DNA of 64,000 bases. It comes from Desulforhabdus amnigena (lineage in GTDB: Bacteria > Desulfobacterota > Syntrophobacteria > Syntrophobacterales > Syntrophobacteraceae). The stretch is from positions 1,887,001-1,951,000 of the forward strand of contig NZ_BSDR01000001.1 of the NCBI RefSeq assembly GCF_027925305.1. The letters are read 5' to 3'. The position numbers and the translations under genes are program-made. Of the stretch, positions 1-64,000 are shown in pieces; position 1 is the stretch's first letter, and every line of letters begins with the position of its first letter. The notes under the pieces were generated by a model. It saw nothing but the letters and a program-made list of their open reading frames with translations, was not told the DNA's origin and made no database searches.

Positions 1-397
1 CCAGGAGCAACACAAAAAAAGAAAAATCCTGGCTCACCCGTTCCATCAAAGAATCCACGGTTCCCTGCTCTACCTTGAGCGTCCAACCGGCTTCGGTGAG
101 CGGTGAAACGATTTCGTCCAGCCAACTCTCTTTCCAGGGCGACGATTCAGCCTTTAAGAGGAGGACCGGAATGGGCTGACTCGGTCCGACCAGTCCACGC
201 CCAAAAGCGCCCAGGGCCAATATGGCTCCGCTGGAGCGGAACTGCTCCGTGTCCAGATTGAGGCGATTCACGAGACGGTTATAAAGGGAAATGATGGCCA
301 CCTCCAGGAGACTGGTATGGCGACTCAAGAGGTCCTCGCCGCCATCACCCAGGATCTGTTCCCGCTGTTTGCGAAGAGACTCGGCAATATTCTGCAT
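1..397 (-). CDS. GlnD-like nucleotidyltransferase-domain protein, N-terminal part (runs off window)
   Basis: The first 132 codons are present; the start is the ATG at 397 and the frame stays open to the window edge. The stretch LALGAFGRG followed by GPSQPIPVLLL lines up by eye with the GxGR...SDIDLL core of GlnD/DUF294-type nucleotidyltransferases. A later segment (TVDSLMERVSQDFSFFVLLL) resembles the part of GlnD just before the second half of that domain. Both metal-binding aspartates of the DxD motif appear as prolines, so this domain is probably not catalytic. What follows (HD, ACT or CBS domains) cannot be seen. It is transcribed away from hisH. The family assignment is tentative. Confidence 0.55.
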   Translation of the reverse strand, partial: MQNIAESLRKQREQILGDGGEDLLSRHTSLLEVAIISLYNRLVNRLNLDTEQFRSSGAILALGAFGRGLVGPSQPIPVLLLKAESSPWKESWLDEIVSPLTEAGWTLKVEQGTVDSLMERVSQDFSFFVLLL

Positions 398-654
398 TTT
401 ATTCTCACTTTCCTTTAGATGATTTTATGATCTGTGCTCGCAACAGACAATTCAAAGACTACGATTGTTGCCAGGATAATCGTAAACTCTCCTGCCCCGG
501 GACGCAAGGCGGCCCGGAAGAATTCGCGTTCAGCGGCAAAGGGTGTTTCCCCGCCATCTTGAACGAGACCATTCCCTTGACCCCAGAAGAAATAATGGGT
601 ATTTACACATCTTACTTCAAATTGAATACAACCTGCCAGTGAAAGGAGTCATGC

Positions 655-1293
655 GTGATCGCCATCTTGGACTACCGGGCCGGAAACCTCACCAGCGTAG
701 CAAGAGCCTTGAATTTTCTGGGTTTCCCATGTCGGATCACCCATTCCCACGAAGAGATCAAAAGGGCTGACCGAATCATTTTCCCTGGAGTTGGCGCCGC
801 CGGGAAATCCATGGAAAATTTGAAAGAACTGGGTCTCGATCTCCTGCTTCGCGAACGGCTGGAAGCCGGAACTCCCATCCTTGGAATCTGTGTTGGATTA
901 CAGGTCCTTCTGGACTACAGTGAAGAAAACGACACGCAATGCCTCGGAATCGTTCGCGGAAGGGTTCGTCTTTTCCCCAGGGACATGCGAGCCGCCAACG
1001 GAACGTATCTCAAAATTCCTCACATGGGCTGGAATGAGGTCGCTTTCACGAAGGATCACCCGGTTTTCAAGAACATCCCCCCCCAGAGCGCATTCTACTT
1101 TGTACACAGTTATTATCCCGACCCGAGCGAACCGGATCAGATCGCCGGTAAAACGGAATATGGAATCTCTTTTGCCTCAGCCGTCGCCCAGAGCAACCTG
1201 GTCGCTGTCCAATTCCATCCGGAAAAGAGCGGCCCCCCCGGACTGCAGCTGCTGAAAAACTTCTGCCTATGGGATGGAGCATTTTCACAGTAA
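655..1293 (+). CDS. hisH: Imidazole glycerol phosphate synthase, glutamine amidotransferase subunit HisH
   Basis: A class I glutamine amidotransferase of 212 residues that supplies ammonia to HisF in histidine biosynthesis, also producing AICAR. The nucleophile cysteine sits in GICVGLQ (about C79) and the His/Glu of the triad in FHPEKSG near the C-terminus (about H188 and E190). The start is GTG at 655, seven bases after GGAG; an ATG four bases upstream is out of frame. hisF follows after ten bases, so the two are co-transcribed. No other his genes are in the window. Surface-polysaccharide HisH paralogs exist, but the motifs and the HisF partner look canonical. Confidence 0.93.
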
Positions 1294-1303
1294 AGGAGAG
1301 ATC

Positions 1304-2080
1304 ATGTTGAGCAAACGCATCATCCCCTGCCTGGATGTCCGGGATGGACGCACCACAAAGGGAATCAAATTCAAAGACAACATCGATATTGGGGATCCCG
1401 TCGACATGGGCCGGTTCTATTATGAAGAGGGAGCCGATGAAATCGTCTTTTACGATATCACGGCATCCAGCGACCGCAGGCCGATCATGCTGGACGTAGT
1501 GAGGCGGGTGGCCGAGACCATCTTTATCCCTTTTTCCGTAGGGGGTGGAATTCGAACACTGGAAGACATGCGGGATGTTCTACTTGCCGGAGCCGAGAAA
1601 GTGAGCGTCAACTCAGCGGCAGTCCTCAACCCCGATATCATACGCCAGGGAGCGGAGGCATTTGGAAGCCAGTGCATCGTACTGGGAATGGATGTGAAGC
1701 AAGTTGAAAAATCTGAAAGGATTCCTTCAGGTTATGAAATCGTCATCAACGGTGGACGCAAGCACATGGGAATCGATGCTCTATGGTGGGCCCTGGAAGC
1801 GGAACGATTGGGAGCGGGGGAAATTTGCCTCAATTCCATCGATGCCGACGGAACTCAGTCCGGATACGAACTGCAACTCACCCGCATGATTTCCACTCAA
1901 GTGCAGATTCCCGTCATAGCTTCGGGGGGAGCGGGCAAACCGGAACATCTGCTCGACGTACTCACCAAAGGCTGCGCCGATGCCGCGCTCATCGCATCCA
2001 TGGTCCACTACGGGACTTATACCATACGGGAAATCAAGAAATTCCTTGAAGAAAACGGGGTAAGCATCAGAAACGTCTGA
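1304..2080 (+). CDS. hisF: Imidazole glycerol phosphate synthase, cyclase subunit HisF
   Basis: A (beta/alpha)8-barrel of 258 residues that condenses PRFAR with ammonia channelled from HisH. It opens with [12 protein letters not shown], which holds the first catalytic Asp, and keeps the second Asp in GMDVK. The phosphate-binding loops SVGGGIR and ASGGAG and the segment SIDADGT are all present. The start at 1304 follows TAAAGGAGAG, where the hisH stop overlaps the ribosome-binding site. There is a longer open frame upstream, but it lacks an RBS and overlaps hisH. A longer loop after the second Asp is present and, as far as I recall, is common in deltaproteobacterial HisF. Confidence 0.95.
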
Positions 2081-2101
2081 CAGGACTTGAATGCAAGGGA
2101 C

Positions 2102-2133
2102 GGGCATCCTTCCCTCTGAAGAGGAGGATGCCC
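2102..2133. terminator. Hairpin between convergent genes
   Basis: GGGCATCCT and AGGATGCCC form a 9-bp outer stem, with CTC/GAG pairing inside, between the ends of hisF and the ferritin-like gene. There is no clear U-tract on either side, so a role in bidirectional termination is inferred from position. Confidence 0.4.
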
Positions 2134-2141
2134 TGCCAAAA

Positions 2142-2447
2142 TCATTTCTTGAGTTTAGCGATCATCTCCTCCACTTCTTCGGCACCCTCTTTGTAAAACT
2201 TCTCCTCTTCCGGTTCGAGTTCCTTCAAGAGTCTGAGAAACTCCCCCGCATGGACCAGCTCTTCTTCGGCAATATCCTTGAGTACCTCTTTGGCAAGTTC
2301 GTGGTCGGTGGATTCCGCCAGTTGCATATAGAGTTGAACCGCTTCGTACTCGGCAGCAACCATGAAGCGGATTGCCCGCACCAACTCCTGATGAGTGACT
2401 TTGCGATCCAGGGTTAAACCGGAAAGAGATGTTCCGAATTCTGGCAT
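2142..2447 (-). CDS. Short ferritin-like protein (EncFtn/half-rubrerythrin type)
   Basis: A 101-residue, two-helix ferritin-like protein. Metal-ligand candidates are Glu33 in the first helix (AAEYEAVQLY) and Glu63/His66 in EEELVH. This 30- and 3-residue spacing matches the E32-E62-H65 set known for encapsulated ferritin. A single copy has half of a four-helix bundle, so it must dimerise to build a di-iron site. The start at 2447 follows AAGGAGTCAGATC. The acidic, lysine-rich tail is probably coiled. No encapsulin gene is nearby. The likely role is iron storage or ferroxidase activity, or a rubrerythrin-like peroxide function; substrate unknown. Confidence 0.7.
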   Translation of the reverse strand: MPEFGTSLSGLTLDRKVTHQELVRAIRFMVAAEYEAVQLYMQLAESTDHELAKEVLKDIAEEELVHAGEFLRLLKELEPEEEKFYKEGAEEVEEMIAKLKK

Positions 2448-2557
2448 GATCTGACTCCTTTCTTTTCCGTTAAGGTTAGTGGTTCTACAGACTTTTTTTT
2501 CCCCTTCTCTATACAAACGCTCATACAATAATCACGTCAACCGTGTGAAGCCATTCT

Positions 2558-3535
2558 TCAAACAGAATCCCTTCGAACCCAGTGGAGGGTTTCCCGCAGT
2601 CCCGCCCGCAGAGAAATCCGGGGAACCCAATGGGCCGCACCGGAAAACGCGTCCACGGAAGCCAGGGAAAAGCGAATATCTCCCGGGCGTTCCCGGCAAA
2701 AATTCAGAGGAAGAGCGTTTCCAGTCAAGTCTTTTATGGTTTCCGCCAGTTCGAGGATGGTCGTACTCTTCCCGGTTCCGACGTTGTACACTCCGTTGGG
2801 GACGGACGGCCCAGTATCATTCAAACCTGCCGCGCGAATATAGGCTTCCACTACGTCGGAGACGTAGACGAAATCCCGCGCCTGATGGCCATCCCCGAAA
2901 ATGGTCAGCACCTTGTTTGCGAGGGCCATATCGAGAAAACGCGAGATGACCCCGCTGTAAGGGCTTCGGGGGTCCTGCCTTGGACCGTAAATATTGAAAA
3001 AACGAAGGGCCACACCGATAGGGTTCGATGCCACGGCTCGAGAAGCCATAAACTTGGCTTGTCCATATGGACTGAGATGCCTGGTCTTTTCGTCCGCATA
3101 CGTTTCGAGAAGCGGCAGTCTCTGATCGTTTCCATATTCCGCGGCCGAACCCGCGAAGACCAACCGGCTGAACCGGAGTTTTTCCGCACTCTGCAAAAGT
3201 TTCAGTGTAGCGTCGTAGTTGATTTTTGTGGTTTCTTCCTCGTGGTCCATGGAATAGGGAACACTCACGATGGCGGCCAGATGAAAGCAATAACTCAACC
3301 CGGAATGCCTGCCCGATATCCATTCCAGCAAACCCTCTTCAGCGATGGACGTGTCATAGAAAGTAAAGGCCGGATGATCTTTGAAGGAAGCCATGTTTTC
3401 AGGATAACCCGAAAAAAAATTATCGATCCCAACAACGCGATGGCCAAGAGACAAAAGTTTTTCTGCAAGATGGCTCCCCACGAAACCAGCAACCCCGGTG
3501 ACCACACATCCCCGATTCCTCCCGACATTTTTCAT
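2558..3535 (-). CDS. NAD-dependent sugar-nucleotide epimerase (extended SDR, GalE/WbpP-like)
   Basis: A 325-residue extended short-chain dehydrogenase. The Rossmann motif GVAGFVG lies at residues 14-20. The catalytic set is Ser130 (AGSAAEYG) and Tyr157/Lys161 (SPYGQAK). The FGDGHQARDFVYVSDV segment is typical of UDP-glucose or UDP-GlcNAc 4-epimerases. The start at 3535 has AAAGGAG upstream. It is divergent from the UDP-sugar dehydrogenase at 3633 with about 100 bases between, so the two probably share a control region and make activated uronic sugars for surface polysaccharide. The exact substrate cannot be read from sequence; a 4,6-dehydratase or UDP-xylose synthase is less likely. Confidence 0.85.
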   Translation of the reverse strand: MKNVGRNRGCVVTGVAGFVGSHLAEKLLSLGHRVVGIDNFFSGYPENMASFKDHPAFTFYDTSIAEEGLLEWISGRHSGLSYCFHLAAIVSVPYSMDHEEETTKINYDATLKLLQSAEKLRFSRLVFAGSAAEYGNDQRLPLLETYADEKTRHLSPYGQAKFMASRAVASNPIGVALRFFNIYGPRQDPRSPYSGVISRFLDMALANKVLTIFGDGHQARDFVYVSDVVEAYIRAAGLNDTGPSVPNGVYNVGTGKSTTILELAETIKDLTGNALPLNFCRERPGDIRFSLASVDAFSGAAHWVPRISLRAGLRETLHWVRRDSV

Positions 3536-3632
3536 TGTATTTTGTCTCCTTTACCGGCAGAATGCTGGGCTGGACAACCAACATCAACCGTTTGAACGCA
3601 TATTCCTTAACAGACGAGGAACAAATAAGAAA

Positions 3633-4946
3633 ATGAACGAACTGCTTGGAAAGATCCAGAAAAAAGAAGCAACCGTGGGCATCATCGGCTTGGGGTATGT
3701 GGGCCTTCCCCTCCTCATTCGTTTCGGAGAAGCCGGCTTTCCGCTCATCGGCTTTGATGTCGACAGCCGCAAAGTCAATGATCTGCTTCATGGCCAAAGC
3801 TATATTAAACATATCCCCATGCAGTCTATAAACGATTTTTTCGAACGCAAACAACTGGATGTGACGATCAGCTTTGAACGCCTTCAAGAAGCCGACTGCA
3901 TCATCATCTGCGTACCCACTCCTTTGACGGAAAAAATGGAACCCGATCTGCGCTTCGTGACCGATACCACGGAAACCGTGGCCAAATATTTGCGCACTGG
4001 TCAACTGGTCGTACTGGAGAGTACAACATATCCAGGTACTACCGAAGAATTGATGCTCCCCATGCTCCAGCAAAAAGGGATGCAGGTGGGCAGGGATTTT
4101 TTTCTGGCTTTTTCTCCGGAGCGGGAAGACCCGGGAAACCAAAAATTTCATACCGGAAACATTCCCAAGGTGGTGGGGGGTGTGACTCCCGAATGCCTCG
4201 AGTGCGCCAAGACCCTCTACGGATCGGCGCTCTCTGAAATCGTGCCCGTTTCTTCCACCAGAGTCGCGGAACTGACCAAACTATTGGAAAACATCTACCG
4301 CAGCGTCAATATCGCCCTGGTCAATGAGCTCAAGATGCTCGCTCAGAGGATGGGGATCGATATCTGGGAAGTCATCGCCGCAGCGGCCACCAAGCCTTTT
4401 GGCTTTACCCCATTTTATCCCGGACCGGGGCTTGGAGGGCACTGCATCCCCATCGATCCTTTTTACCTCTCCTGGAAAGCCCGCGAGTACGATTTTACCA
4501 CGCGATTCATCCAGCTCGCAGGAGAAGTCAACGTGGGGATGCCTTATTATGTTCTGGAGCGGACCGCCGAGGCCTTGAACAGCCGGAAAAAGTGTCTGAA
4601 CGGTTCCAAAATTCTCGTCCTGGGCGTCGCCTATAAAAAGGACATTGACGACGACAGGGAATCTCCTACATACGCCATCATGGAACTCCTCCTGAAGCGC
4701 GGCGCGCAGGTTTTCTACAACGATCCCCACATCCCCAAACTCAAACCAGGCCGCAAACACCAGTTTCAACTGGAATCCCTGCAGCTCACGGAAGAAGTCC
4801 TGAATGATATGGATGCCGTAATGATCCTGACAGATCATTCAACATATGATTATGAATGGATCGTCAAGAATGCAACCATGGTGATCGACACGAGGAATGC
4901 AACCAAAGAGGTCAGGGAAGGAAAAGAAAAGATCGTCAAAGCCTGA
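3633..4946 (+). CDS. UDP-N-acetylhexosamine/UDP-glucose 6-dehydrogenase (WbpA/TviB-like)
   Basis: A 437-residue nucleotide-sugar dehydrogenase that oxidises C6 of a UDP-sugar to a uronic acid with NAD. The N-terminal Rossmann motif is GIIGLGYVGLP (residues about 17-27). The catalytic cysteine is at about residue 271 in GGHCIPIDP, the form seen in UDP-GlcNAc dehydrogenases such as WbpA. The C-terminal domain has VLGVAYKKDIDDDRESP. The start at 3633 follows GAGGA; a longer in-frame extension upstream overlaps the epimerase control region and has no RBS. Paired with the epimerase it could yield UDP-GlcNAcA or UDP-GalNAcA, which is inference. Confidence 0.88.
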   Translation: MNELLGKIQKKEATVGIIGLGYVGLPLLIRFGEAGFPLIGFDVDSRKVNDLLHGQSYIKHIPMQSINDFFERKQLDVTISFERLQEADCIIICVPTPLTEKMEPDLRFVTDTTETVAKYLRTGQLVVLESTTYPGTTEELMLPMLQQKGMQVGRDFFLAFSPEREDPGNQKFHTGNIPKVVGGVTPECLECAKTLYGSALSEIVPVSSTRVAELTKLLENIYRSVNIALVNELKMLAQRMGIDIWEVIAAAATKPFGFTPFYPGPGLGGHCIPIDPFYLSWKAREYDFTTRFIQLAGEVNVGMPYYVLERTAEALNSRKKCLNGSKILVLGVAYKKDIDDDRESPTYAIMELLLKRGAQVFYNDPHIPKLKPGRKHQFQLESLQLTEEVLNDMDAVMILTDHSTYDYEWIVKNATMVIDTRNATKEVREGKEKIVKA

Positions 4947-5013
4947 GAGGGGTGTCTGAGAGCGTGCAAGGTTGAAAAAACTTGTGTTTGAGTGCCTGTA
5001 AATTCCTGTACAA

Positions 5014-5057
5014 CTCCCTCATCTCGATACTCTCTTACCAAGAAAAGGATGAGGGAG
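5014..5057. terminator. Inverted repeat between convergent genes
   Basis: CTCCCTCATC at 5014-5023 and GATGAGGGAG at 5048-5057 are perfect complements with a 24-base loop. They lie between the ends of the dehydrogenase and phosphomannomutase genes. No U-tract is visible; termination is inferred from position. Confidence 0.35.
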
Positions 5058-5083
5058 ACGCCGGCAGAGCCCCCAGCAGGTCT

Positions 5084-6451
5084 CTACTGGCCCTTGGCTT
5101 TTTCCACGGCGCTTTCCACCATGCGGCGTATTTCTTCGAGGCGTTCGGCAGTATCCGCTTCGTAGCGAAGAACAAGCACCGGCTGAGTGTTGGATGCACG
5201 GACCAGTCCCCAGCCATCTTCGAAGACGATACGAGCTCCATCGACTTCGATGACTTTATAGCCCTTTTCTTTAAAGATGCGTTTGGCTCTTTCAACCACC
5301 TGAAACTTAACGGCATCTGGACATTCCACTCTGATTTCCGGCGTGGTAAATGTCTCGGGAATCCCTTCCAGCAGTTCAGGGATCGTTTTGGATGAATTGG
5401 CCAGAATTTCGAGGATTCGACAGGAGGCATAAATGCCATCGTCGAAACCGAAAAAACGGTCTTTGAAGAACATGTGCCCGCTCATCTCCCCCGCCAGCAC
5501 CGCATCCACTTCCTTCATCTTGGCTTTCATGAGGGAGTGACCCGTTCGAGCCATGATGGCTCTCCCTCCCCGCTTTTCGATATCGTCATAAAGCGTTTTT
5601 GAACACTTCACCTCAGAGACGAACGTGGTTCCGGGACGACGGGAGAGAATCTCCCGAGCAAAAATGATCAGCAGCTTATCCCCAAAAACGGGTTCCCCCC
5701 GGTGGTCCACGATACCGAGACGATCACTGTCGCCATCGTAGGCTACTCCCACATCCAAGTGTTCACGTTTGACGAGGGCGCACAAATCTTTGAGATTTTC
5801 GAGAACCGTGGGGTCGGGTTCATGATTTGGAAATGTGCCGTCCATGTCGCAGTAGATGGGGTAAACTTCGCAACCCAGCCTTTCCAGGATGGGTATAGCA
5901 ATGGGGCCGGCCGTGGCATTACCGGCATCCACCCCCACGCGGAGCCTGCGTTTGAGTTCTATGTTTCCAACCACGTAGTCGATATAGGATGTCACGATAT
6001 CATGGGACACGACCTGTCCGTTGCCTGAAACGAAATCGGCCTCTTCCATCATTTCACGGATCTTCTGAATCTCTGCGCCGGAAATGGTATCGTAGCCGTT
6101 ACAAATCTTGAATCCATTGTATTCCGGCGGGTTGTGACTTGCAGTGATCATGATCCCACCCTGGCGGTCCAGGCGCCGCAAAGCGAAATAAAAGACAGGT
6201 GTGGGACACACCCCTACATCCACGACGTCCATACCGGACGCAACCAAACCTTCAACCAGCAGATCCCGATAGCGGCCGGAACTGAGGCGGCAATCCCTTC
6301 CCACCACCACATATTTCTTCTGTTGCCCAGCCATATACGTGCCAAAGGTTTTGCCCAGCAAAACAACGTCCTGATCCAGGATTTCTCTATCTACCAGGCC
6401 GCGAATATCGTATTCCCTAAAAACATTGTGGTCCAAACGGCTTACTCCCAA
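5084..6451 (-). CDS. Phosphomannomutase/phosphoglucomutase (AlgC-like)
   Basis: A 455-residue alpha-D-phosphohexomutase interconverting hexose 1- and 6-phosphates for sugar-nucleotide synthesis. The phosphoserine is about Ser105 in TASHNP, the metal loop is DGDSDR near residue 240, and GEMSGH is the sugar-binding loop. The N-terminus FREYDIRG is typical. The start is uncertain: TTG at 6451 fits the domain with a weak AGGA nearby, and an in-frame GTG at 6463 is an alternative; no in-frame ATG is suitably placed. It is convergent with the UDP-sugar dehydrogenase and lies downstream of a small membrane-protein gene on the same strand. Confidence 0.9.
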   Translation of the reverse strand: MGVSRLDHNVFREYDIRGLVDREILDQDVVLLGKTFGTYMAGQQKKYVVVGRDCRLSSGRYRDLLVEGLVASGMDVVDVGVCPTPVFYFALRRLDRQGGIMITASHNPPEYNGFKICNGYDTISGAEIQKIREMMEEADFVSGNGQVVSHDIVTSYIDYVVGNIELKRRLRVGVDAGNATAGPIAIPILERLGCEVYPIYCDMDGTFPNHEPDPTVLENLKDLCALVKREHLDVGVAYDGDSDRLGIVDHRGEPVFGDKLLIIFAREILSRRPGTTFVSEVKCSKTLYDDIEKRGGRAIMARTGHSLMKAKMKEVDAVLAGEMSGHMFFKDRFFGFDDGIYASCRILEILANSSKTIPELLEGIPETFTTPEIRVECPDAVKFQVVERAKRIFKEKGYKVIEVDGARIVFEDGWGLVRASNTQPVLVLRYEADTAERLEEIRRMVESAVEKAKGQ

Positions 6452-6497
6452 GGATCCTGCACCAGGCAGGGGATTTCATTCGGTGGTTGAACAAAAA

Positions 6498-6707
6498 TCA
6501 ATGCTCTTCTCCAGCCCCGCCCTTCTTCACACGCTTGATCGTTATCAGAACGGCAGTGAGAACTCCAAACAGCATGACTGTCAAAACACCGTAAAGTGCA
6601 GAGAAAAAAACCGTATGGCTGAGATCATACCAAGGAATATCCCAAGGCAACATGCTGGCAACACTGCGTTTAAGTTCCACACACAAAAATTGTCCAAACC
6701 CTGACAT
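6498..6707 (-). CDS. Small single-span membrane protein
   Basis: Sixty-nine residues from the ATG at 6707, preceded by GAGGG five bases upstream. There is one strong hydrophobic segment (about residues 34-58) followed by a basic tail, IKRVKKGG, which suggests one transmembrane helix with a cytoplasmic C-terminus. I do not recognise a family. It is 46 bases upstream of the phosphohexomutase on the same strand, so co-transcription is possible. Confidence 0.55.
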   Translation of the reverse strand: MSGFGQFLCVELKRSVASMLPWDIPWYDLSHTVFFSALYGVLTVMLFGVLTAVLITIKRVKKGGAGEEH

Positions 6708-6884
6708 AGGCGTCCCTCGATGGATGAAGATTGAAATCACATTGCGGATTAAAAATAACGACCTTAATTATAATGAGCGGTCTTATAATGAAAAACGAAT
6801 AGCAGGGATTCAGTGGCGGGTCAATGTCAAAGTCGGCGGAATACGGGCCGGAAAATCATCTAAACCGGCAGGGTGAAAACCTTA

Positions 6885-6922
6885 AAAATAAAAAAGGCTG
6901 AAAGAATCGTTTCCTTCAGCCT
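6885..6922 (-). terminator. Rho-independent terminator of the 53-residue gene
   Basis: AGGCTGAA (6895-6902) pairs with TTCAGCCT (6915-6922). On the minus strand the stem is followed by a run of Ts (TTTTTTATTTTT). It ends the transcript of the small gene at 6976-7137. A-rich sequence on the other side could let it act both ways. Confidence 0.8.
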
Positions 6923-6975
6923 AAAAAACTCAAATTGCGACAACTACTAGGACCAGAATCATCACTTTCCATCGT

Positions 6976-7137
6976 TTACCCCTTGTACATGATCACTCGA
7001 CCGGTTGGATCCGTCGAACATTTCCTCAAAAAATCCTGCATCGTACAGTTGAATTGATTCCGATGGGAAAACCAAAAATCCAAAGTCTTCTTACGGGCCT
7101 CCAAGCGGTTACGTCCGCGAATGAGAACAAACTTCAT
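6976..7137 (-). CDS. Hypothetical basic 53-residue protein
   Basis: The ATG at 7137 is preceded by a near-perfect Shine-Dalgarno, AGGAGGTGATTCCC, which fixes the start and argues that this short frame is translated. The product is basic and aromatic, begins MKFVLIRGRNRLEARKKTL, and has two cysteines about 15 residues apart. I recognise no family. A terminator lies directly downstream, and a terminator-like hairpin lies 30 bases upstream of the start codon. It is therefore a self-contained small transcription unit, possibly controlled by attenuation. Confidence 0.6.
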   Translation of the reverse strand: MKFVLIRGRNRLEARKKTLDFWFSHRNQFNCTMQDFLRKCSTDPTGRVIMYKG

Positions 7138-7167
7138 GGGAATCACCTCCTCGTTCGTTGTCCTGGC

Positions 7168-7192
7168 AAAAAAAAACCGAGCCAAGGCCCGG
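7168..7192 (-). promoter_or_regulatory. Terminator/attenuator-like hairpin in the leader of the 53-residue gene
   Basis: On the minus strand CCGGGC-CTTG-GCTCGG can form a 6-bp stem (one G-U pair), immediately followed by nine Ts at 7168-7176. That is the layout of an intrinsic terminator. It ends about 30 bases before the start codon at 7137. It may end transcription from the Nudix gene side or act as an attenuator. Confidence 0.5.
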
Positions 7193-7410
7193 GAACTTTG
7201 CACAGAAAAAAGCTCTGACACGCTAAAGGAAGATGGCGGCACCTCCCCTTTCCGGTCGCAAAATCCCGCAGATCCGTAGGCTTCATTCGATTTTCAAGCA
7301 GCGCTTACCAGCAGTGCCAGGGTCGTCCATTACTACTTTTCTTCTCTCTCTTGTTGAAATCGGCCAAAAAGATATTCCAATACGAATATCCAGAATATCG
7401 CAACTTTTAA

Positions 7411-7439
7411 CAGATAATATGTGACAGGTTCCGAGTCAA
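7411..7439 (-). promoter_or_regulatory. Candidate sigma-70 promoter for the small gene
   Basis: On the minus strand TTGACT (7434-7439) is followed after 17 bases by TATCTG (7411-7416). The -35 box is good and the -10 weak; an overlapping TATTAT is spaced at only 14. It would give a leader of roughly 270 bases that includes the hairpin at 7168-7192. The rest of 7193-7524 shows no gene. Confidence 0.3.
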
Positions 7440-7524
7440 GAAAATTTTTCGTACAAAGAGCCGCAAAAGAAGAATCCTAAATAGGGCCGCTCACCTCTGA
7501 ACCGGCCTCTGCGAACTCATGAAG

Positions 7525-8079
7525 TCATCCCGAACGTGACACCCAATCGCTGGAGCAAGATGAGTCCAACCACCCTCTGAGCCCATCTCGATCCATACAG
7601 GCCATAAGTTTTCGACAAACCAACAGATCTGTCGGGAAAGCCATTTGGGGCAATTCATGGAGAGCAAAAAAACCCGCCTCACCGGCGTCTGTACCGGGAG
7701 TCACGTCGCCTGAGAGGCGCCGTCCCCAGAACCAGATCCCCACGGTCTGGCACTGAGGATCGTGAAAATTGGAATGGACGTCGAAAACCGGCCCGACAGC
7801 AACATCCAGCCCCGTTTCCTCGTGCAACTCCCGGCAGGCGGCCTCTCGAATGTCTTCATCCCACTCCACATGCCCACAGGGAATACACCAAAGCCCTTCG
7901 TAGGTTCCCAGTCGCCGGACCAATAGAAGCCTTCCCGCCTCCACAACCAGGACTGCAACACCAACCGTCGGATTTCTATAATGAATTTTTCTGCATGATC
8001 CGCAGTAAAGCCGGTCCCTACCTGAGCGATTCCACTTTGTCAGTGGGTTCCCGCAAAAAGGACAGAATCGAAACTCCAT
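7525..8079 (-). CDS. Nudix hydrolase with N-terminal zinc ribbon (NudC-like fold)
   Basis: A 184-residue protein. Cysteine pairs CPFC (6,9) and CGSC (26,29) form a zinc ribbon. The Nudix box spans residues 69-91 (G-x5-E-x7-REL-x-EETGL) and is complete, so pyrophosphohydrolase activity on a nucleoside-diphosphate-linked substrate is expected. The ATG at 8079 lies four bases after the panE stop; a TTG at 8100 is possible. The substrate cannot be told. Close coupling to panE suggests the two are co-transcribed, and a dephospho-CoA or NADH substrate is imaginable but unproven. Confidence 0.85.
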
Positions 8080-8083
8080 TTTT

Positions 8084-9037
8084 TCAGGTAAAATCCTCAA
8101 GCTGAGTAGCCCAGAGAGGATTCAGAATTTTATGGTTTTCCAGCTTGAGACATGCATAAATTGCCTGATTGAGGGGCGTTTCCACTCCGATTTCCTTGCC
8201 GAGCTTCACGACCATTCCATTGAGAGCTTCGATTTCCATGGATCTCCGCCATTCGAGATCACGCAACATGGAAGGCTTGAATTTCTTATTGTAGGATTCC
8301 GCAAGCAGGATGGCGTCCTCCACCACGGTTTCCGGCATCGCAACGCCACGAGCACGAGCCAGCGTTTCCACCTCATGCATTACCCCTTCGAGGAGCTCCC
8401 GGGTTTCATGGAAAGCAAGAGCCATCCCCAAGGGAGATCTCGAAACCGTGCAAACTCCATGAGCGCCACAGATGAAGAGAAACTTGGACCAAAGCACCTG
8501 GGAAATATCCGGGCTGAGCTCCGCATCAATCCCCGCTTGCTGAAAAACCCGGAGAACCGCTTCCACACGCTCTGTCCGCTGACCCGACAGTTCCCCAAAG
8601 GCGATGCGCCCGGGCTTCCCTGTATGAACAATCATGCCGGGGGAAGCAAGAGATGCCTCAATAAAGGACGTCCCCCCCAGCACCCGATCCTCACCATAGA
8701 TTTGAATCAACTTCTCAATATTGTCGATGCCGTTCTGAAGAGTGAGGATCATGGTCTCTTCTTCCACCATGGGAGCTACAAGACGTGCTGCGTCCAGAGT
8801 GTCGTACGATTTGACGCAGAAGAGGAGCAAGTCCACCGGCCCGATCTCATCGGGCTCTGCAGTCGCATGAATTCTGACCCGGAAATTGCCCTGATCGGAA
8901 ATTACCTGCAGACCTTCATCCTGAATTGTCCGAAGATGCTTGCCTCTAGCTACAAAATGAGTATCCAAACCTGCCCGTACAAGGAGACCGCCAAAATAAC
9001 CTCCCACTCCTCCCGTACCCATCACCCCGATTTTCAT
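8084..9037 (-). CDS. panE: 2-dehydropantoate 2-reductase (ketopantoate reductase)
   Basis: A 317-residue NADPH-dependent enzyme that makes D-pantoate for coenzyme A synthesis. The N-terminal dinucleotide motif is [11 protein letters not shown]. The conserved lysine follows in [18 protein letters not shown] contains the conserved Asn, and [11 protein letters not shown] starts the C-terminal domain. The start at 9037 has AGAGGAG upstream; the six-residue longer frame lacks an RBS. ApbA/PanE paralogs of unknown specificity exist, so the substrate is inferred. The last codons lie just before the Nudix gene. Confidence 0.87.
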
Positions 9038-9259
9038 GGACTGCTCCTCTCCCATGATTTTGGCTGTAAGAACCCGTCAGGAAACGATAATCAAGCTAAA
9101 ACGCAGATCTTTATACCGTTACAAGCCATTCACGTCAAATCAAAGTATGGGCTCCTACAAGGTGTAAACAAGATTCCTCCATCCTTCGAGATTCTTGTTC
9201 ATTTCCTTACCGGAAAAAAGAACACAGCCACCTTCCGCAATCACCGGCAAGCAATCGCA

Positions 9260-11980
9260 TCAAACTCTGTACAGTGCCATTCCGCAAAGACACTGAAAAT
9301 CACACGGCTCACCACAGGAAGCCTCCACCCAACAGGGTGCGAGGTTGCCTCGAGACAGAGCATCAAGAGCGTCCGCAGCATGCTCTTCCCAACGTCGCAG
9401 AAAAGAGTCCAGCTCCTCAGCGGTAGTTTTGATACAGTAAACATGTCTCAGATGTTGTACCGATCGGAGATCAATATATCCCGCGGCCAATCGGTTTGAA
9501 CCTCCATCAATTTTGCTCACCAATCCTCTCTTGATGGCAAGGAGGTAGGCGGGAAGCTGAGGTGCCTGAAGATCCTCCCATATTTCCTTGTTTTGGGGAA
9601 TCTTTCCTGTCTTATAATCCCAGCATATTATGCCCTCGTCAGGATGAAAATCCACTCGGTCCAGACGTCCTTTGAGAGTGATGGGGCAGTTCCTCAGCCG
9701 CAGACCATTGAAATCCGATTCCAATCCAATCCAACGCCACCCATCCTGAAGCCGGGACCATTCTTCTCGAAACCACTCCGGCAAAAGCCCATTCTCATGG
9801 TCTTCCGTCCCCAACAGCCGTTTCATTTCCACATTCCAGAGAGGAAGCAAGGCGTAGGGAGCAATGGCATGGGTCACGATTTTTCTGAGCTTTTCCAAGA
9901 AATCTGCAAAAGCCCCCCCCCTCGAAGAGGTATTGCGGCCAACAGCCCGTCCAAAAGATGCCAGTATTTCATGAATATTGCCCCCCCTAAGGGACGGCGA
10001 CAATCCCCTCTCGAGTTCCGGCAACGGCTCCAGTCCGAGCATTTTCTGGAAAAAGAAACGGCTGGCACACGCCAGGAGAAACTCGAGCATACTCACTGAA
10101 ATCTCGGCAGGAACATCCAAACCGTTCACCTGATAGGGGTTGGGAGAAAAACGGGGAAGCCCCCGCCCTCCGCAACCCTTTGTCGGAGGAGATCCTTCAG
10201 GGCGTCCCAGCCGGAGAGTCATATCTCCTTCTTCCCCATTCGAAGCCATCCCCAGGATTCCTTCTCTCACCCATCGCGCCCTCTGCAGCGCCGGCAGATC
10301 GTGCCGCCAGGGAATCACGGGCTTGAGCTTCACTTCTTCCGCTTCAGGCCAGAAGGGAGAAGGCAGCAAGGTCTCTCCTTTCTGATTCATCATAGGACGG
10401 CTGAATACCAGCTCGGGAGCCACGGCATGCAAATGTCCAAAAAGATGCCGGGCAAACTCGAATTGGCTCTCGACGGTCCCTCCCTGAACCCCCTTTCTCT
10501 CTTCAACACTCAGGAAGGGAAGAGACCTCACGGGCTGAGGCAGAACACCCGCAACAAAACCGGGGACAAAAAGATGCCGGAAAGAAAGCCCCCGTGCTTC
10601 GAGAACCCCAAGGATCTGTATCCCGGCATCTTCATACCCCGTTTCCTGAATGCTCACTTTCCCGGCAGCCGCATCCAGCCATGCGAGCCACTCCTGCCTT
10701 CTCATGAGGCAGTCGCCCAGGTCCCTTTCCACGGCTTCCATCAGCTCTTGAAGTCGCTGCCAGGCGATTTGGTCTCTTTCGTTGGCCAGCACAGGGAAAC
10801 CCAAAAACTCCCAAAATCTGCGCAGATCTCTTCCCCAATCAACTCCTTTACGTGATCCTTCATCCAAAAAGACGGAGAATGCCCGCAACAGTCCTTCGCC
10901 TTCATGGGGCAAAAATTCCAGTTGCGAAGGTTCGAGAGCGCCCATCAGTGCATTCAACCCCTTTTCAATGCCCTGCTCCCGCCAGACCCAGTCCCACTGG
11001 CTTACCGCCCGGCTCCATGGAGCCAGCTTTCCATAGTACGGTGAACGCAGAAGGCTCAGGAAAAGCACTCGCGGCTCCCCCTCCCGTGCAAATTCCAGAG
11101 GCAGGAAAGCCGCCTTGAAAAGCGGCTGATGGTTGAGGGATTTTACGGGAAAGAGGTTGTAGGCACCCTCCTCTCCAGCCAGGGGAGAACCGAGCAGGTC
11201 TTCGAGGCATTTCGCCACAAGAGGAGAATAGAGCTGGGCATCCAGGATCACCACGGCCAGTTCGTGAAGAGGAAAGCGATGGGCGGCGGAAACAACATTT
11301 TCCATAAGAGCGTAAATTTCCTGTTCTGGATCTGCGTAGGTCGAGGCCGTTGATGTCCCGTTTCCCCCGGAAAGAGGAAACGGTTGGAAACGAGATTTCC
11401 CATGGAGGATTTTCAGAAGATTCTTTTCCCAGTATCCCGCAAATTCAAAACCAATGGCAGCCAGTTTGTCTGGAATCCATTCCGGCCGGCGACAGAGCTC
11501 CATGCAAAGCTTTTCCGGGAGGGCGGCCGGATGGAAAAGTCCCTCGGCGGTTAACCGCTCATCGTACTTTTTCCACAAAGCACGGCGCCATTCCACCAAT
11601 TGATTGGCAGGATCACCATATTCCGGGTTCAGTCCATAGCGCAGACAATGTTCGAAGCTTTCATCCACGTTCAGGATGAGAGGAATATCCCAGGAGAGGG
11701 GCTCCGGTGGAGGCAATTCTTCGATGCAATCTCCCAGCAGTTGCCAACGCTTGAGAGGTGAAGCGGGCCAGGCTTCAGGCCAGAGGCCGGTCCAAAGCCT
11801 TTCCAACCATTGATTCAAGGTTATGATAAGAGGGGTTTCCCACCCTTCTCTTTTCGATTCGGAGAGCCTTCGGCGAAAACGCCACAGCAGTTGGTGAGCG
11901 AAACGCTCGCTTTCCGTCAACAGCACATACCCACTTGAGGCAAGATCCAGGAGCTTATTTTGCAAGTCGAGATTATTCAT
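9260..11980 (-). CDS. AddB-like PD-(D/E)XK nuclease (probable DNA repair protein)
   Basis: A 906-residue protein. The N-terminal two thirds resemble the inactivated helicase-like scaffold of AddB; no Walker A motif is seen. The C-terminal PD-(D/E)XK nuclease shows GGNIHEIL (His), GRLDRVDF (Asp) and IICWDYKTGK (Asp and Lys). A lone Cys in LLACASRFFF plus the terminal set CGEPCDFQCLC could bind a 4Fe-4S cluster, as in AddB. The start ATG follows AGGAGAGAGGTGAT. The closest family I recall is TIGR03623. No AddA/RecB helicase partner lies next to it. About 200 bases upstream of panE hold no gene. Confidence 0.8.
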   Translation of the reverse strand: MNNLDLQNKLLDLASSGYVLLTESERFAHQLLWRFRRRLSESKREGWETPLIITLNQWLERLWTGLWPEAWPASPLKRWQLLGDCIEELPPPEPLSWDIPLILNVDESFEHCLRYGLNPEYGDPANQLVEWRRALWKKYDERLTAEGLFHPAALPEKLCMELCRRPEWIPDKLAAIGFEFAGYWEKNLLKILHGKSRFQPFPLSGGNGTSTASTYADPEQEIYALMENVVSAAHRFPLHELAVVILDAQLYSPLVAKCLEDLLGSPLAGEEGAYNLFPVKSLNHQPLFKAAFLPLEFAREGEPRVLFLSLLRSPYYGKLAPWSRAVSQWDWVWREQGIEKGLNALMGALEPSQLEFLPHEGEGLLRAFSVFLDEGSRKGVDWGRDLRRFWEFLGFPVLANERDQIAWQRLQELMEAVERDLGDCLMRRQEWLAWLDAAAGKVSIQETGYEDAGIQILGVLEARGLSFRHLFVPGFVAGVLPQPVRSLPFLSVEERKGVQGGTVESQFEFARHLFGHLHAVAPELVFSRPMMNQKGETLLPSPFWPEAEEVKLKPVIPWRHDLPALQRARWVREGILGMASNGEEGDMTLRLGRPEGSPPTKGCGGRGLPRFSPNPYQVNGLDVPAEISVSMLEFLLACASRFFFQKMLGLEPLPELERGLSPSLRGGNIHEILASFGRAVGRNTSSRGGAFADFLEKLRKIVTHAIAPYALLPLWNVEMKRLLGTEDHENGLLPEWFREEWSRLQDGWRWIGLESDFNGLRLRNCPITLKGRLDRVDFHPDEGIICWDYKTGKIPQNKEIWEDLQAPQLPAYLLAIKRGLVSKIDGGSNRLAAGYIDLRSVQHLRHVYCIKTTAEELDSFLRRWEEHAADALDALSRGNLAPCWVEASCGEPCDFQCLCGMALYRV

Positions 11981-12214
11981 CGGTCAATCACCTCTCTCCT
12001 TATGGCCTAAATCGAGTTTGGAGTTTATCATGTCAGTGTCAATTCTTCCATCAAGGAAAGACTTTGACAAAGGCCGGAGAGGCTGCCTATATAAAAAGGT
12101 CGAACATCATTTGCAGGAAGTCCCGGCATCCTGAAGAAGCGGGAATTTTAACCGTAGCCGCCGGCAGCAAATTCTTGAGAAGGTCCCGAATCCATATAGG
12201 AAAACAGAGCGACC

Positions 12215-14557
12215 ATGAAAAATGTATTTTCCAATGTTTTAGAATCTATCGGCAACACGCCGCTCATTCGCATCAATCGACTGAATACAAACCCTCATGT
12301 CACACTATACGCCAAATTGGAAGCCAGGAATCCAGGGGGCTCCATTAAAGATCGCACAGCACTCTCAATGATCGAAGCGGCAGAACGGGATGGACTGCTC
12401 ACGCCGGACAAAATCATCATTGAAGCTACAAGCGGCAACACAGGCATTGGTCTGGCAATGGTAGCAGCCGTGAAGGGATACCGCATCATGCTGGCCATGC
12501 CGGAAACGGCGAGCCTGGAACGGCAGAAGATCTTGAAGGCCCTTGGAGCCCAGTTGCTGCTCACCCCCGGCGCTCTGGCGACGGACGGCGCCATCGAAGA
12601 GGTCTACAACCTGGTCAGGGAAAACCCCGATCGCTATTTCATGGCCGACCAGTACAATAATCCCGCCAATCCAGCCGCCCATCGCTTCGGAACGGGTCCG
12701 GAGATCTACGAGCAAACGGACGGCAAGGTGACCGCCGTCGTCGTCACGCTCGGAACCACGGGTACAGCCATGGGCATTCTGCAGGCCATGAAGGAAAGAA
12801 ATCCCGCTATTGAAGTTGTCGCTGTGGAGCCTTATCCAAGCCACAAGATTCAGGGTTTGAAAAACATGAAGGAATCTTATGTGCCCGGGATTTTTGACCG
12901 TCACTCTCTCGATCGCATCGTGCACGTGAAAGATGAAGAAGCTTTCGAAATGGCACGCAGGCTGGCCCGGGAGGAAGGTATTTTTGCGGGCATGAGTTCG
13001 GGAGCAGCGATGGCCGCCGCAGTACGACTCGCCAACGAAGTCACGGAGGGGGTCATCGTGGCCATTCTCCCCGACGGCGGAGATCGGTATCTCAGCACCA
13101 ACCTCTTTACCACCATGCTGGAACCCGATTTTCGCTTCTTCAATCTTCTCGGCAGAGAAAAAATAGACTTCAAACCCGTACAGGAAGGAAAAGTGCGGGT
13201 CTTCGTGACAGGTCCCCCCCTGGATCAACTTCTTACCCTTCAGGAATCACGCCGATTCATTCTGGCGGATCTCCTTACACGGTTCCTCCTTTCCAAAGGT
13301 TTCTCCGTGAACCAGGTCATCCTCATTCCAGACCTGGACAGCCGCACGATTCAAGGGGCATGCACGGCCAAAATGGACCTGGCCTCCTACACCCAGCAGC
13401 AGGTGGATCATTTCTTGGCCGACCTCGACAGTTTGAAGGTTCAGCGAGCATACCGCTACCCTCGCACCACCGAACACATCGACACTATCGCGGAGTTTAC
13501 CAAATCTCTCATTGAAAAAGGTGCAGCCTATGAAAAGTTGCGCTCCGTTTACTTCGACCTTTCCAAGAGCAAAGACTATGGAGCCCTCTCGCGCATCAAT
13601 CTGAAAAAAATACGGCTGGGAACCACTGTCGACCTGGATGCCTATGAAAAGCAAAACCCAAGGGATTTCGCCCTCTTGAAACGTGCCACACTCGCCGAAC
13701 TCAAACGGGGCAGTTTCATGAAAACCGATTGGGGCAACGTGCTTCCAACCTGGCATATTGCCAGTGTCTCTGTCGCCTTGCATGATCTGGGCTCCCCCAT
13801 AGACATTCAGGTGAGCAGCGTGGACTTCCTTTTTCCGCACCTTGAAAATGTTCGGGAGATCGGAGAGGCTTTGACAGGAAAACCCTTTGCCAATGTGTGG
13901 ATGGTTTCCGAACGCATCTGGTCCAACAAGGAAGAAAAGGCTCAAAACGGAATAGACGAAAACATTTCCATACGGGAACTCATTGCCGGCGGATACTCGC
14001 CCCTGGAGATTCGCTACTGGCTGCTGAGCACTCATTACCGCAAGCCCATTCATGCGACTCCTCAAAACATTCAAAATGCCGTACGGGGATATCAGCGGTT
14101 GAAAGAATTCATCCGCCGCGTAAAGTATTCCCAGGCTGGCGGTGAAGAGCACAAACTGATTCCTGAAATACTTTATGCTCTGGAACATGATTTCTTCGAT
14201 GCCCTTGCCGATGATCTGAATATGCCCAATGCCATTGCAGGCCTTTTCAAGTTCATCCGGCAGATCAATCCCATCCTGGAACAGTCACAGTTCAGTGAGG
14301 CGCAACGCAAGCAAATTATGGATGTTCTACAGAACTTGAATGGAATCCTCGGTGTCTTTGACATGGACCTGCAACCGCTGGATGAAAAAGAGGAAAAGAT
14401 CATCAAAGAGCGGGAGGAGGCACGAAAATCAGGGGATTGGGAGAAAGCGGACCGCCTGAGAGAAGAACTTCTGGAGCGCGGAATTCAGATTTTAGACAGC
14501 CCCACCGGCACACAGTGGGAACGCGTGGGAAGAAAAGCTTGGTACTCGAGATCGTAA
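12215..14557 (+). CDS. Cysteine synthase fused to a degenerate cysteinyl-tRNA synthetase-like domain
   Basis: A 780-residue two-part protein. Residues 1 to about 305 form a complete PLP-dependent O-acetylserine sulfhydrylase: Lys45 in GGSIKDRT, ATSGNTGIG, and the glycine loop TLGTTGTAMG. From about residue 325 to the end the chain follows cysteinyl-tRNA synthetase (HLENVREIGEALTGKPFANVW, the helical DALADDLNMPNAI region and the C-terminal RKSGDWEKADRLREEL). The catalytic features of CysRS are gone. CGPT reads TGPP, no HIGH motif is seen, the zinc-ligand Cys of WHIEC is Ser, HHEN is HLEN, and KMSKS is absent. It should make cysteine but probably cannot charge tRNA. The RBS is weak. Confidence 0.85.
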   Translation: MKNVFSNVLESIGNTPLIRINRLNTNPHVTLYAKLEARNPGGSIKDRTALSMIEAAERDGLLTPDKIIIEATSGNTGIGLAMVAAVKGYRIMLAMPETASLERQKILKALGAQLLLTPGALATDGAIEEVYNLVRENPDRYFMADQYNNPANPAAHRFGTGPEIYEQTDGKVTAVVVTLGTTGTAMGILQAMKERNPAIEVVAVEPYPSHKIQGLKNMKESYVPGIFDRHSLDRIVHVKDEEAFEMARRLAREEGIFAGMSSGAAMAAAVRLANEVTEGVIVAILPDGGDRYLSTNLFTTMLEPDFRFFNLLGREKIDFKPVQEGKVRVFVTGPPLDQLLTLQESRRFILADLLTRFLLSKGFSVNQVILIPDLDSRTIQGACTAKMDLASYTQQQVDHFLADLDSLKVQRAYRYPRTTEHIDTIAEFTKSLIEKGAAYEKLRSVYFDLSKSKDYGALSRINLKKIRLGTTVDLDAYEKQNPRDFALLKRATLAELKRGSFMKTDWGNVLPTWHIASVSVALHDLGSPIDIQVSSVDFLFPHLENVREIGEALTGKPFANVWMVSERIWSNKEEKAQNGIDENISIRELIAGGYSPLEIRYWLLSTHYRKPIHATPQNIQNAVRGYQRLKEFIRRVKYSQAGGEEHKLIPEILYALEHDFFDALADDLNMPNAIAGLFKFIRQINPILEQSQFSEAQRKQIMDVLQNLNGILGVFDMDLQPLDEKEEKIIKEREEARKSGDWEKADRLREELLERGIQILDSPTGTQWERVGRKAWYSRS

Positions 14558-14564
14558 TTACGCG

Positions 14565-14803
14565 GCCATTTCTTTGCAGGAACGGCTTCCAGCCGTGACA
14601 GGAACCGACAACCACACACCTTGTCGCGGCAGGATGCCGCTCCTACGAAAACGTATGGGTAAGCGGGTGCGTAATTACGAAGACCAGTACTTAGAACCTA
14701 TCCGGAAACCACCTGTAGACTTTGCGACACCCCCCTTAGTCCCCCCTCGAGGGGGGAATTAAAGGGGGTGTCCGCTGCCGAGGTAGGTTTTTGGATAGGC
14801 TCT
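14565..14803. repeat. REP-like repeats and nested palindrome in a 400-bp gene-free gap
   Basis: The first part (about 14571-14660) carries two short palindromes, GGCTTCCAGCC and a GCGGCAGGATGCCGC unit, similar to the insert in the repeats at 44.4 and 53.7 kb. The second (about 14697-14803) is a nested inverted repeat. The outer arms are ACCTATCCGGAAACCACCT and its imperfect complement near 14782-14802, around C-tract/G-tract arms centred on CCCCTCGAGGGG. No coding frame is supported. The rest of the gap to 14964 shows nothing clear. Confidence 0.65.
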
Positions 14804-14964
14804 TAGGTAAGGGGTCGTTCATTGACGGCCCCCCCAGCATATGGACTCAGGATTCGAAGGACTTGCCGGCCAAAGAAAAACGTGGGCTGGAAATATTAAC
14901 CCTTCGCCCCTTCACATATTGAGGTTCCAGGTCTAATTTCCATCTACCTCTTCACGTCTGCAGC

Positions 14965-16098
14965 TTATAAAAAATCCCAAACGCCCTCCGCAAGCCCGAT
15001 GGAATGGGTCGCTTCGAAAAGGCGTATCGCTTCCTCGAAGGTCTGAGCCGTGATGCGATTTTTGTATTCCGTGGAAAGGACATTGAACCTGGCTGCAAAC
15101 GCTTTGTTCGCCTTTTTGATGTCGCCTCCCGTATTGCCCGTTTCCACCGCCCAACGCCACATTTCCTGCCAGAGCTCGTCGGGAACGCCGCGATAGGGCC
15201 GTTTGACATATTCACGGTTTTCCGTAGTGATCGCATTCCCGTTTTGGTTCATCCCGAGACCGAAAGAGATGTTCTGCCAGAAAGTTCCCACGTTTCCTTT
15301 GCGAATCCCGTATTGAATGAATAAGGAAATTTTATCCAGAGAAGTTCCCGTGATTCCGTGTTGAGCGATATCGACGCCCCACGGCTGAATGGCATCCCAG
15401 ATTTTCCTGGTCAGATCGAGCTGAATGCCCTCATGGGCCGTTCCAAAATAGGTTCCGTGAATCGAGCCATTGTTGATGGCGAGCAAATCGGGCCGAATTC
15501 CATTTTTGTTCAATTCCCCGATGAACCATTCCGCCTCTTCAGGCTGAGTGAAACCTTCCGCCTTCCCACTCTTGGCTCCAATTTCTCCCAGTTCGACTTC
15601 AAGGCTCAGGCCGGCTTCAATGATCGGTTTTGCGAGTTCCAAGGTGGCCGCAAGGTTCTTTTCGTTCTCCATATGGGAAGCATCTATGGCAAAGGAGGTA
15701 AAACCAGCCTCCAGTTCCTGCGCTATAAGATTTCTGACACTTTCCACATCTTCCATTTTTTTGACGGTAAGATGATCTGCGTGAATGGCGAAAGGGACTT
15801 CGGTATTGCCCAATCGTTCATTCTCCTGAACGATGAACTCGACAAAAGTCTTCGGGGAAAATTCGGTATAAGTCATCTCGGATTTGGCAATTTCGTACAT
15901 GACGGGGGCTTTGGCAGCCATGGATGCCTGAACAATTCCTGCAACGGGCAGGCGACAACGCATATTGGCTGCCATGATCATTGCGTTGTGCTTTTTTGCT
16001 GCTGCAATGAGCGCTTTCCCATTGACCAGGGGCACAAGGCTGTCTGGAAAACGCTTCTTTACATTTTCTGGACGTAATTCCATATTTTGCTTAGTCAT
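14965..16098 (-). CDS. Class II fructose-bisphosphate aldolase family protein
   Basis: A 377-residue class II (zinc) aldolase-like barrel. The metal ligand and catalytic motif IHADHLT, the acidic stretch ELGEIGAKSG and INNGSIHGTYFG are visible; the last corresponds to the zinc-His and phosphate loop. It is longer than the roughly 285-residue GatY/KbaY type and matches long class II forms. It probably splits a ketose 1,6-bisphosphate, but substrate choice is not readable. The start at 16098 follows GTGAGGTGATATA. The leader contains one copy of a 16-bp direct repeat overlapping the RBS. Confidence 0.75.
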   Translation of the reverse strand: MTKQNMELRPENVKKRFPDSLVPLVNGKALIAAAKKHNAMIMAANMRCRLPVAGIVQASMAAKAPVMYEIAKSEMTYTEFSPKTFVEFIVQENERLGNTEVPFAIHADHLTVKKMEDVESVRNLIAQELEAGFTSFAIDASHMENEKNLAATLELAKPIIEAGLSLEVELGEIGAKSGKAEGFTQPEEAEWFIGELNKNGIRPDLLAINNGSIHGTYFGTAHEGIQLDLTRKIWDAIQPWGVDIAQHGITGTSLDKISLFIQYGIRKGNVGTFWQNISFGLGMNQNGNAITTENREYVKRPYRGVPDELWQEMWRWAVETGNTGGDIKKANKAFAARFNVLSTEYKNRITAQTFEEAIRLFEATHSIGLAEGVWDFL

Positions 16099-16105
16099 TA
16101 TATCA

Positions 16106-16165
16106 CCTCACGTTATCTATTATCTATTGGTTTTTATGGACAGGAGACCCCTCACGTTATCTATT
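16106..16165. repeat. 16-bp direct repeat upstream of the aldolase gene
   Basis: CCTCACGTTATCTATT occurs at 16106-16121 and again at 16150-16165. The first copy overlaps the aldolase ribosome-binding site. It could be a duplication scar or an operator pair; flanks differ. Confidence 0.6.
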
Positions 16166-16270
16166 CGATGGACACGATACTTGTTCTATAGGCGAATCCC
16201 CGTTAAACTTCAAGAAACAAAAGATCGAGTCGCTTCAGGTTGATTTTGAAGGCGCAAAAGGAGCCTGCAT

Positions 16271-16996
16271 TTGAATGCAGATTGGATTTCCCCAGAGCAG
16301 AAGTCGTTATTCCGGAAAAAAGCAATCGAGGAACAGAACGACGCTCCACTCTCCCTTGAGTACAACGGAACAGGTAAGGTAGCGGAAAGAATCCGGCGCA
16401 TCGATGATTACCGCAATTCAAAAAACATCCTGGTTTCTCTTCACCCCTCTCTGCGCCAGACCTGTCTGAATGTCCTTGCGGACCAGAAAAAACTCCTGAT
16501 TCCGACTCCAGGACTTCAAAAGGGGTTCATGCTCGTCTCCCCCACCTCCGTTCCTCCCCAAAAAAGGAAACTCGCCATTCGCCCCATCCCCAACAACCCT
16601 TTTGGCAGGAAAATGCCCTATGAAGAACCCTTCCAAGGCCTTGTCGATTTGATCATCACCGAAGCTTTTTTGCTTGGAAGAGATGGAACACGCATGGGAG
16701 ATGGGTCAGGGCATCTGGACATCCAGTGCGCCATCCTCTCTTCCCTGGGGTGGCTCTCCCCGGATGTTCGTGTGTTGGCCGTGGCTGATGATCGGCAAAT
16801 CGTACCTTCGGTTCCCGTGGAAAAGACAGATGTACGGATTCATTGGATTGTCACTCCCACTCAAGTCCTTGCGGCTTCCCATGATGAGCCGTTCTCCTGC
16901 GAAATCTCATGGGAAAAACTGAGCAAAAAGCAGATTCGACGCAACGAGGCTCTCTATTTTTTGAACCGCCGGCGGCTCATCTCGCTGCCCCATTAG
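16271..16996 (+). CDS. 5-formyltetrahydrofolate cyclo-ligase-like protein
   Basis: A 241-residue member of the MTHFS superfamily. The segment LLGRDGTRMGDGSGHLD corresponds to the GxRLGxGxGYYD phosphate loop of 5-formyl-THF cyclo-ligase, and the preceding LVDLIITEAFLLG matches the strand before it. The usual tyrosine-tyrosine is replaced by Gly-His, so activity on formyl-THF is uncertain. The start is TTG at 16271, seven bases after AAAGGAG. It is divergent from the aldolase. A folate-salvage or regulatory paralog is the most one can say. Confidence 0.7.
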   Translation: MNADWISPEQKSLFRKKAIEEQNDAPLSLEYNGTGKVAERIRRIDDYRNSKNILVSLHPSLRQTCLNVLADQKKLLIPTPGLQKGFMLVSPTSVPPQKRKLAIRPIPNNPFGRKMPYEEPFQGLVDLIITEAFLLGRDGTRMGDGSGHLDIQCAILSSLGWLSPDVRVLAVADDRQIVPSVPVEKTDVRIHWIVTPTQVLAASHDEPFSCEISWEKLSKKQIRRNEALYFLNRRRLISLPH

Positions 16997-17273
16997 CATG
17001 AGCCATGAGCCTTTTTTATAAAAACCTACGCACCTGAAAAAAGATGGATTCGTAAGATGTCGTCATCCCAGTGAAAGGCGGGGGCTAGGAGTTTTGTAAG
17101 CTACTAAAAACACTGGATTCCTCCTTTGATCGGAATGACAAAATGGCACTTTTCGGGACTTTTTGTGAGACCATCAAAAAAACTCTTGCTCTATAATCCA
17201 ACAATATCTATTGTACCCCCGCACTTTATTCACTATTATTTTTTAGTTAACTGAGAGACAGGAAGCATCATCC
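16997..17273. other. Gene-free gap with two repeat fragments and a -10-like box
   Basis: An ATGAGCCATGAGCCTTTTTT element lies at the end of the preceding gene (about 16998-17017) and recurs at 39.1 and 46.0 kb. A longer element (about 17060-17180) contains CGTCATCCCAGTGAAAGG and GATCGGAATGACAAAATGG, a weakly palindromic pair. TATAAT at 17192-17197 is a good -10 for the L,D-transpeptidase, but no matching -35 is clear. Confidence 0.5.
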
Positions 17274-18227
17274 ATGAAGATTCGGGGCCTTTTGTTGTTG
17301 CTGTTTTTTTCCGTCGTTGCGATGACTCTCCCTCCCACCATTTCGGCCGAAGAGGAATTTACCGCGACGATAAAGCGTTATCCCTACCGCATACCCGACT
17401 TGACGGTCATTGGATCTCCTACGGCCTACATCATTCAGCCTAAAGACACCTTGCTCGATATCGCCAGGCGCAATGCGCTGGGCTATAACGAAGTGGAACT
17501 TCTCTACCCTCGCATGGATGCATGGGTTCCCCCCAACGGCAAACGCATTACCGTCCCGACTTTCTGGGTTCTCCCCCCGACGCAACACGAACAATTGGTC
17601 ATCAATGTCGCGGAACTGAGGCTCTACTTCTTCGACAGGACGACTTCCACCGTCCAGACCAATCCCATCGGGATCGGCGATGAGGGTTGGGAAACTCCTC
17701 TGGGAACCTTTTCCATCACCGAAAAACGCCCCAATCCGGTATGGTATGTCCCGCAATCCCTTCAGGCAAAGTATGGTATGGCATCCATGCCGCCGGGTCC
17801 CGAAAACCCATTGGGTGAATTCGTAATGAAATTTTCCGCCGGCGCTTATGGGATTCATGGAACGGCAATGCCCTGGGGTGTTGGACGTTTGGTGAGTCAT
17901 GGCTGCATACGGTGCTATCCCGAACACATCCGTATCCTTTACCCTCAGGTCCCCATAGGCGCAAAACTGGAGATCATTTATGAACCGGTTAAGATAGGCC
18001 AGAAAAACGGACAGATATTCGTAGAAGCCCACCCGGACGTCTATCGTAAAATTCCTGATTATATGCAGTATGCTACGGACAAGCTTGCAAAATGCCCTCT
18101 GGCCGATCGTGTAGATATGAATAAATTTCATATGGCCATAGATCTTCAGAACGGGGTGCCAACAAATATCACTCGCATCTCCGCTGAAGATTTTTCTCCA
18201 AAATTGGTTGGATTTTCACAAGAATGA
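17274..18227 (+). CDS. L,D-transpeptidase (YkuD/ErfK type) with LysM domain
   Basis: A 317-residue periplasmic enzyme. A signal peptide (residues 1 to about 26, hydrophobic core LLLLLFFSVVAM) is followed by a LysM peptidoglycan-binding segment (IIQPKDTLLDIARRN) and then the YkuD domain from about residue 105. The catalytic cysteine is in SHGCIR, with the conserved HGT 15 residues before it. Such enzymes make 3-3 crosslinks or attach lipoproteins to meso-DAP. The order and length match E. coli LdtA/B/C (ErfK, YbiS, YcfS), which anchor Braun lipoprotein. An Lpp-like lipoprotein ending in lysine lies 270 bases downstream. Confidence 0.9.
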   Translation: MKIRGLLLLLFFSVVAMTLPPTISAEEEFTATIKRYPYRIPDLTVIGSPTAYIIQPKDTLLDIARRNALGYNEVELLYPRMDAWVPPNGKRITVPTFWVLPPTQHEQLVINVAELRLYFFDRTTSTVQTNPIGIGDEGWETPLGTFSITEKRPNPVWYVPQSLQAKYGMASMPPGPENPLGEFVMKFSAGAYGIHGTAMPWGVGRLVSHGCIRCYPEHIRILYPQVPIGAKLEIIYEPVKIGQKNGQIFVEAHPDVYRKIPDYMQYATDKLAKCPLADRVDMNKFHMAIDLQNGVPTNITRISAEDFSPKLVGFSQE

Positions 18228-18496
18228 TCAACACTTTTTTTCCTGTCGGACCGCAAGGAATGGGCTATTTCAACTCGAAAATCGCTCAAAAATTTTCTTG
18301 ATTTTATTGCCTTTCTAGAGTAGCGTATTTCGAGATTTTGTGGAAACGGGTTGGAATGTAGATTTAAAATTATATTTGAATTTTGGCCAATCGATTTCGA
18401 GGGGGGGTGAGAAGGGCAGGAACCCTGAGGAAGATTGTCAAAAGAGGCTGAGGTTGTTTTTTTGTGATAGTTTTCTTTTTTTTGAGGAGGAGAGAG

Positions 18497-18757
18497 ATGA
18501 AAAGAGTATTGTCCGTTCTGTTTGTTGTAGCTTTGGCATTCACCATGATTTCTGGCTGTGCTTGTTCCCAGGATGCAAAGAAATGCCAGGAAATGTGTGC
18601 CACCGCCATGGATAAGGCACAGGCAATCGAGCAACAATGTACTTCTAGTGCAAGAGCTGCTGAAGCCGCTGCACAAAAAGCCGAAGCTGCTGCTCGTAGA
18701 GCCGAAGCTGCTGCAGACAAAGCAGAATCTATTTTCATGAAGCACATGAAGAAGTAA
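18497..18757 (+). CDS. Alanine-zipper (Lpp/OprI-like) outer-membrane lipoprotein ending in lysine
   Basis: Eighty-six residues from the ATG at 18497, preceded by GAGGAGGAGAGAG. The lipobox MISG-C places the lipidated Cys at 21. The 66-residue mature chain is an alanine-rich heptad helix (repeats of AAEAAA/KAEAAARRAEAAADKAE) ending HMKK. Size, trimeric coiled-coil pattern and C-terminal lysine are those of Braun lipoprotein, whose last lysine is joined to peptidoglycan. Four extra cysteines (23, 30, 34, 48) are unusual. The upstream L,D-transpeptidase is the expected partner. It has its own terminator, so it may be a highly expressed single-gene transcript. Confidence 0.8.
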   Translation: MKRVLSVLFVVALAFTMISGCACSQDAKKCQEMCATAMDKAQAIEQQCTSSARAAEAAAQKAEAAARRAEAAADKAESIFMKHMKK

Positions 18758-18783
18758 TTTGATTTCCATTTGCATTCAAAAAT

Positions 18784-18820
18784 AAAGGCTGGCGAAATAG
18801 ATTTCGCCAGCCTTTATTTT
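18784..18820 (+). terminator. Rho-independent terminator of the lipoprotein gene
   Basis: AAAGGCTGGCGAAAT (18784-18798) and ATTTCGCCAGCCTTT (18801-18815) form a perfect 15-bp stem with a 2-base centre, followed by ATTTTT. This is a very strong intrinsic terminator, usual for abundant short mRNAs. Confidence 0.92.
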
Positions 18821-19096
18821 TCTACCCCTCTATTCCCTGCTTCAACATCAGCCGGTCAAAGAAATACTCCATTCAATTAAGGCTCAATGAATTCAGTTGA
18901 CCCTGACCAGGATATCGAAAAAAACTCCCTCCACGAGAGCATTTCTCATCATCACATCAAAGACGGTGTGATGAAAAACAGGCTAATTGATCCGCAGATT
19001 GCACAGCTTTTCGCAGATCAAGAAGAGTCCTCTTTTCTTGGACTTGGTGGGATTTAATCCGTGCAATCTGTGCAAGCTGCGGATACACACACAAAG
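18821..19096. repeat. Gene-free gap with imperfect inverted repeat
   Basis: ATCCGCAGATTGCACAG near 18990 and a complementary GTGCAATCTGTGCAAGCTGCGGAT near 19060 form a long imperfect inverted repeat around a short AGGAGAGG-like centre. The rest shows no coding frame that fits. Confidence 0.45.
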
Positions 19097-19567
19097 CTAC
19101 TCCCCCTTGCCATCATTTTTGGATTTATCCACACTTCCAAAAACAAACTTTCCAAGCAACTGTTCGATATCCAAAGGGGGCTGTGTATCCTGTATGGTCC
19201 CACCAGGCTGAATGTAATCCTCAGAGGCGCCAGGACTTATTGCGATATACTTGTCGCCAATGATTCCCATCGTTTTGATGCTGGCAATGACATCATCCTC
19301 CAATTTAACCCCATCCTTGATGTTCAAAGTAACCTCTGCTCGGCCATCTTTTAACTTAATGGTCTTCACTTGACCGATGTCGACTCCCGCCATGGTGACA
19401 GCAGATTTTTCCTTCAGACCCGCCACATTGGAAAAGATGGCATGCACGTCGTACCCCGATCTCCCAAAGGGATGAACATCTCCCAGTTTGAAAGAAAGAT
19501 ACGAGAGACATATAAGACCAATCAGAAGAAAAAAACCCACACCCAATTCCAGCCCTTTTCGATCCAT
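19097..19567 (-). CDS. mlaD: MlaD: MCE-domain lipid-binding component of the Mla transporter
   Basis: A 156-residue protein with one N-terminal membrane anchor (GVGFFLLIGLICLSYLSF) and a single MCE domain (VTMAGVDIGQVKTIKL, VTLNIKDGVKLEDDV, IIGDKYIAISPG). It forms a hexameric ring on the inner membrane that passes phospholipid between MlaFEB and periplasmic MlaC. The start follows CGAGGGAATACGGT. It is the last gene of a four-gene minus-strand operon (mlaB, F, E, D); mlaC and mlaA do not follow here. The product is shorter at the C-terminus than E. coli MlaD. Confidence 0.9.
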   Translation of the reverse strand: MDRKGLELGVGFFLLIGLICLSYLSFKLGDVHPFGRSGYDVHAIFSNVAGLKEKSAVTMAGVDIGQVKTIKLKDGRAEVTLNIKDGVKLEDDVIASIKTMGIIGDKYIAISPGASEDYIQPGGTIQDTQPPLDIEQLLGKFVFGSVDKSKNDGKGE

Positions 19568-19584
19568 ACCGTATTCCCTCGAAA

Positions 19585-20370
19585 TTATAGTAAGATGGAG
19601 GTAATCACATAATCACTCATCAGAACCGAGATAGACGCGTAGACGACTGCTTGTGTCGTTGCCTGACTCACTTCTTCGGGCCCAAAACTTCCCTGATCCA
19701 GCCCGGCGTAGTAGCCCTTGTAGGAACAGATCCAGATCATCAGAACGGCAAAGCTGAAGGACTTCACAATCCCCATGTAAACGTCTTCCCAGACCACGCT
19801 CGATGTCAATCCATCCATGAAGGAGCCAGCGCTTACTCCCAGAAGTTGCACGCTGACGAGATACCCTCCGAAAATCCCAACGACATCGCAGTATGCGGTG
19901 AGCAGGGGCAGCGCAATCAAACCGGCAATGAGTTTGGGAGTGATGAGATATGAAAAGGGGTCGATGGCCATGCATTCCAACGCATCGATTTGCTCTTCGA
20001 TTCTCATGATTCCGATTTCGGCACACATGGCGGACCCGGCTCGTCCCGTAACCATGAGGGCAGTGAGTACGGGCCCCAATTCCCGTATCAAGCTCAAAGC
20101 AACAGCAGATCCCAGAAGCCCTTCGGAACCGAATTTTGAAAGGGTGTAATAACCTTGAAGGCTCAATACCATGCCGGTAAAAGTCGCAGTAAAACCGATC
20201 ACGAAAAAGGACTTGGTCCCGATAAATTGAATCTGTTTGACCGTAAACCAGTATTTACCGGGGGGTCTGGCAATACCGCGTACTACCATGTAAAGGAAGA
20301 CCCCCATCCGCCCCAGGCTCTCCAACTGGTCGAGAACCAGAGCCCCGAGATACCGTACCAATCGCGTCAT
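19585..20370 (-). CDS. mlaE: MlaE: ABC permease for phospholipid transport
   Basis: A 261-residue polytopic permease of the MlaE/YrbE family. An amphipathic N-terminus is followed by five to six hydrophobic spans, with the characteristic family segment SLIRELGPVLTALMVTGRAGSAMCAEIG and later LECMAIDPFSYLITPK. It pairs with MlaF (ATPase) to maintain outer-membrane lipid asymmetry. The start at 20370 has AAAAGGAGAGTTTGA upstream. It is 17 bases before mlaD and about 160 bases after mlaF; that gap holds no gene. Confidence 0.93.
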   Translation of the reverse strand: MTRLVRYLGALVLDQLESLGRMGVFLYMVVRGIARPPGKYWFTVKQIQFIGTKSFFVIGFTATFTGMVLSLQGYYTLSKFGSEGLLGSAVALSLIRELGPVLTALMVTGRAGSAMCAEIGIMRIEEQIDALECMAIDPFSYLITPKLIAGLIALPLLTAYCDVVGIFGGYLVSVQLLGVSAGSFMDGLTSSVVWEDVYMGIVKSFSFAVLMIWICSYKGYYAGLDQGSFGPEEVSQATTQAVVYASISVLMSDYVITSILL

Positions 20371-20532
20371 TCAAACTCTCCTTTTGGAACTTTGGAACTT
20401 GCCTCGAAGCGCCCTCGCAATTGACCTTCGATGATATCGAAAAAGCCGTCGCACCCCCCCGATAATGTGGTCCCATACGCCCCTTCCATTTCCCCTGCTC
20501 CGGAAGAACGGCAAGTCCTCCTCAAAGCCTGA

Positions 20533-21330
20533 TCATCTGCTCAAAAGCCGATTCAGATATTTCTCCGTGCCGGCCTGCTGTTCATCCGCCTCTCTTTCAA
20601 GAAAACGCACCACCGTCTCATCACGGTTATTGCGAATCTCCTCCGGAGTTCCCGAAGCAAGAAGGCGACCATGATCCATGACCACCATCTGATCGGCAAT
20701 TTTGAAGGCGCTCTCGAGTTCGTGGGTCACGACGATGATGGTCATCCTCAGGGTATCACGAAGCTCGAGAATCAAATCGTCGAGGCCCGCTGCAGTGATG
20801 GGATCGAGCCCCGAAGAAGGCTCGTCAACGAAAAGAATTTCCGGGTCCATTGCCAGAGCGCGGGCAAGGCCGGCCCGTTTCCGCATTCCGCCGCTAAGCT
20901 GCGAAGGCATATAGTCTCCAAAATCGGACAACCCCACAAGATTCAGCTTGATAAGGGTCATGATGCCGATCGTCTCGTCGGGCAGACGCGTATGCACCTT
21001 CAGCGGCACCGCTATGTTCTGACTCACCGACAGGGAGTTGAAAAGAGCTCCGCTCTGAAAGAGGACGCCGATCCGGCGACGATAGGCTTCCATACTCTCT
21101 CCACTGAATTTCCCCAAGTCATTGCCTTCAATGAAAATTTGACCGGGAGCGGTTGGCTTCAAACCGATGAGGTGGCGGAGGAGCGTGGTTTTTCCACATC
21201 CGCTGCGTCCCATGATCACCGTCACCTGCCTGCCGGGAATACTGAACCGGACATCGAAAAGGACCTGTCGTCCCTTGTAGTAGCTGTTGAGACCCTTGAT
21301 ATCGATCATGTTGAGAGAGGTCATCCTCAC
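20533..21330 (-). CDS. mlaF: MlaF: ABC ATPase for phospholipid transport
   Basis: A 265-residue ATP-binding subunit. Walker A GRSGCGKTT, signature LSGGMRKRAGLARAL (the GGM form typical of the MlaF group), Walker B ILFVDEPSSGLDP and switch His in VVTHEL are all intact. It drives lipid movement through MlaE. The start is uncertain: GTG 21330, ATG 21324 or ATG 21309 are all in frame, and none has an ideally spaced RBS. It begins a few bases after the mlaB stop, so translation is probably coupled. Confidence 0.92.
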   Translation of the reverse strand: MRMTSLNMIDIKGLNSYYKGRQVLFDVRFSIPGRQVTVIMGRSGCGKTTLLRHLIGLKPTAPGQIFIEGNDLGKFSGESMEAYRRRIGVLFQSGALFNSLSVSQNIAVPLKVHTRLPDETIGIMTLIKLNLVGLSDFGDYMPSQLSGGMRKRAGLARALAMDPEILFVDEPSSGLDPITAAGLDDLILELRDTLRMTIIVVTHELESAFKIADQMVVMDHGRLLASGTPEEIRNNRDETVVRFLEREADEQQAGTEKYLNRLLSR

Positions 21331-21345
21331 CGTCCATTTCCATCT

Positions 21346-21663
21346 TCAAAGCTGGTTTTCTTTGTCGAATACTTCACCGAGACGCGCCAGTCGAATCATC
21401 TGCCTCGCGTTCTCATTCAATCCTACAAGGTTGAACTCCCCGCCCTTCCGCCTGAGGAGCCTGAATACCTCAACCAGGACGGCAATTCCCGCGGTGTCCA
21501 GTTTGGAGGTCAAGGAAAAGTCGATTTCAAGTGTTTTCAGCCCTTTGATTTTGGCAATCTTGATGAGCTCTTTTCGAATATCCGCAGCAGTATTGAAATC
21601 GAATGCCCCCTCCAGCTGCACCACGGCTTCATGAGGTTCGTTTTGATAAAACTTGAGCGACAC
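21346..21663 (-). CDS. mlaB: MlaB: STAS-domain protein of the Mla transporter
   Basis: A 105-residue STAS domain from the GTG at 21663, preceded by GGGGGGA. The fold shows as AVVQLEGAFDFNTA, LKTLEIDFSLTSKLDTAGIAVLVEVF and a C-terminal helix MIRLARLGEVF. MlaB stabilises and activates MlaFE. It is the first gene of the operon, whereas in E. coli mlaB is last. A longer in-frame start at 21708 lacks an RBS. Confidence 0.82.
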   Translation of the reverse strand: MSLKFYQNEPHEAVVQLEGAFDFNTAADIRKELIKIAKIKGLKTLEIDFSLTSKLDTAGIAVLVEVFRLLRRKGGEFNLVGLNENARQMIRLARLGEVFDKENQL

Positions 21664-21986
21664 GGTAAATCCCCCCAAAGGAAGTATGAGACAGGACAAA
21701 GCCGCCACCCTTGGTCATGGGAGGCCAAAGCGATTGATTCCGGACTTTAAAAAACCATTTATATAAGCTGAATTTTTATGTTTGGGCGAAACAATTTAAC
21801 CATAAGCAAAAACTTCATGAAGCAGGCATCCATGATCACAAGCTTGACCGCACCCTTAAAAAACCACTATACTTTCATCCTGTTTTGCATTTGTTTATTT
21901 TGTTTTTTCTCCAATGTCCACATATTGTGTCACACAAATCGGGAAAATTATACATTTGAAATCGATCTCATACAGAAGGAGTGGCC
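21664..21986. other. Divergent control region of mlaB and the nitroreductase gene
   Basis: This 320-base AT-rich region separates two divergent units. TATATAA on the minus strand near 21755 and AT-rich stretches around 21880-21960 could be promoter parts. No gene is supported. Confidence 0.4.
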
Positions 21987-22511
21987 ATGTCCTTGCAACC
22001 CGTTGAATCTCAAATATTGACCGCCATTTATGAAAGGCGCAGCGTACGTCATTTCCTGGATGCACCCGTCGACAAGAGACGCATCCTCGAGGCATTAAAA
22101 GCCGCCTCCTGGGCTCCTTCCGGCCTGAACAATCAGCCATGGCGGTTTGCTCTAGTCTCGGATGCCGCCCTGAAGGATGAATTGGCGGGGTTGACACGCT
22201 ATGCAAACAGTCTGCGAAGTGCCGCCCTCCTTATCGCCGTTTTTATGGACAGGGAAAGCTCCTACGACTACGTTAAGGACTGCCAGGCGATCGGCGCCTG
22301 CATACAAAATCTTCTCCTCGCCTTGCATGCTCAGGGTCTGGGGGCGACGTGGGTGGGAGAAATACTCAAAAACAAAGAAAAAGTCGTAAAACTGCTGGAC
22401 TTGCCCGAGCGCCTGGAGCTCATGGCGGTCGTGGTGGTCGGTGAACCGGCTCACCACAACCAGAGTTCACACCGGCGCCCCTTGGAAGAATTGATAGTCT
22501 TCGATAAATGA
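21987..22511 (+). CDS. Nitroreductase-family FMN oxidoreductase
   Basis: A 174-residue nitroreductase-fold protein. It has RRSVRHF (FMN phosphate binding), WAPSGLNNQPWRF, DCQAIGACIQNLLLALHAQGLGATWVG and the C-terminal VVVGEPAH strand. It is at the short end of the family and usually forms a dimer sharing FMN. The physiological substrate is not predictable. The ATG at 21987 is five bases after AAGGAG and is preferred over an in-frame GTG at 21981. A metallo-hydrolase follows 29 bases later. Confidence 0.9.
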   Translation: MSLQPVESQILTAIYERRSVRHFLDAPVDKRRILEALKAASWAPSGLNNQPWRFALVSDAALKDELAGLTRYANSLRSAALLIAVFMDRESSYDYVKDCQAIGACIQNLLLALHAQGLGATWVGEILKNKEKVVKLLDLPERLELMAVVVVGEPAHHNQSSHRRPLEELIVFDK

Positions 22512-22540
22512 AACAGCCTGATCTTTAAAAAGGATGATAC

Positions 22541-23173
22541 ATGATTTTGGAACACTTTACGGTCGGTATGCTGCAGACAAACTGCTATCTTGTAGGTGAT
22601 GAGGCATCCCGAACCGCCGTGGTCATCGACCCGGGAGGCGACAGCGATCGAATCGTTTGCCGCATCCGAGAACTGGACCTGAACCTGGCAGCCATCCTCA
22701 ACACGCATGCCCACTTCGATCATGTCATGGATGCCTGGACCTTGAAATCGAAACTGGGGGGAGACATCTACCTGCATCCCAAGGATGAACCCCTTCTTAA
22801 AGACAAAATGGTGGGCATGGGGGCCGTATCGCGTTCTGCAGCGGGAGTTTCCGCTCTTAAAGTCGACCGGTCCCTCCGTGAAGGCGATTTACTGACCTTC
22901 GGCTCGATGCGATTCAATGTTTTGGAAACTCCGGGTCATAGTCCAGGCCATGTCTCTTTTCATCTTTCCGACGCCGACATCATTTTTGTGGGTGACACAC
23001 TTTTTGCCGGTTCCATCGGAAGAACGGATTTTATTGGAGGATCGTACGATCAGTTGATACGCTCCGTGCGGGAAAAAATATTCACCCTGCGAGAGAAGAC
23101 GGTCGTCTACCCCGGCCACGGTCCCCAAACGACCGTCGAATACGAAAAGAGAACCAATCCCTTCTTTGTTTAG
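22541..23173 (+). CDS. Metallo-beta-lactamase-fold hydrolase (glyoxalase II/YcbL-like)
   Basis: A 210-residue MBL-fold protein. The metal motif is THAHFDH, with later ligands in TPGHSPGH and FVGDTLF and a final PGHGPQTT. Short proteins of this class hydrolyse thioesters such as S-lactoylglutathione or persulfides; without the glyoxalase C-terminal domain the substrate is open. It follows the nitroreductase closely, and the start is near the domain boundary (MILEHFTVG). Confidence 0.88.
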   Translation: MILEHFTVGMLQTNCYLVGDEASRTAVVIDPGGDSDRIVCRIRELDLNLAAILNTHAHFDHVMDAWTLKSKLGGDIYLHPKDEPLLKDKMVGMGAVSRSAAGVSALKVDRSLREGDLLTFGSMRFNVLETPGHSPGHVSFHLSDADIIFVGDTLFAGSIGRTDFIGGSYDQLIRSVREKIFTLREKTVVYPGHGPQTTVEYEKRTNPFFV

Positions 23174-23196
23174 GGAGTCGCTCTTGAAATCCTCAT

Positions 23197-23279
23197 TTAC
23201 CACGGAGGCACAGAGACTACAGAGGAATGCCATAATAATTCCAAAACCTTCTCCGTGCCCTACGTGTTTCCGTGGTGAA
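23197..23279. repeat. Dispersed CACGGAGGC repeat
   Basis: TTTACCACGGAGGCACAGAG at the left and CGTGCCCTACGTGTTTCCGTGG at the right form imperfect inverted arms. A related sequence lies at about 39053-39112. Non-coding; function unknown. Confidence 0.55.
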
Positions 23280-23338
23280 TGACGGGATATTGGAATCCGC
23301 CAACGATACAATTGGTCATGCACAGGGAGGAGCAAGGC

Positions 23339-23848
23339 ATGAAAAATCAAAAATTTCTTTACGGCTGGGCGGGAATGGCTCTCTTTTTATCGCTTACTTT
23401 CATTCTCCCGGGATGTGCCAATATCTGGGGCGGTGGAGGTTCCGCCCCTCCCAACCCCGTTTCTCAACAGTCATCCACCACCTTTGGCCCGGGCGCACCG
23501 TCCTCTTCAACCCCTTCAACCGCTCCACACCCGATGTTCTACGATTTTCCGGACATTCCGATTCCTCACGAACTGACTCTGCTGCCGGATGAATCTTATG
23601 TCTTTCAATCAGGGCAGTTCAAGGCGGGGCTGATCACGCTCAAAGGCAGAGTAGACTTGGGGTCCCTCATCAACTTCTTTCAGATGGCCATGCCCCGGGA
23701 AGGCTGGCAGGCGAAAGGAGGGTTTCGCTATCGCCGTTCCGTTCTTATTTTTGACAAGTCCGACAAAACCTGTGTCATCAATATTTATGAAAAACTTTAC
23801 TACAGTTACGTGGAGATCTACGTCGCACCTGCCAACAGCCAGGTATAA
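23339..23848 (+). CDS. Lipoprotein of unknown function
   Basis: A 169-residue lipoprotein from the ATG at 23339 (GGGAGGAGCAAGGC upstream). A signal peptide with lipobox LPG-C (Cys at about 26) is followed by a Pro/Ser/Thr/Gly-rich linker (about 34-64) and a compact C-terminal domain (about 70-165) that ends in beta strands (KTCVINIYEKLYYSYVEIYVA). I recall similar small envelope proteins in deltaproteobacteria, but no named family. It sits 33 bases before coaBC. Confidence 0.75.
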   Translation: MKNQKFLYGWAGMALFLSLTFILPGCANIWGGGGSAPPNPVSQQSSTTFGPGAPSSSTPSTAPHPMFYDFPDIPIPHELTLLPDESYVFQSGQFKAGLITLKGRVDLGSLINFFQMAMPREGWQAKGGFRYRRSVLIFDKSDKTCVINIYEKLYYSYVEIYVAPANSQV

Positions 23849-23881
23849 GACGCGGCGCAATACGTACCCAAAGGGATACAC

Positions 23882-25105
23882 ATGCTGAACGGAAAATCCA
23901 TTCTCCTGGGAGTGAGCGGAGGGATCGCGGCGTACAAAGCCGCAGAATTGGTTCGCTGCTTTGGAAAGCTTGGCGCAACGGTCCAGGTGATCATGACGGC
24001 GGGGGCTCAGAAGTTCATTACACCCCTGACCCTGCAGGCGCTTTCAGGTCAACCGGTCTGCACCGACATCTTTAACCTGGAACTCGAATCGGAAATCGGG
24101 CACATTCACGTGGCGCGATCCTCTCATCTGGTGGTTTTGGCCCCCGCCACGGCCAACCTGATCGGGAAAATGGCCGCAGGCATTGCCGACGACTACCTCA
24201 CAACAGTCCTTCTTGCCACCACGGCGCCTGTCCTCATCTGCCCGGCCATGAATGTCAAAATGTATGAACACCCTCTCACCCAGAGAAATCTGCAAATCCT
24301 GCGAGAAATCGGATGCCATGTTCTCGAGCCGGGAGTAGGGTCTCTGGCCTGTAAGGAGGAAGGGGTTGGACGTCTGGCAGACCTCCCCCTGATTGTAGAA
24401 ACGGCACATCGCCTTTTGACGGCTCCCGGTTTGAAAGGGAGGCGTGTTCTTGTGAGTGCAGGTCCTACGTGGGAGCCCTTCGATCCGGTACGCTACATCA
24501 CGAATCCATCCAGCGGGAAAATGGGCTATGCCCTGGCCGCTGTTGCGGCAAGGCGCTGGGCGGATGTGCATCTGGTCTCCGGCCCGACTTCACTCCCTGC
24601 TCCCCTGGGGGTGCATCTCCATCGGGTAACGACGGCCCTCGAGATGAAAGACGCGGTCACAAAGCTGGCGGAGGACATGGACGTGATCATCATGGCCGCT
24701 GCAGTGAGCGATTATCGTCCGGTGGAAGCCGCTCCTCAAAAAATAAAGAAAACATCGGGCACCATGACCGTCCAATTGGAGAAAAATCCCGATATACTTC
24801 TTGCATTGGGCCGGGACCGCTCCGCCTCCAGACCCAATGTTCTGGTGGGGTTTGCGGCGGAAACAGAAAACCTCGTTCAACATGCCACGGAAAAATTGAC
24901 CAAAAAGAACCTGGATTTCATCGTGGCAAACAATCTGACCCAAAGCGGTGCCGGATTCGGTGTCGATACCAATCAGGTGAAAATAATCGAACGGAGTGGA
25001 AAGATCATAGAGCTCCCCTGCTTAGCCAAAGAAGAAGTTGCGGAACGGATTTTGGATCGCGTGGAGCAGTTGTTGGCGGACGCGGCACACTATGAAACAG
25101 ACTGA
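23882..25105 (+). CDS. coaBC: Bifunctional phosphopantothenoylcysteine decarboxylase/synthetase
   Basis: A 407-residue fusion catalysing two steps of coenzyme A synthesis. The N-terminal FMN decarboxylase has GVSGGIAAYKAAELVR, LAPATANLIGKMA and PAMNVKMYEHP (active-site region). The C-terminal CTP-dependent ligase from about residue 190 has VSAGPTWEPFDPVRYITN and NPSSGKMG. Its last codons overlap the next gene by 14 bases. panE, another CoA-pathway gene, is elsewhere in the window. Confidence 0.95.
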   Translation: MLNGKSILLGVSGGIAAYKAAELVRCFGKLGATVQVIMTAGAQKFITPLTLQALSGQPVCTDIFNLELESEIGHIHVARSSHLVVLAPATANLIGKMAAGIADDYLTTVLLATTAPVLICPAMNVKMYEHPLTQRNLQILREIGCHVLEPGVGSLACKEEGVGRLADLPLIVETAHRLLTAPGLKGRRVLVSAGPTWEPFDPVRYITNPSSGKMGYALAAVAARRWADVHLVSGPTSLPAPLGVHLHRVTTALEMKDAVTKLAEDMDVIIMAAAVSDYRPVEAAPQKIKKTSGTMTVQLEKNPDILLALGRDRSASRPNVLVGFAAETENLVQHATEKLTKKNLDFIVANNLTQSGAGFGVDTNQVKIIERSGKIIELPCLAKEEVAERILDRVEQLLADAAHYETD

Positions 25106-25826
25106 AGATATTCGCAAAGAACTGGCTGCGGAACTTGATCGCATCAAATGGATTCTATCCGGTCTGCGTATGAAAGGCATCCAGGATTGGGCCTCCCCGC
25201 ATCCTCCGCCGGACGCGGACATGCCGATTTTGGAAGGTAATGTTTCCCCCCCAAAATCCCCTGAGCAGGCACTTCAGGAAATTCGCGAGGAACTGGGCGA
25301 TTGTAAACGGTGCCGGCTCCACGAGGGGCGGAGGCATCTGGTATTTGGAGAGGGTTCCGCAAGACCCGTCCTGGTCTTTGTGGGGGAAGGCCCGGGGTTC
25401 GACGAGGATCGCCAGGGGCGTCCTTTCGTGGGAAGAGCTGGAAAGCTTCTGGATAAAATGATCCGGTCCCTGGGGTTGGAACGTGAACAGGTTTACATAT
25501 GCAATGTCGTCAAATGCCGCCCTCCCAACAACCGTACGCCCAATCCGGACGAAATCGACGCCTGTTCCCCTTTTTTGACCCGGCAACTCACCACCCTCCG
25601 TCCTAAAGTCATCTGCGCTCTGGGAGCCTGTGCCGCGCAGACGCTTCTCGGCACCAGCAGCGCTATTTCGAAATTGCGCGGAAAGGTCCATTCATGGCGG
25701 GGGATTCCCCTGGTTTCTACTTTTCACCCGGCTTATCTACTGCGAAATCCCGCCCAGAAAGGCGCCACATGGCAAGACTTGCTGATCGTCCATCAAATTC
25801 TGCATGCAAACGAAAAGGATCATTAA
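25092..25826 (+). CDS. Family 4 uracil-DNA glycosylase
   Basis: A 244-residue glycosylase. The 4Fe-4S cysteines are in DCKRCRL and, after the active-site region, in VVKCRPPNNRTPNPDEIDAC. Motif 1 is GEGPGFDEDRQGRPFVGRAG, and the C-terminal HPAYLLRNP is the second active-site motif. It removes uracil from DNA. An N-terminal extension of about 75 residues before the domain is a common addition of unclear role. The start at 25092 lies inside the end of coaBC; longer in-frame starts upstream are unlikely. Confidence 0.93.
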   Translation: MKQTEDIRKELAAELDRIKWILSGLRMKGIQDWASPHPPPDADMPILEGNVSPPKSPEQALQEIREELGDCKRCRLHEGRRHLVFGEGSARPVLVFVGEGPGFDEDRQGRPFVGRAGKLLDKMIRSLGLEREQVYICNVVKCRPPNNRTPNPDEIDACSPFLTRQLTTLRPKVICALGACAAQTLLGTSSAISKLRGKVHSWRGIPLVSTFHPAYLLRNPAQKGATWQDLLIVHQILHANEKDH

Positions 25827-27140
25827 ATGCTGAAGGTTGCATTGAAGATGAGCAAGATATTGTTGCTGGTTTTCTTTTTCTTATTTCCGCTACTTTTCTG
25901 CAGTGCAGTTCTTTCACAGACATCCCACCTGAATATTATTGAAATCAAGGACAGCATCAATCCGGGCGTTGAAGATTTCATACAGTATGCCGTTGATCGA
26001 TCACAAGAGGATGGCGCCGAGTGCTTGATCATCCTCCTGGATACTCCGGGGGGGCTCATGACTTCCATGCGAGGAATCGTCCAATCCATCATGAATTCAC
26101 CGCTGCCCATCGTGGTGTATGTTTATCCCAGTGGAGCACAGGCGGCTTCGGCGGGCGTATTCGTCACCGTCGCGGCCGACGTTGCCGCCATGGTTCCGGG
26201 AAGCAACATCGGCGCAGCCCATCCCGTAACATCGACAGGTGAAGACGTTCCCGGCGTCATGAACGAAAAGGTCGTAAACGACATGCTGGCCATGGCACGG
26301 AGCATAGCAAGCGAGAGGGGCCGTAATGCCGAGTGGCTCCAGGACGCCATTCGAAAGAGTGTTTCCATCACTGCGGAAGAGGCATACGAGGAAAATGTCA
26401 TCGACATGGTTGCCGCGGATCTCCCTTCTCTCATAAAGAAACTGGATGGCTGGGAAATCAGAAAAAAAGGGTTGATCAAAACTTTGCATACGGAAGGAAT
26501 CGAACGGAGGACAATCGAAGCAGGCTGGCAGCACAAGATTCTTCGAGCCATCAGCAATCCAAATATTGCTTACATTTTACTCATGATCGGACTCGCCGGC
26601 CTTTATTTTGAAATCTCCCAACCGGGAGCCATTTTTCCCGGAGTCATTGGAGGCATCTCTCTGATTCTAGCCCTTTACGCCATGCAGACCCTTCCCGTCA
26701 ACTACGCCGGTTTCCTCTTCATTTTACTGGCGATCCTATTTTTCATCCTGGAAATCAAAGTAACCTCCTACGGCATGCTCAGCATTGCGGGAATCATTTC
26801 CCTCGTACTGGGCTCCCTTATGCTCTTCAGGTCCCCGGACAACACAAGCCGGCTGGCTCTATCGGTATTCATTCCCACGGTTCTCACCGTATCGGGTTTC
26901 TTCGTGGCGGTAGCGGCGCTGGCCTTTCGTGCACAAATGGCCAAACCACAAACAGGAAAGGAGGCTCTCGAGGGTCTTGTGGGGGAGGTCACCAAATCCC
27001 TTTGCCCGGAAGGAAAAGTGTTCATCAACGGTGAACTCTGGAATGCCGTAGCGGATGAAGAAATAGGCGAGGGAGAAAAAGTCCAGGTGGTGTCGGTGGA
27101 TAATTTAAAGTTGAAAGTGAAGAGGATCAGTGTTAGATAG
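25827..27140 (+). CDS. NfeD-type membrane serine protease (ClpP-class)
   Basis: A 437-residue protein. A signal or anchor peptide (residues 8-30) precedes a ClpP-like protease domain with nucleophile Ser in AQAASAGVF and general-base Lys in NEKVVNDM. Four hydrophobic spans (about 245-370) and a C-terminal OB-fold NfeD domain ([27 protein letters not shown]) follow. It starts one base after the UDG stop. The next gene is a stomatin-like slipin, the usual partner; together they act in membrane-protein quality control or lipid-microdomain organisation. Confidence 0.93.
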
Positions 27141-27196
27141 GGCAAATTATTTTTTTATCCCCACAAAGCAAAATGGGTAGAGATAAGGAGCGGCGC

Positions 27197-28000
27197 ATGC
27201 CTTTCTACGGTATCGTAGCCATCGTTGTTTTGGGAGTGATGTTTTTAGCGAACGCCATACGGGTCCTCAACGAATACGAACGTGGGGTGATCTTCCGTCT
27301 GGGGCGCGTCATCAACGCCAAGGGACCCGGCTTGATCCTTCTGATCCCCCTGGTGGATCGGATGCAGAGGGTGAGTTTACGCCTTGTGGCCACGGATGTA
27401 CCCTCCCAGGATGTCATCACCCGGGACAACGTCTCGGTAAAGGTCAACGCGGTCATCTATTTCAGAGTAATCGATCCCGTGAAGGCCATCATCTCCGTTG
27501 AAAACTATCTTTACGCCACGAGCCAGCTCGCACAGACGACCCTGCGAAGTGTTTGTGGTCAGGCTGAGCTGGACGATCTCCTGTCGGAGCGGGAAAAAAT
27601 CAACGCCCACATACAGGAGATTCTCGATCGGCACACAGACCCCTGGGGAATCAAGGTCACGATCGTTGAACTCAAGTACATCGATCTTCCCCAGGAAATG
27701 CAAAGAGCCATGGCCAAGCAGGCCGAGGCGGAGCGGGAAAGGCGTGCCAAGGTCATAGGCGCCGAAGGGGAATACCAGGCCGCAGCTCGCCTTGCAGACG
27801 CAGCGGAAATTCTTCAGGACCATCCTGTGGCTGTACAACTGCGTTACCTGCAAACACTGAGGGAGATTGCTGCCGAAAACAACTCCACTACAATTTTCCC
27901 CGTTCCTATTGATCTTTTTAAACCGTTTATCAGTTTAACTGAAATGTCTCGGCAGAAAGAGGCTACCCCTCATGACCCGGTGAGTCGCGACGAAGGATGA
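27197..28000 (+). CDS. Slipin (SPFH/band 7, stomatin-like)
   Basis: A 267-residue membrane-associated protein. An N-terminal hydrophobic hairpin ([16 protein letters not shown]) is followed by the band 7 domain ([53 protein letters not shown]) and a charged coiled-coil ([20 protein letters not shown]). The C-terminal [10 protein letters not shown] is typical of prokaryotic slipins. The ATG at 27197 follows AAGGAG. Slipin C-termini are reported substrates of the NfeD protease encoded upstream. Confidence 0.93.
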
Positions 28001-28034
28001 AAGTGGAGTCGGGATTCTTTCCCTGCATGAGGAA

Positions 28035-28054
28035 GTCGGGTAGGGAAACCCGAC
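28035..28054. repeat. Short hairpin after the slipin gene
   Basis: GTCGGGT and ACCCGAC pair around AGGGAA, with a further CTACC copy after it. No U-tract follows. It may be a REP-like unit or an mRNA 3' end. Confidence 0.4.
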
Positions 28055-28151
28055 CTACCATTTCATGTAAATTGTCATTTCGGGAGCGGTACCCTGAACG
28101 GTGAAAACGAGCTCCCGGAGATCTGTTTTTTTAGGTAAGGAGCAAAGCAAA

Positions 28152-28493
28152 ATGGGTAAGAAGAAAGAAAAAGTCGCCAAGGAAAAACCCCTGGAAAAAA
28201 TGACCGCCAAGGAACTCCGAGAAATGGCCCTCGGCCTGGAGGTCATCGTGGGGGTTCACGCCATGAACAAAAACGAGCTGATCTCCGCTATCAAAGAAGT
28301 CAAGGGGATCGTAGAAGAAAAAAGCAAGAAGAGCGATATCGATGTTCGTCAGTTAAAGGCCAGGATTCGCGAACTCAAAGAGAAAAAGATTCAGGCAAAA
28401 GAAGCGGGCAATCCAAAGCTTGTCGATTTTCTGCGCCGCAGGATCAGCAACATCAAAAAGAAAACGCGTCGGGTCGCTGCATACGAGTGGTAA
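28152..28493 (+). CDS. Small basic protein with Rho N-terminal-like helical domain
   Basis: A 113-residue protein, strongly lysine-rich. Residues about 15-50 (MTAKELREMALGLEVIVGVH, then MNKNELISAIKE) follow the helix-turn-helix-like pattern of the Rho N-terminal domain (SAP-like fold). A coiled region with many Lys/Arg follows (residues 60-110). This suggests nucleic-acid binding, but no function is known to me. The ATG at 28152 follows AAGGAG. It stands alone between the slipin and HD-domain genes. Confidence 0.65.
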   Translation: MGKKKEKVAKEKPLEKMTAKELREMALGLEVIVGVHAMNKNELISAIKEVKGIVEEKSKKSDIDVRQLKARIRELKEKKIQAKEAGNPKLVDFLRRRISNIKKKTRRVAAYEW

Positions 28494-28669
28494 CACCATG
28501 ATTCACCGGTTCACCCGGCAACTGAGAGAAAGAACTTCAGCGGGATGCGCTCAGTACCGAAAATTGTAAATACGCGATCACTTCGCACGAATAAACGGCT
28601 GAAGCGGCTGCGTGATTGCGACGGTTGGTACTTTGGGTATTTGGCCCGATTTACTTCTTGGAAAGATCC

Positions 28670-29224
28670 ATGCAAAGAGACGAAGCACTTCAACTCCTGG
28701 AAGCCCACGTTCAAACGGACACTTTGAGAAAGCACAGTCTGGCGACCGAAGCCGTCATGCGCGCGCTCGCCGAGAAGTTGGGCCAGAACCGTGACCTCTG
28801 GGGCGTTACGGGGTTGCTTCACGACCTGGATTTTGAGTACACTCGAGACAATCCCACAGAGCATGGGCGCAAGACGGTTGAATTGCTCACCCCCTTTGCA
28901 TTCCCAGAAGAAGCTTTGAACGCCATATTGAGGCACAATGCCGAAGCCCTCGGGCTGGAGAGGGAAACGGCTTTCGATTATGCATTGACCTGCGCTGAAA
29001 CCATCACGGGATTGATTGTAGCGGCGGCTCTGGTGCATCCGGACAAGAGAATCGGAAGCATCAACCCAAAATCCGTTCGGAAGCGCATGAAGAGCAAGGA
29101 TTTTGCACGAAACGTCAACCGTGAACACATAGTTCTTTGTGAACGGATTGATATACCGCTGATGGACTTCATTGAATTGAGCATCAACGCCATGAATTCG
29201 ATCAGCGACCAAATGGGCCTTTGA
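28670..29224 (+). CDS. HD-domain phosphohydrolase
   Basis: A 184-residue HD protein. His of HSLATEAVM, HD of LLHDLDFEYT and the later HNAEAL helix are the metal ligands of the HD fold. Similar small proteins act on nucleotides or serve as hydrolases of unknown substrate. The ATG at 28670 has GGAAAG upstream; the longer open frame from 28616 does not. A 66-residue gene follows 53 bases later, so it may belong to the front of the methylmalonyl-CoA cluster. Confidence 0.85.
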   Translation: MQRDEALQLLEAHVQTDTLRKHSLATEAVMRALAEKLGQNRDLWGVTGLLHDLDFEYTRDNPTEHGRKTVELLTPFAFPEEALNAILRHNAEALGLERETAFDYALTCAETITGLIVAAALVHPDKRIGSINPKSVRKRMKSKDFARNVNREHIVLCERIDIPLMDFIELSINAMNSISDQMGL

Positions 29225-29277
29225 GGAATAATGGATCAGATGAGTGGAAACAGCAGCACTTCACGAGGAGGGGAATA

Positions 29278-29478
29278 ATGCCAGTTAAAAAAAGTGTGAT
29301 TGCGGCAATTGCGTCAGCGGTAAATACATACATTCAAGATGATGAGGCCGCGATGTTGGCTCAACAGCAGAAAAGGCTTGCGCAAACACCTACCCCGCCC
29401 TATAGTCCATGGGCGATGGCTGGACGGGCTGCTTCCATGGAAATGAGGCGGACGTGGCAGTTGCGCCTGGTCCGTTGA
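29278..29478 (+). CDS. Small companion peptide of a biotin-dependent carboxyltransferase/decarboxylase
   Basis: Sixty-six residues from the ATG at 29278, preceded by GAGGAGGGGAATA, a strong RBS. The helix SVIAAIASAVNTYIQDDEAAM, a proline-rich linker (TPTPPYSPW) and a terminal AGRAASMEMRRTW segment resemble small delta/epsilon-type subunits in operons of methylmalonyl-CoA or glutaconyl-CoA decarboxylases and acyl-CoA carboxylases (resemblance by eye). It lies 220 bases upstream of the biotin-carrying carboxyltransferase. It could help assemble that complex. Confidence 0.55.
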   Translation: MPVKKSVIAAIASAVNTYIQDDEAAMLAQQQKRLAQTPTPPYSPWAMAGRAASMEMRRTWQLRLVR

Positions 29479-29700
29479 GTGATATTTCTGCTTTACCTCA
29501 TTTTATATTGAATGATAAGGTAAAAAATTGAGGGGAAAGGCGCTTCCCGTTGAAATCGGTTTGAAATGACCATTTCCTGACAATGTAGGATATCCTGAGG
29601 AGCTTCGAAGGTTTTTTTTCATTTCACTTCTTGAGGATACGGAATCTAGTGCTGAAGTGCGTTGAGTAGAATATTTCGAATGGAAAAAGGAGATGTAAGG

Positions 29701-31680
29701 ATGGAGAAGGTTCAGCATGGTGTGCTTACTTCCGGGCTGTTGGATGATGAAAAGGTTCCGGTGACCAATCCTGTCAAAATTCAGGATTTGACCTTCCGTG
29801 ATGGGCATCAGTCGCTGTTTGCCACGCGCGGCAGAAATGAAGACTTTATGGAAATCGCCGAAGAAGTGGACAAGGTAGGCTTTTACTCCATGGAAGTCTG
29901 GGGCGGGGCAACATTTGACACCATGCACCGGTTTTTGAATGAAGATCCTTGGAAGTCCCTGCGGGACTTGAAGACGGTCATCAAGAACACACCGTTCTCA
30001 ATGCTTCTGCGCGGCCAGAACCTTGTAGGTTACCGCAACTATCCTGACGATGTGGCCGAAGCGTTTGTAGAACGCGCTGCCGCCAACGGTATGGACATCT
30101 TCCGCGTTTTTGATGCCCTCAACGACTACCGCAACTTCGAAACGGTGGTCCGGGTCATCAAGAAATGTAACAAGCACTTCCAGGGTTGTATGTGCTACTC
30201 CCTGACCGAATCCCGCATGGGCGGCCCCGTTTACAATCTGCAATACTATCTCCAAAAGGCAAAAGATCTGGAGAACATGGGTGCCGACACCATCTGCATC
30301 AAGGATATGGCCGGTTTGATCAACCCCTACGACGCCTATACCTTGATCAAGTCCCTCAAGGAGACCGTCAAGATCCCCATCCATCTCCACAGCCACTTCA
30401 CCTCAGGCATGGCGGATATGTCCCTCCTGAAGGCGATTGAAGCCGGTGTCGACATCGTGGACACCTGTCTCTCCCCCTGGGCATACCGGACATCGCACCC
30501 CGGCGTCGAACCCCTGGTGGCAACTCTGCGCGGCACGAACAGAGACACCGGTCTCGACATCAAGCAACTGGCCAAGTGCAGTGAATACTTCGAGAAGATT
30601 TCACCCAAGTATCGGCATTTGCTGGACGACAGAATGTCCATCATCGATATCAATGTATTGCTGCACCAAACTCCGGGCGGCATGCTTTCCAACCTCGTCA
30701 ATCAGCTCCGCGACATGAACGCTTCCGACAAGCTCGACGAAGTGTTCAAACAGCTGCCCATCGTGCGCCGTGAACTGGGCCAGGTGCCCCTCGTCACTCC
30801 CACCAGCCAGATCGTGGGTATTCAGACGGTCAACAACGTTCTCTTCGATACTCCGAACGAACGTTACAAAATGATCACGGCTCAGGTTAAGGACCTTTGT
30901 TACGGTCTTTATGGTAAAACCGCTATCCCTATTGATCCTGAAGTCCAGAAGAAAGCGCTCAAAGGCTATCCCAGAGGCGAAACTCCCATCACCGGCCGTC
31001 CCGCCGATTATCTCGATCCGGAACTCCCGAAGGCGGAAAAGGACGTTGAAGGGTTGGCCAAAGATATCGATGATGTGTTGATTTACGCCATTTATCCCAC
31101 CACTGGAAAGCGATTCCTCAAGTGGAAGTACGGACTGGAAGAAATTCCCAATGAAGTGAAACCCAAGACCATGGAGGATGTAATGAGGGAACAAGAGTTG
31201 ATCAAGAAAGCGAAAGCAGGCCTGCTCGTCGAAAAACCCGCAAAAGAAGCCCCCGCCAAAGGACCTGGACTGCGTACTTTCAACGTTTTCGTTGATGGCG
31301 AATATTTTGAAGTCGAAGTAGAACAAATTGGTGGCGCTGCTCCCGCTATTACTTCCATCACTCCTGCAGCCCCCGTGATCCCCCGTCCCGCACCTGCTGC
31401 AGCAGCTCCCGCCCCTGCCCCCGCAGCTGCCCCCGCTCCCAAGCCGGCAGCAGCTCCTGTAGAAGGCGGCACCGCTGTTACAGCTCCCATGCCCGGCATG
31501 ATCATTCGCTATGAGGTAGCAGAAGGCGCTACTGTAAAAGAAGGCGATGTTGTTTTGATTCTGGAAGCCATGAAAATGGAAAATTCTATTACCGCTCCCT
31601 GTGCAGGAACTGTGAAACAAATCAACTTCAAAGACGGTGAAAGCGTTCAAAAAGACGATGTTCTTGCTGTAATCGGCTAG
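29701..31680 (+). CDS. Biotin-dependent carboxyltransferase (oxaloacetate/pyruvate 5S domain + biotin carrier)
   Basis: A 659-residue protein. Residues 20-300 form an HMGL-like TIM barrel (LTFRDGHQSL, LRGQNLVGYRNYPDDV, KDMAGLINPYDA, HSHFTSGMA). A PYC/OADA domain follows (about 310-510, TPTSQIVGIQ). A long Ala/Pro linker (about 555-590) leads to a biotinyl domain with the biotin lysine in EAMKMEN. It transfers CO2 between biotin and pyruvate/oxaloacetate, as the 5S and 1.3S parts of transcarboxylase, oxaloacetate decarboxylase alpha, or PycB. No biotin carboxylase is adjacent, so transcarboxylation or decarboxylation is likelier. The start at 29701 has AAAAGGAG upstream. Confidence 0.9.
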   Translation: MEKVQHGVLTSGLLDDEKVPVTNPVKIQDLTFRDGHQSLFATRGRNEDFMEIAEEVDKVGFYSMEVWGGATFDTMHRFLNEDPWKSLRDLKTVIKNTPFSMLLRGQNLVGYRNYPDDVAEAFVERAAANGMDIFRVFDALNDYRNFETVVRVIKKCNKHFQGCMCYSLTESRMGGPVYNLQYYLQKAKDLENMGADTICIKDMAGLINPYDAYTLIKSLKETVKIPIHLHSHFTSGMADMSLLKAIEAGVDIVDTCLSPWAYRTSHPGVEPLVATLRGTNRDTGLDIKQLAKCSEYFEKISPKYRHLLDDRMSIIDINVLLHQTPGGMLSNLVNQLRDMNASDKLDEVFKQLPIVRRELGQVPLVTPTSQIVGIQTVNNVLFDTPNERYKMITAQVKDLCYGLYGKTAIPIDPEVQKKALKGYPRGETPITGRPADYLDPELPKAEKDVEGLAKDIDDVLIYAIYPTTGKRFLKWKYGLEEIPNEVKPKTMEDVMREQELIKKAKAGLLVEKPAKEAPAKGPGLRTFNVFVDGEYFEVEVEQIGGAAPAITSITPAAPVIPRPAPAAAAPAPAPAAAPAPKPAAAPVEGGTAVTAPMPGMIIRYEVAEGATVKEGDVVLILEAMKMENSITAPCAGTVKQINFKDGESVQKDDVLAVIG

Positions 31681-31719
31681 TGGAAACTCAAAATCAAAGT
31701 GAGAGAGGAGTAGTTTAGA

Positions 31720-32706
31720 ATGGCTAAGAAACCCGTTCGCGTTACAGTGACAGGAGCCGCAGGCCAGATCGGCTATGCAATGCTCTACCGGATCGCATCA
31801 GGCGCCATGTTGGGCCCCGACCAACCGGTCATCCTTCAGATGCTCGAACTTCCCTTGGAAAAACCTCAGCAGGCTCTCAAGGGTTGCATGATGGAACTCG
31901 AGGACTGTGCGTTTCCCCTCCTCGCCGACATGGTCGGCACGGGCGACCCCAAGGTTGCCTTCAAGGATGCGGATTATGCACTGCTGGTAGGAGCCAGACC
32001 GCGTGGTCCCGGAATGGAACGTAAGGACCTTCTTTCCGCCAACGCTCAGATCTTCACCGAGCAAGGCAAGGCAATGAACGAAGTGGCCTCGCGCGACATT
32101 CGCGTCATCGTGGTCGGCAATCCCGCCAACACCAACTGCTATATTGCCATGAAATCGGCCCCCGATCTGCCCAAGGCCAATTTCACCTCCATGATGCGTC
32201 TGGACCACAACCGCGCCGTGTATCACCTTGCCGCAAAGGTAGGCAAAACCGTAAATGACGTAGAGAAGATGGTCGTTTGGGGCAACCATTCCCCCACCAT
32301 GTACCCCGATATCCGTTTCGCTACCATCGCAGGTCAGCCCGCATCCAAGCTGGTGGACGAAGCCTGGTATCGCAACGAATACATCCCCATGATCGGAAAG
32401 CGCGGCGCAACCGTTATCGAAGCGCGCGGGCTCTCTTCGGCCGCTTCCGCTGCCAACGCAGCCATCACGCACATGCGTGACTGGGCCTTGGGAACCAATG
32501 GCAAATGGGTGACCATGGGCCTTCCTTCAGATGGCTCCTACGGAATCCCTGAAGACATCCTCTACGGTGTTCCCGTGACTTGTACTCCTGGAAAATACGA
32601 AAGAGTGAAGGGACTTGAGATCGATGCGTTCTCACGTGAAAAGATGGATGCAACCCTCAAGGAACTCCTCGAAGAACAAGCTGCGGTAAAAGATCTCGTC
32701 GGCTAA
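31720..32706 (+). CDS. mdh: Malate dehydrogenase
   Basis: A 328-residue NAD-dependent malate dehydrogenase of the cytosolic/Thermus type. The Rossmann motif is [13 protein letters not shown]; the substrate loop is [15 protein letters not shown] (two Arg), VVGNPANTN follows, then MRLDHNRA (Asp) and the catalytic His in [11 protein letters not shown]. It interconverts malate and oxaloacetate. It starts 39 bases after the carboxyltransferase with GAGGAG upstream, so the two are coupled: oxaloacetate is the shared intermediate. Confidence 0.95.
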
Positions 32707-32717
32707 ATCTTCCAATA

Positions 32718-32763
32718 CCTCATAGGGTGCGGCAGCTGCATCTTTGCTGCCTCCCCTGTGAGG
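32718..32763 (+). terminator. Large imperfect hairpin after mdh
   Basis: CCTCA...GGCAGC and GCTGCC...TGAGG, with AGGG/CCCCT pairing between, form a long interrupted stem starting 11 bases after the mdh stop. No U-tract follows. It probably marks or stabilises the mRNA 3' end. The remaining 32764-32885 shows no gene. Confidence 0.45.
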
Positions 32764-32885
32764 ATTATCCCATCGTTCGATTCTCGATACTCTTCATTTC
32801 ACCGGCATCTTATCGATGCCGATGCAATCGGTTCGTCTCCCCTTCCGGCAAACATTCTGTCGCCGGAGACATCCCGCCCATAGTC

Positions 32886-33068
32886 TCAATTCCTGGAGAA
32901 ACCGAATTTCAGGCTGTACTCGTTGATATTGCGTTCATCCAGGCATTTCAATGCATTTTGAAATGCTCGAAGCCTTTCGCAATTCTCGATACAATCCTCT
33001 TTATTTAAATGCTCATTTTCACAGTTACGACACGGGCTTTCAATTGTTTTAGAAAAGAGTGACCTCAT
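32886..33068 (-). CDS. Small Cys4 (zinc-knuckle-like) protein
   Basis: Sixty residues from the ATG at 33068, with GGGAGGATCGCG upstream. Cysteines at 13, 16, 26 and 30 form CPair-x9-CPair (C-x2-C and C-x3-C) followed by an ERLRAFQNAL helix. This arrangement resembles small metal-binding proteins I recall from Desulfo- and Syntrophobacter-type genomes, without a known role. It may bind zinc or a cluster. It is isolated, on the minus strand between mdh and the MoaE-like gene. A longer start at 33107 is possible. Confidence 0.5.
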   Translation of the reverse strand: MRSLFSKTIESPCRNCENEHLNKEDCIENCERLRAFQNALKCLDERNINEYSLKFGFSRN

Positions 33069-33260
33069 CCTCGCGATCCTCCCAGCGGTGAAGAAATGGT
33101 TATGCAATGAACTCGATTTCCACTTTTCGGGCGGGCACTCATATAAAATGCCCTCCCATGACGTGTCAAGTCCATTCCGACCACGGTTTGACCATTGGAG
33201 CCGGCGGGGGCAAAAAGCGCTCTTCCAGGATTTTCGCGATCCGGTCCCATCGAAGAAGGA

Positions 33261-33620
33261 TCAGGCGAGCTTCTCCTTCTTGAGTACCGCTTCTTTTTTC
33301 AATCGATTCACGGCCTTTTCCAAAACGGGAAAGACATTTTCCCGAATATCCCCTGCCACAACGACAAACATGACATCATCCCCCACTTGCCGGCGACCTG
33401 TAAAAAGGTACGCCTCAACGGCGGCGATCCCCTCCTCGGTGCGCATTTCCCGAAGGATGGATTCCCACTTAGCAGTGTCCACATCGATATCCAGATATTC
33501 AGCGGGAAGGCCTTCACGGCTGGTACCCCTCACTATTCCGTTGTGACAGACGATCATTCCAACTTTGGAAACGTCGATTTCCGCCTTGACCTTTTCAACC
33601 AAATCATTGAGTGTCGGCAT
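33261..33620 (-). CDS. MoaE-like protein
   Basis: A 119-residue protein with the MoaE pattern: VGMIVCHNGIVRGTSR near the N-terminus, AVEAYLFTGRRQVGDDVMFVVVAGD in the middle and a lysine-rich C-terminus (LKKEAVLKKEKL) where MoaE has its active-site lysines. The usual HR pair after the last strand is replaced by GDIREN. If active it would be the large subunit of molybdopterin synthase, but no moaD is adjacent. The ATG at 33620 follows AAGGA; MKDM upstream is an alternative. The 33069-33260 gap downstream has a GGGAGGGCA/TGCCCGCCC hairpin. Confidence 0.65.
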   Translation of the reverse strand: MPTLNDLVEKVKAEIDVSKVGMIVCHNGIVRGTSREGLPAEYLDIDVDTAKWESILREMRTEEGIAAVEAYLFTGRRQVGDDVMFVVVAGDIRENVFPVLEKAVNRLKKEAVLKKEKLA

Positions 33621-33770
33621 AAACATATCCTTCATTGCGGCGAGAATGCCGCTCTTCCAGAAGTGCGGTTATCAACCATTGCGGGCATGGAACAGGCCGC
33701 GCAATTGCGATTTTGACGAGTTAACCTAACATTTTATTGCTCCATTTTCACGGTAATATATCAATTAAAG

Positions 33771-33799
33771 TTGATTCTTGACGCTCTTGCTGTTATAGA
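33771..33799 (+). promoter_or_regulatory. Candidate sigma-70 promoter for the methylmalonyl-CoA mutase operon
   Basis: TTGATT (33771-33776), a 17-base spacer and TATAGA (33794-33799) are preceded by an AT-rich stretch. It gives a leader of about 260 bases. I found no cobalamin-riboswitch B12-box in it. This is a plain consensus match. Confidence 0.4.
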
Positions 33800-34063
33800 C
33801 GTGTGGGAAAACTTTTTTGATGCGCTGGAAACCGGGTAGCGTTTTCTGGATTCTGAAGCACTGCGCGACTCAATCCCATTAACCCCCATCTCTTTTTATA
33901 CTGTTCAGGTCCATTCGAGTTATGACGCTGCATTCATTAAGCTTAAAAATAACGAGGGTGGCCCCAAGGCGATCGAACTATCAAGTTCGTGCTGTTTTTG
34001 ACAGAGTCCGTCGGGGAAATCGGCGGGCAGTATCGTGTGGCAATCGTGTTGAGGAGGGAAAGC

Positions 34064-35743
34064 ATGTTTGAAGAAAAAGCGTTAGAAAAGATCAAAGCCG
34101 GTAAGGAAAAGTGGAACAATGATGTAGTCGGCAAAACCCTTGCCAAGAATCCGGAACGCAAAGCAGAGTTCACCACCATTTCAGGGACACCGGTAGAGCG
34201 CCTCTATACGCCTCTCGACATCGCTGAGGTGGACTACGAGAAAGACCTCGGATACCCCGGCGTATTTCCTTTCACCCGTGGCGTACAGCCGACCATGTAC
34301 CGTGGACGTTTCTGGACCATGCGTCAGTATGCCGGTTTCGGCAGTGCAAAGGAAAGCAATGCCCGTTACCGCTATCTGCTGAGCCAGGGTCAAACGGGAT
34401 TGAGCGTCGCTTTCGACCTCCCCACCCAGGCGGGCTACGACAGCGATCACCCCCTTTCAATGGGCGAAGTTGGAAAAGTCGGTGTTGCCATCGACTCCAT
34501 CGAAGACATGAAGGTCCTTTTCGACCAAATACCCCTCGATAAAGTAACCACCTCCATGACCATCAACGCTGCAGCCACTGTTCTTTTGGGCATGTATCTG
34601 GCCATTGCGGAAGAACAGGGCGCATCTTTCGATAAGGTAGGTGGCACCGTACAAAATGACGTTCTCAAGGAAATCACCGTTCGCGGTCAGTACATCTATC
34701 CCCCCAAGCATACCATGAGACTTACCACCGATCTCATTGAATTCTGCCTGAAGAATGTACCCAAATGGAACACCATCAGCATCAGCGGATATCATATTCG
34801 TGAGTCCGGTTCGACGGCCGCTCAGGAAATGGCATTCACCATTGCCGACGGTATCGCATACGTACAGGCATGCGTAGACCGCGGTCTGGATGTAGATTCC
34901 TTTGCACCCCGTTTGAGCTTCTTCTTCAACGCGTTCACCAATGTTCTCGAAGAGGTCGCCAAGTTCCGTGCAGGCCGCAGAGTCTGGGCCAAGATCATGA
35001 AGGACCGCTTCGGAGCCAAGAACCCGCGCTCCATGATGCTCCGTTTCCATGTACAGACGGGTGGTGTAACCCTCACCGCTCAGCAACCCCTCAACAACAT
35101 CGTTCGCGTTGGTCTTCAGGCCTATGCGGCCGCTTTGGGCGGATGTCAGTCCCTCCACACCAATTCCTACGACGAAGCTCTTTGTCTGCCTACCCAGCAG
35201 GCGGTCACCGTCGCACTTCGTACGCAACAGATAGTCGCTGAAGAAAGCGGCGCCACCGATACCATCGATCCTCTGGCAGGCAGCTTCTACGTGGAAGCCA
35301 TGACCCAAAAGATCGAAGCCGAAATCATGGATTACCTCCAAAAGATTGACGCTATGGGCGGTACTCTTGTCGCTATCGAACAGGGTTTCATCCAGAAGGA
35401 AATCCAGAACAGCGCCTACAGGTTCCAGAAAGAGATCGAGAACAATGAACGCGTCTATGTAGGTATCAACAAATACACCATGGAGGAACCCCCACCAGAA
35501 GGTCTTCTCAAGATAGACATGTCCGTGGGTGAAGTTGAGACAGCGAAGTTGAAGAAGCTCCGCGCGGAAAGAGACCAGGCCAAGTGGAAAGCGGCGTTGG
35601 ACAACCTGCGCAAGGTTTCCGAGACGGATGAAAATGTTATGCCCGCAGTCATCGAGGCGGTTAAGGCAAAAGCCACCGTCGGTGAGATCTGCGACGTATG
35701 GCGCGACATTTTCGGACAGTATCGCCCGAAGGAATATGTTTAA
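34064..35743 (+). CDS. Methylmalonyl-CoA mutase, catalytic (large) subunit
   Basis: A 559-residue TIM-barrel mutase subunit without the cobalamin domain. The family signature region YPGVFPFTRGVQPTMYRGRFWTMRQYAGFGSAKESN is intact, and so are GYDSDHP, GGTVQNDVLKE and the His of ISGYHIRESG. It isomerises methylmalonyl-CoA and succinyl-CoA together with the B12-binding protein encoded 67 bases downstream. GAGGAGGG precedes the ATG at 34064; a longer upstream frame is not supported. Split mutases occur in archaea, clostridia and deltaproteobacteria. Ethylmalonyl- or isobutyryl-CoA mutases are less likely given the neighbours. Confidence 0.93.
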   Translation: MFEEKALEKIKAGKEKWNNDVVGKTLAKNPERKAEFTTISGTPVERLYTPLDIAEVDYEKDLGYPGVFPFTRGVQPTMYRGRFWTMRQYAGFGSAKESNARYRYLLSQGQTGLSVAFDLPTQAGYDSDHPLSMGEVGKVGVAIDSIEDMKVLFDQIPLDKVTTSMTINAAATVLLGMYLAIAEEQGASFDKVGGTVQNDVLKEITVRGQYIYPPKHTMRLTTDLIEFCLKNVPKWNTISISGYHIRESGSTAAQEMAFTIADGIAYVQACVDRGLDVDSFAPRLSFFFNAFTNVLEEVAKFRAGRRVWAKIMKDRFGAKNPRSMMLRFHVQTGGVTLTAQQPLNNIVRVGLQAYAAALGGCQSLHTNSYDEALCLPTQQAVTVALRTQQIVAEESGATDTIDPLAGSFYVEAMTQKIEAEIMDYLQKIDAMGGTLVAIEQGFIQKEIQNSAYRFQKEIENNERVYVGINKYTMEEPPPEGLLKIDMSVGEVETAKLKKLRAERDQAKWKAALDNLRKVSETDENVMPAVIEAVKAKATVGEICDVWRDIFGQYRPKEYV

Positions 35744-35810
35744 TCCATAAGACCTTATGGCTTAAAGTTTCATTTGTTAGCAAACGACACAAGATTTGGA
35801 GGTAAATTCC

Positions 35811-36209
35811 ATGGCAAAGAAGATAAAGATAATCGTTGCAAAACCCGGTCTGGACGGACATGACCGTGGAGCCAAGCTTTTGTCAAGAATATTTGCAGAA
35901 GCCGGAATGGAAGTTGTTTATACAGGGCTGCGTCAAACTCCCGAGATGATCGTTGAAACGGCGCTCCAGGAAGATGCCGATGTTGTGGGCCTGAGCAGTC
36001 TTTCGGGTGTGCACAACTATTTCTTCCCCAAAGTGGTTGAACTCCTTCGCGCGAAGGGATTGAACGACGTTTTGGTCGTCGGTGGCGGCATCATTCCCCT
36101 GGAAGATTACGATGGGCTGAAGAAGGCCGGCATGAGCGCCATCTTCGGACCGGGAACTCCCACCACGGAAATCGTGGACTTTATTCAGAAGAACGTCCGC
36201 GCTCGTTAG
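35811..36209 (+). CDS. Methylmalonyl-CoA mutase, cobalamin-binding (small) subunit
   Basis: A 132-residue B12-binding domain. The base-off motif D-x-H-x-x-G appears as LDGHDRG, with SLSGVHNYF and VVGGGIIP as later corrinoid-contact loops. It completes the mutase with the catalytic subunit upstream. Start at 35811 with TTGGAGG upstream. A strong stem-loop follows 14 bases after the stop. Confidence 0.95.
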   Translation: MAKKIKIIVAKPGLDGHDRGAKLLSRIFAEAGMEVVYTGLRQTPEMIVETALQEDADVVGLSSLSGVHNYFFPKVVELLRAKGLNDVLVVGGGIIPLEDYDGLKKAGMSAIFGPGTPTTEIVDFIQKNVRAR

Positions 36210-36222
36210 TATGTCAGGATCA

Positions 36223-36251
36223 GGGCCTGGCCCCGCCGTGGGCCAGGTCCC
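36223..36251 (+). terminator. Hairpin after the mutase small subunit
   Basis: GGGCCTGGCCC (36223-36233) pairs with GGGCCAGGTCCC (36240-36251; one G-U) for an 11-bp GC stem. A TGTTTTTG tract comes ten bases later, so it is a partial terminator at best. meaB is 420 bases downstream. Confidence 0.5.
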
Positions 36252-36669
36252 CCCTTGATGTGTTTTTGTTGGAGCAGATCCCCTCGAGATTGCTGAAGAA
36301 AGTGTAAAGGGAGCGTTTTTTCAAGCCGCCCCTTCCCGATGCTTCGGCAGGGACGAGAGGGGTTGAATGCGAGCAAAGGTTAAATCCAGATCATCCTTTC
36401 CTGCCCCTCCCATCGAGGGAGGCAATTTCAGTCGACTTCTGCGCAATACGATAACCAAAGGTGGCGGGACGTTCCAAACAGCATGTAAATCACACCGCAT
36501 ATTCCCTGGAATTTTTCTTTTGTGTGAGAACGAAAGGGGAGCACTGAAGCAAGCACAAGTGGATACTTGAACAACCGACGGATCTCGCCGGTTTAGATCC
36601 CGTCCCTACAGGGCCTGATAACGATAGCGGTGGCGGTCAAGGGCAAGCGGTGAAAGGAAATACACTTTA
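36252..36669. other. Gene-free leader upstream of the MeaB-like gene
   Basis: About 420 bases with no supported gene. A short open frame at 36367-36570 has no RBS or recognisable motif. Several short G/C palindromes (CATCGAGGGAGG, CTTCGGCAGG) are present but nothing conserved enough to name. Confidence 0.4.
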
Positions 36670-37647
36670 ATGAACATGGATTACGCTAAAGAAATCCTGC
36701 AAGGTTCTCCTCGGGCGGTAGCGCGTGTGATGAGCTGGCTTGAAGATGAGGATGACAGAGCTCATGCCTGTATGGAGCAGCTCTATCCCCATACTGGGAA
36801 AGCTTATATCATAGGCATCACCGGTTCTCCCGGAGCCGGGAAGAGTACTCTTACGGACAAGCTGACCCGCACCATCCGGAAAAGAGGACTTAGCGTAGGT
36901 ATCGTGGCTGTGGATCCCTCCAGCCCTTTCACCGGCGGGGCGGTACTGGGGGATCGTGTGCGGATGAGCGAACTCAGTGTAGACCCTGGAGTGTACATCC
37001 GCAGCATGGCGACACGCGGTTTTCTTGGAGGCATGTCCAAAGCGACGGCGGATGTTGTCAAGGTTTTGGACGCCTTCGGCAAGGATGTGATCATCATTGA
37101 AACAGTGGGCGTGGGCCAGGATGAAGTCGATATCATCGGGTTGGCCGACACTACCTGCCTGGTCCTGGTGCCCGGTCTTGGCGACGGAATCCAGAGCATG
37201 AAGGCCGGTGTCATGGAAATCGCCGACATTTTCGTGGTGAACAAGGCGGATCGACCGGGAGCGGACCAGGTCGTAGCCGAGGTTTCTGCCCGTGTCGATC
37301 AGGACAGGCACATCAAGAGAAAACTCTGGACTCCTCCCGTGGTGAAGACCATCGCAGTGGAAGACCAGGGGTTGGATGATTTATGGCAGGCCATTGATGA
37401 CCACAGAAAAATGTTGGAAACCAGCGGCAATTTCCTGCAGAAACGCCGGGAACGCATTTGCAATGAAACCCTGCGCATGATCCACAACGAGATTTTCCGC
37501 ATCGTGCGAGAGCAATTGCAAGAGAGCGGGCAATTGGATAATCTGGTGACGGATATACTGGAACACAAACGCGACCCATACAGTATCATGCGAGAGATAT
37601 TAGGAAATTGGCTTTCACTTCCCCAATGTCACAAGGAGGCATCATGA
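36670..37647 (+). CDS. meaB: MeaB/ArgK-type GTPase, methylmalonyl-CoA mutase chaperone
   Basis: A 325-residue G3E-type GTPase. Walker A is GSPGAGKST, followed by [34 protein letters not shown] (switch/Walker B) and [11 protein letters not shown] (NKxD). It loads and repairs adenosylcobalamin on the mutase. The start is ATG 36670 (AAAGGAAA upstream) or ATG 36676. It overlaps the epimerase gene at an ATGA, so translation is coupled. Confidence 0.95.
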
Positions 37648-38048
37648 AGGTTTTAAGAGTGGATCATATCGGAATCGCAGTGAAAAGCATCGAAGACAGC
37701 AAGAAACTCTATAGCGACATTCTCGGTCTGCTCCATGCCGGCAGTGAAACCGTAGCAGAACAAAAGGTGACCACCGCCTTCTTTCCCGTAGGCGATACGG
37801 AAATCGAGCTCCTGGAATCCACCGCCCCCGACGGCCCCATCGGCAAATATATCGAAAAAAAGGGCGAAGGCATTCAGCACATTGCTTTCAGGGTGGATAA
37901 TATTGAAAAAGCCCTGGAGGAACTCAAGGCCAAGGGAGTCAAACTGATCGATGAAACTCCGAGGAAAGGCGCAGGCGGAGCGAAAATCGCTTTTCTGCAC
38001 CCCAAATCCACCTTCGGTGTTTTGGTGGAACTTTCCGAAAGAGAATAA
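37644..38048 (+). CDS. mce: Methylmalonyl-CoA epimerase
   Basis: A 134-residue vicinal-oxygen-chelate protein. It has metal ligands His in VDHIGIAV, Glu in IELLES, His in GIQHIAFRV and Glu in VELSERE at the C-terminus, and the [18 protein letters not shown] segment typical of this enzyme. It interconverts (R)- and (S)-methylmalonyl-CoA. The start at 37644 overlaps the meaB stop; GGAGG lies inside the end of meaB. Confidence 0.95.
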
Positions 38049-38068
38049 GGTAAGGTACAGATGAAGTC

Positions 38069-38097
38069 AAAAAGGGCGCGGATTCCGCGCCCTTTTT
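38069..38097 (+). terminator. Rho-independent terminator of the meaB-mce operon
   Basis: GGGCGCGGA and TCCGCGCCC form a perfect stem flanked by AAAAA and TTTTTATTTT. It ends the mutase-assembly operon. A second G/C hairpin (GTGGGCA/TGCCCAC near 38182-38212) lies before the next convergent gene. Confidence 0.9.
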
Positions 38098-38239
38098 ATT
38101 TTAAGGTACAGAAGCTTTGCATGTAAGGCGAGGGAAACGCGAAGCATGCCCCCCACCCTACGTTGACATTTCGCCGTTCTGGTGGGCAGGATAAAACCTT
38201 TTTGCCCACCCTCACGGGGGCGCCGGCACATTTGAGGCC

Positions 38240-38977
38240 TCACGCAATACCGGCAGGCTTTGAGGAAAACCCGTGATCGAGGAACCACTCCAGACTCAAT
38301 CTCGTGGCCATCCAACGCAAATCGGGATCAAGGAACCTGTGATCGGCGCTCCTCATCACCACCACACGCCTGGGCTCTGAAGCCTGCCTGTAAATATCGA
38401 GTGCATCTTCCCACGGAACGATTTCATCCTCTTGTCCGTGAATCACAAGAACACCCGACACCGGCGCCATGGATCTCAAATTCAAGGGAAGCCCGATACC
38501 CACCCCCCCGGGTAAAATCTGTCTGTGATTTTCCTGGATCTCCCGCGCGCCATGGATCTTTGTCAGATCGAAGGGGCTGGCCCAGCAGACAACACTTCGA
38601 ATTTCATGTTCCAGGGATGCAGCTGTGAGTAAAGCGATATACCCGCCCATGCTGGAGCCCAACAATCCAGTGGGACCCTTTGCCCAGTGCGCACTTTCGA
38701 CATACTCCAAAACGGCCTGCAGATCGCGGATCCTCGAAGTGATAAGGTTCGGTTGCGGCGAAGCCTCACTTTCCCCGCAACCCGAAAAATCGAACCGAAG
38801 GACAGCTATACCAGCCTCTCGGAAGGCCTGGCCGATGGAAATGTATTTCATGCTGTCTTTGGAACTGAGCATTCCATGACAGCAAACCACTACCGGGGCA
38901 GGAAGGACTTCCGGAAAATGCACATCGGCAGCGAGGGCACCGACTGACGTCGCAATGGAAATGGCCTCTGAGTCCAT
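38240..38977 (-). CDS. Alpha/beta hydrolase
   Basis: A 245-residue hydrolase from the ATG at 38977 (AAAGGAAT upstream). The oxyanion segment is CCHGMLSSKDS, the nucleophile elbow is LLGSSMGGY, the acid is in HGQEDEIVPW and the His in ADHRF. It belongs to the dienelactone-hydrolase/peptidase S9-like group, and the substrate is not predictable. A longer start at 39049 lacks an RBS. It is convergent with the mce operon. Confidence 0.88.
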   Translation of the reverse strand: MDSEAISIATSVGALAADVHFPEVLPAPVVVCCHGMLSSKDSMKYISIGQAFREAGIAVLRFDFSGCGESEASPQPNLITSRIRDLQAVLEYVESAHWAKGPTGLLGSSMGGYIALLTAASLEHEIRSVVCWASPFDLTKIHGAREIQENHRQILPGGVGIGLPLNLRSMAPVSGVLVIHGQEDEIVPWEDALDIYRQASEPRRVVVMRSADHRFLDPDLRWMATRLSLEWFLDHGFSSKPAGIA

Positions 38978-39050
38978 AACATTCCTTTCCTGTCGTAAAG
39001 GGCGTTGAGCGGTTGTCAGACAACATAACTCGACATTGTCAAATTTCATT

Positions 39051-39152
39051 TAAGCCACGGAGGCGCAAAGGGCACAGAGAAAGACCTTCAAATGAAATCT
39101 CTGTGTTCTCCATGAAAAAAGGCTCATGGTTCATAGCTCATAGCTCATGATA
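39051..39152. repeat. Two dispersed repeats: CACGGAGGC type and ATGAGCC type
   Basis: CCACGGAGGCGCAAAGGGCACAG (from about 39054) with CTCTGTGTTCTCCATG (to about 39113) mirrors the repeat at 23197. Next to it, AAAAAAGGCTCATGGTTCATAGCTCATAGCTCATGATAA (39116-39154) is the inverse of the elements at 16.99 and 46.03 kb. Confidence 0.6.
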
Positions 39153-39293
39153 ATATCGCTTCTCAAGAGCGCTTCCCGCCTTCCCTGTCGCATCGCATTG
39201 CCTTTTTTCATTCTTCGTTGTGACCGCCCCGTCATGGGGGTTAATGTGACAATGTCGCATCAAAAATGCTTGATGCCAGGGCTTGTTCGCTAT

Positions 39294-39992
39294 TCAGTTT
39301 CCTTCATCCACCTTGTTTTGCTTGCGCCGAATAGCGTAAAGGCTGATTTGCTGCGCATCTTCACCGGCCCCCAAGGTCTGGGTCGTCTGCTTGAATTCAA
39401 AGTATTTCGTCAGTTCCACAAAAAACTTGGGAGCATGCAGGTCCGCATTCTTGGCCAAAAAAATCATACCCTCCGGCGCCAGGGCTCTCTTCAGGAAGTC
39501 AACCAGGAGTGGATAGCTCTTTCGATCATAAACCACTTCGGATCCCACAATCACGTCATAAGGCTCGGGAAGATTTTCTTCGTTCCAGTCCAACTTCTGA
39601 ACCTGGGCTTGAGCGGCACCGTTCAGCAGGACGTTGGCGCGAGCGAAGAGAAGAGCATCTTCATTGATGTCCGTGATCGTCACTTTATGGCCGCAAAGAG
39701 CTGCATAAATACCTACCACTCCGATACCGGCGCCGATTTCCAGCACGCGTTGTCCAAGCACCACGGGACGCTTACCCAAAAAGTAAGCCAGCAGAAAACT
39801 AGAATCCCAGACCTTGGCCCAAAAAGGGAGATCCATGATGCCGACAGACTCTGAATGGACCAGATTTTCAATGTATTCTTCAAAATCCCTGAGCTGCAAG
39901 AGCTTGATTACCTTATCCCCGATCTTCAATGGAACGACTTCCACATCATACTTGCCTTTGATCTGTGCCATCAATTGATCCAACTCGGACAT
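39294..39992 (-). CDS. Class I SAM-dependent methyltransferase (METTL21/PF10294-like)
   Basis: A 232-residue methyltransferase. Motif I is VLEIGAGIGVVGIYAAL, the acidic loop is TITDINEDAL, and motif IV is YDVIVGSEVVYD, like protein-lysine methyltransferases of the METTL21 group. The N-terminal WAKVWDSSFLLAYFL is also typical. The target is unknown; protein-lysine or nicotinamide-type substrates are known in the family. AGGGAG precedes the start. Confidence 0.82.
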   Translation of the reverse strand: MSELDQLMAQIKGKYDVEVVPLKIGDKVIKLLQLRDFEEYIENLVHSESVGIMDLPFWAKVWDSSFLLAYFLGKRPVVLGQRVLEIGAGIGVVGIYAALCGHKVTITDINEDALLFARANVLLNGAAQAQVQKLDWNEENLPEPYDVIVGSEVVYDRKSYPLLVDFLKRALAPEGMIFLAKNADLHAPKFFVELTKYFEFKQTTQTLGAGEDAQQISLYAIRRKQNKVDEGN

Positions 39993-40024
39993 ATAGATTT
40001 TTCTCCCTTTCAGAGTCTGCTTGA

Positions 40025-40105
40025 AAATTCCCCCTTCGAAGGGGGATTAAAAAGGGGGATGTTTTGAGAATTACATCCCCCCGCCCCCTTCAAGAGGGGA
40101 ACCTA
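40025..40105. repeat. C-tract/G-tract palindromic repeats
   Basis: CCCCCTTCGAAGGGGG and, 40 bases on, CCCCCGCCCCCTTCAAGAGGGG form nested palindromes of the kind also seen near 14740 and 41330. Non-coding. Confidence 0.6.
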
Positions 40106-40701
40106 CTGATTTCCCTGACTTCAAATAAAAATTGATTACGCTTTGCATTGTACCCGGCAGGACCGAAATCGTCCATCTCCAGCATCCTACCCAAATACCC
40201 TACCGCCTTCCGCTTACCAGCTAAGCACTTGAGCAGAAGTTATTTAACATTCTCGAGCCTTATTGATTAAGTCATTCCGGCATGCTTTTAGCCGAAATCC
40301 AGCCCCACGGCAAATTCTCTGGATACCGGCTTACGCCGGTATGACGGTATGAAAATGTCAAAAAATATGTGCTCAGGTGCTTAACGCCGACTTCCACCGG
40401 GAAACCCGCTTATTCCATTCACGTTCACGTTCTTCAAGATTTTTTGTTGCAACTGCCGGATCATAATTCTCTTCCGGGTTTTCAGGCAACTCTGCTATGA
40501 TGTAATTGTAAATATATCCATCAATTAGACCGGCCGGCAAATGCGGAAGAAATATCCGGTGGTGAGCTCCGGAGAGGCAGCAAAGCGGATTATTTCATGG
40601 AAGTATATAGGCAGGCACTTGATGTGGTGGATTATTGCCCGCACATTACCATTGAGTCAATGGAGCATCTGAGGGAAAAATACCTTCCTGTTCCCTCCCG
40701 G
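40106..40701. other. Degenerate region with repeat fragments and possible gene relics
   Basis: A GTCATTCCGGCATG...GGATACCGGCTTACGCCGG unit (40272-40345) is a dispersed inverted-repeat type. On the minus strand, 40377 to about 40590 is open (ending ...EEREREWNKRVSRWKSALS) but has no start codon or RBS. On the plus strand short frames near 40545-40690 also lack support. Protein-like composition suggests relics of lost genes. Confidence 0.4.
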
Positions 40702-41157
40702 TCACCCCACCAACCCTTCCCGACCACGAAGGCTCATCATTGTGGCGATCATGGCGGCTACCATTTTCTTCTCTCCATCTTTCAAGGCAAATACATCTCC
40801 TGAGCACACTGTGAGGGTGCGTCCCGGTTTGGTCACCTTTCCACATGCAATCAATGATTCCCCTACGGCAGGTGAGAGCAGGTTAATTTTGTACTCTACG
40901 GTGAGCACCGCCGCATCAGGAGCCATCAGGCTGAATGCGGCATAGCCACAGGCGGTATCGGCAAGGGTGGCAACAATCCCGGCATGGACGAAGCCATGCT
41001 GTTGGGTCAAATCGTCTCGAAATTCAAGAGAGATTTCCACTTCCCCCGGCAGCACCTTCGTGAGAGTCGCTCCAATGGTTTTCATCAGATTCTGTTTCGA
41101 GAAGCTCTCTCGCACTCGCAATTCGTAGTTCTCATCTTGAGAGACAAATTTCTTCAT
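40702..41157 (-). CDS. PaaI-type hotdog thioesterase
   Basis: A 151-residue hotdog-fold protein from the ATG at 41157 (AAAGGAG upstream). The family core is HGFVHAGIVATLADTACGYAA, with VEYKINLLSPAVGE as the next strand pair. It should hydrolyse acyl- or aryl-CoA thioesters as a tetramer. An upstream in-frame extension to 41226 is unlikely. The neighbours do not narrow the substrate. Confidence 0.87.
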   Translation of the reverse strand: MKKFVSQDENYELRVRESFSKQNLMKTIGATLTKVLPGEVEISLEFRDDLTQQHGFVHAGIVATLADTACGYAAFSLMAPDAAVLTVEYKINLLSPAVGESLIACGKVTKPGRTLTVCSGDVFALKDGEKKMVAAMIATMMSLRGREGLVG

Positions 41158-41299
41158 CGATTGGCTCCTTTGCTTTTCAATGCTTTTGGCAATTCTTTCA
41201 ATGTCTTTGGAGGGACGGGAAAACATGGCTTATTTCCCATTGCAATTGCGCCCTCCGGACACCCCGTAGCACATACCCCGTACCCGAAACATCAGCGGT

Positions 41300-41420
41300 T
41301 CTCATTTTGAAAAACCTATACCCCCTACCCCCTCAAGGGGGAAAGTTTTAGAACAAAGTCTCCCTTGAGGGGGATTGAGGGGGTATTCCAAAGTCCATAG
41401 GATGTTTCCGGATAGATTTT
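41300..41420. repeat. C-tract/G-tract repeat with CTATCCGGAAAC end
   Basis: CCCCCTCAAGGGGG and CTCCCTTGAGGGGGATTGAGGGGG lie between AAAACCTATACCCCC and TGTTTCCGGATAGATTTT. The outer end matches, in inverse, the CTATCCGGAAAC arm of the element at 14.70 kb. Same family, different interior. Confidence 0.6.
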
Positions 41421-42879
41421 AAGGGAGCGTCACGGGAACATAGCCGCTCTGACCTGTTCTGTGATCCACTGCAAGAATATTGATTCGCTGGTGGGCCGGG
41501 AGAGTATCCAGCAAGGCTGCAAGATCGTCGGGGCCCTCCACGGGCTGATTATTGATCTTCAGAATCACATCTCCCTTTTCAAATCCCACCTTTCCCAAAG
41601 GTCCGCTGGCGTCAACCGAGACGATCAACACACCTTGCTGGGAGCTGAGGCCATATTGTTCCGCTTCCTTTGAAGTGAGCGCTCGAACCACAACCCCCAG
41701 ACGGGTTTTTAGAGTGGCTTGAAGCACCTTGTCCTGCTCTTCCTGGCTGCCGATTTTAACCTTGACATCCTGTTTGTTTCCACCGCGCAGAACCGTCAGT
41801 TTGACCTCTTGTCCAACGGGTGTGATGGCCACTTCGTTTCGAAACGAGGAAGCATCTTCTACGGGTTTGCCTTCATAGTCGACGATAATATCGCCTCGTT
41901 GGATGCCTGCCTGAGCTGCCGGCCCCCCTTTGATGACATCTGCAACCAGGGCGCCCTTGTTGTTGGGCAGTTTGAAGGATTGAGCCAGCTCGGGGGTCAG
42001 ATCTTGAATGCTGAGGCCGATCCAGCCGCGGATGACCTTTCCATGGGTAAGCAACTCTTTTACGATGTGAGAAGCCATGTTACTCGGGATAGCAAATCCG
42101 AGTCCTTCAAAACCACCCGATTCAGACATGATGGCTGCGTTGACTCCGATCACCTCTCCCTGAAGATTCAAAAGCGGTCCTCCGCTGTTACCCGGATTGA
42201 TGGCCGCATCGGTCTGCAGGAAGTCCTCATAGCTGCTCGGGTCGGAAATGCCCTGGCGGTGCTTGGCGCTGATGATACCCTGTGTGACCGTCTGATCAAG
42301 CCCCCTGGGATGTCCGATGGCCACGACCCATTGCCCTACTCCGACCTTGTCCGAATCCCCCAGGGTCACATGGGGAAGGGTTCCCTTTTCCACGATCTGT
42401 ATCACCGCCAGATCCGTCTTCGGATCTGTCCCCACCATCTTGACCGCTTTGTCCGTATACAGCCTGCCGTCTGCGAGAAGAACCTGTATTTTGGTTGCTC
42501 CTCCCACGACATGGTTGTTGGTGAGGATGTGCCCTTCCGTATCGAGGATCATTCCGGTTCCAATTCCCACCAACTCCCGCTGAAACTTCTTAGGCATCTT
42601 GTGATGTCCGAAAAAATACTGAAAAAACGGATCGTTTTCAAATGGGAAAAGAGGGTTTGCGATTTCCTGGCGCTCAGTAACCTCGATGTGAACCACAGAT
42701 GGGATGGTTTCCTTGGCGACCTGTTCGATTGCGGTGACGAGATCGACCGCCCCTTTTTGCGCATCTTCTCCCCGCACTGGAACAGACATGAAAGTCATGA
42801 GCACACCCAAAACAAACAAACAAAGAAAAAAAGAGATCCTCAAATTACAACCAAAATGTTTGGGGCCTTCGACTGGCAT
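41419..42879 (-). CDS. degP: Periplasmic serine protease/chaperone HtrA (DegP-like)
   Basis: A 486-residue protein. An export signal (FFLCLFVLGVLMTFMSVPVRG-type hydrophobic stretch, residues 15-36) is followed by a trypsin-like domain with His in ILTNNHVVGGA, Asp in KTDLAVIQI and Ser in GNSGGPLL, then two PDZ domains (about 285-375 and 385-480). It degrades or refolds damaged envelope proteins. The start follows AAGGAGCAAATC. No sigmaE-like promoter could be defined. Confidence 0.95.
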   Translation of the reverse strand: MPVEGPKHFGCNLRISFFLCLFVLGVLMTFMSVPVRGEDAQKGAVDLVTAIEQVAKETIPSVVHIEVTERQEIANPLFPFENDPFFQYFFGHHKMPKKFQRELVGIGTGMILDTEGHILTNNHVVGGATKIQVLLADGRLYTDKAVKMVGTDPKTDLAVIQIVEKGTLPHVTLGDSDKVGVGQWVVAIGHPRGLDQTVTQGIISAKHRQGISDPSSYEDFLQTDAAINPGNSGGPLLNLQGEVIGVNAAIMSESGGFEGLGFAIPSNMASHIVKELLTHGKVIRGWIGLSIQDLTPELAQSFKLPNNKGALVADVIKGGPAAQAGIQRGDIIVDYEGKPVEDASSFRNEVAITPVGQEVKLTVLRGGNKQDVKVKIGSQEEQDKVLQATLKTRLGVVVRALTSKEAEQYGLSSQQGVLIVSVDASGPLGKVGFEKGDVILKINNQPVEGPDDLAALLDTLPAHQRINILAVDHRTGQSGYVPVTLP

Positions 42880-42950
42880 GATTTGCTCCTTTCTCCATTA
42901 CTTTTGTTTGCACACGGCAGATCTTTCATACGACACTAAAAAACTGCACT

Positions 42951-43018
42951 TTGAACGATTGAAACCTTGACTTCTGCAGCTCATTGAAAAATCAGGATCT
43001 CATTCGAGCGGGGTATAA
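42951..43018. repeat. Short copy of the TTGAAACCTTGACTTCTG repeat (no insert)
   Basis: GAACGATTGAAACCTTGACTTCTG, then ATCAGGATCTCATTCGAGCGGGGTATAA, matches the two outer parts of the repeats at 44412 and 53692 but lacks the roughly 75-base REP-like interior. The rest of 42880-43192 shows no gene. Confidence 0.75.
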
Positions 43019-43192
43019 CCATTTGAAGAGCGTGCCTGGAGAACAAAGGCTTATCAACTTCGAAAAATAAGCATGGATATCGACTAAAGCGACGTGTACC
43101 AGCATGAGGCATAGATTTTTCTGACAAAACCCAAAGACGAGATTATTTTTAGGCTGCTTCTAAAACGGAGCCCAAGAAAGGAAATCAAGTTC

Positions 43193-44430
43193 ATGGGTGA
43201 GACTGACCGTTCCCTTTGGATGCGCTTTGCAGCGATTGCCCAACCCTATTTTTTCCCTCGTATTCGCGGTGGCGGATGGATGACTCTTTTGCTCATGACT
43301 CTGCTGCTCGTTTTTCTTTTCGACGTCCTCTTCATGATTGTCGCCGGGATTATCCTGGCCGGGGGCCATTTCGCTCCCATACTCACCGGAGAGAAATAGC
43401 GGCCGGTCTGTTGTCCCTGACGGAAAACATCTTCCATACCAGGAAATGGTTGATCATCGCGGCCGGCCTGCTCATCGGCTGGCAGAGGAACTTGTCCTTC
43501 TTTACGACAGCCTATAGCTACCTTCCTGTCGTTTTGCCTTTCCTCGTCCTGTTTCCAAAATACTTCGGCGGCAAGATCGAGTACGGTGACATGGTGCAGG
43601 CCAACTTCGCTTTCACCCAGATTTACGCCGCGCTGTCACTCATCGTCTCTCAATTCGAACAGATCACGAACTTTGCCGCCGGTGTGAAGCGTCTTTCATC
43701 CTTTGCCGAGACCATCGCACCTGAACAGACATCCGTTCCCGGTATCGCATCGGAGGAAGCAGACCACTTTTCCCTTTCCCATCTCACCCTTCTCACGCCT
43801 AACAGCACGCGCACTCTGATTCATGATTTGACGTTGGATCTGGAATGCGGGGACAACCTAGCTGTCGTCGGCCCGAGCGGTGTCGGCAAAAGTTCACTTC
43901 TCAGGGCCATCGCCGGATTGTGGACTCAGGGTGAAGGGGTCGTGAAACGACCGCCGCTGTCGGAAATATTCTTTCTGCCCCAGAAACCGTATATGATCCT
44001 CGGGTCGTTGAGGGAGCAGTTGCTCTATCCCCAGATCGAGAGAGTAATTTCGGGAGAACAACTGAGAAATGTCCTCGAAACGGTGCAGCTCGAGCATCTT
44101 CCCGAGCGAGTGGGAGGATTCGATATCGAACTGGACTGGGCAGACGTCTTGTCCCTGGGCGAACAGCAGCGACTGGCTTTTGCACGCCTGTTTCTCAATC
44201 GACCGGGGTTTGCCGTTTTGGATGAAGCAACGAGCGCCCTGGAGATGGGAAGTGAGGCCAACCTCTATGGCAAATTGAAGGCTCTCGACATTCAATATAT
44301 CAGCGTGGGGCATCGCAGCAGTATTCTGGATTATCATGATCATGTGCTCGAGTTGCAGGGATACGGCAGGTGGCGATTCCTGTCCGTCAAAGATTACCAA
44401 ACAGAAAAAGGTTATACTGTGAAAGGTTGA
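43193..44430 (+). pseudogene. Decayed SbmA/BacA-like ABC transporter (fused permease-ATPase) with internal deletion and frameshift
   Basis: The first 68 codons (from 43193) encode an N-terminal segment with two hydrophobic stretches (FAAIAQPYFFP, LLLMTLLLVFLFDVLFMIVAGII) and stop at 43399. The C-terminal part continues in another frame from about 43400. It carries the last membrane spans (FFTTAYSYLPVVLPFLVLFPKYF) and a complete ATPase: Walker A GPSGVGKSS, LSLGEQQR signature, Walker B FAVLDEATSALE. Intact relatives are about 560-600 residues; roughly 190 residues of membrane domain are missing. The final codons lie in a repeat that supplies the stop. Confidence 0.75.
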
Positions 44431-44566
44431 AACCTTGACTTCTGTAAGTTTTGCAGGAGCGCCTTCCTGTCGCGATTTTTTTTGGGGAGCCGGCTATTTT
44501 TGTCGCGGCTGAAAGTCGCTACAAGATCATCAAGAAGTCAGGATCTCATCCACGCGGAGTATATAC
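44412..44566. repeat. Full-length TTGAAACCTTGACTTCTG repeat with REP-like insert (copy A)
   Basis: TTATACTGTGAAAGGTTGAAACCTTGACTTCTGTAAG...GTCAGGATCTCATCCACGCGGAGTATAT. The interior holds GGAGCGCCTTCCTGTCGCGA and GTCGCGGCTGAAAGTCGCTAC, an imperfect palindrome pair. It is nearly identical to 53692-53846. Confidence 0.85.
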
Positions 44567-44611
44567 TCGGACAGGTTGAGATTTTTTTATTTCACCGGAG
44601 ATGATCAGGCA

Positions 44612-44749
44612 ATGGATCGATGGCATGCCGAATTCAAGCACCGGGCTCCCGAAGCTCACCATGCCTTCTTGCTCTCCCTCGGTATTCCTGAGAAGCAAGT
44701 CCAGATGATTCGTCAGTGGTCAAGGAAGCCGAAGGTACACACCGATTAA
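44612..44749 (+). pseudogene. C-terminal gene relic (45 codons)
   Basis: From an ATG at 44612 an open frame encodes MDRWHAEFKHRAPEAHHAF followed by a helix ending QMIRQWSRKPKV. The frame is also open upstream to about 44570, where repeat copy A ends. It resembles the C-terminal helices of some regulators I have seen, but I cannot name it. No RBS. It probably was truncated by the repeat or is a short uncharacterised gene. It overlaps the end of the convergent OYE gene by four bases. Confidence 0.35.
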
Positions 44750-45816
44750 CGCTTAGCCCGCGCATATTGATTAGGCCAGGGAATATCCACGTGGAGTTCT
44801 CTGGCCGCATCCAGGGGCCAGTAGGGGTGCCTCAGAAATTCCCGCGCCATAAGGATGGCATCGGCCTGCCCTGTTGCAATGATTTGTTCAGCCTGAACGG
44901 AATGGGTAATAAGCCCCACTGCCCCTGTGGGGATCTCCACCTCTTTTCGTATCGCGGCGGAGAAAGGAACCTGATAGCCGGGCGCGACGGGAATCTTTGC
45001 ATAAGGAACCAGCGCCCCACTGGAACAGTCGATGAGGTCAACGCCGATCTGTTTGAGGTGACTGGAGAGCTCAATTGAGTCGCTGAGGTCCCATCCGCCT
45101 TCGATCCAATCGGTACAGGAGAGTCGAACGAAAAGGGGCAGATGGTCCGGCCAAACCCTTCGTACGCCCTCGGCCACTTGCAGCGGGAGGCGCATGCGGT
45201 TTTCCAGCGTGCCCCCGTACTCATCAGAGCGCTTGTTGGAGAGGGGGGAAAGGAATTCGTGCAGGAGATATCCGTGGGCCATGTGGATTTCCAACACTTG
45301 AAATCCCGCATCCAGGCTTCGCGCTGCAGCCTCTTCGAACTGAGAAACGATTTCATCGATATCTCTTAGAGTCATCTCACGGGGAATGGGAGAAATCTCA
45401 TCGAACGGAATAGAGCTCGGTGCAATGGGCTGCCACCCTCCGGCATCTTCCGGGAGCGGCTTACCGTTATCACGCCATGGGGCATCAGTCGAGGCCTTGC
45501 GTCCTGCGTGGGCGATCTGGATTCCAGGGACCGCGCCGTTACCCTTGATGAAATCGGTGATTCGCCTGAAGGCGGGAACGTGCTCAGGTGACCAGATACC
45601 GCTGTCCATGGGGCTGATGCGCCCTTCGGGCGATACGGCCGTTGCCTCGACAATAACGAGCGCCGCGCCTCCAACGGCTCGGCTCCCGAGATGGACGAGG
45701 TGCCAGTCATTGGGCATGCCGTCCAGGCTCGAGTATTGGCACATAGGCGATACGAAAATGCGGTTCTTGAACGTGATCTCTCGCAAATGAAGCGTTGAAA
45801 ACAATCTGCTGGTCAT
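44746..45816 (-). CDS. NADH:flavin oxidoreductase (Old Yellow Enzyme, YqjM-like)
   Basis: A 356-residue FMN barrel. The N-terminus has KNRIFVSPMCQYSS (the Cys of the thermophilic-like OYE class), then the substrate region IQIAHAGRKAS, EIHMAHGYLLHEFLSPLSNKRSDEYGG, and AVGLITHSVQAEQII and LMAREFLRHPYWP in FMN-phosphate binding. It reduces activated C=C bonds or related xenobiotics with NAD(P)H. About 260 bases upstream hold no gene. Confidence 0.93.
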   Translation of the reverse strand: MTSRLFSTLHLREITFKNRIFVSPMCQYSSLDGMPNDWHLVHLGSRAVGGAALVIVEATAVSPEGRISPMDSGIWSPEHVPAFRRITDFIKGNGAVPGIQIAHAGRKASTDAPWRDNGKPLPEDAGGWQPIAPSSIPFDEISPIPREMTLRDIDEIVSQFEEAAARSLDAGFQVLEIHMAHGYLLHEFLSPLSNKRSDEYGGTLENRMRLPLQVAEGVRRVWPDHLPLFVRLSCTDWIEGGWDLSDSIELSSHLKQIGVDLIDCSSGALVPYAKIPVAPGYQVPFSAAIRKEVEIPTGAVGLITHSVQAEQIIATGQADAILMAREFLRHPYWPLDAARELHVDIPWPNQYARAKR

Positions 45817-46024
45817 AAACGGGCAATCCTTCCTTTATGATACGGTCACTGCGTCGGCTTTGTACTGTGCCGTGCCGGTGGAGCATTTTGTAAAGATAAG
45901 GCTGTCGAACACCAAGGAAAGGGGTAAAAGTTCGCGAGGGAAAAAGGGGATGAATACCTCTGATTGTTCAAGACGTGGTGAGAGGGGTATGCCGATAGGA
46001 AAACAACGTGTTACAGAAAAGCGA

Positions 46025-46062
46025 TGTTATCATGAGTCATGAGCTATGAACCATGAGCCTTT
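46025..46062. repeat. ATGAGCC dispersed repeat
   Basis: ATCATGAGTCATGAGCTATGAACCATGAGCCTTTTTTC, a short tandem-like element also found at 16998 (shorter) and 39116 (inverted). Tail of six Ts suggests it may act as a terminator on the plus strand. Confidence 0.65.
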
Positions 46063-46078
46063 TTTCATATAAATTCCT

Positions 46079-49000
46079 TTAATGTTGTATGTGCTTCCTG
46101 GCCTCCAGCGGCATCGAGGTCTGCACACCCTCCATTTCTTTTCGGCCTGTGCGTAGCTTGAAAAGGCTCTTCAGCCATTTCTGGACCGCCTCCATGTAAA
46201 TGTAAACCACCGGCGTAATGTAGAGGGTCAGGAATTGCGACAGCAAAAGCCCGCCAACAACCGCCAGGCCCAGGGGCTGCCGCGCTTCGGCCCCCGCTCC
46301 GACTCCCATCGCTATGGGCAAGGTCCCCATGAGGGCAGCCATGGTGGTCATCATGATGGGGCGAAACCTCAGAATGCAACCTTCGTAAATGGCTTCAGCA
46401 GGCGTTTTACCCTCATCGCGCTGTGCGCTCAAGGCAAAATCGATCATCATGATCGCGTTTTTCTTGACGATACCGATCAGCATGATGATCCCGACAAACG
46501 AAAAGATACTCAGATCCGTGCGAAAAATGAGCAGAGTCAGCAATGCCCCCACTCCCGCCGATGGCAATCCCGATAGGATGGTCAGGGGATGGATGAAACT
46601 CTCGTAGAGGATTCCCAAAACCATGTAGATGACCAATATGGCCATGATGAGAAGAAGCCACATCCCTTTCATGGAAGACTGAAACTGCTGAGCGGTCCCC
46701 TGGAAGCTCGTGGTGAGAGTGGCGGGAAGACGGAGATCCCGTACCGTTTTCTCAATTTGAGTCACCGCATCCCCCAGAGCAGTGTCGGGCTTCAGATTGA
46801 AGGAAAGCGTCACGGAGGAAAGCTGCCCCGTGTGGTTGATAGTGAGAGGGCCGGCCCTCTGGTGGATTTTCACGACAGAATCCATGGGAACCAATCGATC
46901 TGCGTCCGACCTCACGTAGAGCTTGGAGAGAGCGGCGGGTGAAAGCTGGAACTGCGGCTGCACTTCCATAATGACCCGGTACTGGTTTGCCGGAGTATAA
47001 ATCGTCGAAACCTGCCGTGAGCCGTAGGCGTTATACAGAGTATTCTCAATCCGTTCCGCGCTGATTCCCAGAGCCAGGGCCTTGTCCCGATCGATGTCCA
47101 CGAGCACTTCAGGGTTCGTGATCTGCAAATCGGTGCTGATGTCCTGAAGGGCAGGCAATTCATGAAATTTTTCTTCCACCCGGGGAGCCCATTTATAAAG
47201 CTCCGCCGTATCCGGACCTTGAATGGTGTACTGGTAGAGACTCTTGGCGGTCCTCGCACCCATTTGAATGGCGGGCGGATTTTGCATGTAGACCTTCACT
47301 CCGGGAATCGCCGACAATTTTGCCCGAAGCCTCTGAATCAATTCGTTGGCCCCCTCTTTCCGCTCGGAACGAGGTTTCAAGTGCATGACCAACCGCCCCG
47401 TATTTCCCGTAGCACTCGATCCACTGGCTCCCACCGCGGACATGAATCCCTCGATGGCCGGTTCCCGGGCAACAATTTCAGCGACCTTTTTCTGATGCCG
47501 TACCAGAGCATCGAAGGACGTCCCCTGGGCCGTTTCCGTCATACCGAAGATCTGCCCCGTGTCCTGACTGGGAATAAAATCCTTGGGGACGATCGTAAAA
47601 AGATATGCCGTGGCTCCGAGCAGCAATATGGAGAAGGCCAAAGTGAAGGAACTGTGCTTCAAAACCCATTTCAGGCTCGTGTCGTAGATATGGAGCATCC
47701 CGTCAAAGAAACGTTCGGCAACCATATAAAGCCGCCCGTGCCTGGCATCCTTTCCGTGAGCGGATGCCAGAAACCGGCTGCAAAGCATGGGAGAGAGCGT
47801 CAGCGATACAAAACCCGACACCAGGATGGCCACACCGATGGTCACGGCAAATTCATGGAACAACCGCCCCAGGATCCCCCCCATGAAGAGCAGAGGAATG
47901 AATACGGCAGCCAGAGAGAGCGTCATGGAAATGATCGTGAAGCCGATTTCCTTCGCTCCATCGAAGCTTGCCTGCAGGCGATCTTTTCCCATTTCCATGT
48001 GCCTTACGATATTTTCCAGCATGACGATGGCGTCATCGACGACAAAACCCACGGAAAGAGTCAAGGCCATGAGAGAGAGGTTGTCCAGGCTGTAGCCGAG
48101 AAGGTACATGACCGCAAAGGTCCCGGCGATGGACATGGGCAGGGCAAGGCTCGGTATGACCGTCGCCGAAAGATTCCGAAGGAAGAGAAAAATCACCAGA
48201 ATGACGAGGCAAATGCTGAGGAGAAATGTGAACTTCACATCCTCGATGGAATCCCGGATGGACTCGGATCGGTCGTAAAGAATATCGAGATTCATGGAAG
48301 CGGGAAGCTGAGCCCTGAACGTGGGAAGCAGCTCCTTGATGGAATCCGCCACCTCCACCGTATTCGTGCCCGGCTGACGCTGAATGGCGAGCACGATGGC
48401 CCGGGTGTTGTTGTACCAGGCCGCAACCTTGTTGTTTTCCACACTGTCTATAACCGTCCCGATCTCCTGCAAACGAACGGGGGAGCCGTTTCGATAGGCA
48501 ACGATGAGGGGCCGGTAGGCATCCGCGCGTGTAAGCTGCCCCGTCGCCTGTACCGTTATCGCCTGATGTTTCCCATCCAGGGTGCCCGTGGGCAGATTGA
48601 CATTGCTCCTGGCAATGGCATTTTCAACTTCATCGAGACCGATGCCGAGAGTGTTCATGACGTCGGGATTCAGTTGAACTCGAACGGCATACTTCTGTGA
48701 CCCATAGACATTGACCTGGGCGACTCCACTGATCATGGAAATGCGCTGCGCCATGAGGGTATCTGCAAATTCGTTCACCGTGGATAAAGGTAAAATGGGG
48801 GAACTCAACGCGAGATAAAGGATGGGCTGATCCGCGGGATTGACCTTCCTGAAATAGGGTGGCGTCGGAAGATCGGCCGGAAGCAGCCGCTGAGCCTTGG
48901 AAATGGCCGTCTGTACATCCTGAGCGGCCGCATCCAATTCCCGATCCATGGTAAACTGCAAAGTGATTTGAGTCACACCCAGCGCACTGGTGGAAGTCAT

Positions 49001-49237
49001 GGAATCGAGGCCTGCAATGGTGGAAAACTCCCGTTCGAGAGGGGTCGCAACGGAAGAGGCCATCGTTTCGGGGCTGGATCCGGGAAGATTTGCAGTGACC
49101 TGAATCGTTGGAAAATCCACGTTGGGCAGTTCACTCACGGGAAGGGCCCTGTATCCCATCACGCCGAAGACTAAAATGCCCACCATGACCAGAGTCGTCA
49201 TGACGGGCCGTCGAATGAACAGTTCAGGGATGCTCAT
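46079..49237 (-). CDS. RND-family multidrug efflux permease (HAE1/MdtB-MexB-like)
   Basis: A 1052-residue inner-membrane proton-driven pump. It has the N-terminal IPELFIRRPVMTTLVMVGILVFGVMGYRALPVSELPNVDFP, the central helix GFVVDDAIVMLENI with the proton-relay aspartates, and the C-terminal IVKKNAIMMIDFAL. Two large periplasmic loops are present. It works with the adaptor encoded immediately upstream (4-base overlap) and a TolC-like channel not in this window. Substrates are not predictable. Confidence 0.95.
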   Translation of the reverse strand: MSIPELFIRRPVMTTLVMVGILVFGVMGYRALPVSELPNVDFPTIQVTANLPGSSPETMASSVATPLEREFSTIAGLDSMTSTSALGVTQITLQFTMDRELDAAAQDVQTAISKAQRLLPADLPTPPYFRKVNPADQPILYLALSSPILPLSTVNEFADTLMAQRISMISGVAQVNVYGSQKYAVRVQLNPDVMNTLGIGLDEVENAIARSNVNLPTGTLDGKHQAITVQATGQLTRADAYRPLIVAYRNGSPVRLQEIGTVIDSVENNKVAAWYNNTRAIVLAIQRQPGTNTVEVADSIKELLPTFRAQLPASMNLDILYDRSESIRDSIEDVKFTFLLSICLVILVIFLFLRNLSATVIPSLALPMSIAGTFAVMYLLGYSLDNLSLMALTLSVGFVVDDAIVMLENIVRHMEMGKDRLQASFDGAKEIGFTIISMTLSLAAVFIPLLFMGGILGRLFHEFAVTIGVAILVSGFVSLTLSPMLCSRFLASAHGKDARHGRLYMVAERFFDGMLHIYDTSLKWVLKHSSFTLAFSILLLGATAYLFTIVPKDFIPSQDTGQIFGMTETAQGTSFDALVRHQKKVAEIVAREPAIEGFMSAVGASGSSATGNTGRLVMHLKPRSERKEGANELIQRLRAKLSAIPGVKVYMQNPPAIQMGARTAKSLYQYTIQGPDTAELYKWAPRVEEKFHELPALQDISTDLQITNPEVLVDIDRDKALALGISAERIENTLYNAYGSRQVSTIYTPANQYRVIMEVQPQFQLSPAALSKLYVRSDADRLVPMDSVVKIHQRAGPLTINHTGQLSSVTLSFNLKPDTALGDAVTQIEKTVRDLRLPATLTTSFQGTAQQFQSSMKGMWLLLIMAILVIYMVLGILYESFIHPLTILSGLPSAGVGALLTLLIFRTDLSIFSFVGIIMLIGIVKKNAIMMIDFALSAQRDEGKTPAEAIYEGCILRFRPIMMTTMAALMGTLPIAMGVGAGAEARQPLGLAVVGGLLLSQFLTLYITPVVYIYMEAVQKWLKSLFKLRTGRKEMEGVQTSMPLEARKHIQH

Positions 49238-50430
49238 GGGTGGTTTTCCTCGCTCCGGCCGGCCTCTTCATCAACAATTTTGACTTGCATTCCGGGGGCC
49301 AATCTCAACTGTCCTTCCATGACGACCTTTTCCCCCACGCTGATCCCTTTCTCCACAACCACTGCGTTTTCCGTGGAACGCCCGAGAACGACGGGACGGT
49401 ATTCCACGGTGAGATCGGGTTTCACCACGTAGACATAAGGACCATCCTGGCCGGTCTGTATCGCTTCACCGGGAACCACCAGGGCACCTTCCTGAGTGGT
49501 GAGTTTCAACAGCACATTCACGAACTGCCCTGGCCACAGGACCTTGTCCGCATTGGAAAAGGTCGCCTTGAGCTGTATGGTGCCCGTGGCCATGTCCACG
49601 GTATTGTCTAAAAAAGAAAGCTCTCCACGGGAAGGATGGTCCTCTTCTCCAGGAATGGTGGCGAGAACCTCAAGCTTGCGGGTCGCCATATGTTTCTTCA
49701 ATTGAGGAAGATGCTGTTCAGGAACGGAAAAACACACATAAATAGGACGGACCTGATTGATGACGACAAGGACATTGTCCTTGTCGCTGGCTTTGACGAT
49801 ATTGCCCCGATCCATTTTGACGGCACCGGCTATGCCGTCCAGGGGCGAGCGAATGGAGCAGTATTTGAGTTCCAGCCTTGCACTTTCCACGGCCGCTTCG
49901 TCGGCGCGAACACTCGCTTCCAAAGCCTCCGCATTGGCCGCGACTTGATCATATTGCTCTGCCGACACGTAACCTTTCCGGGCTACCGAACCGTAGCGCT
50001 GCGCCTGCCTGCGCGCATTCTGCATCTGCGCCCTCTCTTTGGCCAGGTTGGCTTCGGCCTGTTTGAGCTTCGCTTCAAAGGGGCGTGGATCAATGGTGAA
50101 AAGGAGATCCCCTTTCTTGACTTCCTGTCCCTCCTTGAATTGAACGGAAGTCAGCTCTCCCGTCACCTGGGCCTTGACGGCAACGGTGGCATACGCCTGA
50201 ACATTCCCGATGGCGCGAAGCTCCACGGGGACAGACTTTTCCACGACAGGGGCCACGAGCACGGGCACCGCCACATTCTTCCTGGGATCTCCTCCCTTCC
50301 CCTCCCCCGAAACTTCCTTGGAACAGCCCGAAAGAAATGGAATCCCACTCAAAAACACCGCAAAACAGAAACAGAAAATCTTACAGCGAAAAGGCCCGCT
50401 TGAATTCAGATTTTTAGGTATCACAGCCAT
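49234..50430 (-). CDS. RND efflux periplasmic adaptor (membrane fusion lipoprotein)
   Basis: A 398-residue adaptor. Lipobox FLSG-C after a hydrophobic segment anchors it in the inner membrane. Biotinyl-lipoyl-like halves (VQFKEGQEVKKGDLLFTIDPRPF) enclose a coiled-coil hairpin, followed by the beta-barrel (VLWPGQFVNVLLKL) and membrane-proximal domains. The start is probably ATG 50430; TTG 50442 is in frame. It is the first gene of the pair, overlapping the permease at ATGA. Confidence 0.92.
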   Translation of the reverse strand: MAVIPKNLNSSGPFRCKIFCFCFAVFLSGIPFLSGCSKEVSGEGKGGDPRKNVAVPVLVAPVVEKSVPVELRAIGNVQAYATVAVKAQVTGELTSVQFKEGQEVKKGDLLFTIDPRPFEAKLKQAEANLAKERAQMQNARRQAQRYGSVARKGYVSAEQYDQVAANAEALEASVRADEAAVESARLELKYCSIRSPLDGIAGAVKMDRGNIVKASDKDNVLVVINQVRPIYVCFSVPEQHLPQLKKHMATRKLEVLATIPGEEDHPSRGELSFLDNTVDMATGTIQLKATFSNADKVLWPGQFVNVLLKLTTQEGALVVPGEAIQTGQDGPYVYVVKPDLTVEYRPVVLGRSTENAVVVEKGISVGEKVVMEGQLRLAPGMQVKIVDEEAGRSEENHP

Positions 50431-50609
50431 TGATTCACTCAACCATTCATTGAATTCTCACAGATGCCGGCAAGGCACGGAACATTCAGCGCCCCCATAT
50501 CTTCCAGGCAATTATATATCATTTGTTCTCTCCAACGGATACCCTCCCGCTTGACTTCCTGCACTCCTCTTCTCGGAAACCTTCAAAGCGGCAAAGGTCT
50601 GCTTTCTTT

Positions 50610-51548
50610 TCAAGTAGAAGTTGTTCTGGTGGGAAAAGCCTTCATAAAGGTTCTTAAAGAATCGGCGGTGATGTTGAACTGAGAAAGAAGCATCCCGGAG
50701 AGCATAAGCCCGCACCCGATCAACCCTCGCACAGGAAGGGTTTCGCTCAGCAGAATCCATCCCCCGACGGCCGCGAAAACCGATTCCAGGCTCAAAATGA
50801 TCGAGGCATGGGCGGGGTTGGCTTCCTGTTGCGCGACCACCTGCAGGGTATAAGCGATCCCAACGGACATGAACCCTCCATACAGAATGGGCAGCAACCC
50901 CCGTAAGATACTCTGAAGGGAAATAGATTCCACGGCAAACGCCGTAATAAAACTCAAAAACGAGCAGACGGCAAATTGCAGGAAAGCAAGCTTGATGGAT
51001 CCCACCCTGGCCGAAAACCACCCCACCAGGTGAACATGAGACGCCCAGAAAAAGGCTCCGGCGAGCACCAGCAGGTCCCCGTAGGAAATCGTGAATTTCC
51101 CCGTAACGCTGAGCAGGTAGAGTCCCACGGCGGCGAGAAGGGCTCCGGCCCAGGTCCCCAGTTCAGGCCGCTGTCTCCAAAAGAGGCCCATGATCGGCAC
51201 GATAACGACGTAAAGCCCCGTAATGAAGCCCGCCTTGCCCGCCGTTGTATAGATGAGCCCCACCTGCTGCAACGATGCGCCCAGGTAAAGGGCAAGGCCC
51301 GCAAAACATCCTGCCGACAGGCTCATTTTTCTATTTCTGCCGGGGAGAATCTTCCGATACTTGATTTCCTGCCTGTGATTGAAAAGAAGAAGGGGAATGA
51401 GAGACAGACTGCCCAGAGCAAACCGCACGGCATTGAAGGTGAACGGACCCACATAATCCATACCCACACGCTGAGCGACGAAAGCAAATCCCCAGATCGT
51501 TGCTGTCAAAATAAGGAGAATATCAGCTCTAAGAGTTCGTTTTTTCAT
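50610..51548 (-). CDS. EamA-family (DMT superfamily) transporter
   Basis: A 312-residue protein with ten predicted membrane spans in two EamA halves (about 1-150 and 160-300). WGFAFVAQRVGMDY and the second-half SIILSLESVFAAVGGWILLSE are typical. Likely a small-metabolite exporter; substrate unknown. The start has a weak RBS (GGATAA). The 50431-50609 gap shows no gene. Confidence 0.88.
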   Translation of the reverse strand: MKKRTLRADILLILTATIWGFAFVAQRVGMDYVGPFTFNAVRFALGSLSLIPLLLFNHRQEIKYRKILPGRNRKMSLSAGCFAGLALYLGASLQQVGLIYTTAGKAGFITGLYVVIVPIMGLFWRQRPELGTWAGALLAAVGLYLLSVTGKFTISYGDLLVLAGAFFWASHVHLVGWFSARVGSIKLAFLQFAVCSFLSFITAFAVESISLQSILRGLLPILYGGFMSVGIAYTLQVVAQQEANPAHASIILSLESVFAAVGGWILLSETLPVRGLIGCGLMLSGMLLSQFNITADSLRTFMKAFPTRTTST

Positions 51549-51634
51549 TATTTATCCAATTTTCGCAATCCATGTAATGCCTGTTTTCGATTTCGAGCGA
51601 AGGGAACATACCCCTACAAAATACAACCCGCAAG

Positions 51635-52456
51635 CTACTTCTTCACGATGGGACAAGCTTTCAGGTCGAAAGGATTGGTCCTCATGGCGAGGGAATAGAG
51701 ATAGGGATAATTCGTCTTCAGATGTTCCATATATTTGAGCCACTGATTGAGAAGAAGCAGGTAGGCCCTTTTGATGTCCCCTGCCAGGTGCGCCTTGTCG
51801 GTATCGGGCAAATCCCGCAAATCCTGCCTACAGGCAAGCTCTTCGGTGAGGTGAAAGACTCCCCGCAGCAATTCCGTGAACGCTTCATGTTCGAGCAATA
51901 CGGGATTTTCCAGGAGCCTCAGCATGAAACCACGCTTTTCCATGAGGAAGTTCAGCAGGTTTTCAAAATCGACCCGCTTCGGCTCCACTTCAAACGCATA
52001 CCGCTTCAAGTGTTCGGTAACCGTGAGAAAATCCTTGGACGTCCATTCTTCCGTTATGATGAGATCCTTTCTGATTTCACTGAACCTGGAATCATAATGC
52101 GCGAACATCCTCAGGAGGTGCGTCCCCACTTCACTGAAAAAAACACCGATCACCATGTTCAGTTTTTCCAGTCTCGACTCCCTTTCCCGCCTGCTCAGCA
52201 TCAGCTCGGTGGCGTTGGCGACAACTCCCAGGAAAATCCCCACCCCCATGATGATCACGAAAAGAGCAAGCACCTTGCCGAATTCCGTGACGGGGTGTAC
52301 GTCCCCGTAGCCCACCGTCGCCATGGTCACAATGGTGAAGTAGAGAGAATCCAGGAAGGTGGCACCCTCGATGAGCATGAAACCCACCGTACCCAAGACC
52401 ATGAGTGAAAAGAAGAAAATGACAAAAATCCTGAGCCGGATTTTTATTTCGTTCAT
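51635..52456 (-). CDS. Ion-channel protein with K+ selectivity filter
   Basis: A 273-residue two-span channel. Helix 1 (FVIFFFSLMVLGTVGFML), the pore helix and selectivity filter TMATVGYGD, and helix 2 (VLALFVIIMGVGIFLGVVANA) occupy the first 85 residues. The soluble C-terminal part (90-273) is helical, acidic and basic, without a recognised RCK or nucleotide-binding motif, so gating is unclear. RBS: AAGGGGGGATGC. The next gene on the same strand is an aminotransferase. Confidence 0.87.
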   Translation of the reverse strand: MNEIKIRLRIFVIFFFSLMVLGTVGFMLIEGATFLDSLYFTIVTMATVGYGDVHPVTEFGKVLALFVIIMGVGIFLGVVANATELMLSRRERESRLEKLNMVIGVFFSEVGTHLLRMFAHYDSRFSEIRKDLIITEEWTSKDFLTVTEHLKRYAFEVEPKRVDFENLLNFLMEKRGFMLRLLENPVLLEHEAFTELLRGVFHLTEELACRQDLRDLPDTDKAHLAGDIKRAYLLLLNQWLKYMEHLKTNYPYLYSLAMRTNPFDLKACPIVKK

Positions 52457-52494
52457 GCATCCCCCCTTTGGATGGATTCCCTTTGGACGAATGT

Positions 52495-53619
52495 CTATCC
52501 CCGCGGTCTGTAGCGGTTCAGGTAATCCTCGAATTTTTCAATGCATTCCGGCAGATTCGCCCTACCGAACCCTATACGGAAGTGGTTGTATTCCTTACCG
52601 AAAATAGTTCCAGGCAGGAGAAGGACACCGGCTTTCTGCAGCACATCCCGGCAGAAAGCCTCGACATTGACGGCATCTGAAAGCCCGGGAAATGCAAGGG
52701 GACCGGCCTTGGGGGGGACCCACCGGAACAGAGTCCCATTCCTTTCGAAGAATGCGTCCAACAATTGCAGGTTTCCGCCGATGATCCGCAAATTCCTGGA
52801 AATCAGAAAATCCGCATGTTTCAGGGCAACGGTTGCCAGGTATTCGCTGGGAGCACTGCTACAGATGGTCGTGTAATCTTTGAAAGCGGCCATTTTCCGC
52901 CTCAGGTCCGCATTACGCGTTGCAATCCATCCGATGCGAAGTCCGGCCAGGCCAAAACTCTTGGACATCACCCCCAGAGAAACTCCCCGCTCATCCACAT
53001 CGCACAAGGCGGGCAAACGGTCGCTTTCCAAATATTCCAGTCCGCGGTAGACTTCGTCAGAAAAGATGATAAAACCATGCTCTCGGGACAGCCTGACCAG
53101 TTCCTGAAAGGTCTCACGGTCCATGAGGTAGCCGGTGGGATTGTGAGGACAATTGATGATCACCGCTTTCGTATGGGGTTTCAGATTCTTGCGCAGGACG
53201 TCCAGGTCCAGCTCCCAGTCTCTTTCCCTGGATGCTTTCCATTCGGTCACCTGGCAGCCGATAGACGCGGCCACATCGGAAAGAGACTGGTAACAGGGAG
53301 CATGCACGATGACGTGATCTCCCCGTTCGAGGGTAACGTTCATGAAGTTGAAGATCGCCTCCTCCGCCCCCGCATGCACAAGAATGTCCTCGGGAGAAAT
53401 CGTGTTGTAAAGGCCGGCAATCCGCTGCCTCAGCGCCGCTCCCCCCTGGGATTCGGTGTAGCCGAGCCAAAGGTCCTGCAAACCTTCCATCGCTCCGGGT
53501 TCTAAGGCAAGAAGTTCTTTGACCGTCAGGCTTTCACAATCCGAACAGCAAAGCAGGAAGGGTGCGTTGAATTCATGCTCTGCAAAATACCTCTCCAATC
53601 GAAACGGCGGAACTTTCAC
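52495..53619 (-). CDS. PLP-dependent aminotransferase, class I/II
   Basis: A 374-residue fold-type I aminotransferase. NCPHNPTGYLMD binds PLP, Asp is in IIFSDEVYRGLEY, the Schiff-base Lys is in VMSKSFGLAGLRIGW and Arg in HFRIGFGRAN. GTG 53619 follows AGAGGAG and is preferred; TTG 53637 is in frame. It resembles aspartate/aromatic aminotransferase-like PatA proteins; the amino donor is uncertain. It is about 40 bases upstream of the channel gene. Confidence 0.9.
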   Translation of the reverse strand: MKVPPFRLERYFAEHEFNAPFLLCCSDCESLTVKELLALEPGAMEGLQDLWLGYTESQGGAALRQRIAGLYNTISPEDILVHAGAEEAIFNFMNVTLERGDHVIVHAPCYQSLSDVAASIGCQVTEWKASRERDWELDLDVLRKNLKPHTKAVIINCPHNPTGYLMDRETFQELVRLSREHGFIIFSDEVYRGLEYLESDRLPALCDVDERGVSLGVMSKSFGLAGLRIGWIATRNADLRRKMAAFKDYTTICSSAPSEYLATVALKHADFLISRNLRIIGGNLQLLDAFFERNGTLFRWVPPKAGPLAFPGLSDAVNVEAFCRDVLQKAGVLLLPGTIFGKEYNHFRIGFGRANLPECIEKFEDYLNRYRPRG

Positions 53620-53691
53620 TCGTTTTCTCCTCTTCAACGGCCCTTTGCTATGTGAAGTGTCTGGTATACAAGGATTCGAGGCCGGATGAGC

Positions 53692-53846
53692 TTATACTGT
53701 GAACGGTTGAAACCTTGACTTCTGTAAGCTTTGTAGGAGCGCCTTCCAGGCGCGATTTTTTGGGGAGCAGGCTATTTTTGTCGCGGCTGGAAGCCGCTCC
53801 TACAAGATCATCAAGAAGTCAGGATCTCATCCGCGCGGAATATAAA
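53692..53846. repeat. Full-length TTGAAACCTTGACTTCTG repeat with REP-like insert (copy B)
   Basis: TTATACTGTGAACGGTTGAAACCTTGACTTCTGTAAGCTTTG...GTCAGGATCTCATCCGCGCGGAATATAAA. It matches copy A over about 150 bases. Its insert has better-paired palindromes (GCGCCTTCCAGGCGC; GCGGCTGGAAGCCGC). Confidence 0.85.
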
Positions 53847-53859
53847 ATCCACCAGGACT

Positions 53860-54393
53860 CTACTCTATTTTTCTATAGTCTTGTTTGGAGAGGGCAGAAC
53901 TGAATCCGCTGCCCTGGTAGTGTTCCTCATTCCTCTTTTCAAGGAGCCGCAATTCCTTTCTTGCTTTCGCTTCCAGGTTGCGCCGGCGTTCTTCTTCCGT
54001 CTCCAGAATGAGAGGGGGAACCTCTTTGGGACGTCCCTTCTCATCCAGAGAAACGTAAGTGAGATAAGCTGAAGCCGTATGCCGGACCTCGCCGGTGATG
54101 ATGTTTTCAGCCTCTACTCGTACCCCGACCTCCATGGAAGACCTCCCCACCATGCTCAAACTCGCTTTCAGCGTAACAAGGTCTCCCACATACACCGGAT
54201 GATGAAAGCTCAGCCGGTCGATGGATGCGGTAACGGCATTGCTGCGTCCGTGCCGCATGGCCACCACTCCACCGGCAATATCGATGAGCCTCATGATGAC
54301 GCCTCCATGGACGTTGCCGGCGGGATTTGCATCTTGCGGGTTCATTTTCTGAGCCATGATGACACTGCTTTCGCTGACCCTTTTCCCCTTCAT
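53860..54393 (-). CDS. Acyl-CoA thioesterase (hotdog, YciA/BFIT-like)
   Basis: A 177-residue hotdog thioesterase. The core NPQDANPAGNVHGGVIMRLIDIAG and the following VTASIDRLSFHHPVYVGDLV and VRVEAENIITGE match YciA/ACOT-type enzymes. A charged helical tail of about 45 residues (EEERRRNLEAKARKEL) is extra. The start is probably ATG 54393 with AAGGGG upstream. It follows a small unknown gene by 49 bases. Confidence 0.9.
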   Translation of the reverse strand: MKGKRVSESSVIMAQKMNPQDANPAGNVHGGVIMRLIDIAGGVVAMRHGRSNAVTASIDRLSFHHPVYVGDLVTLKASLSMVGRSSMEVGVRVEAENIITGEVRHTASAYLTYVSLDEKGRPKEVPPLILETEEERRRNLEAKARKELRLLEKRNEEHYQGSGFSSALSKQDYRKIE

Positions 54394-54442
54394 CTCCTCC
54401 AACCCCTTGTTCAAATAGCGTTTATCCCTTATGCGCCCTGGT

Positions 54443-54832
54443 TTATTCCAGGAACTTTTCCTTCAGACGGTCGATAAACCGTTCCAGATCGTTTCTGTCC
54501 CCTTCCTTGTAGTCGTCGGGATAGAGAAGGGCCGACATGTAGAAAATACTCGATATTTCCATGGCCTGAGCGGCCCTGCGCGCAAAGTCGTTCAATGCGG
54601 CACCGATTTCCCGCGCGGTTTCTCTCTCCATTTTGCTCAAAAACGGTTCCCCCATCTCGGGAAGTTCCGTCAGGAGGAAGGCCTTGTTGGTGAGCTTTTG
54701 AGTATAAGCTTCCTTGTCGTCTTCCGAAAACAGGACTTTTTTGGCTTCGGCTTCCAGTGCCCTGATTTTTGCCGCTGTCGTTTCAAGGACACGGACCAGC
54801 TTTTCCATGTTCTCGCGCTCGATATCTTTCAT
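54443..54832 (-). CDS. Hypothetical helical protein
   Basis: A 129-residue acidic, mostly helical protein from the ATG at 54832 (AAGGAGAAACAC upstream). Heptad-like stretches (VRVLETTAAKIRALEAEAKKV, TAREIGAALNDFARRAAQAM) suggest coiled coils; no signal peptide and no recognised domain. It is probably co-transcribed with the thioesterase. Function unknown. Confidence 0.75.
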   Translation of the reverse strand: MKDIERENMEKLVRVLETTAAKIRALEAEAKKVLFSEDDKEAYTQKLTNKAFLLTELPEMGEPFLSKMERETAREIGAALNDFARRAAQAMEISSIFYMSALLYPDDYKEGDRNDLERFIDRLKEKFLE

Positions 54833-54974
54833 GTGTTTCTCCTTCAAATCGATCCATTTCAAACATTCCGCATGGGCAAAGGCCATGCCGTTTCAGATTC
54901 AATAAAGGTCTGGTCAGTCCTCATGATCGCAATTGCACACCCGCTTACCCGTACATCTTTACAACTTTCGGTAC

Positions 54975-56576
54975 TCAGGACGACCGTTTAAAGGCCGGCA
55001 GAAAAAGGCAGAAAAAAAGGCTCACGAGAGATGCGCCGAAAACCGCCAGGAAAACCATTTCCATACCCTGCCCCACCGCTCCCTGCAGTGCATTCAGTAC
55101 CGCTTCGGGAAGCACTGCCTGTATCTCCGGCTGAAAAAGACTCTGAACGTTCTCCGTAAGCTGGGCCGCAAGAGATTCCGGCACCACACTGCCCAGAGGA
55201 GATCTCATCATGGTATCCATAGACTGAGTGATGCGTTCCGTAACGAAACTCCCCGCAACCCCGATTCCTACAGTTCCCCCCAGGGTTCTCGCAAACTGAT
55301 GGGAGGATGTGGCCACTCCGAGGTCCGAAGGTTCCAGGCTGCGCTGCACGATGAGGAGCGTCGCTATGGATACGAACCCCATTCCCAGTCCCGCCAGGCC
55401 GAAGACCAGGGCACATGCGGGAAGCGAGGTGGATGGAGAAAACGTCAAAGTCAGACCGGAACTCACGACAAGCGTGACAGCCCCCAGCAGGCTGAAACTC
55501 TTTTCATGGGGATGCCTGACCAACTGTCCGCAGAGCAGGGCTCCCGCCGACCAGCCCAAACTGAGGGGAATCATGGCCACTCCCAGTTGGGCGGGAGTTT
55601 TCCCCAGAGCCCCCTGAATGAACAAGGGGCTGAACGATGAAAGAGAAAAAATGGCAAAGCTGCTGAAAAAGGCTCCCGCATTGCCCAGGCTGAATCCTGG
55701 AATGCGAAAAAAAGAAAGCTCCAGGATCGGGTCTTTCGCCTTTCTCTCCACATGAATGAAGGCGGCAACCGCAGCGGCGCTCACTCCCAAAAGGCAGAGG
55801 ATCTGTGGTGAAAGCCAGGTGTAAGTCCGCCCGGCGAGCATGAATGCCGTGAGCAGCCCCAAAACGGCCGCGGACAGGGTCAGCGCTCCTGCATAATCCA
55901 CGGTGCCATCCGCCTTTCCGCGATGCGTGTCCTTGAGGTAAAACATGATTCCCAGGAGTGCCAGCCCACCTACAGGTACATTGATATAAAAAATCCAGGG
56001 CCATGACCAGTAGGAGACGATGAATCCCCCCATGGCAGGCCCCATCAGACTGGCGATGCCCCACACAAAGCTGATGAATCCCATCATCTTGCCGCGCTTT
56101 TCCGGGGATGAGAGGTCGGCGACCACGATATAGGCGAGAGCGAAATTTCCACCCGCGCCGATCCCCTGGAGAGCCCGGAACACGATGAGCTGCGTCATGC
56201 TCCGGGCGGCGCCCGCTAAAATGGAGCTCACCACAAAAATGGCGATGGCTGCGATGTAAAGCTTCTTGCTTCCGAAAAGATCGCAGAGTTTCCCGAAAAT
56301 GGGCAGGGATATAGCCCGGGCAAGCAGGTAGGAGGAAAACACCCAGCTGTAGAGGGAGAGCCCCCCAAGCTCCGCAACGATGGTGGGCATGGCCGCCCCC
56401 ACCACCAGTGCGTCCAGGGCGCCGAGAAAAAGGGCCAGCAGAGAAGCGACGATGACCAGCATGCGGGTCTTGCCGTCCATGAGATGGGGCTTCGCTGAGT
56501 CCACTCCCTCTGAAGGTGAAAGCTCGGGGTGGATTTTGCGTCCCCTCTCGTGGTGTACCGCTTTGGGATTCTTCAT
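54975..56576 (-). CDS. MFS drug exporter, DHA2 (EmrB/QacA) family
   Basis: A 533-residue transporter with 14 predicted spans. Motif A-like GKLCDLFGSKKLYI, motif C in GPAMGGFIVSYWSWPWIFYINVPVGG and repeated gaps fit DHA2 drug:H+ antiporters. The amino-terminus is hydrophilic. ATG 56576 is preferred over TTG 56594; both RBS are weak. It may export drugs or siderophores; specificity unknown. Confidence 0.9.
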   Translation of the reverse strand: MKNPKAVHHERGRKIHPELSPSEGVDSAKPHLMDGKTRMLVIVASLLALFLGALDALVVGAAMPTIVAELGGLSLYSWVFSSYLLARAISLPIFGKLCDLFGSKKLYIAAIAIFVVSSILAGAARSMTQLIVFRALQGIGAGGNFALAYIVVADLSSPEKRGKMMGFISFVWGIASLMGPAMGGFIVSYWSWPWIFYINVPVGGLALLGIMFYLKDTHRGKADGTVDYAGALTLSAAVLGLLTAFMLAGRTYTWLSPQILCLLGVSAAAVAAFIHVERKAKDPILELSFFRIPGFSLGNAGAFFSSFAIFSLSSFSPLFIQGALGKTPAQLGVAMIPLSLGWSAGALLCGQLVRHPHEKSFSLLGAVTLVVSSGLTLTFSPSTSLPACALVFGLAGLGMGFVSIATLLIVQRSLEPSDLGVATSSHQFARTLGGTVGIGVAGSFVTERITQSMDTMMRSPLGSVVPESLAAQLTENVQSLFQPEIQAVLPEAVLNALQGAVGQGMEMVFLAVFGASLVSLFFCLFLPAFKRSS

Positions 56577-56658
56577 TTTTATCGGCTTCTTCAACAGGAA
56601 GTCCTTGAAATTGAATTATACTTCAAACGGCTTAGATCTGGACTTTCCGCCTTATCCT

Positions 56659-56711
56659 GGGAGTGAGGGCATCTTGCCCTCTCTTTTTGAGGGCGAGACG
56701 CCCTCGCTCCC
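56659..56711. repeat. 23-bp-arm palindrome upstream of the cas operon
   Basis: GGGAGTGAGGGCATCTTGCCCTC (56659-56681) and GAGGGCGAGACGCCCTCGCTCCC (56689-56711) are imperfect inverted arms, each internally palindromic, around TCTTTTT. A REP-like unit. Further on (56922-56953) CCCCTACGCACTG occurs twice. No gene between 56577 and 57004. Confidence 0.65.
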
Positions 56712-56877
56712 GGGCTTGGTCCAGATTTCACCCGTTCACGGTATAACATTGCCAATCCCGGCCCAGATCGAAATATCCCTTTTCATAATCTGAAAATTCT
56801 TTTCACATCTGGATCTTTATAACCCTGAATCCATCGTTTCAAAATCAGGATTTTCTCGATAGCCAACGGCCTCAAAA

Positions 56878-56883
56878 TATAAT
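56878..56883 (+). promoter_or_regulatory. TATAAT -10-like box upstream of cas3
   Basis: A consensus TATAAT, 122 bases before cas3, without a clear -35 partner at 16-18 bases. A candidate for the cas promoter; weak evidence. Confidence 0.3.
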
Positions 56884-57004
56884 ACAGGTACGCCAAGCTC
56901 GATTTGGGAGCGAATTCCGCCCCCCTACGCACTGAACCCCTACGCACTGGACCTTTGCGCTTACTTCATATCGAGTGCCTATCCTGAAGAGGAGGAGTTC
57001 AAAC

Positions 57005-59206
57005 ATGTTTAACGAACCCATTGCTCATATCACAGAAGATGGCCGAGTGCACACGCTCAGGGAACATCTTTTCAATACTGCGGCACGATCCGCCGACTTT
57101 GCATCCGTCTTCGGTTTTCGCCAATGGGGCCGGCTGTGCGGCCTGTGGCATGATCTCGGCAAATACTCCCAGGCATTTCAAGACAAGCTCAAGGCGGCCG
57201 CCGGAGGTGAAGCGCACCTGGAGGCCAAAGCCCGGGTTGATCATTCCACGGCCGGCGGGCTTTACGCCGTGGAACAGTTCAAAATGGCCGGGCGCTTGTT
57301 TGCCTACATCGCTGCCGGCCATCACGCCGGGCTGCCCGACTGGGAAGCCGACCGCACGGGCCTTGCGGCGCTCTCTCAGCGCCTGTTGAACAAGGATCTC
57401 CTTGCCTCCGCCCTGGCGGGTAATATTCCGGCTGAAATTCTCGAACAGCCGTTTCCCGAAGAAAAACCTGCTGGACGTGATCCGGCCTTTTGGCTGCGCA
57501 TGCTCTTTTCCTGCGTTGTAGATGCAGATTTTCTCGACACGGAAGAGTTTTTCGAACCGGAAAAGGCTGCTCGGCGCACCGGGTATCCTACCTTGTCGGA
57601 ACTGCACGATTCCTTCAAAGCATACATGGTCGACAAACAGGCGGGGGCACGAGACACCAAGGTCAACCGAATCCGCGCCGGCATACTGGCCAGTTGCATT
57701 GAAAAGGCAAAGGACTCCCCTGGAATTTTCAGCCTGACTGTTCCAACCGGCGGAGGAAAAACGCTTTCCTCCATGGCCTTTGCCCTGCACCACGCTGCCG
57801 TCCATGGGCAACGACGGATCATTTACGTGATTCCGTATACCAGTATCATCGAACAAACGGCCGATCAGTTCCGGCAGATTTTCGGTGATGCCGTGGTGGA
57901 ACATCACAGCAACTTCGATGCAGCCGGTGTTGAGGGAGAAACCCCTCGGTCGCGACTTGCCTGCGAAAATTGGGATGCACCCATCATCGTCACCACCAAC
58001 GTACAGTTTTTCGAGTCGCTTTTTGCCAGCCGTACCAGCCGATGCCGTAAATTGCACAATATTGCCGGCAGCGTGGTCATATTGGACGAAGCCCAACTCC
58101 TGCCCCCTGAATTCCTCAGACCGATACTCAAGGCCCTGGACGAACTGCGCAAACACTATGGCGTGACCGTCCTGCTCTGCACCGCGACTCAGCCAGCCCT
58201 CGGCCCGCACAAGGCTTCAGGTTTCACCTTTGAAGGGTTGGAAGGCATTCGTGAGGTCATGGAAGATCCCGCCAACCTTTATAACAGCCTGAAACGGGTT
58301 GAAGTGAAGTTGCCAGAGAATATCCACGAACCCGAAACATGGGAAAATCTGGCCGAGGAACTGACCCGGCAGCCCTCGGTGCTCTGCATCGTCAACCGCC
58401 GGGATGACTGCCGCATCCTCTGGTCCCTCATGCCCAAGGACACTTTCCATCTTTCCGCCCTAATGTGCGGCGCTCACCGTTCCGATAAGATTGCCAGGAT
58501 CAAGGCGCGACTGGATGGCGGACTGCCCACCCGCGTCGTCAGCACCCAACTGGTCGAGGCGGGAGTCGATCTGGACTTTCCGGCTGTCTACCGGGCCATG
58601 GCGGGGCTGGATTCCATTGCACAAGCCGCCGGCCGCTGCAACCGTGAAGGTTTGATGGAAAAGGGCACGCTGACTGTTTTCATCCCACCTAGCCGTCCGC
58701 CGGTCGGTGTTCTAAGGCAGGCGGCCGGGATCGGGACGCGATTGCTCGGTGAAAATGTGACGGACCCTCTGGCGCCCCACCGTTTCACGGCCTTTTTCCG
58801 TGAACTCTACTGGCTGCAAGGTGAAGAGCGGCTGGATGCCCAAAACATTTTGAAAGAGTTGAAACCCGACAGGGAGTTGCGTTTCAGCTTTCGCAGCGCA
58901 GCGGAGAAATTTAAGCTCATAGACGATACCGCTCAGGCCCCGGTTATCGTCACCTACGGCGAAGAGGGTGCAAAGCTGGTCGGCCAATTGTCCAGTCTAG
59001 GGCCTGAACGCTGGCTGCTTCGCAAACTACAGCGTTATGTGGTCAATCTGCCTAAACACCTGCACAAGCGATTGCTTGCAGAAGGCGCCATCCGTGAAAT
59101 TCATGCCGGAATTTACGTCCAGGGACACGGTGCCCTTTACAATGATGATTTAGGGTTCTGCCCTGAGAAATCCATTATTTACGACCCAGATGATCTGATA
59201 GGGTAA
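57005..59206 (+). CDS. cas3: Cas3 helicase-nuclease (subtype I-C)
   Basis: A 733-residue effector of CRISPR interference that nicks and unwinds target DNA recruited by Cascade. N-terminal HD nuclease: LREHLFNTA, LWHDLGKYSQ, VDHSTAGG, GHHAGLPD. SF2 helicase: Walker A PTGGGKT, DEAQLL (DExH variant), SAT-like CTATQP, C-terminal STQLVEAGVDLDFP and AAGRCNREG. The ATG at 57005 follows GAGGAGGAG. First gene of the operon; cas5 starts 21 bases after its stop. Confidence 0.96.
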   Translation: MFNEPIAHITEDGRVHTLREHLFNTAARSADFASVFGFRQWGRLCGLWHDLGKYSQAFQDKLKAAAGGEAHLEAKARVDHSTAGGLYAVEQFKMAGRLFAYIAAGHHAGLPDWEADRTGLAALSQRLLNKDLLASALAGNIPAEILEQPFPEEKPAGRDPAFWLRMLFSCVVDADFLDTEEFFEPEKAARRTGYPTLSELHDSFKAYMVDKQAGARDTKVNRIRAGILASCIEKAKDSPGIFSLTVPTGGGKTLSSMAFALHHAAVHGQRRIIYVIPYTSIIEQTADQFRQIFGDAVVEHHSNFDAAGVEGETPRSRLACENWDAPIIVTTNVQFFESLFASRTSRCRKLHNIAGSVVILDEAQLLPPEFLRPILKALDELRKHYGVTVLLCTATQPALGPHKASGFTFEGLEGIREVMEDPANLYNSLKRVEVKLPENIHEPETWENLAEELTRQPSVLCIVNRRDDCRILWSLMPKDTFHLSALMCGAHRSDKIARIKARLDGGLPTRVVSTQLVEAGVDLDFPAVYRAMAGLDSIAQAAGRCNREGLMEKGTLTVFIPPSRPPVGVLRQAAGIGTRLLGENVTDPLAPHRFTAFFRELYWLQGEERLDAQNILKELKPDRELRFSFRSAAEKFKLIDDTAQAPVIVTYGEEGAKLVGQLSSLGPERWLLRKLQRYVVNLPKHLHKRLLAEGAIREIHAGIYVQGHGALYNDDLGFCPEKSIIYDPDDLIG

Positions 59207-59227
59207 GTCCAAAAGAAAGGAGGATCA

Positions 59228-59878
59228 ATGAGTGCAGAAGCGTTGAAGAGCCGAACGTTTCGCCTCAAGGTGTGGGGGAAAAACGCTTGCTTTACCCGCC
59301 CGGAGATGAAGGTGGAGCGAGTTTCCTACGATGTTATGACCCCATCGGCCGCCCGTGGCATCCTGGAGGCGATCTTATGGAAACCAGCTATACGCTGGCA
59401 GGTCACTCAAATCGATGTGCTCAACCCCATTCGCTGGACATCGGTGCGGCGCAACGAGGTGGGAGCGGTCATGTCTCCGCGCACAAACGGCCTTTTTGTC
59501 GAAGAGCAGCGGCAACAAAGGGCCGGCTTGTTCTTGCGCGATGTGGCTTATGTCATACACACCTTTTTTGAGATGACAGCAAAGGCCGGTGCCGAAGACA
59601 ACGTCAAGAAGTTCGAGGAAATGTTCCTTCGCCGGGCACAAAAGGGGCAGTGCTTTCATCGCCCCTACCTTGGCTGCCGCGAGTTTGCAGCGTATTTTGA
59701 ACCGTTGGCGGATGCAGGAGAAGAGCCTCAGACCATCGATGAAAATCGCGATCTTGGATTCATGCTCTATGACATGGATCACTCCGGCGCGGAGCCTATG
59801 CCGATGTGGTTCCGAGCGCAGATCCAGAACGGGCGGGTGCATGTACCCCCGTTGAACAGTGCGGAGGTGCGACGATGA
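59228..59878 (+). CDS. cas5: Cas5c (Cas5d), Cascade subunit and pre-crRNA endonuclease
   Basis: A 216-residue RAMP protein. RLKVWGKNACFTRPEMKVERVSYDVMTPSAARGILEAI is the family N-terminus, and WQVTQIDVLNPIRWTSVRRNEV the central segment. In I-C systems Cas5 replaces Cas6 and cuts the repeat RNA. GAAAGGAGG precedes the start. The stop overlaps the cas8c start at ATGA. Confidence 0.95.
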   Translation: MSAEALKSRTFRLKVWGKNACFTRPEMKVERVSYDVMTPSAARGILEAILWKPAIRWQVTQIDVLNPIRWTSVRRNEVGAVMSPRTNGLFVEEQRQQRAGLFLRDVAYVIHTFFEMTAKAGAEDNVKKFEEMFLRRAQKGQCFHRPYLGCREFAAYFEPLADAGEEPQTIDENRDLGFMLYDMDHSGAEPMPMWFRAQIQNGRVHVPPLNSAEVRR

Positions 59879-61665
59879 TTCTGCAAGCTCTGGCAAAATA
59901 CTACGACCGTCTTGCTGAGGAGGGGAGCGTTGCTCCGCACGGATTCAAGCAAGTTGAGATCCCTTTTCTCATAATTCTTAACGAACGTGGCGAGTTTATC
60001 GAACTACAGGACACTCGCACCCCATCTGGCAAGAAGTTGCTGGCAAGAACTTTTTTGGTGCCAGAAGAACGAGAGCGCGCAGGTCCAAAAGCATGGCAGG
60101 TATCAAACCAGCTATGGGACCATTACGGCTATGTTGTTGCATGGCCTAAATCAGATAGCGAAGAACATAAGGAAATGGCACGTAAACAACATATCTCTTT
60201 TTTGTCTGAAGTGAAGAAACTGCATGAGAACTACCCTGATGATATAGGAATTAGAGCCGTCTATCATTTTCTTAATACTGGTAATTTCGCGGCAGTGTTC
60301 AAGCATCCACTGTGGAATGAATGTATAAGAATTCCCGGCTGCAATTTAACCTTCAAAATTGAAGGGCAACCGCAACTCGTTTGTGAAAGTGTGAGTGTCA
60401 AGGATTTTATTGCCACAACCGGCGCATCAACTGCGAGTGACGAAGATGAAGGTACTTTGCCGGAAATCGAAGGCAACTGCCTTGTGTGCGGCGAGCATGC
60501 ACCTGTTGCTCGACTTCACCGAAGAACCCCCATCGCCGGCGCGAAGAGCAATGCAAAAATCGTTTCTTTCCAGAAGAACATGGGTTTTGACTCCTATGAC
60601 AAGTTGCAAAGCTACAACGCCCCAATAAGCAAAAAGGCTGCTTTTGCCTATACAACTGCTCTTAATAAGGTTCTCGCCAAAAATTCGCGCCAAAAGCTCT
60701 TTATAGGAAACGACACTGCTGTCTTCTGGGCGGAGAAGAGGCACGAAATAGAGAACGTCTTCGCCAACCTTTTCGGTGAACCTGCCAAAGGTGAACCAGA
60801 ACAAGACTATAAATCGATTGTGGCAATGTTCCGAGCTCCGGAGACCGGCGCATCGCCTCATCTCGATCCGGATACACAGTTTTACATTCTCGGCTTATCG
60901 CCCAATGCGGCACGCATTGCCGTGCGTTTCTGGTATGCAGGTAAAGTGCGAGAAGTCACCGACAATATTTGGCACCACTTTGACGACCTTGAAATAGTGA
61001 AAGGCGCAAAGGAATGGCGCTCAATTACTCTTCGCAGTCTTCTGCGGACGACGGCCTTGCTGGAAAAGGATGACAATGTTCCACCTAATCTCGCTGGCGA
61101 TACTATGAAGGCCATTTTAGCAGGTACGCCCTATCCCCAGACCCTGCTCGCGGCTGCAGTGCGTCGCTGTCGGGCGGAGCAGTCCAAAAGAGACCCAAAC
61201 ACAGGAAAGCTTCTTGAGAATGTGCCCTATCCTCGCGCAGCACTCATCAAAGCTGTGCTGGTACGAGACAGTCGTTTCGGAACACGATTCTGCAACAAAA
61301 ATGAAAAGGAGGTCAGTATGTCACTGGATCCCGAAAACACTAATGCCGGTTACCGGCTGGGTCGCTTGTTCGCCGTACTTGAAAAGATTCAAGAGGAAGC
61401 CAATCCCGGCATCAACGCCACCATTCGGGACCGCTTCTATGGTTCTGCTTCGGCCACCCCTGTGGCAGCCTTCCCCCATTTGATGAAGCTCAAGAACCAT
61501 CACCTTTCCAAGCTGGAGAATCGGGGGCGGGCCGTCAACCTGGAAAAAATGATCGGAGAAATCGTGGACGCTCTCAACGACTTTCCGGCACACCTAAGTT
61601 TACCCGATCAGGGACGTTTCGCGGTCGGATACTACCATCAACGCCAAGCCTTCTTCGCTAAATGA
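59875..61665 (+). CDS. cas8c: Cas8c (Csd1), large subunit of I-C Cascade
   Basis: A 596-residue protein. [13 protein letters not shown] is the typical N-terminus. The [14 protein letters not shown] segment (Cys pair) and FLPYN-like [15 protein letters not shown] and the C-terminal [19 protein letters not shown] and [20 protein letters not shown] are hallmark Csd1 parts. It recognises the PAM and recruits Cas3. Composition shifts inside the gene: about 59950-60700 is visibly richer in A+T than the 3' third. Confidence 0.93.
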
Positions 61666-61696
61666 AAACAAACATACTGATATGGAGGAAACGACC

Positions 61697-62803
61697 ATGA
61701 GCAATGTGATCCAAAACCGCTACGACTTCGTGCTCCTTTTTGACGTGAAAGACGGCAACCCTAATGGCGATCCCGATGCCGGTAACCTCCCGCGCATAGA
61801 CCCCGAAACGGGGCACGGGCTAGTGACGGATGTTTGCTTGAAAAGAAAAGTTAGGAATTATGTGAGCTTGGCAAAAGGTCTGTCAGCTCCGAATGATATC
61901 TATATAAAGGAAAAGGCAATATTAGGGCATGCACATTTTGCAGCTTTCAAAGAGTTGAAAATAGAGCTTGGAGAAGAATCGCGGCAACTCATCACCAAAG
62001 AGCAAGCCGAACAGCTTGAGGAGTTGGGCTTGCCCGAAGGGCTTTCCATTCTTGAAGATGATGACGATACGTTTTACTTGGTTATTGCAGCAGTCGCAGA
62101 CAAAAAGGAGATCAAAGACTGGCTGAAAGAATCCGACCCCCCAAAAGAGATAAAAAAAACAGTGAGTGAAGCTTTGAAACAGGCCAAACCAAGACGGCCA
62201 CGTGCGGAGGAGGTATCAAAAGGTAGAGGCCAGATGTGCAAAACCTTCTATGATATCAGAACGTTTGGTGCAGTTTTATCGCTCAAGACAGCCCCCAACT
62301 GCGGCCAGGTTCGCGGCCCGGTTCAGCTCACCTTCGCACGCAGTATCGAACCTATCGTTCCGCTCGAACACAGCATCACCCGCATGGCTGTGGCCACCGA
62401 AGCGGAAGCTGAAAAGCAGCAGGGCGACAACCGCACCATGGGCCGCAAGTTCACTGTGCCCTATGCCCTCTACCGTTGTCACGGTTTTGTTTCCGCTCCT
62501 CTTGCAGAGCAAACAGGTTTTTCCGACGAAGACCTGAAATTATTCTGGGAAGCCCTGACCAGCATGTTCGAGCATGACCGCTCGGCGGCGCGTGGAGAAA
62601 TGGCGACCCGCAAGCTGATTGTTTTCAAACACGATTCGAAGATGGGAAAAGCACCCGCCCATAAACTGTTCGATCTGGTCAAAGTAGAAAGGGTCAATGG
62701 CGCTAAGGGACCGGCGAGATCGTTTGCCGACTATGTTGTGAAGGTAGACGAAACCTCTATACCGGCTGGAGTGATTCTAGAGAAGGAACTCGATGTACAC
62801 TGA
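61697..62803 (+). CDS. cas7: Cas7c (Csd2), crRNA backbone subunit, unusually long
   Basis: A 368-residue Cas7 that coats the crRNA spacer. Start of the family: [24 protein letters not shown]; later [29 protein letters not shown] and [10 protein letters not shown]. Usual Csd2 proteins I recall are about 285-290 residues. Here roughly 80 extra residues (about 95-175, including a poly-Asp stretch and a KxxKPRRPR basic run) lie between KEKAILG and the [14 protein letters not shown] motif. GGAGG precedes the ATG at 61697. It overlaps cas4 by 11 bases. Confidence 0.93.
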
Positions 62804-63452
62804 AGAAGACCTCCTCCCTCTCTCCGCCTTGCAGCATCTGCTCTTCTGTGAGCGGCAGTGCGCCCTGATCCACATCGAGCAGATATGGGTGGAAAACTTA
62901 TACACGGCCGAGGGGCGCGTCATGCACGAGCGAGTGGATTCCGGTCGCAGCGAATCCCGACGGGATGTCCGCCTGGCGTTCGGTCTGCCTTTGCGCTCGC
63001 TCAGGCTGGGGCTGACGGGGAAAGCCGACGCGGTGGAGTTTCATCGCGAGGAAGGCAAAACGGGAGGAGAGAGGTCTTCCAGCTCACCCCTCTGGAGGCC
63101 TTTCCCCGTCGAGTACAAACGCGGTCGGCCCAAAAAGGAGCTCTGGGACAAGGTCCAGCTCTGCGCTCAGGCCATGTGCCTGGAAGAGATGCTGGATGTT
63201 GAAGTGCCCAGAGGCGCTCTTTTCTACGGCAAAACCCGCCGTCGGGTAGACGTGGTTTTTGACGCGGAACTGCGCCGCAAGACCGAGGAAACGGCCGGTC
63301 GATTGCATGACTTGATCGCTTCAGGCGTAACGCCGCCTGCGGTCTATGATGAAAAGTGTGAATCCTGCTCTTTCATTTCCTTGTGTCTTCCCAAGGCCAC
63401 GGGAGGCAAGCGCAGCGTGGCCCGGTATCTGGCCGAGATGATGCAAAGTTGA
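62793..63452 (+). CDS. cas4: Cas4 nuclease (RecB-like, Fe-S)
   Basis: A 219-residue Cas4. The first Cys of the cluster is in [10 protein letters not shown] and the others in [10 protein letters not shown]. The nuclease core shows His in [14 protein letters not shown] (Asp), PVEYKRG (Glu, Lys) and [12 protein letters not shown] (QxxxY-like motif). It trims and orients prespacers with Cas1-Cas2. No cas1 follows within the remaining 550 bases. Confidence 0.94.
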
Positions 63453-63543
63453 GGGGCACATGTACAGCTTTCCCTGCCCTGGATTGTATCGTACCATTAC
63501 TGTTAAAGGCCGTGATAAAATGCTTGCAGGCGCTTTATAGGGG

Positions 63544-63783
63544 ATGAAGCCAACACAAGATTTGGAGGTTGCCTGGGAGATCCGTCAGCTTGCAGACAAG
63601 AACTTTCAGTTGTTGAAGAAGAATCCGCGATATCCTTCTCTTCAATTCAAGAAAATCGATGAATTGTGGTCTGTGAGAGTTGGTCTTGCACATCGAGCAT
63701 TGGCTGTCGAAGATGGCGATGACTTCATCTGGGTATGGCTTGGCACCCATGACGATTACGAAAAAATGATAAAAGGGTGTTAA
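63544..63783 (+). CDS. RelE/ParE-type toxin, apparently N-terminally short
   Basis: A 79-residue frame whose body (IRQLADKNFQLLKKNPRYPSL, then ELWSVRVG and FIWVWLGTHDDYEK) closely resembles the RelE/ParE-like toxin family common in proteobacteria and cyanobacteria. The first residues do not match the usual start, the RBS (AGGGG) abuts the ATG, and no antitoxin gene lies upstream. The same frame is open upstream to an ATG at 63460 but broken by a TAG at 63538. It may be a remnant, or its antitoxin may be elsewhere. Confidence 0.6.
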   Translation: MKPTQDLEVAWEIRQLADKNFQLLKKNPRYPSLQFKKIDELWSVRVGLAHRALAVEDGDDFIWVWLGTHDDYEKMIKGC

Positions 63784-64000
63784 CCGCCAGACGGGATAAG
63801 CCCGCAAGGAACTCCTTGAGCCTTGTGGCACATGTCAGTTACCCATTGAATAGGGCTGCATTACGATAGGAAGACATGATACATCCGCGTGTTGTGGGGG
63901 GTAAACGGGATTCCGAGTAAATGCTCACCCTTTCATTCTCTAATCTCGCAGGTCGCCACTTTGATGTTTGGTCATACCTTAGAAAAAGGGCTTTGGGGGA
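63784..64000. other. Window end, no gene seen
   Basis: The last 217 bases hold no CRISPR repeats, no recognisable cas1 and no coding frame that fits. Short oligo-G runs (GGGGGGTAAACGGG; CTTTGGGGG) are present. Confidence 0.4.

Follow-up and report, generated by a model that had tools for sequence, protein, structure and literature searches.

Does Desulforhabdus amnigena tie its outer membrane to the peptidoglycan through a lipoprotein of the Braun type, and does it keep a dedicated enzyme for the attachment? The question is raised by two neighbouring genes in a stretch of 64,000 nt (here called the window, always meaning the whole stretch analysed) of its genome, which is a single contig of 4.54 Mb. 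One gene codes for an L,D-transpeptidase (Ldt) and the other for a small alanine-rich lipoprotein (Table 1). We think it probable that the pair forms a covalent tether between outer membrane and peptidoglycan together with its own attaching enzyme. This reading comes from sequence analysis and is well supported by comparative genomics, namely by the co-occurrence of both genes, their adjacency, the changes in their orientation, the terminal lysine of the lipoprotein and the type of Ldt. Papers are cited by PMC number, for the portions of their text that were accessible.

Table 1. Features of the locus (window coordinates except in the first row).
Feature	Position	Strand	Basis or detail
Window, Desulforhabdus amnigena	contig NZ_BSDR01000001.1, 1,887,001-1,951,000	forward	
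ldt, L,D-transpeptidase, 317 aa	17274..18227	+	signal peptide, LysM-like region, YkuD, C-terminal part
YkuD catalytic domain, residues 108-234	17595..17975	+	Pfam
Active-site motif SHGCIR, Cys211	17895..17912	+	sequence
Promoter-like site of the lipoprotein gene	18297..18326	+	-35 TTGATT 18298-18303, 17-base spacer, -10 TAGCGT 18321-18326
Shine-Dalgarno-like leader element GGGGGTGAG	18403..18411	+	94 nt upstream of the lipoprotein start codon
Lpp/OprI-like alanine-zipper lipoprotein gene, 86 aa	18497..18757	+	NCBIfam, class homologues
Predicted lipoprotein signal peptide, 20 aa	18497..18556	+	lipobox ISG/C at 18548-18559
Alanine-heptad half of the mature lipoprotein helix	18650..18736	+	class alignment, periodicity, AlphaFold
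C-terminal box HMKK, presumed acceptor Lys86	18743..18754	+	K85 and K86 invariant in 37 aligned sequences
20-bp hairpin, probable terminator	18778..18821		RNA folding

The Ldt and the lipoprotein in the window

The initial annotation had described the enzyme as a LysM-YkuD protein with an intact SHGC. Its YkuD domain passed the Pfam threshold (PF03734, 86 bits, E 5e-24, cut-off 23.4) and SHGCIR conforms to the YkuD motif S/T-x-G-C-h-R, while the LysM part was seen by alignment only. Pfam LysM gave no match to the protein at E<=1, and the region is called LysM-like because the enzyme aligns over its full length, N-terminal LysM-like and C-terminal parts included, with E. coli LdtA/B/C/E at 30-32% identity. 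The best NCBIfam score was that of LdtE (145.7 bits, 1.8e-42), short of the equivalog cut-off of 480. PRK10190 and PRK10260, which we take to stand for E. coli LdtA and LdtB, scored 129.8 and 126.3 bits and did not reach their cut-offs of 517 and 583 either. Pairwise BLAST gave 136 bits for LdtC, 132 for both LdtB and LdtA, and 120 for LdtE. The closest solved structure found by sequence search was 9tyw_A (3.1e-50); the AlphaFold model of the enzyme, built from 5 sequences, was unusable (mean pLDDT 41.8). In SHGCIR an Arg stands two residues past the catalytic Cys, and not the Ala or Asn of most DpaA-like proteins. Arg at that position is reported for transpeptidases and not for most DpaA-like proteins (PMC8263019), and it was present in 68/68 Ldts retrieved. 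The E. coli LdtA/B/C/E fell inside the Ldt tree of the phylum, but with a long-branch warning, so that we make no claim of orthology.

The genome codes for eight YkuD proteins, among which the Ldt in the window is the only strong match to E. coli LdtA/B/C/E (2e-37 to 4e-41, against 1e-5 or weaker for the remaining seven). Two others (L001 and L002) match LdtD. L004 and L005 carry a GC-h-A motif and match DpaA weakly (1e-7 and 8e-5), and no NCBIfam model matched either of them at E<=0.001. The gene of L004 is clustered on one strand with two more YkuD genes, L006 and L007 (genome positions 371087-374435); that of L005 lies elsewhere.

The lipoprotein gene starts 269 bases after ldt, where the initial annotation had correctly placed it downstream and counted 270, and GAGGAGGAGAGAG lies just upstream of its ATG. 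As annotated, the mature protein has 66 residues, ends in KK and contains four extra Cys (mature positions 3, 10, 14 and 28); the lipid-bearing residue is Cys21, with Ala at +2. The annotated alanine heptads stood in the alanine half, where identity at lag 7 was 14/29 against 10/33 for the best other lag tried, but not over the whole mature chain, in which the periodicity of alanine alone was not significant (p 0.24). The p value was 0.04 when other hydrophobic residues were added and 0.005 when Cys was added as well. AlphaFold modelled the monomer as one helix from residue 2 to 85, with a mean pLDDT of 65.8 from 6 sequences; along the predicted helix alanine and Cys form a stripe. When the lipoprotein was compared with the sequences of solved structures, no match at E<=1 came back.

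Of the two Pfam profiles that the initial annotation had proposed as a check, PF04728 (LPP) did not match the lipoprotein at E<=1, by which membership of that family was rejected, and PF11839 (Alanine_zipper) gave 13.9 bits, below its gathering cut-off of 23.1. The profile NF040598 (Ala_zip_lipo, the Lpp/OprI family) matched nearly the full length of the protein with 31.2 bits, below its cut-off of 43. Some members in the phylum do exceed this cut-off: among ten sequences scanned singly, three did so, L121 with 85.9, L113 with 46.8 and L027, a class member, with 44.7 bits. We also scanned a set of 51 sequences composed of the protein in the window, E. coli Lpp, four class members and the remainder from outside the class. 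At E<=0.01 NF040598 matched 46/51, PF11839 34/51 and PF04728 1/51 (best E 1.7e-25), this single match being presumably the E. coli Lpp control. Loose matches to NF040598 mean little because alanine-rich sequences inflate profile scores: at E<=1 it matched in 14/14 control genomes, in one of them above the cut-off. Since the protein scores below the curated cut-offs for both Lpp/OprI and the alanine zipper, on these profiles it is an Lpp/OprI-like variant and not a certified family member.

Both the lipid Cys and the K85 and K86 columns were invariant over 37 aligned class sequences; with the lipobox ISG/C this predicts lipidation. The residue at +2, which governs lipoprotein sorting, was Ala in 35/37 and Cys in 2/37, both compatible with a predicted outer-membrane location. 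All 37 complete class sequences have a C-terminal Lys, 36 ending in KK and one in KKGK, and the mature length was 66 in 25/37. The set leaves out L054, a second match (7e-4) in G042 that looked unrelated by eye, and the lipoprotein of G033, which is split across two contigs (L022 and L048) and whose tail ends in HMKK.

For an abundant protein one would expect a gene with a promoter and a terminator of its own, and the lipoprotein gene seems to have both. A pattern TTG-spacer-TA, derived from the alignment after inspection, was present 5' of the gene and separate from ldt in 28/28 class members looked at, out of the 38 that carry the gene; this is a raw, uncontrolled count, and a general promoter scan of the window did not list the site. 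The Shine-Dalgarno-like element (about AGGRGGTGRG) was found 85-121 nt before the lipoprotein start in 20/28 class members. By inspection no start codon was evident after it in class members, and it is perhaps an mRNA-stabilising leader. The very strong terminator that had been annotated is a probable one on our analysis: the hairpin has 20 consecutive pairs, and a stretch of 78 bases folds at -28.7 kcal/mol (z -7.8), with 0/200 shuffles as stable. The hairpin was missed by a simple terminator scan, probably since its T-run is part of the stem. Within 17000-19100 Rfam returned 5 matches at E<=0.1, each located around the hairpin and short of its gathering score. The hairpin may perhaps serve in two directions, also toward the convergent mlaD-like gene.

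Two other regions of the window can be mentioned here. Convergent to the pair, on the minus strand at 19097-21708, there are genes that by eye resemble mlaD, mlaE, mlaF and a STAS protein, functions known from lipid-asymmetry transport. At 12215-14557 a single ORF resembles, from its translation and by eye, a cysteine synthase fused to a cysteinyl-tRNA synthetase.

Distribution of the pair in the class and the phylum

We searched 55 genomes of the class. Both genes were found in 37, neither in 17 and the lipoprotein gene only in one (G046, where it lies at a contig end), so that the lipoprotein gene was present in 38/55. In 34/38 it adjoins ldt, which always comes first, on the same strand and about 110-520 bp upstream; in G050, G052 and G053 the two genes do not lie together. 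As 12 of the 17 genomes without the pair belong to one family, the absences are clustered and the 55 genomes are not independent observations. Besides, more than the pair is conserved: at least 18 genomes of the class have an mlaD homologue next to it, and several have a homologue of fructose-bisphosphate aldolase or 5-formyl-THF cyclo-ligase nearby. With such general synteny, linkage within the class says little by itself about function. A contig search of named genomes confirmed at least 5 loci.

The survey was extended to 395 genomes of the phylum with a profile built from the class lipoproteins (E<=1e-4). The profile matched in 98/395 genomes, chance alanine-rich matches included; the Ldt search matched in 150/395, with positions listed for 118. 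In at least 67 of the 98 the profile match lies within 3 kb of an Ldt gene, in at least 65 within 1 kb, and this arrangement was found in at least 31 family codes. Outside the class it holds for at least 54 of the 82 genomes with a profile match. A back-of-envelope estimate gives about 0.3 adjacent genomes expected by chance. The other 31/98 had no adjacency among the matches listed, being in part chance matches and in part genomes with the Ldt elsewhere. The conserved synteny that the initial annotation had named as a check was therefore found in the class and well beyond it. Counted per genome among the matches listed, the two genes were on the same strand in 28 (ldt first in 27), convergent in 39 and divergent in none. 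On the Ldt tree, with E. coli LdtE scored as convergent, orientation changed at least 5 times. In E. coli K-12 just 63 bp separate lpp from ldtE and the two genes converge, as in the layout that is commonest in the phylum, which suggests that the pairing is old.

The C-terminal lysine was followed in the same way. Outside the class, 55/57 distinct complete ORFs beside an Ldt gene end in Lys (53 genomes, among the matches listed; G164 was omitted because its ORF is cut at a contig end). A scripted lipobox filter was passed by 47 of the 57 and an alanine filter as well by 45, and in these 45 the mature length varies between 45 and 150 residues. Relatives that keep the pair and lack the lysine had been named at the outset as evidence against a tether; only two Arg-ended second paralogues, in G161 and G377, fit that description. 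Both end in RR and lie beside the Ldt gene; in G377 a paralogue ending in RK is adjacent, and in G161 that paralogue appears interrupted. Among ORFs outside the class that are not beside a listed Ldt, 29/36 end in Lys, and so do 18/20 of those passing as alanine-zipper lipoproteins. The lysine thus goes with the family, whether or not an Ldt gene lies alongside.

A forward test took 20 of the 29 listed genomes with an Ldt and no profile match, and scanned for lipoboxes around the Ldt gene. It gave 27 ORFs, of which seven that were picked by eye as Lpp-like adjoin the Ldt gene; 7/7 end in Lys, and none of the other 20 ORFs does. At 13 of the 20 Ldt loci this lipobox scan revealed no Lpp-like neighbour.

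Some loci have more than one lipoprotein gene. At L100 (G262) three alanine-zipper lipoprotein genes are in tandem beside one ldt, one of them with a mature part of 150 residues. At L115 (G377), L167 (G302), L168 (G189) and L134 (G161) the Lys-ended paralogue is accompanied by another of the alanine-zipper kind that starts with CCQ. Three of these four have a long basic tail, and the ends are RR, AK, KQ and, in G161, RR.

Proposed attachment and the alternatives to it

In the proposed tether, the lipoprotein would be lipidated and then sorted to the outer membrane, where it would assemble into a coiled coil, trimeric if Lpp is a guide and slightly longer than that of E. coli. Its C-terminal Lys would thereby reach the peptidoglycan. 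The Ldt would take a tetrapeptide stem, bind it to Cys211 as a thioester while D-Ala leaves, and transfer the carboxyl group of meso-DAP to the side-chain amine of Lys86. The two YkuD proteins with the GC-h-A motif, L004 and L005, are possible detaching enzymes and might release the lipoprotein again, in the manner of DpaA in E. coli.

Neither the neighbourhood nor the lysine settles the reaction when taken singly. The lysine alone is weak evidence because more than 20% of the periplasmic proteins and lipoproteins of E. coli have such an end (PMC12274547). Adjacency does not prove attachment because the neighbour of lpp in E. coli is LdtE, which forms 3-3 cross-links (PMC8263019). By this example the lipoprotein could be an Lpp-like tether attached by some other enzyme, with the neighbouring Ldt working mainly as a cross-linker, and the top NCBIfam score for LdtE would fit; besides, attachment and cross-linking cannot be assigned to separate lineages of these enzymes (PMC10434034). 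We regard this as unlikely. Two LdtD-like enzymes are available in the genome for cross-linking while a second LdtA/B/C-like enzyme was not found, BLAST ranks LdtC, LdtB and LdtA slightly above LdtE, and the presence or absence of the Ldt tracks that of the lipoprotein in the class.

The lipoprotein could also remain unattached, as a free structural or metal-binding helix, and be linked to ldt just by shared envelope regulation or synteny. The unreached cut-offs for Lpp/OprI and PF11839 and the general synteny in the class agree with this, but adjacency over so many family codes and through several orientation changes, far above the chance expectation, and a nearly invariant terminal Lys make it quite improbable. 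To the idea that the small gene is an ORF artefact, as short alanine-rich ORFs can occur by chance, we give practically no credence: it was set aside because the frame is conserved in 36 relatives at 42-90% identity, and the gene has a promoter-like site, a ribosome site and a lipobox. The dedicated outer-membrane tether put forward in the initial annotation is, in our view, supported by the adjacency and lysine counts from class and phylum.

Cysteines at predicted core positions and comparison with known systems

The extra Cys were placed with a simple heptad-register fit in which Cys had weight zero, the sole control being the frequencies of other residues. In the 37 class members 112/124 extra Cys fall at a/d core positions, against about 26% of the other residues (Ser 28%, Ala 40%). 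Outside the class it was 48/69 in 56 sequences, against about 28%. The sequences are related, so these counts are not independent events. Three of the 37 class members lack extra Cys altogether, so the basic function does not require them. These residues could simply pack the core, bind metal in layers or form disulfides, the last two being the roles that the initial annotation had offered for them. In a trimer, each Cys layer would set three thiols face to face, and such layers are known from designed three-stranded thiolate metal sites. The organisms of this lineage are sulfide-producing anaerobes. That stacked Cys layers bind metal or lock by disulfides, with the stiffness or assembly of the tether responding to metal or redox state, is a rather doubtful suggestion that we put forward tentatively.

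With E. coli Lpp and LdtA/B/C the pair shares the size class, the lipobox, the heptad helix, the terminal Lys, an enzyme of the LdtA/B/C/E type and, in lpp-ldtE, the adjacency. It differs in the alanine zipper, in ending in KK and not RK, in the extra core Cys and in the failure of PF04728 to match; identity to E. coli Lpp is about 25%, a value from a multiple alignment of alanine-rich helices. There is one LdtA/B/C/E-like enzyme in D. amnigena and four in E. coli. OprI of Pseudomonas aeruginosa is of the alanine-zipper kind and adjoins its ldt, and it is not known to have extra Cys. As proposed for the lipoprotein here, a single Ldt, LdtPae2 of the ErfK/YbiS/YcfS/YnhG lineage, anchors OprI, and loss of either leads to EDTA sensitivity (PMC10434034). 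In Dickeya dadantii, Lpp ends in Lys-Lys and a C-terminal Lys box is necessary and sufficient for attachment by YkuD L,D-transpeptidases, similar to the box found here; however, this is a gammaproteobacterium in which two substrates, Lpp and OutB, share both enzymes, Ldt03 and Ldt84 (PMC12274547).

Geobacter presumably belongs to the GTDB phylum of D. amnigena. A long Lpp has already been reported from it, likewise outside Gammaproteobacteria, but with 99 residues or more, and the accessible text mentions neither an attaching enzyme nor a gene pair (PMC8824477). This report qualifies the statement, made in the initial annotation, that Lpp is mainly gammaproteobacterial, which otherwise agrees with the literature: in a survey, PF04728 proteins were confined to some Gammaproteobacteria (PMC8263019), and Lpp is described as restricted to a subset of Proteobacteria (PMC10628300, PMC10260701). 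In the main text of a review, as far as accessible, the word Deltaproteobacteria is absent (PMC12729407). Our literature search, with most subscription journals outside its coverage, returned no recognisable description of the gene pair outside Gammaproteobacteria. What is new is the occurrence of the pair across a phylum, where papers confine Lpp to some Proteobacteria, and the extra Cys at core positions.

The presence of the pair in so many families of another phylum, often in the convergent layout known from E. coli, suggests that covalent tethering of the outer membrane by a lipoprotein is older or more widespread than these papers allow. The pair could supply a substrate for DpaA-like enzymes in species without a known Lpp, and the range of mature lengths is a natural variation in the presumed spacer. 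Finally, the Cys-lined version makes the idea of a metal- or redox-sensitive tether testable.
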